Source of the DNA: Planctomycetota bacterium | Lineage (GTDB): Bacteria; Planctomycetota; PUPC01; JACPCR01 | Direction of reading: 5' to 3' | Assembly: GCA_030740295.1 (NCBI GenBank) | Contig: JASLXP010000298.1 | Span: forward strand, 1 to 16,657 | Length of the DNA: 16,657 nucleotides | Part shown: one piece after another, positions 1 to 16,657 of the stretch | How the letters are laid out: the number at the start of each line of letters is the position of its first letter | How positions within the stretch are numbered: position 1 is the stretch's first letter | Notes under the pieces: model-generated | Database searches by the model: none | What the model was told of the DNA's origin: nothing | Seen by the model: the letters and a program-made list of their open reading frames with translations, nothing else | Made by a program: the position numbers and the translations under genes

Positions 1-936
1 TCCGTTTGCGTACTCGAACGTGAGCTCCCAGTCGATGGCGGTATTGTAGAGCCCCTTCTCAGGAAAGACGCCGTGGCCTTCCACGCTGACAGGCCCCGTG
101 TGCTCCGTGTTGTTCCCCCACTGAGCGATGTCGTTAATGTGTGCTCCCCAATCCGTCAGAAAGCCGCCGGAGTAATCAAAAATCCACCGGAAGTTAAAGT
201 GGCATCGGGCTGGGGTGTATGGCGCTTCTGGCGCAGGTCCGAGCCACATGTCGTAATCGAAGTGCTTCGGGACCGGCTGAGGCTGGTGGCCCTTGTTGTT
301 GCCACGAACGCCGCGCCCCCGTGGAAGCTCCGTGCGAATGGTGTGTAGTTTGCCGATGCGGCCGTTGCGGACCAGCTCGCAGGCCCGAAGAAAGTTGTGC
401 TTCGACCGGTTCTCAGTCGAAGTCTGGAAGACTCGTCCGTACCGCCGCACGGCATCGCTCAGAACGCGGCCTTCGTGAACGGTAAGGGTTAGCGGCTTTT
501 CACAGATCACGTCCTTCCCCGATCGCACGGCCGCGAGGGAGGGCAGCACGTGCCAGTGGTCAGGAGTGGAAACAACGACTGCATCAACATCGTCCCGTGC
601 GACGATCTCCCGCCAATCGCCGGTGGTGAAACAGCCCTTGAACGTGCCGCCCCTTGCCTTCTGGCCATAGTGTTTTAACACGATCTGATGCGCGCTGTTG
701 AGCCGTTTCGCATCCACGTCACACAGAGCCACTACCTGCGCGTCCGAATGATGCAGGAACGACCTGAGATTGACGCCGGTTCCGTGGCTGCCCGTGCCAA
801 CGAAGCCGAGGGTGATCCGGTTACTGGCGGAGACTTGCCTGTCTGCGCTCCACACGCCCGGAATGGCCGATGGTAACGTAGCGGCAAGCGCGGTGTTCAA
901 GAAGTTGCGGCGGCTGATGTTGGTTTGTGTTGCCAT
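1..936 (-). CDS. Gfo/Idh/MocA family oxidoreductase, Tat-exported, 3' end beyond the window
   Basis: An open frame runs from the ATG at 936-934 to the left edge (312 codons, no stop), so the C-terminus is missing. Residues 8-13 read SRRNFL, a twin-arginine motif followed by a hydrophobic stretch to about residue 30, which predicts Tat export. A Rossmann motif GFVGTGSHG lies at 44-52 (GxGxxG = G47, G49, G52). EKP at 146-148 is the usual substrate/cofactor-site motif, and TDWGAHINDIAQW at 261-273 is typical of the secreted planctomycete-type subfamily. These mark an NAD(P)-dependent sugar or cyclitol oxidoreductase; the substrate cannot be told. A purine-rich stretch (gggtgaaagc) lies just before the ATG. 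The gene is divergent from the large PQQ protein and separated from it by repeats. Family confidence is high; the specific reaction is unknown. Confidence 0.93.
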   Translation of the reverse strand, partial: MATQTNISRRNFLNTALAATLPSAIPGVWSADRQVSASNRITLGFVGTGSHGTGVNLRSFLHHSDAQVVALCDVDAKRLNSAHQIVLKHYGQKARGGTFKGCFTTGDWREIVARDDVDAVVVSTPDHWHVLPSLAAVRSGKDVICEKPLTLTVHEGRVLSDAVRRYGRVFQTSTENRSKHNFLRACELVRNGRIGKLHTIRTELPRGRGVRGNNKGHQPQPVPKHFDYDMWLGPAPEAPYTPARCHFNFRWIFDYSGGFLTDWGAHINDIAQWGNNTEHTGPVSVEGHGVFPEKGLYNTAIDWELTFEYANG

Positions 937-1123
937 GCTTTCACCCATCATCGTCGTCCGGCAGTTATGGGAGGTCCATCTCTCTCGATGATAGAGCGTC
1001 CGTGTAAGCTCTGCAAAGCGGCAGGGCCGCTCGTTTCCAGGCGACGATTGGCTGAAGGCCGGCCTCTCGTTGACGCCCGCACAGCCCCGCTGCTAGGCCA
1101 CCAAGACGGAGTCGTTCTGACGG

Positions 1124-1338
1124 TTTTCAGGGGCGAAGCCCCGGGCTGTTTGCCTAGCCCAGCCCAACGGGCTGGGTGAATGGTACAACGATTTGAAAAG
1201 GGGCAACGCCCCGGCCATTTATGAGGAGGCCATTCATTGGGGCAAATGACCGGGGCGTTGCCCCTAAGGATGATCTGCCCGAAAACCCAGCCCGCTGGGC
1301 TGGGCTAGGCAGACGGCCCGGGGCTTCGCCCCTGAAAA
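1124..1338. repeat. 215-bp nested inverted repeat (MITE/REP-like)
   Basis: The outer arms 1124-1177 and 1285-1338 are reverse complements over 54 bp with 3 mismatches. An inner pair, 1199-1220 and 1244-1265, is complementary over 22 bp with 1 mismatch. The outer arms contain smaller hairpins of the form ggggcgaagcccc and cccagcccaacgggctggg; the inner arms contain ggggcaacgcccc. With looser matching (tgac + 2 differing bases) the outer arms extend about 6 bp outward. No clear target-site duplication is seen and no protein is encoded. It is probably a non-autonomous mobile or REP-type element, and as RNA would form a long stem. It could also end transcription from one or both sides. Confidence 0.85.
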
Positions 1339-1421
1339 TTGTCATTCAAATCCGTAAGATTGCCCTCGTCTCGGCCTGCCAGGCTTGCATTCATGCTCGA
1401 GAACGCTCCTGAAATTCCTTG

Positions 1422-1438
1422 ATCAACTGCCAGTTGAT
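1422..1438. promoter_or_regulatory. 17-bp perfect palindrome upstream of the PQQ-like gene
   Basis: The sequence atcaactgccagttgat has perfect 8-bp arms around one central base. It lies about 35 bp upstream of the chosen start at 1474 and its right end overlaps the upstream ATG copy at 1437. Its size suits a dimeric regulator's operator, but no matching regulator gene is in the window, so the role is inferred. Confidence 0.35.
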
Positions 1439-1504
1439 GATGAAACTCGAGCTTATTCCTTTCCTTGAGATCGATGATGAAACTCGAGCTTGTTTCTATT
1501 CTTG
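1436..1504 (+). repeat. 37-bp-period imperfect duplication containing the start codon
   Basis: The 19-mer gatgatgaaactcgagctt occurs at 1436-1454 and again at 1473-1491, with partial similarity continuing about 13 bp after each copy. Each copy encodes Met-Met-Lys-Leu-Glu-Leu. Because 37 is not a multiple of 3, the upstream copy is out of frame with the PQQ-like protein; a ribosome starting at 1437 would read MMKLELIPFLEI and then unrelated sequence to a stop at 1616. The second copy is the real start. Confidence 0.85.
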
Positions 1505-4500
1505 TGCCGCTGATCGTCACAGCATCTGCCGCTTCAGCAGCGGAAGAGTGGCCGGCCTACAGGGCAGACGCTGCACGCAGCGGCCAATCTTCGAACAAGC
1601 TGACATTTCCCCTTAAGCCGGTCTGGGAATATGAACCGGCCCAGGCACCCCGTCCCGCCTGGCCGGAACCCGGCACAGAGAGCAACCGACTCGACTTCGA
1701 TTACGGCCCCCAGCCGGTCATCGCTGGAGGGCTTGTGATTTTCGGCTCTACCGCCGACGATACCGTTCGGGCCTTGAGTCTGACGACGGGTAAACTCGTG
1801 TGGCGCTTTACGGCCGACGGCCCGGTGCGCTTCGCACCCCATGTCGCAAGTGGGCTGGTCTATGTCGCATCAGATGACGGCTTCCTCTACTGCCTGGACC
1901 TGACAACCGGTAAAGAGAGATGGCAGTTTCAGGCTGCACCCGGGAACGACAGGATTATCGGCAACGGGCGAATGATCTCGCGCTGGCCCTTGAGGAGCGG
2001 GGTCCTGGTCGATGATGGCGTTGCTTACATTACGGCCGGGGTCTGGCCTTCTGAAGGGATCTTTGTGTACGCCCTGGATGCGCAAAGCGGCAAGATCATC
2101 TGGTGCAATGATTCGAGCGGTGCCCAATTAATGCCGGGCAAACACCTCGGCGCGTGGGAGCTCTCCGGCATTTCCCCTCAGGGCTACCTGGCGGCCTCTG
2201 GCAAGATACTGATCGTTCCGACAGGCCGAGGGACTCCCCATCAATTCAACCGCCAGAGCGGGAAATTCCTCACGGCAAATCACTCGGGCATGCTCGATCC
2301 TCGTTACGGCAAGTTGTTCTCGACCAGGGGATACTCGAGCTTGACCTTGTCCGGAGGCGCGTGGTCCATGGTTGTGGAAGAAAAGGGCCTCTTTCTCTCA
2401 GGTGGGCGCGCCGGGTACGGCTCTGCCACATTCTTGCTTCACGGTTCTCCTCTCCCCGGCAAATCAGCCATCAGAGAGCCTCCATACCCGATGACTGCCC
2501 GGCACGGAAGACGGGCGGTCATCACCGAGAAGCGCTGTTTTACGAGCCCTGGGCTCGCCCTGATCCTGGCTGGTAATGCTCTGCTGAAAGGCGACAAGGG
2601 AATTCTGGAAGCTCGTGATACTATCACCGACGAGGAGGTGCTGAGAGAGACATTCGTGCAGGATGAGGTCCGTGGACTGGCCGTTGCCGACGGCCACCTG
2701 GTTGCCGGTACGCGCCTGGGAAAGATCGTCTGCTATGCTGATTCGGGCAAGACAGGTGATGGCCCGGCAAAGAAAATTACGGATCGCATCTCGAAGCCGA
2801 AGCAAACTTCATCAACGACCGGTGAAGACATCGTTCACCGGATGATCGAGCGCAAGACGACCAGAGGGCACGCGCTGATCATCGACCCAGGAGATGCCGG
2901 AATCGCAGAGGCCCTGACAAGGCAGACGGACCTCCAGATCATCATCCTCATGATGAGCAAGGAGAGGGTCGAGTCAGAACGTGATCGTCTGCTGACCACA
3001 ACCGGTCTTTACGGCTCCCGTATCGCGATCCACCACCTCGAAGACCTTTCAAGGCTGCCCTTCGGCCCCTACTTTGCCAACCTGGTCGTCGTGGCAAATC
3101 GTGACAAGAGAACTTCCGCAAAAGAACTGTACCGCGTGCTGCGTCCCTGTGGCGGAGTGATGTGTTTCGTAGGCAATGCCACATTGGGTGCATTGAGATG
3201 GATGTTGGATGGCGGAACGCCTCGCGAGGAGATCAGCAAATGGCAAGGCTCCGATTTGGTGATTCGTGGAAAACTCCCGGGCGCCTTTGACTGGGATTCC
3301 AGGGCCGTCGGCAAAGGCAAGTCAAGCTTCCCATGGAAAAACCTGAAAAGCTCCGAAGCGATCATCGATCAACGGGTCAAGTGGCCACTTGAGCTCCTCT
3401 GGTTCGGCGGGATGGGGCCGGCTCTCATGGCCAGTCGCCACTGGAGTCCATCGACGCCGGTTCCGGCCAATGGCCGCTACTTCGTCGTCGGCCAGCATCA
3501 TGTTGTTGCCGTCGATGCATACAACGGCACTGTCCTGTGGAAACAAGACGTCCACAACGCCACTACGAGAACAAGTCCACGCGCAGCCGCCAGGGGAGTC
3601 AAGCACATCTCGGCCCCCTCCACAATAAAGAGCCTGTATGCCAACGATCAGAGCGTCTACCTCAATCTTGGCGGCACCTTTATTCAGTACGATGCTCAGA
3701 CAGGAGAACAGGCGGCTCTTTACAGCGATTCTGCGATTGCACCGAATATCACCCTGGCCAAACCCCATTCGTTTGAATTGAGAGTCGACGAGGAACACAC
3801 CGGCACTATCACCATCAGCAAGAATGACGAAGGCTTGAAGCTGGTACTGCAGACGAAAGATCCGGTCGTGACCTGGCACGATGAATGGGAGCTCTTCTTT
3901 GATTTTCGCCCCATTGACCGCCGCTTCGGCACCTATGGAAAAGAGACTTTTCAAGCCCTCGTCCACACTGGCGACCAGGACTATTACAAGAGGAAACGGA
4001 ACCTGGAAGTCAGGTATGGCGCAGGGACCGTTAGGCCGCAGTTTGCGATCGTCCGCAAGATCATCGATTCGGGGATTGAGGTCACACTCACTTTGTCGTG
4101 GGAAGAAATGAAAAAGCTGACCGGTAAGAGGCCCTTGGGATTAGGTTTCTCGGCAACCTTGAATGGCAGTGACGCCACCGCCAGGCTGGACGGTCGCAAG
4201 AATCTGCTGCACAGGGCTTATCTTACCGGCACTAAGAATGCCCCGGCCCTCAATCAGGGCTGGCCAAACCTGTCCTTGGGTACTGTTGCAGAGGCTGACA
4301 ATACGGCAGGAGCCCGGAAAGGCATTCGGCCCCTCGCAGAGCTGCCAAAGGCCGCCTCAGACTGGTCCCTGCGTCCGGCTGAGGATCAACTCAAATGGCG
4401 TCCAGACCTGGGCCAGCGCCTCCACCCCTTGACCGGAGAGCCAGGACGAAAGGTCTACCGCCGATCCTACGGCTGCCGCGTCACGCCGATTGCATCAGAA

Positions 4501-5931
4501 TCGATGCTCTTTTTCCGATCGAGCTCCCTGGGTTACTGGGATGTGGAAGACGATGCCGGGCTCCGCAACTTTGGCGGGATCCGTCCTGGATGCGGCGGCG
4601 GCCTGCTGCCGGCGTTAGGCCTGTTTATAGCCAGCGAATCCAGCAGTGGATGTGCCTGTTCATACAGTTTCCAGACCTCCCTGGCACTGGTTCCCGCGGA
4701 ACGCCGCAAGAACGAAGACTGGGCACTGTTCTATGACGAATTCCCGGGCGAAGAGGTGAAGCAGATATCACTTAATCTCGGAGCTCCCGGTGATCGGCGG
4801 GATCAGCAGAAACAGTTGTGGCTGGGATTCCCCCGCCCCCGCGTTCGACCCTTTGACCCGCATCCCGTCTATGGCGCCAACTTGGCAATGGAAGTTCCCG
4901 TATCCGCCAGGGGCACAACAGGCTTTACACCGCACCGGCAGAATGCGGACCGCATCCCCGTCGGTAATACGGGGCGACCGTGGATATACGCCTCCTGTTA
5001 CCGGGGGCTGAAGAGGATAGTGTTTGACCTTCATCCGGTCATGCCCTGGACTTCGCGGGCCACTGCCCGCCCGCCGGAACTCGATGGCAAACTGAATGAC
5101 CCATGCTGGCAGGAAGTCGAGCCGCTGCTCTTCACTCCTGAGAGCACACCGGCCTACATGAGGCACGATGAAAACAACCTCTACATCGCCTTCCGGCAGG
5201 AGCAGGCATTTGATGTCGAGGGCAACCGGATCAAGTGGGGAGAGACCGTTCACGACGATGACGCGGACATCTGGCTGGGCCGATCATTCGAGCTCTACTT
5301 CACCAATAACATCGGATACTACGATCCCAGGACGCCGCCAAGGCAAGCGAAGATCTGTCTCCACTTTGGCATCTCTGCATCGGGGGCCAGGTTTGACTCC
5401 TTGTGGCAGCACGAGCCTGGACAGAAACGCGATTTAACGGAGGACATCACCTGGAATAAGAAATGGCGGGCAGAGGTCAAACTGGAGGGAAATGTCCTGT
5501 CAGGAGAGTTCGCCATTCCACGGGAGCTCTTTACGAAAGCAGGTATCAAGACCAATGCCGGATTGCAGATGGTCCTGGGCAAGCACCTCGCTGATTTCCA
5601 TGGCGCTTATCAGAATTGGGCAGGATTCAGAAATGTGGCATTGGATGACCAGACTCATCAGGCAGCCAAGTACACCGTACGGCTCCATTTCGCCGAGCCC
5701 GATGACGTTCCCATTGGAGAACGGATTTTCGATATCGCCTTGCAGGGAAAAGTGGTCGCCGAAGGCGTCGACATAATCAGAGAAGCCGGAGGCAGGAACC
5801 AGGCACTGGTAAAGGAATTCAAGAACATCTCAGCCAGGCGGGACCTCACCCTCGAACTGCATCCGAAAGCAAAGCTGATGACCAGCAAGACGATTCCCAT
5901 TGTGAGTGGCATCGAGGTATTCAAACAGTAG
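1474..5931 (+). CDS. Secreted PQQ-like beta-propeller protein with embedded methyltransferase-like domain, CBM9-like segments and malectin-like C-terminus
   Basis: Read from the ATG at 1474 (a second ATG follows at 1477; TTG at 1465 is also in frame), it is 1485 aa. A signal peptide covers about residues 1-23 (hydrophobic core, AASAA then EEWPAYR). Residues about 25-440 are PQQ/BamB-type propeller repeats (ALSLTTGKLVWRF, CLDLTTGKERWQF, ALDAQSGKIIW). Residues about 463-569 resemble a Rossmann SAM methyltransferase, but motif I is IDPGDAG and the acidic residue after strand 2 is absent (ILMMSK), so activity is doubtful. Propeller repeats resume near 640-750 (AVDAYNGTVLWKQ). A CBM9/DOMON-like segment spans about 757-931. 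A conserved Cys region follows (C1040, C1060, C1062 in the CACSY context). A second CBM9-like domain lies at about 1200-1390, and a malectin-like end (YTVRLHFAEP) from about 1400. Likely an extracytoplasmic carbohydrate-binding protein; the substrate is unknown. The 14807-16657 gene is a paralog. Confidence 0.9.
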   Translation: MMKLELVSILVPLIVTASAASAAEEWPAYRADAARSGQSSNKLTFPLKPVWEYEPAQAPRPAWPEPGTESNRLDFDYGPQPVIAGGLVIFGSTADDTVRALSLTTGKLVWRFTADGPVRFAPHVASGLVYVASDDGFLYCLDLTTGKERWQFQAAPGNDRIIGNGRMISRWPLRSGVLVDDGVAYITAGVWPSEGIFVYALDAQSGKIIWCNDSSGAQLMPGKHLGAWELSGISPQGYLAASGKILIVPTGRGTPHQFNRQSGKFLTANHSGMLDPRYGKLFSTRGYSSLTLSGGAWSMVVEEKGLFLSGGRAGYGSATFLLHGSPLPGKSAIREPPYPMTARHGRRAVITEKRCFTSPGLALILAGNALLKGDKGILEARDTITDEEVLRETFVQDEVRGLAVADGHLVAGTRLGKIVCYADSGKTGDGPAKKITDRISKPKQTSSTTGEDIVHRMIERKTTRGHALIIDPGDAGIAEALTRQTDLQIIILMMSKERVESERDRLLTTTGLYGSRIAIHHLEDLSRLPFGPYFANLVVVANRDKRTSAKELYRVLRPCGGVMCFVGNATLGALRWMLDGGTPREEISKWQGSDLVIRGKLPGAFDWDSRAVGKGKSSFPWKNLKSSEAIIDQRVKWPLELLWFGGMGPALMASRHWSPSTPVPANGRYFVVGQHHVVAVDAYNGTVLWKQDVHNATTRTSPRAAARGVKHISAPSTIKSLYANDQSVYLNLGGTFIQYDAQTGEQAALYSDSAIAPNITLAKPHSFELRVDEEHTGTITISKNDEGLKLVLQTKDPVVTWHDEWELFFDFRPIDRRFGTYGKETFQALVHTGDQDYYKRKRNLEVRYGAGTVRPQFAIVRKIIDSGIEVTLTLSWEEMKKLTGKRPLGLGFSATLNGSDATARLDGRKNLLHRAYLTGTKNAPALNQGWPNLSLGTVAEADNTAGARKGIRPLAELPKAASDWSLRPAEDQLKWRPDLGQRLHPLTGEPGRKVYRRSYGCRVTPIASESMLFFRSSSLGYWDVEDDAGLRNFGGIRPGCGGGLLPALGLFIASESSSGCACSYSFQTSLALVPAERRKNEDWALFYDEFPGEEVKQISLNLGAPGDRRDQQKQLWLGFPRPRVRPFDPHPVYGANLAMEVPVSARGTTGFTPHRQNADRIPVGNTGRPWIYASCYRGLKRIVFDLHPVMPWTSRATARPPELDGKLNDPCWQEVEPLLFTPESTPAYMRHDENNLYIAFRQEQAFDVEGNRIKWGETVHDDDADIWLGRSFELYFTNNIGYYDPRTPPRQAKICLHFGISASGARFDSLWQHEPGQKRDLTEDITWNKKWRAEVKLEGNVLSGEFAIPRELFTKAGIKTNAGLQMVLGKHLADFHGAYQNWAGFRNVALDDQTHQAAKYTVRLHFAEPDDVPIGERIFDIALQGKVVAEGVDIIREAGGRNQALVKEFKNISARRDLTLELHPKAKLMTSKTIPIVSGIEVFKQ

Positions 5932-6193
5932 CGCCTGGCCGCTGTTGTACCGGACGGCGTTCCGATACTGTCTGAAGAGCCGCCTCTGTGGGCGTCAGCT
6001 TCGGCATTTCCACGAACAAGGTCTCGAACCAGGAGCTGCGTAACCGTGACGTCGGGTCCCTGCCGAGACGACTCAGGCATCCCGCCGAGAAGCGTAGCGT
6101 ACGCGAAGCAACCGAATGGGGATTGCATGTCGCTAATCGGCGTGTCCATCGCCGTCTATCTGCCTTACGGCCTGCCTGTGCGTGCTCCGGTCG
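5932..6193. other. Intergenic region between convergent genes, weak hairpin
   Basis: 262 bp between the stops of two converging genes. An imperfect hairpin lies at 5947-5968 (arms gtaccgga and tccgatac, one mismatch), without a following T-run. It could be a weak bidirectional transcription end, but I do not call a terminator. Nothing else recognisable is present. Confidence 0.4.
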
Positions 6194-7921
6194 CTAGAAG
6201 TTGAATACAGCGTCCAGATCCTCATCAGGAACATCGAAGACAACGTTATGCGGCGCCAGCGGCTCCTCCTTGAAGAAATCAGGCAGGCGGTCGTCCGCGG
6301 CGGTGAATCCAGCGGCCGCGTTGAATTCACGTTCGATCTTCAACACCTTTTGGCCCAATGCGGAGATGTCATCCGCGCTGAGTTCCCAATCGTACTTCGC
6401 GTTGAGCATGTCCCGGATCGCGTCCATGGCCTCTGGACGGTCGAGGATGCAAAACGCGGTGAACAGGCACAGCCCAGTACAATCCAGCGCGGCCGTTGCT
6501 ATCTGGAGACCTCGTGAAAGGTCGGCCTGCCCTTCGGGTCGGAGCGGGTCCACGTCTCCACCCACCTTCAAGATGTTCGGGGCGACCGAGTAGCCGACCG
6601 TATGGTCCGCTCCCATCGTAGAAGTCGCATACGTGACCCCAATGCCTTTGATGCCCCTGGGGTCGTAGGCGGGGATCCCCTGGCCCTTGACCACCGGTAC
6701 ATTCGGCACGCCAAAGACCCGGCCGGTCACTTCCGCTCCGCTGCCCAGTATTCTGCCGAGCGGTGTACCCTTTCCGACCTCGTGGAGGAGCTCGATGGCA
6801 CCTTGTGCATCTCCGAAAGCTTTCACACCGGCGGCCATAGCCACCCCGATGGCAACCCCCATTTCAATGGTGTCCAGGCCGTAATCGTCATCCAGGCGGT
6901 CCATCTGCGCGATGGCGTCCAGATCATCGATGCCGCAGTCAGCGCCATGTGCCCAGACGGTCTCGTACTCAGGCCCTTTTGTCAGATACTCTCCGTTCTC
7001 GTCGTTGTAGATTCGCGAGCAGCGCATGACGCACCCGGGCAGACACGCATGGGTGGCGGTGCCTTCGCGTTCGAGAATGGTGTCACGCTGAGTCTCGCCG
7101 CTGATCTTTTCCGTACCCTCAAAGTTGCCGTCAGAGAAGTTTCTTGTGGGGTAGGCCCCGGCTTCGTTGATGACGTTGGCGAGGACGTTCGTGCCGTAAG
7201 TCGGGAGCCCTTCACCTGTCACTGGATGCTCGCCGAGCAGTTCGGTGAGTCTCCGGGCTGCGGCAAGACATGCATCGGGATCGTGGACAGAGACTTTCCG
7301 GTCCCCGCTGTCCACCACGATAGCTTTGAGGCCTTTCGATCCCATGACCGCGCCCAGGCCTCCGCGGCCGGCGTGTCGGGTGGGTCGGTTTTCCCGGTCG
7401 GTGACGGCGATGCTGGCAGCGGCAAGTTTCATTTCACCCGCCGGACCGATGGTGATGTACGAAGCTTTTTCCCCGTAATCTTCCGTCAGCTTCGCCACCG
7501 CATCGTAATTGCCCATTCCCTTCAGGGCATCGGCGGAAACCAGTTGGGCTCCATCCGGCGTCAGGACCAGAGTGTAAAGCGCCCCATCCGTGGGCTGGTT
7601 CTCAACCACGATGGCAGCGATGCCCAGCCGGGAGATCTCCGCGCTGGCCGTGCCACCCGCATTGCTCTCTTTGATCGTGCCAGTCAGGGGGCTCTTGCCG
7701 CCTGCGGACAGCCGGCCGGATGAAGGCGCGGTCGTTCCCGATAGCAGGCCCGTAGCGATAACAAGCTTGTTTGAAGGACCCAGGGGATGGCACGTTGGCG
7801 GCACCTCCCCGTGGACAATAGCTGAAGTCAGGCCGCGTCCTCCCAGTCCTTTGTAAGGCTCTGGCACCTCCTCCATGGTCACGGTCAAATCTTTCATGTT
7901 GGCTCTACAGATACTATCCAT
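6194..7921 (-). CDS. Aldehyde:ferredoxin oxidoreductase family protein (tungsten/molybdenum pterin enzyme)
   Basis: A 575-aa protein, close to the usual ~600 of this family. Known members oxidise aldehydes to carboxylates in the cytoplasm, passing electrons to ferredoxin, using a bis-pyranopterin tungsten (or Mo) cofactor and a [4Fe-4S] cluster. Visible signatures are GLGGRG at 25-30, the cofactor-region motif GRGGLGAVMGSKGLKAIVV at 185-203, three cysteines C293, C297, C301 (CLPGCVMRC), and a distal CTGLC (C481, C485) matching the fourth cluster ligand. The first cysteines are spaced CX3CX3C rather than the CX2CX3C of Pyrococcus furiosus AOR. The N-terminus is slightly short but begins with the family's NMKDLTV strand. 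The start is fixed by AGGAGG six bases upstream. No MoaD-like or ferredoxin partner gene adjoins it. The natural aldehyde is unknown; presence suggests anaerobic or microaerobic metabolism. Confidence 0.95.
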   Translation of the reverse strand: MDSICRANMKDLTVTMEEVPEPYKGLGGRGLTSAIVHGEVPPTCHPLGPSNKLVIATGLLSGTTAPSSGRLSAGGKSPLTGTIKESNAGGTASAEISRLGIAAIVVENQPTDGALYTLVLTPDGAQLVSADALKGMGNYDAVAKLTEDYGEKASYITIGPAGEMKLAAASIAVTDRENRPTRHAGRGGLGAVMGSKGLKAIVVDSGDRKVSVHDPDACLAAARRLTELLGEHPVTGEGLPTYGTNVLANVINEAGAYPTRNFSDGNFEGTEKISGETQRDTILEREGTATHACLPGCVMRCSRIYNDENGEYLTKGPEYETVWAHGADCGIDDLDAIAQMDRLDDDYGLDTIEMGVAIGVAMAAGVKAFGDAQGAIELLHEVGKGTPLGRILGSGAEVTGRVFGVPNVPVVKGQGIPAYDPRGIKGIGVTYATSTMGADHTVGYSVAPNILKVGGDVDPLRPEGQADLSRGLQIATAALDCTGLCLFTAFCILDRPEAMDAIRDMLNAKYDWELSADDISALGQKVLKIEREFNAAAGFTAADDRLPDFFKEEPLAPHNVVFDVPDEDLDAVFNF

Positions 7922-7927
7922 ATGGGA

Positions 7928-7933
7928 CCTCCT
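7928..7933 (-). promoter_or_regulatory. Strong Shine-Dalgarno (AGGAGG) of the aldehyde oxidoreductase gene
   Basis: On the minus strand AGGAGG is followed by six bases and then the ATG at 7921. It decides the start of this gene. It is the only textbook Shine-Dalgarno in the window; the other genes have weak or partial ones, which may mean stronger translation here. Confidence 0.85.
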
Positions 7934-8120
7934 GGGCAGATTCGGGTAAGCGGATGTTTGAAAAAGGACCTGAATTTAATACAGGGCGATGGTGGCTCGC
8001 GATGCGTCCCCTGAGCGTTACCGGGTAATCACACTCTCGCAGTTCCGATATACTACGATTTCCAGCCAGCCGAATCCAGACCTGTTTACGGGTGCAAACT
8101 CTGGGAGGCATCGTAACCCG

Positions 8121-8176
8121 AATTCTGGCGAATCCGGCTGCAGCCACTAACTCATGTTCATCCAATTCTGACGAAT
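8121..8176. promoter_or_regulatory. Paired ATTC-N4-GAAT dyads, possible operator
   Basis: aattctggcgaat (8121-8133) and aattctgacgaat (8164-8176) match at 12 of 13 positions. Each contains the inverted half-sites ATTC/GAAT separated by four bases. The copies are 43 bp apart, about four helical turns, and lie 54-109 bp upstream of the beta-helix start. This geometry would suit cooperative binding of a dimeric regulator. The evidence is two copies only, so a chance repeat is possible. Confidence 0.3.
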
Positions 8177-8229
8177 AGATCCAACATACCAGCCTCGGTT
8201 CTAGCGCTCTTGCCAGAGTACCAACGACA

Positions 8230-10113
8230 ATGAACACCAGACTTCTTTCCGTCCCTTTACTACTGCACTTCTCAGCATTTTCGATCTCAGCGGCTGAGCC
8301 GTTTACCAGTGCCGGAGACGGCCGATGGCTGGCGAGGGCCACCTGGGTCGGAGGCAAAGTTCCCGGAGTCGGAGACCGGGCCGTTATCAGGCACGAAGTA
8401 ACGGTCGGCACTCAGGTCGATGTGGGTCACTCTTCCAGCGATGAAATCCAGGAACCGGCCATTTACGTCGAGGGCAAAGGTTCCCTGATTATCGCTGAAG
8501 ACGCACAGCTTACTTGCCGCGGTCATCTCTGGTCTCACGGACCCGTCGTGTTGAAAGCCGGAGCCAAGCTTGTTTTCAATTCTGAAAAAGCAGAAAAGAA
8601 GACGCATTATCTGTTGGCGCTTTCTGTGGCAGGGAACAGTGATCCGGTGCTCACGATTCGCGGTTCGAAAAAGAAGCCTGCGATGGTCACCAGCAAGCCC
8701 CTGCATCAGGCATCCATTGTGGATGGGCATCGACAATTGAAGCAGAAGAACGGTTCCATCTATCTTTTCCCGACCAGAGGCGGTGGTCGCATCGATGCCA
8801 CATTTGCACATTTCATCGGCATGGGCACAGAGACATTATCCGCCTGGCAATACACTCAGAGGGACGGGATGGTGGTCATCCTCGAGAACTGTGTTCTTGA
8901 CAATTGCGGCAAGGTTCTTCCGCGGGGCACAGCCAGGATAAGGCTGCGCTTCGACCGTTGTCGCTGGGTGAATACCATCCCGATGACCAAGCGTGATCAG
9001 GGGGCCGGTGCCGGCGTATTTCGGACCGCGTCAGGCAAGGGATCCGAGTGCCGCCTGACCTTCTGCGACTTTGACGAAATCGTCTCCCTCTCTCTGGCCA
9101 ACGGCTACACGATTGAGGACTGTATCTTCCGCCAGGGGGTGTATCGCTACGGCGGCAAATGGAATGAAGGCGATATCGTTTCCTTCAAACGCAATCTGCT
9201 GCGCTGGCCAGAGAAATATGGAGGAGGCGGCATCCGCTTGCCCTATGGTGAGACCTATGAAGACTGCATCTTCATCCAGGATTACCTGTCGCACAACAAC
9301 CCGCACTTCATGAATGTTCGCGGTAAAACGGGTACTGCAAAACTGCTTGCATGTCTGTTCTGGTTCAGCGGTCCAAACACCACAACTTTTGGGCCTGAGG
9401 GCGATGGCCCAATGCCCGGCAAGGCTGAGGCAGGCACAGCCAGAGAAAACAGGCTCATCATCGAGCGCTGTATCTTCATGCCGAACGGCAACGGACCGGA
9501 CAAAGAACGAAATCTCTCCGCCAACATCACAAGCGGCGTCTTCCCAACGACGAATGCCCAGGTCATCGTGCGCCGCAACACGGCATTCTCCGGTGGCGGC
9601 CCGGGCGGGGTCTGTATCGGTGAAACGCATCCGACGGTCAAGGGAGCTCTCGTGTACGTCAAGTCAAATATCTTCGTCGGTTCGCCGAAAAACGACGGCA
9701 TGAAGATGCACGATTTTGGCAAAGGTGTTGAGGGTGCAGTAAGAGCAGAAGACTGTGACTACAACGCTGGATTCCGCCTGAAAAACGGCAGCAACTACAT
9801 TCCCGGAAGAACCGGCAAGGGCTACAGCAAACTCAAGCTTGTGGGAGACAAGGAAATCGGCAAACACGACATCGACGATGTAGACCCGAAGTTTGTGAAT
9901 GCAAGCCGCACCCCTCTCACCTGGTCCAAATCAACGGGTGGCGACGGGACGATGATCAGCGCCATGGACCAGTTGCAGCCGAATGGCAAGCACCGCATCC
10001 AGGAGCTCCTCGATTACATCCGGGAAGGCTTTCGGCCGCAGAATCCAAAACTCAGAGGCGCTGGTGATCCCGCCGCCGACAGCCCCGACATCGGAGCGGT
10101 AGACCTGAAGTAG
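8230..10113 (+). CDS. Secreted right-handed parallel beta-helix protein with G8-like N-terminus
   Basis: 627 aa. A signal peptide spans about residues 1-21 (MNTRLLSVPLLLHFSAFSI, then SAAEPF). After it comes a stretch resembling the G8 type fold (ATWVGGKVPGVGDRAVIRHEVTV), where short strands with W, P and GD recur. The rest shows irregular repeats of strands and turns with regularly placed Cys, Asn and Gly (VILENCVLDNCG, TIEDCIFRQGVY, IIERCIFMPNGNG, VIVRRNTAFSGGG), characteristic of pectate-lyase-like parallel beta-helices. It ends in PAADSPDIGAVDLK, a tail common in secreted beta-helix proteins of this type (SPCIDAG/DIGA). Likely an exported polysaccharide-binding or -cleaving protein. No catalytic residues can be named with confidence, so a lyase or hydrolase activity is not claimed. 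There is no strong Shine-Dalgarno before the ATG. It is convergent with the acid-sugar dehydratase gene. Confidence 0.82.
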   Translation: MNTRLLSVPLLLHFSAFSISAAEPFTSAGDGRWLARATWVGGKVPGVGDRAVIRHEVTVGTQVDVGHSSSDEIQEPAIYVEGKGSLIIAEDAQLTCRGHLWSHGPVVLKAGAKLVFNSEKAEKKTHYLLALSVAGNSDPVLTIRGSKKKPAMVTSKPLHQASIVDGHRQLKQKNGSIYLFPTRGGGRIDATFAHFIGMGTETLSAWQYTQRDGMVVILENCVLDNCGKVLPRGTARIRLRFDRCRWVNTIPMTKRDQGAGAGVFRTASGKGSECRLTFCDFDEIVSLSLANGYTIEDCIFRQGVYRYGGKWNEGDIVSFKRNLLRWPEKYGGGGIRLPYGETYEDCIFIQDYLSHNNPHFMNVRGKTGTAKLLACLFWFSGPNTTTFGPEGDGPMPGKAEAGTARENRLIIERCIFMPNGNGPDKERNLSANITSGVFPTTNAQVIVRRNTAFSGGGPGGVCIGETHPTVKGALVYVKSNIFVGSPKNDGMKMHDFGKGVEGAVRAEDCDYNAGFRLKNGSNYIPGRTGKGYSKLKLVGDKEIGKHDIDDVDPKFVNASRTPLTWSKSTGGDGTMISAMDQLQPNGKHRIQELLDYIREGFRPQNPKLRGAGDPAADSPDIGAVDLK

Positions 10114-10259
10114 TGCTCGGGCAAAAAGGGAGAAAGGAAAGCAGAAGGAGATGACCGGCACAGCAACCGGAATAGCCACAATTCTCACAAACTCGGGGCA
10201 CCTTTGCAGAACACACTGTAAATCGACGAGTTGTAGCAGAGGTGTGCAGACAGGTTGTA

Positions 10260-10321
10260 GTAGGATGGCTCGGCCGTCTCGGGTGGACGCGGCCTCAGAC
10301 GGGCGAGGACGCCCATCCTAC
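10260..10321. repeat. GTAG-headed REP-like inverted pair, copy 1
   Basis: 62 bp beginning gtaggatgg and ending ccatcctac. On the minus strand the unit starts GTAG and runs into GGGCG-tcct-CGCCC, an imperfect palindrome. A GTAG-type tetranucleotide before a palindrome is the layout of REP sequences mobilised by RAYT (IS200/IS605-like tyrosine) transposases. The plus-strand end also starts GTAG, so this is an inverted pair, like a BIME. Confidence 0.8.
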
Positions 10322-10346
10322 GATTGAATGGTGCGGAGTTAAGGAC

Positions 10347-10405
10347 GTAGGATGGCCGTCTCGAAGATCGTAAGCCGTTGAAGACGGGCGGGACGCCCAT
10401 CCTAC
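10347..10405. repeat. GTAG-headed REP-like inverted pair, copy 2
   Basis: 59 bp with the same ends as copy 1 (gtaggatgg ... ccatcctac) and the same minus-strand core GGGCG-tcc-CGCCC-GTC. The middle differs from copy 1. The two copies lie 25 bp apart in the same orientation. Confidence 0.8.
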
Positions 10406-10433
10406 GATTCATCCTACGATTCATCCTACGATT
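10401..10433 (+). repeat. 12-bp tandem repeat at the REP end
   Basis: cctacgattcat occurs at 10401-10412 and 10413-10424, followed by a 9-bp partial copy to 10433. The unit is the terminal cctac of the REP-like copy plus 7 bp of flank, so it looks like slippage at the repeat end. Confidence 0.85.
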
Positions 10434-10456
10434 GTGCCCATAGGGAGTCGGCTGGA

Positions 10457-11545
10457 TTACATCCGAAGCGCCTCGAGTGCTTCCCAAATGAATTCAACTC
10501 CGTGGCCGGGACGGCTTGGAGCGGAGGCGAAGCCTTCTTTGATTTCGAGTGGGTGTTGGATACAGGCGTCGAGGCCGAAGCCGTGGGCTTCGAGGTAGGA
10601 GCTGTTGGGGATGGCGGCGAGGAGGTGCACTTGGAGGTCGTGAGCGCCGTGGGTGGTAACGGGCAGACCGCGCGATTCTGCGAGCCTGGCGATCTTCAGC
10701 CACGGGGTGATGCCGCCGCAGTTGGCCACGTCCGGCTCGGGGAACGCTGCGCCGCCGGCGGCGAGGAGCTTTTCAAATTCATAGACCGTGTGGAGGTTTT
10801 CGCCGGATGCGACGGGCAGCGCGCCTTCACGCTGGATTCTGGCGTGGCCTTCCATGTCATCGGGGATAGTCGGTTCTTCAAGCCAGTAGACGTCGTGCTC
10901 GGCGAAGGCATGTGAGGCTTCGATGGCCTGATCGACGCTCCAGCACATGTTGGCATCGACCATGAGCGGAATGTCCGGCCCCAACAATTCGCGCATGGCC
11001 GCGACGCGCTCGACATCCTCGCTGATGTTCTGCCGGCCGACTTTCATTTTGATGGCTCGGAATCCTTTATCGAGGTTGCGGCGTGTCTGTTCACGAAGTT
11101 CATCGAGCGGCAGGAGCAGATCGATGCCCCCGGCATATGCTTTCACTTGGTTGTCCGTCCCGCCGAGGTGTTGCCACAACGGTTCGCCAGCAAGCTTCGC
11201 CTGCAGATCCCAGAGAGCGATATCGATGGCGGCCATCGCAAAGGAGACGATTCCACCGCGGCCAACGTAATGCATGTGCCACCACATCTCGTCCCAGAGT
11301 TTTTCGATCTGGTCTGGGTTTTTGCTGATCAGGAACGGCGCCAGGTCATTCTGCGCCATCGCATGGATCGCCGACCCGCCCATGCTGCCAACTGTGTAGG
11401 TGTAGCCGATGCCCTCCGCACCTTCGTCGGTGAGGAGGCGGACAATGACGACTGCAAAGTGTGTCATCTCGCCGTGGGTTGAATCGGTGAGTGTTTCAGG
11501 AAGCGGGATGAGGTAGTGATGTGATTCGAGGTGTTCGATTTTCAT
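10457..11545 (-). CDS. Mandelate racemase/muconate lactonizing enzyme family protein, probable acid-sugar dehydratase
   Basis: 362 aa, full length for the enolase superfamily. It has an N-terminal capping domain (to about residue 120) and a TIM barrel. Every residue of the mandelate racemase subgroup is present at mandelate-racemase numbering +2: KxK bases K166 and K168 (IKMKVGR); metal ligands D197 (VDAN), E223 (LEEP) and E249 (ASGEN); the D272-H299 dyad (EPDVAN, TTHG); and E319 (LEAHG). Such enzymes abstract a proton alpha to a carboxylate at a Mg2+ centre, and most bacterial members dehydrate aldonic or aldaric acids to keto-deoxy sugars in the cytoplasm. The N-terminal layout (GxGYTYT; YVGRGG; IDIALWDLQAKLAG) resembles L-talarate/galactarate dehydratase, but the substrate is not fixed. 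The Shine-Dalgarno is weak. Upstream lies 735 bp of repeats, so it probably has its own promoter. Confidence 0.93.
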   Translation of the reverse strand: MKIEHLESHHYLIPLPETLTDSTHGEMTHFAVVIVRLLTDEGAEGIGYTYTVGSMGGSAIHAMAQNDLAPFLISKNPDQIEKLWDEMWWHMHYVGRGGIVSFAMAAIDIALWDLQAKLAGEPLWQHLGGTDNQVKAYAGGIDLLLPLDELREQTRRNLDKGFRAIKMKVGRQNISEDVERVAAMRELLGPDIPLMVDANMCWSVDQAIEASHAFAEHDVYWLEEPTIPDDMEGHARIQREGALPVASGENLHTVYEFEKLLAAGGAAFPEPDVANCGGITPWLKIARLAESRGLPVTTHGAHDLQVHLLAAIPNSSYLEAHGFGLDACIQHPLEIKEGFASAPSRPGHGVEFIWEALEALRM

Positions 11546-11602
11546 GTTGTTCTCAATATTCTTCGCTCAATCCCTCACGGGCCTGCAGTGCAGAGCCTTC
11601 TT

Positions 11603-11638
11603 CACCATCCGGGCGAGCCGGGCGAGCCGGATGGGGTC
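11603..11638 (-). repeat. REP-like hairpin, outer copy A1
   Basis: Runs from caccatcc to ggatggggtc with the 9-bp core gggcgagcc duplicated in tandem. The arms ccatccgg/ccggatgg are complementary. On the minus strand it reads gacccc, stem, ggtgaa, the flanks shared with the other hairpins in this region. Confidence 0.85.
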
Positions 11639-11658
11639 GCATACGGCAACTTCGCAGG

Positions 11659-11738
11659 TTTAGCTCGTAGCCTCATTCACCATCCGGGCGAGCCGGCGAG
11701 CCGGATGGGGTCAGAATCCGTCAAGTCATTTACATCCA
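11659..11738 (-). repeat. Extended REP-like unit with outer copy A2
   Basis: The hairpin at 11678-11712 (caccatcc ... ggatggggtc, with an 8-9 bp core duplication) lies in a longer repeated context. It is preceded by ttagctc and cctcattcacc and followed by aatccgtcaag and a cattt/catc-like stretch. The same context recurs around A4 at 12156-12227, so the mobile or duplicated unit is about 70-80 bp rather than only the hairpin. Confidence 0.8.
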
Positions 11739-11758
11739 CGACCCTCATTCACCATCCA

Positions 11759-11766
11759 GGCAAGCT
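11759..11766. repeat. Left 8-bp target-site duplication
   Basis: ggcaagct directly abuts the left terminal inverted repeat and is repeated exactly at 12119-12126. On the minus strand it overlaps the hairpin loop (gcttgcc) of A3. Confidence 0.8.
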
Positions 11767-11818
11767 CTGTCCTTTACCCATAAGTCTCGCTGGGCAATCA
11801 GTGTTTGCCTGCCGGAGC

Positions 11819-11864
11819 GACCCCTGCCTGCTTGCCAGGCAGGTGAAGGAGGTTGAATGGTTAG
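11819..11864 (+). repeat. REP-like hairpin B1
   Basis: gacccc, then a 6-bp stem TGCCTG/CAGGCA with loop CTTGC, then ggtgaa-nn-aggttgaatggttag. The inverted partner is B4. Confidence 0.85.
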
Positions 11865-11884
11865 AAGCGAAACAGACACGCCAC

Positions 11885-11930
11885 GACCCCTGCCGCCTTG
11901 TGCGGCAGGTGAAGAAGGTTGAAAGGTTAA
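11885..11930 (+). repeat. REP-like hairpin B2
   Basis: Same flanks (gacccc and ggtgaa), stem TGCCGC/GCGGCA with loop CTTGT. Compared with B1, stem positions have changed on both sides so that pairing is kept. The inverted partner is B3. Confidence 0.85.
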
Positions 11931-11961
11931 CCCCAGCGGAGGAGAAACAAACTCAGCGAGG

Positions 11962-12006
11962 TAACCTTTTAACCTGATTCAACTGCCTGGCAAGCAGGCA
12001 GGGGTC
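11962..12006 (-). repeat. REP-like hairpin B3 (inverted)
   Basis: On the minus strand: gacccc, stem TGCCTG/CAGGCA, loop CTTGC, then gttgaatcagg. It has one change (gtt for ggt) just outside the stem. Confidence 0.85.
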
Positions 12007-12027
12007 TAGAGACGATTTTCTCTGTGT

Positions 12028-12073
12028 CTAACCATTCAACCTGATTCACCTGCCTGGCAAGCAGGCAGGGGTC
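12028..12073 (-). repeat. REP-like hairpin B4 (inverted)
   Basis: On the minus strand: gacccc, stem TGCCTG/CAGGCA, loop CTTGC, then ggtgaatcaggttgaatgg. It is nearly identical to B1, differing mainly at the two bases after ggtgaa. Confidence 0.85.
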
Positions 12074-12118
12074 TTTCAGAGTCATCATTGCCCAGCGAGA
12101 CTTATGGGTAAAGGACAG

Positions 12119-12126
12119 GGCAAGCT
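12119..12126. repeat. Right 8-bp target-site duplication
   Basis: An exact copy of ggcaagct (11759-11766), directly abutting the right terminal inverted repeat and followed by the right half of hairpin A3. Confidence 0.8.
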
Positions 12127-12155
12127 GGATGGGGTCTGGATTCAGCTTCGGCTTT

Positions 12156-12227
12156 CTTAGCTCATGACCTCATTCACCATCCGGGCGAGCCGGATGGGGT
12201 CTTGAAATCCGTCAAGCTATTTCCATT
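12156..12227 (-). repeat. Extended REP-like unit with outer copy A4
   Basis: The hairpin at 12175-12201 (27 bp, stem ATCCGG/CCGGAT, loop CTCGC on the minus strand) sits in the same longer context as A2: ttagctc and cctcattcacc before it, aatccgtcaag and a ccatt-like stretch after it. This is the undisturbed form that A3 can be compared with. Confidence 0.8.
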
Positions 12228-12280
12228 TCGGTGTACTAGCGATGCGCACACGGCGGCCATGAGCAGTGCGAACGAGTGAG

Positions 12281-14521
12281 TCATCGTTCATCTCCTGTAC
12301 CTTCCGGGTCGTTGGTTCGCAGCCCCATCTGATCGAACGGAATCGGTTTGAAGCCGGGTACCTTGTTGAAGGCGGGGGCGTTTTGTTTCAGCGAAAGATC
12401 GCCCGCGCCCGGGTCCGCCAGTCCCGGATCGCCGGTCGTCACCCAGTTGTCGTGCGCGTCGAGCTTCCCGGAATGGTCGAAGATGCCCTTGGGTCCGGAT
12501 TCGGTGGCGAGTGGAACATTTGGGTGAAACAGCACATTGCTGTAAACGTGGCTCACCGGTCGAAAAAATTCGTCCGGCTCCTTCTTCGAGAGCCAGACCT
12601 TGAAGCCGGGGTATTTCCGGTACGGGGTCTGTTCAATTTTTCCATCGCCAAACTTGTCCCGCGTCTTGTTCCAGTGTGAGAACCACCGCTGCTCTTTAGC
12701 GCGGGCGCCCTGTCCATACATCAGAACGCAGTCGATCATCAGGTTATTGTAGGTACGGCACTCGCCACCTCCGTTGACAAGAACGGCTGGGCGCCCCGTG
12801 ACGGCGCCAACGTTCCTGAAGACGTTTCCATGGATCGCGACGCCCCAGGAAAAATTGTCCGGGTAAACACCGACAGTGGGAACATCGTGGAAGTAGTTAT
12901 AGCGGACCGTGATTCCCCGGGACTCCGCTCGGGGCCCGGTGTAGACGTAGAGGGACCCGCCATCAAACATGTGATATTTGGGCAGGTGGTGAATCTCGTT
13001 GTATTCGATGGTGACGTCATTGCTCCTGCGGATGCGGATTCCGAAGTGCGGGCCGTCGTGAATATCGCAGTGGGCCACCCGGTGGCCGACGCCATCTATC
13101 ATAACCCCAGGCAATTGCGATTTCTGGTCCCAGCCGAAATCGTGGATGTGACAGTTCACGACCTCGTTGCCGGCCGGTTCGAGGGATTCGAAGTCGCCGC
13201 CGCGCAAGTGCACGCCGTGGCCGCCGAGGCCGTGGATGTGCGAATCGAGGACGCGGACGCCTCTGCCAGTGATCGTCAATCCGCCAGCCGTGAAGTTGGC
13301 AATGGTGCAGTTGCGGATGGTGACGTCACGGCATCCCTCAATTGCGAATCCCAGCCCCCGGCCGGTCTCGAAGCGCAGCCCCTCGAAGGTCACGTTCGCC
13401 ACGCCCTGCATCTTGACCATAGGTCCGGCCAGGACGGAAAGTACTGCGGGCCCGGCATCGAACGACTTCGGCGGATAGAGATAGAGCAGGCCCCTGGCGC
13501 GGTCGATGTAGTATTCACCTGGCCGGTCGATCTCCTCGGGGATGTTCACGAAGTGGAAATGCGGCAGCCGGACCGATTCGCCCAGGCCGATGCCTGACAG
13601 TTCGGGCCGGGCGAGCGTGATCCGTTTCCGCGCGACGTCCACGGAGGCCAGCCGGTTGAAGGTCCACTCCCACGTCGAGGAGAGCACGCCGTCGAGGAAG
13701 ACGTTTCGCAGGTCGTACCAGTGCTTCATACGGTCGAAAGCGACCTCGAACGTTCCGCCTCCGAGCCTGGCTGCGACCCCGCGATCGGCCCGGTACCGGG
13801 AGAGCCTGGGGCCGGGATCGATGACCCTGGTGTAAGTCGCTTCTCCCGGCAGCCGGATGTTGTCGATGATGCGTTGAACCTCGAGCTCGTACCCGCGCAG
13901 CTTCCGCTTCGTGGGAAGGTAGTGGCGGTAGACCATGAACTCGGACTCCTCGCCCCCGTTGGGCCAGCGCGCGAGTTGCATTCGCTGGTTAGCGAAGGCA
14001 AGCGTCACCGGCGGGGTGCGATTCCATGGTTCCATGGACCAGCCGTGGCGGGTGATCTCCCCGAAGTCGGTGATTCCCTGGGCCTTCAGGTCGGCGATAA
14101 GGATGTGCTTCCCAGCGGATCGGTCCACCAGGCGCGCCAGGAACGCCCTATCGGCAGCAGGACAGAAGGAGCTCTTGGAAAGGATCTTGCCGCCAAAGAA
14201 GGTGGCCCTTTCTCCCTCAGCCGCGCGGAAGGTGATGGGCGCGGCGGCCGTGCCGGAGTCGGCTTTGAAGAGAGCGAACGGCTTATCAACGATGTAATGC
14301 CCCCCGCGGATGGTCACAGTCACGGGCCCGGCCCGGCGGCCCTCAAGCCGGCGGAGGGCGTCCCGTGCCGCGCCGAGGGACCCCAGGGGGTCCGTGGCCG
14401 TACCTGCGGCGCCGGTTTTGCCCGTGGGCGCCACGTGCAGCACTTCCGCCGGTACTGCGCCAGAGCAGAGAAGCACCAGTAATGGCAGACAAGGCGCGAT
14501 GATGGTTGCGGGATTATTCAT
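12281..14521 (-). CDS. Secreted right-handed parallel beta-helix protein, GH141-like
   Basis: 746 aa from the ATG at 14521 (an upstream in-frame start at 14593 would add 24 charged residues before the signal peptide and is less likely). The chosen start gives a clean signal peptide (MNNPATIIAPCLPLLVLLCS, cleavage near VPA-E), has AGG about 7 bases upstream, and overlaps the previous reading frame's stop as ATGA. The mature protein opens with LHVAPTGKTGAAGTATDPLG and DSGTAAAPITFRA, then LAFANQRMQLARWPNGG, the layout of secreted beta-helix glycosidases such as GH141. Rungs follow: VTIRNCTIANFT, VRVLDSHIHGLG, EVVNCHIHDFG, VTIEYNEIHHLP, ITVRYNYFHDV, VAIHGNVFRNVG. GH141 contains alpha-L-fucosidase and xylanase activities, but no activity can be assigned here. 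It is probably co-transcribed with the PQQ-like gene upstream. Confidence 0.85.
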   Translation of the reverse strand: MNNPATIIAPCLPLLVLLCSGAVPAEVLHVAPTGKTGAAGTATDPLGSLGAARDALRRLEGRRAGPVTVTIRGGHYIVDKPFALFKADSGTAAAPITFRAAEGERATFFGGKILSKSSFCPAADRAFLARLVDRSAGKHILIADLKAQGITDFGEITRHGWSMEPWNRTPPVTLAFANQRMQLARWPNGGEESEFMVYRHYLPTKRKLRGYELEVQRIIDNIRLPGEATYTRVIDPGPRLSRYRADRGVAARLGGGTFEVAFDRMKHWYDLRNVFLDGVLSSTWEWTFNRLASVDVARKRITLARPELSGIGLGESVRLPHFHFVNIPEEIDRPGEYYIDRARGLLYLYPPKSFDAGPAVLSVLAGPMVKMQGVANVTFEGLRFETGRGLGFAIEGCRDVTIRNCTIANFTAGGLTITGRGVRVLDSHIHGLGGHGVHLRGGDFESLEPAGNEVVNCHIHDFGWDQKSQLPGVMIDGVGHRVAHCDIHDGPHFGIRIRRSNDVTIEYNEIHHLPKYHMFDGGSLYVYTGPRAESRGITVRYNYFHDVPTVGVYPDNFSWGVAIHGNVFRNVGAVTGRPAVLVNGGGECRTYNNLMIDCVLMYGQGARAKEQRWFSHWNKTRDKFGDGKIEQTPYRKYPGFKVWLSKKEPDEFFRPVSHVYSNVLFHPNVPLATESGPKGIFDHSGKLDAHDNWVTTGDPGLADPGAGDLSLKQNAPAFNKVPGFKPIPFDQMGLRTNDPEGTGDER

Positions 14522-14751
14522 GTTTGGACCTGAGTATGGCCTGGACCCTCGCTCGGACGCCGGGTCCAGTTCCGAATCTCTCTCCTGTTGCATTCCCCGG
14601 TACTCAACTCCGCAAGGCGTTCAGCCAGGTCACGCAGTATTGCGATCTCGTCTTGACTGACAGGCGTTTGGATCTCGGAATTGCCCAGGTCAGAAATGGT
14701 GTCGAACCGCTGGTCGTCAGTGAATATGAAGAGGCCGTTTGGTTTGCTCAT
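14518..14751 (-). pseudogene. Sulfatase remnant (N-terminus only, large internal deletion)
   Basis: 77 codons starting MSKPNGLFIFTDDQRFDTI, the start typical of formylglycine-dependent sulfatases (PNILFIFTDDQR, holding the metal-binding DD), continuing SDLGNSEIQTP as in family members (ALGNPEIQTPN). It then jumps to an unrelated helical stretch (DEIAILRDLAERLAEL) and ends at TGA, instead of running the usual ~450-500 residues. The C-x-P/A-S-R active-site signature, where Cys is converted to formylglycine, is absent, so it cannot be an active sulfatase. GGAA precedes the ATG. The stop overlaps the beta-helix gene's start (ATGA), so translating this remnant may still help translate the next gene. 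The 55-bp gap to the PQQ-like gene upstream suggests one operon. Confidence 0.78.
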
Positions 14752-14806
14752 GGTTCCTTTCTGCCGGACTGCTCACCCCGACGCAGTCGAGCAGTCGTCT
14801 GTAACG

Positions 14807-16657
14807 TCATTGTTGCGTCTCTTTTTTCCGCCGCTGACGCGGTGGGCTGAGCTTGTCGACTTTGGTGAAGACCATCGCGTCGCGCTCCGCCAGCTTGCGC
14901 CTGCCCTTGAAAGCGATGGCGCGCACGGCCGTGGTCTCGGTCAAGGTGATGGGCCTGGTGTAGAGCAGCGACTCTGCGGTCGGTTGCGAGCCGTCGAGGG
15001 TGTAGCGCAACTCCACGTCATCGTGCTCGTGGCTCATCGCGATGACAAGGGAGCCAGTGAACAGGGGCTCCTTGGCGTGCCGGCCAAGCTGGTAGTTCTT
15101 CTGACCGGTCTGAGGATCGATCTCCGGGGGCCGGAAGCCGTGCTGCTTCAGGGCGATGCTCGCCTGGTTCTGGTACGAGCAGCGGCAGGCCCGCGAGTCG
15201 TCCGGCGCGACAACGATGCCTCCCGCCGGGATCGCGTTGATGAAACACCCGGCCCGCAGGCCGCCATAGTTTTCGAGCCAGCCCCGGTCGTACGCGAGGT
15301 CGTAGTAGCTCAGCGTCGCGCTTCGCAGCAGCAGCATGTGTTCTGACCCGGCTATGAGACCGCAGCCCTGCCCCTTGCCCTGGATGCGCCAGGCTTGTCC
15401 TTTGGCCAGCCCTGGCTTGGCTTCGCCGACGAACTTCTGCTTGCCAGTGATTAGATCCCACGCCATGGGAAAGCTGTAGATCGTTCGACCCACGATGGCC
15501 GGGCGCGTTCCGCTGTTGGGGCTCTTCCACAGTTGTTCCCCGACGGATGCGCGGTAGGCGCGTATGTTCCTTCCCGATTCGGACGGGCGAGCGAATCCGA
15601 CGCGTCCATAGCTCATGAGCAACACGTCGTGCTCCGTGCTGACGGCCAGGGCCGTGCCGAAAATATCTCGCTTGTCGCGCCACCTCACCTGTCCGCTCTG
15701 CGCATCCAGGGCCAGGAGAATGCCGGTCGGATGCTGAGGCACCGGCTCTTTTCCGCGGCGCCGGGCCGTGACGACCGAGCGCAGGATCTTGTCCATCTCT
15801 GCCGGCTCGCGGTCGATCACGTAGACAAGCCCATCGCCGACCGCAATCGCGTTGTTACGAATCGAGTGCCTGGGATCGAAGGTCCACTTGAGTTTGCCCG
15901 TCCCCGCGTCCATAGCGAAGAGCAGCGACGATTCAGTCAGGTGGTCTTCCATTGGCTTCTGCATGGTCTTGCCGCCATGGCCGTGCTGCGCCTTAACCAC
16001 GTAGCTCTCGTTCATGAGCGCGCCGTAGAGCACGCGGTCCTTGCACGCGAGATAGCCCCATCGGCCGGCCTTGCCATCGGGGAATGGCGGCGCGGTAAAC
16101 GGAGGAAGTGGCCTCCCCGTGAACACGTCGAACCGCAGGCATTGACCGTCTTTACGCGCATAGAGCACGTCACCGTCGACGCAAAATGTGCTGCCGATCT
16201 GCCCTGCACCGATCTGGGTGCCTTCCTGGTAGGCCGCGAGGATGCCGGGGAGCTGGAGCGTCCAGAGGAGCGTGCCGTTGTACGAGTCTGTGCATCGGAT
16301 CTCGTCGACGCCCTGCCGCAGCAGCAGACCCCTGTACACCAGCGGCGCGGGGTTTTTGCCGTGGCGGTCGATGATAATCTGTGTCTCGTCCTTGTACCAG
16401 AGCATTCCGAGCGGTCCCTTCACGATCGTATCGCCCGAGCTCATGGTGTTGCCGGCGTCTGCGAGGTTGTGGGTCCAGTTCCCCGCGCCATCGAGCCCGC
16501 CGCGCACCCGTGGCTGCAACTCGCCTGGCTTCCCGATGCACACGGCACCGCTGAAGGGCCGCAGCACAGGCAGGCTCTCACTCGCGGGCTGGTCGGCAGC
16601 ACCGTCCTCGATGGCTCCAGAAGACACAATGAGATTGGCGAAGTAGTCCGGCAGGCC
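14807..16657 (-). CDS. PQQ-like beta-propeller protein, paralog of the 1474-5931 product, 5' end beyond the window
   Basis: The frame stays open to the right edge (616 codons visible). The first visible residues, GLPDYFANLIVSSG...LPVLRPFSGAVCIGKPG, align with the end of the methyltransferase-like domain of the 1474-5931 protein (PFGPYFANLVVVANRD...LYRVLRPCGGVMCFVG), so a possible GTG at 16627 is internal and not the start. PQQ/BamB-type propeller repeats follow (CTDSYNGTLLWTLQ, FAMDAGTGKLKWTF, LALDAQSGQVRW). The conserved Cys region is shared with the paralog: NYGGLRAGC, then CRCSYQNQASIAL (coding 15179-15187 for the CxC). The C-terminus, ELRYTLDGSQPTAESLLYT...AVRAIAFKGRRKL, is a chitobiase/beta-hexosaminidase C-terminal-type (CHB_HEX_C_1) domain, replacing the CBM9 and malectin parts of the paralog. 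The N-terminal propeller and signal peptide would lie outside the window. Likely a secreted polysaccharide-associated protein. Confidence 0.9.
   Translation of the reverse strand, partial: GLPDYFANLIVSSGAIEDGAADQPASESLPVLRPFSGAVCIGKPGELQPRVRGGLDGAGNWTHNLADAGNTMSSGDTIVKGPLGMLWYKDETQIIIDRHGKNPAPLVYRGLLLRQGVDEIRCTDSYNGTLLWTLQLPGILAAYQEGTQIGAGQIGSTFCVDGDVLYARKDGQCLRFDVFTGRPLPPFTAPPFPDGKAGRWGYLACKDRVLYGALMNESYVVKAQHGHGGKTMQKPMEDHLTESSLLFAMDAGTGKLKWTFDPRHSIRNNAIAVGDGLVYVIDREPAEMDKILRSVVTARRRGKEPVPQHPTGILLALDAQSGQVRWRDKRDIFGTALAVSTEHDVLLMSYGRVGFARPSESGRNIRAYRASVGEQLWKSPNSGTRPAIVGRTIYSFPMAWDLITGKQKFVGEAKPGLAKGQAWRIQGKGQGCGLIAGSEHMLLLRSATLSYYDLAYDRGWLENYGGLRAGCFINAIPAGGIVVAPDDSRACRCSYQNQASIALKQHGFRPPEIDPQTGQKNYQLGRHAKEPLFTGSLVIAMSHEHDDVELRYTLDGSQPTAESLLYTRPITLTETTAVRAIAFKGRRKLAERDAMVFTKVDKLSPPRQRRKKETQQ

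Follow-up and report, generated by a model that had tools for sequence, protein, structure and literature searches.

It is proposed that the eight hairpins found in a 16,657-nt stretch of DNA from a Planctomycetota bacterium (assembly GCA_030740295.1, contig JASLXP010000298.1; the whole stretch is called the window below) are REP-like elements probably handled by a Y1 (HUH) tyrosine transposase, which in related genomes would be a fused-dimer, one-site tandem-Y1 protein. The evidence for this gene comes from other genomes, so the enzyme of the window is deduced from relatives; no tandem-Y1 gene lies in the window, and its genome may carry or may once have carried one. The hairpins apparently form a family of REP-like repeats of planctomycete-type bacteria that is undescribed in the open literature, and no paper found in the openly available literature searched treats GACC-tagged REPs or RAYTs of the tandem-Y1 build.

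All eight window copies follow the plan GACCCC–N6–CTYGY–N6–GGTGAA, with the loops CTCGC, CTTGC or CTTGT and the stems ATCCGG, ATCCAG, TGCCTG and TGCCGC, each with its exact complement, as the original prediction had described them; the span of 11603..12201 given there starts 2 nt too late for A1. Hairpins A1 to A4, each on the minus strand, occupy the interval between a mandelate-racemase-like gene (10457-11545, minus) and a beta-helix gene (12281-14593, minus). They comprise A1 (11601-11638; GACCCC-ATCCGG, a 9-nt core duplication and GGTGAA, followed by the tail GAAGG), A2 (11676-11712; the stem of A1, an 8-nt core duplication that reads GGCGAGCC twice on the plus strand, tail TGAGG...GAGCTAA), A3, which an insert splits into a 3' half with GGTGAA (11748-11766) and a 5' half with GACCCC (12119-12136), and A4 (12173-12201; GACCCC-ATCCGG-CTCGC-CCGGAT-GGTGAA, tail TGAGGTCATGAGCTAA). 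The core duplications of A1 and A2 had also been foreseen. The other four hairpins lie within the insert in the order ++--: B1 (11819-11847, plus; GACCCC-TGCCTG-CTTGC-CAGGCA-GGTGAA), B2 (11885-11913, plus; stem TGCCGC, loop CTTGT) 66 nt past B1 on the same strand, B3 (11978-12006, minus; stem TGCCTG, with the variant GTTGAA) and, 67 nt from B3, B4 (12045-12073, minus; stem TGCCTG). The repeats inside and outside the inserted element are thus of one structural family, as had been claimed.

The foot tetranucleotide is GACC in 8/8 window copies (for A3 with the flanks joined), and the true stem is 8 bp long, two more pairs being formed by the CC that closes the 5' flank and the GG that opens the 3' flank. 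A further pairing of GACC, with GGTC or GGTT 7 nt past the stem, is possible and appears in the DNA fold of four of the five sequences folded (A4, B1, B2 and the rejoined A3, not B4). A pattern search allowing two mismatches gave five matches in the window against a mean of 0.01 in 200 shuffles, its fixed length passing over A1, A2 and A3, which are not of pattern length. As single-stranded DNA, positions 11580-12230 fold 24 standard deviations better than 20 shuffles, a long inverted repeat giving much of that difference. Elsewhere in the window, positions 1118-1344 form another nested inverted repeat, GC-rich and MITE-like, with 60-nt arms that are 92% complementary and an inner 22-nt pair at 1199-1265. 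At 1436-1504, where the 1488-aa PQQ/malectin reading frame starts, there is a direct repeat of 32 nt (88%), its copies 37 nt apart.

The insert in A3 is a 352-bp element (11767-12118) with perfect 32/32-bp TIRs (11767-11798 and 12087-12118), flanked by an 8-bp direct repeat GGCAAGCT whose left copy (11759-11766) ends the 3' half of the hairpin and whose right copy (12119-12126) begins its 5' half. The TIRs and the target duplication are those of a MITE or TIR element, and since the joined flanks restore a standard hairpin, GACCCCATCCAG-CTTGC-CTGGATGGTGAA (stem ATCCAG), the element would have landed, as a separate event, in the apex of A3. Because it carries four hairpins itself, REPs may ride on such an element; the original statement that it carries its own target type holds for this one copy, and is conjectural as a habit of the element. 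No full TIR element was found elsewhere (392 sampled genomes, the TIR-like ends of genome G016 and the hairpin loci), and the only trace of an autonomous relative is solo ends in G016, where partnerless TIR-like ends occur at four places, two adjoining CGCAAGCT or AGCAAGCT, the octamer type of the window, and two not. The core duplications of A1 and A2 might be the scars of earlier visits, in which the element left and both copies of the target duplication stayed (8 bp; 9 in A1), a reading to which we give slightly less than even weight. The duplication GGCGAGCC GGCGAGCC of A2 sits exactly at the register of GGCAAGCT-element-GGCAAGCT in A3, the 9-nt duplication of A1 shares this register too, and the plain 21-nt core occurs in 159/162 copies scanned (L001-L118, among the matches listed), the 29 or 30 nt of A2 and A1 in none. 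Against this stand the number of cases, two, the one extra base of A1, and replication slippage in a GC-rich palindrome, which could produce the same duplications.

The window alone has only four stems, so that proof of covariation needs a wider set. A scan of genome contigs with the motif plus NNAGG, in which complementarity of the arms was not demanded, gave at least 118 stretches (L001-L118), and the N6 arms are perfectly complementary in 123 of 165 occurrences (the matches listed and one viral contig). From 158 occurrences among the matches listed, 59 distinct arm pairs were obtained, in which 333/354 cells pair, against 203 on average and at most 231 in 2000 shuffles; with the partner slid by 1-3 nt, 166-232 of 486 cells pair, compared with 468 in register. 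Arms differing at one base pair comprise 51 two-sided changes with pairing kept, 13 one-sided changes with pairing kept and 14 with pairing broken, counts in which related copies are not independent events. The compensatory stem change asserted in the original prediction is thereby borne out in other genomes, including the excess over one-sided changes on which it had staked the claim.

Among the matches listed there are at least 30 hairpin genomes, 28 of which are Planctomycetota, Verrucomicrobiota, Lentisphaerae or Kiritimatiellae by title, the others being one Binatia and one Myxococcales MAG; this set leaves out seven genomes with non-pairing arms (0-4 of 6 positions; Sphingomonas, Rhizobium, Streptomyces and others). 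The 30 genomes hold from 1 to 275 copies each, and the motif read backwards gave no match in 32/32 genomes searched. The family is patchy, with matches in 3/392 sampled genomes of one phylum, one of the three by chance. The sole match in a viral scan has non-complementary arms and was rejected as a viral occurrence. The 627-aa protein of the window, used to test whether the window could be placed in the order of G016, had no match in two genomes of that order. Only 35/170 hairpins lie in long open reading frames, as opposed to 75% of random positions, and in relatives the hairpins are, like REPs, extragenic multi-copy palindromes in clusters (a cluster in 30/111 loci); neighbours less than 200 nt apart are on the same strand in 32 cases, in the order +- in 15 and -+ in 2.

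The original prediction had pointed to a RAYT/IS200-like transposase, and such a gene was found beside the repeats in relatives. Y1 genes are present in 22/22 genomes first tested, and a first profile from mixed Y1 seeds matched the loci L059, in which the Y1 reading frame ends beside a hairpin, and L109, an ordinary RAYT with its nearest hairpin 2.8 kb off. The L059 reading frame has relatives in 17/30 genomes, some of them weak, and most of the close relatives have hairpins in their flanks. The tandem-Y1 profile, built from 95 sequences (near homologues of L154), defines a clade I of 12 loci (E 1e-89 or better), three of whose matches are marked with stops within the matched stretch; GACC hairpins occur in the flanks of 11/12, so that in relatives the repeats flank a Y1 transposase gene as REPs do. 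At L190, also of clade I, every CTYGY hairpin carries another tag. At the 30 best-scoring other Y1 loci, GACC hairpins were found in 0/30.

At 1e-20 a tandem match is present in 16/30 hairpin genomes (10 of clade I, two broken genes, four of other clades), 12 of these 16 having one match per genome, and several loci have hairpins on both sides of the gene. No match at that threshold was obtained in 14/30, including G001 (an isolate, with 82 copies), G002 (89) and G005 (275), and 20 other Y1 loci of these three genomes (11/13, 6/9 and 3/4) hold no GACC-tagged CTYGY hairpin and one CTCC-tagged hairpin. In two phylum samples tandem matches occur in at least 1/109 and at least 5/106 genomes, the five including two hairpin genomes, and with a smaller profile in at least 3/392. 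The broken tandem-Y1 genes L164/L200 (G006) and L160/L205 (G012) are still amid four and six hairpins. In L150 (G023) a GACC hairpin (1480-1508) is read in frame as part of the tandem-Y1 gene, whose product thereby gains residues ahead of the FSRK motif, similar to the REPs inside subclass 2.4 genes reported in the available portion of PMC6006769.

Beyond clade I, the hairpin GACC...TGAA was sought at 13 loci of other clades and found once, in L201, a match judged to be due to chance; L197 has the GACC tag with a different tail, and many more distant loci have hairpins of the same stem length and CTYGY loop with another tag. Strict CTYGY hairpins occur in 17/25 tandem loci (80 in 85 kb), against one in 2.6 Mb of shuffles and a hairpin in 1/29 control loci, where the gene by eye encodes a truncated relative of the tandem protein. 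The other 8/25 tandem loci have no strict CTYGY hairpin; of these, L188, L189 and L232 have a different loop in their GACC hairpins, and CCCGC is the loop of four hairpins at L203. In L196, L202 and L188 (genomes G025, G004 (C463) and G026) the tail of the GACC hairpins is AGTT, not AGGT, in 7/8 listed, and some loops are TTTAT or TTTA, which hints at tail and loop varying along with the enzyme.

The foot tags of the sister clades include GCTA, GCCA, GCCC and GATG. In the Pirellula clade tag and tail, by eye, vary jointly (GCTA/TAGC, GTTA/TAGC, GCCA/TGGT and ATCA/TGGT, with one exception), the tail lying 5 nt past the stem and wobble being allowed; GACC pairs, also by eye, with GGTY 7 nt past the stem, and the tags GCCC, GATG, CATC and AAGC have no such complementarity to their tails. 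In TnpA_REP the cleaved dinucleotide changes along with the tag (PMC8266576, available portion), and GACC therefore predicts GG, which is present in most tails. NNAGG follows 32/42 GACC hairpins in loci chosen by the protein; the tail conservation in the at least 118 motif-scan loci is biased, because those were chosen with NNAGG. Near tandem genes (17 loci), 20 same-strand pairs lie 65-83 nt apart, with different tags in 14/20 and no pair of tags seen in both orders, so ordered as to look like the left and right ends of an insertion sequence. At L195 (728-2563) hairpins of the types GCCC, GACC and CTCC alternate around one tandem gene, a gap of 83 nt between GCCC and GACC occurring three times.

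Our analysis of model and sequence indicates that the linked protein, of about 265 aa, consists of two Y1 domains in one chain. The AF2 model of the chain (pLDDT 95.8) can be read as two beta-alpha-beta-beta-alpha-beta-alpha repeats. The N half has a Tyr-xxx-Gln motif (Tyr122...Gln126) and lacks HUH; the C half has HUH (His213, His215), and the chain stops just before the usual Tyr helix. Each of these four residues is present in 95/95 aligned near homologues of L154, in which position 67, the expected second HUH His of the N half, is Gln in 76/95 and His in 3/95; an HuH string at any place in the N half is seen in 3/95, and a Y-motif after residue 259 in 0/95. The C half aligns with residues 9-130 of ISDra2 TnpA, and since the alignment stops at 130 and the title of the ISDra2 entry names a 'Y132F mutant', the chain ends just before Y132, which we take to be the nucleophile of that enzyme. 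The N half modelled alone (one sequence) reached a pLDDT of 64.8, and Foldseek ranks 1-29 are IS200-type transposases only; PF01797 scores above cut-off on the N half of L159, below it on L154 and L157, and not at all on L151. With hhalign the N half is in register with YxxxQ-type Y1 proteins (P 2.4e-4, probability 44%), and its likeness to the C half is weak (local P 0.0096, probability 4%; global P 0.51). Of the members tested against NCBIfam, 4/4 are under the IS200 cut-off, and also under that of REP_Tyr_transpos where matched.

The active sites of TnpA_IS200 are composite between monomers. With Tyr and Gln in the N half and HUH in the C half, the metal-binding and nucleophile parts of the tandem protein are split as they would be had a dimer kept one of its sites, and we infer from the residue pattern that it has one composite active site. 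It thus has the HUH and Tyr motifs and the Y1 fold of the TnpA_Y1 superfamily with the motifs in different halves, and does not combine HUH and Tyr motif in one core domain as in classes 1-3 of PMC6006769 (available portion), where a Gln about four residues after the Tyr is given as the third metal ligand. Sister tandem-Y1 proteins of genomes G016 and G006 (L226, 1120-2037; L135, 1474-2355) have a C-terminal Tyr (YIQDW and YLRKW) without Gln, and their genes adjoin hairpins tagged GATG or CATC/AATC; they look like intermediates, so that the path from a dimer to a fused half-site enzyme may be readable from sequence.

We regard it as unlikely that the tandem-Y1 protein has been domesticated for a host function, with the hairpins as mere binding sites or decoys. 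The single match in most genomes with a tandem gene and the patchy numbers of hairpins would suit such a role, as would the observation that TnpA_REP genes share more with housekeeping genes than with insertion sequences (PMC6006769, available portion), but the four catalytic-type residues are invariant, and near-identical copies with long shared flanks in some genomes suggest spreading.

For handling by the transposase, we propose that the REP-like units would fold as single strands and that the enzyme would read their constant parts, namely the guide-like 5' GACC, a loop that is mostly CTYGY, and TGAANNAGG as the 3' tail; of the stem, pairing alone would be required, so that its sequence drifts in compensated steps. 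The N-terminal domain would supply the nucleophile and the third metal ligand (Tyr122...Gln126) and the C-terminal domain the HUH pair, the whole being a fused dimer in which, of the two composite sites present in dimeric TnpA_IS200, one is left. The cut in single-stranded DNA would fall on the 3' side of the hairpin, at the guide-complementary GG or at the GCTAG that lies farther downstream in many planctomycete copies, and the same-strand pairs 65-83 nt apart may bound a minimal IS200/IS605-type unit as its left and right ends.

The alternative of a function as RNA (in terminators, at 3' ends or in mRNA stability), with the hairpins spread by ordinary duplication and the Y1 link incidental, is decidedly improbable. 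The hairpins are indeed extragenic, compensatory stems suit RNA as well as DNA, and side roles of this sort are reported for canonical REPs (PMC6006769, available portion); yet the window has no Rfam match at gathering cut-offs, the hairpins are linked to a single Y1 clade, the 30 best-scoring other Y1 loci showing no such link, they form same-strand and inverted clusters, and sister tandem genes adjoin hairpins with the same loop and other tags. That they are passengers spread by the TIR element without single-strand transposition is scarcely credible: four of the eight window copies do lie inside that element and the ++-- order of its hairpins recurs in the Singulisphaera loci L007, L034, L066 and L115, but the TIR core (at most one mismatch) was found in 1/392 sampled genomes (G016) against hairpins in at least 30 genomes with up to 275 copies, no GACC hairpin lies by the four G016 TIR ends in the 3.2 kb examined, and in the other loci examined the TIR start was not found beside hairpins and no copy seems to be inside a TIR element.

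In most descriptions of REPs and RAYTs the tag is GTAG or GTGG. The hairpins share with REPs and RAYT/TnpA_REP (REPtrons; subclasses 2.2, 2.4, 2.5, 2.7 and 2.8 in the available portion of PMC6006769) the extragenic multi-copy palindromes, the constant 5' foot tetranucleotide, the flanked Y1 gene and the direct and inverted clusters; unlike those, they carry GACC in place of the canonical foot, their enzyme is a tandem Y1 chain, and the distance and order of their pairs are as in the ends of insertion sequences. The fold of both halves, the Y-xxx-Q and HUH motifs and the hairpin with a 5' guide-like tetranucleotide are those of IS200/IS605 TnpA (IS608, ISDra2), whereas a single chain in place of a homodimer, one of two sites left by residue pattern, and many gene-free hairpin copies are not. 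Class 3 TnpA_Y1 (Planctomycetes, Acidobacteria and Proteobacteria; PMC6006769, available portion) is similar in its planctomycete hosts, atypical high-copy hairpins and Y motif with Gln, but has a median of 178 aa, HUH and Y in one core and the tag CnGA, as opposed to about 265 aa, two domains and GACC here. In the available portion of PMC1525189, the REP-targeting insertion sequences IS1397 and IS621 offer a parallel for a DNA element inserted in a REP; unlike them, the element of the window is a 352-bp TIR element with an 8-bp duplication and four REPs of the target's family aboard. The system belongs with REP/RAYT, differing by its new tag and by an enzyme build that is apparently undescribed in the open literature.

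On balance we give about even weight to the broader proposal that PVC-type bacteria have a separate class of single-strand DNA transposition, in which a fused TnpA dimer with one surviving composite site would act on hairpins with a largely constant CTYGY loop and clade-specific guides (GACC, GCTA, GCCA, GATG and others) that change with the tail target in some clades, the units consisting of two ordered same-strand hairpins 65-83 nt apart, picked up in the window by a TIR element for which these same hairpins are insertion sites. With a tag of its own, several sister tags, a mostly constant loop and a different enzyme build, the family makes the guide model testable by comparison. Furthermore, a fused TnpA with one predicted site would part two questions that homodimers blur, namely from which half the tyrosine comes and whether REPs can move with a single site.
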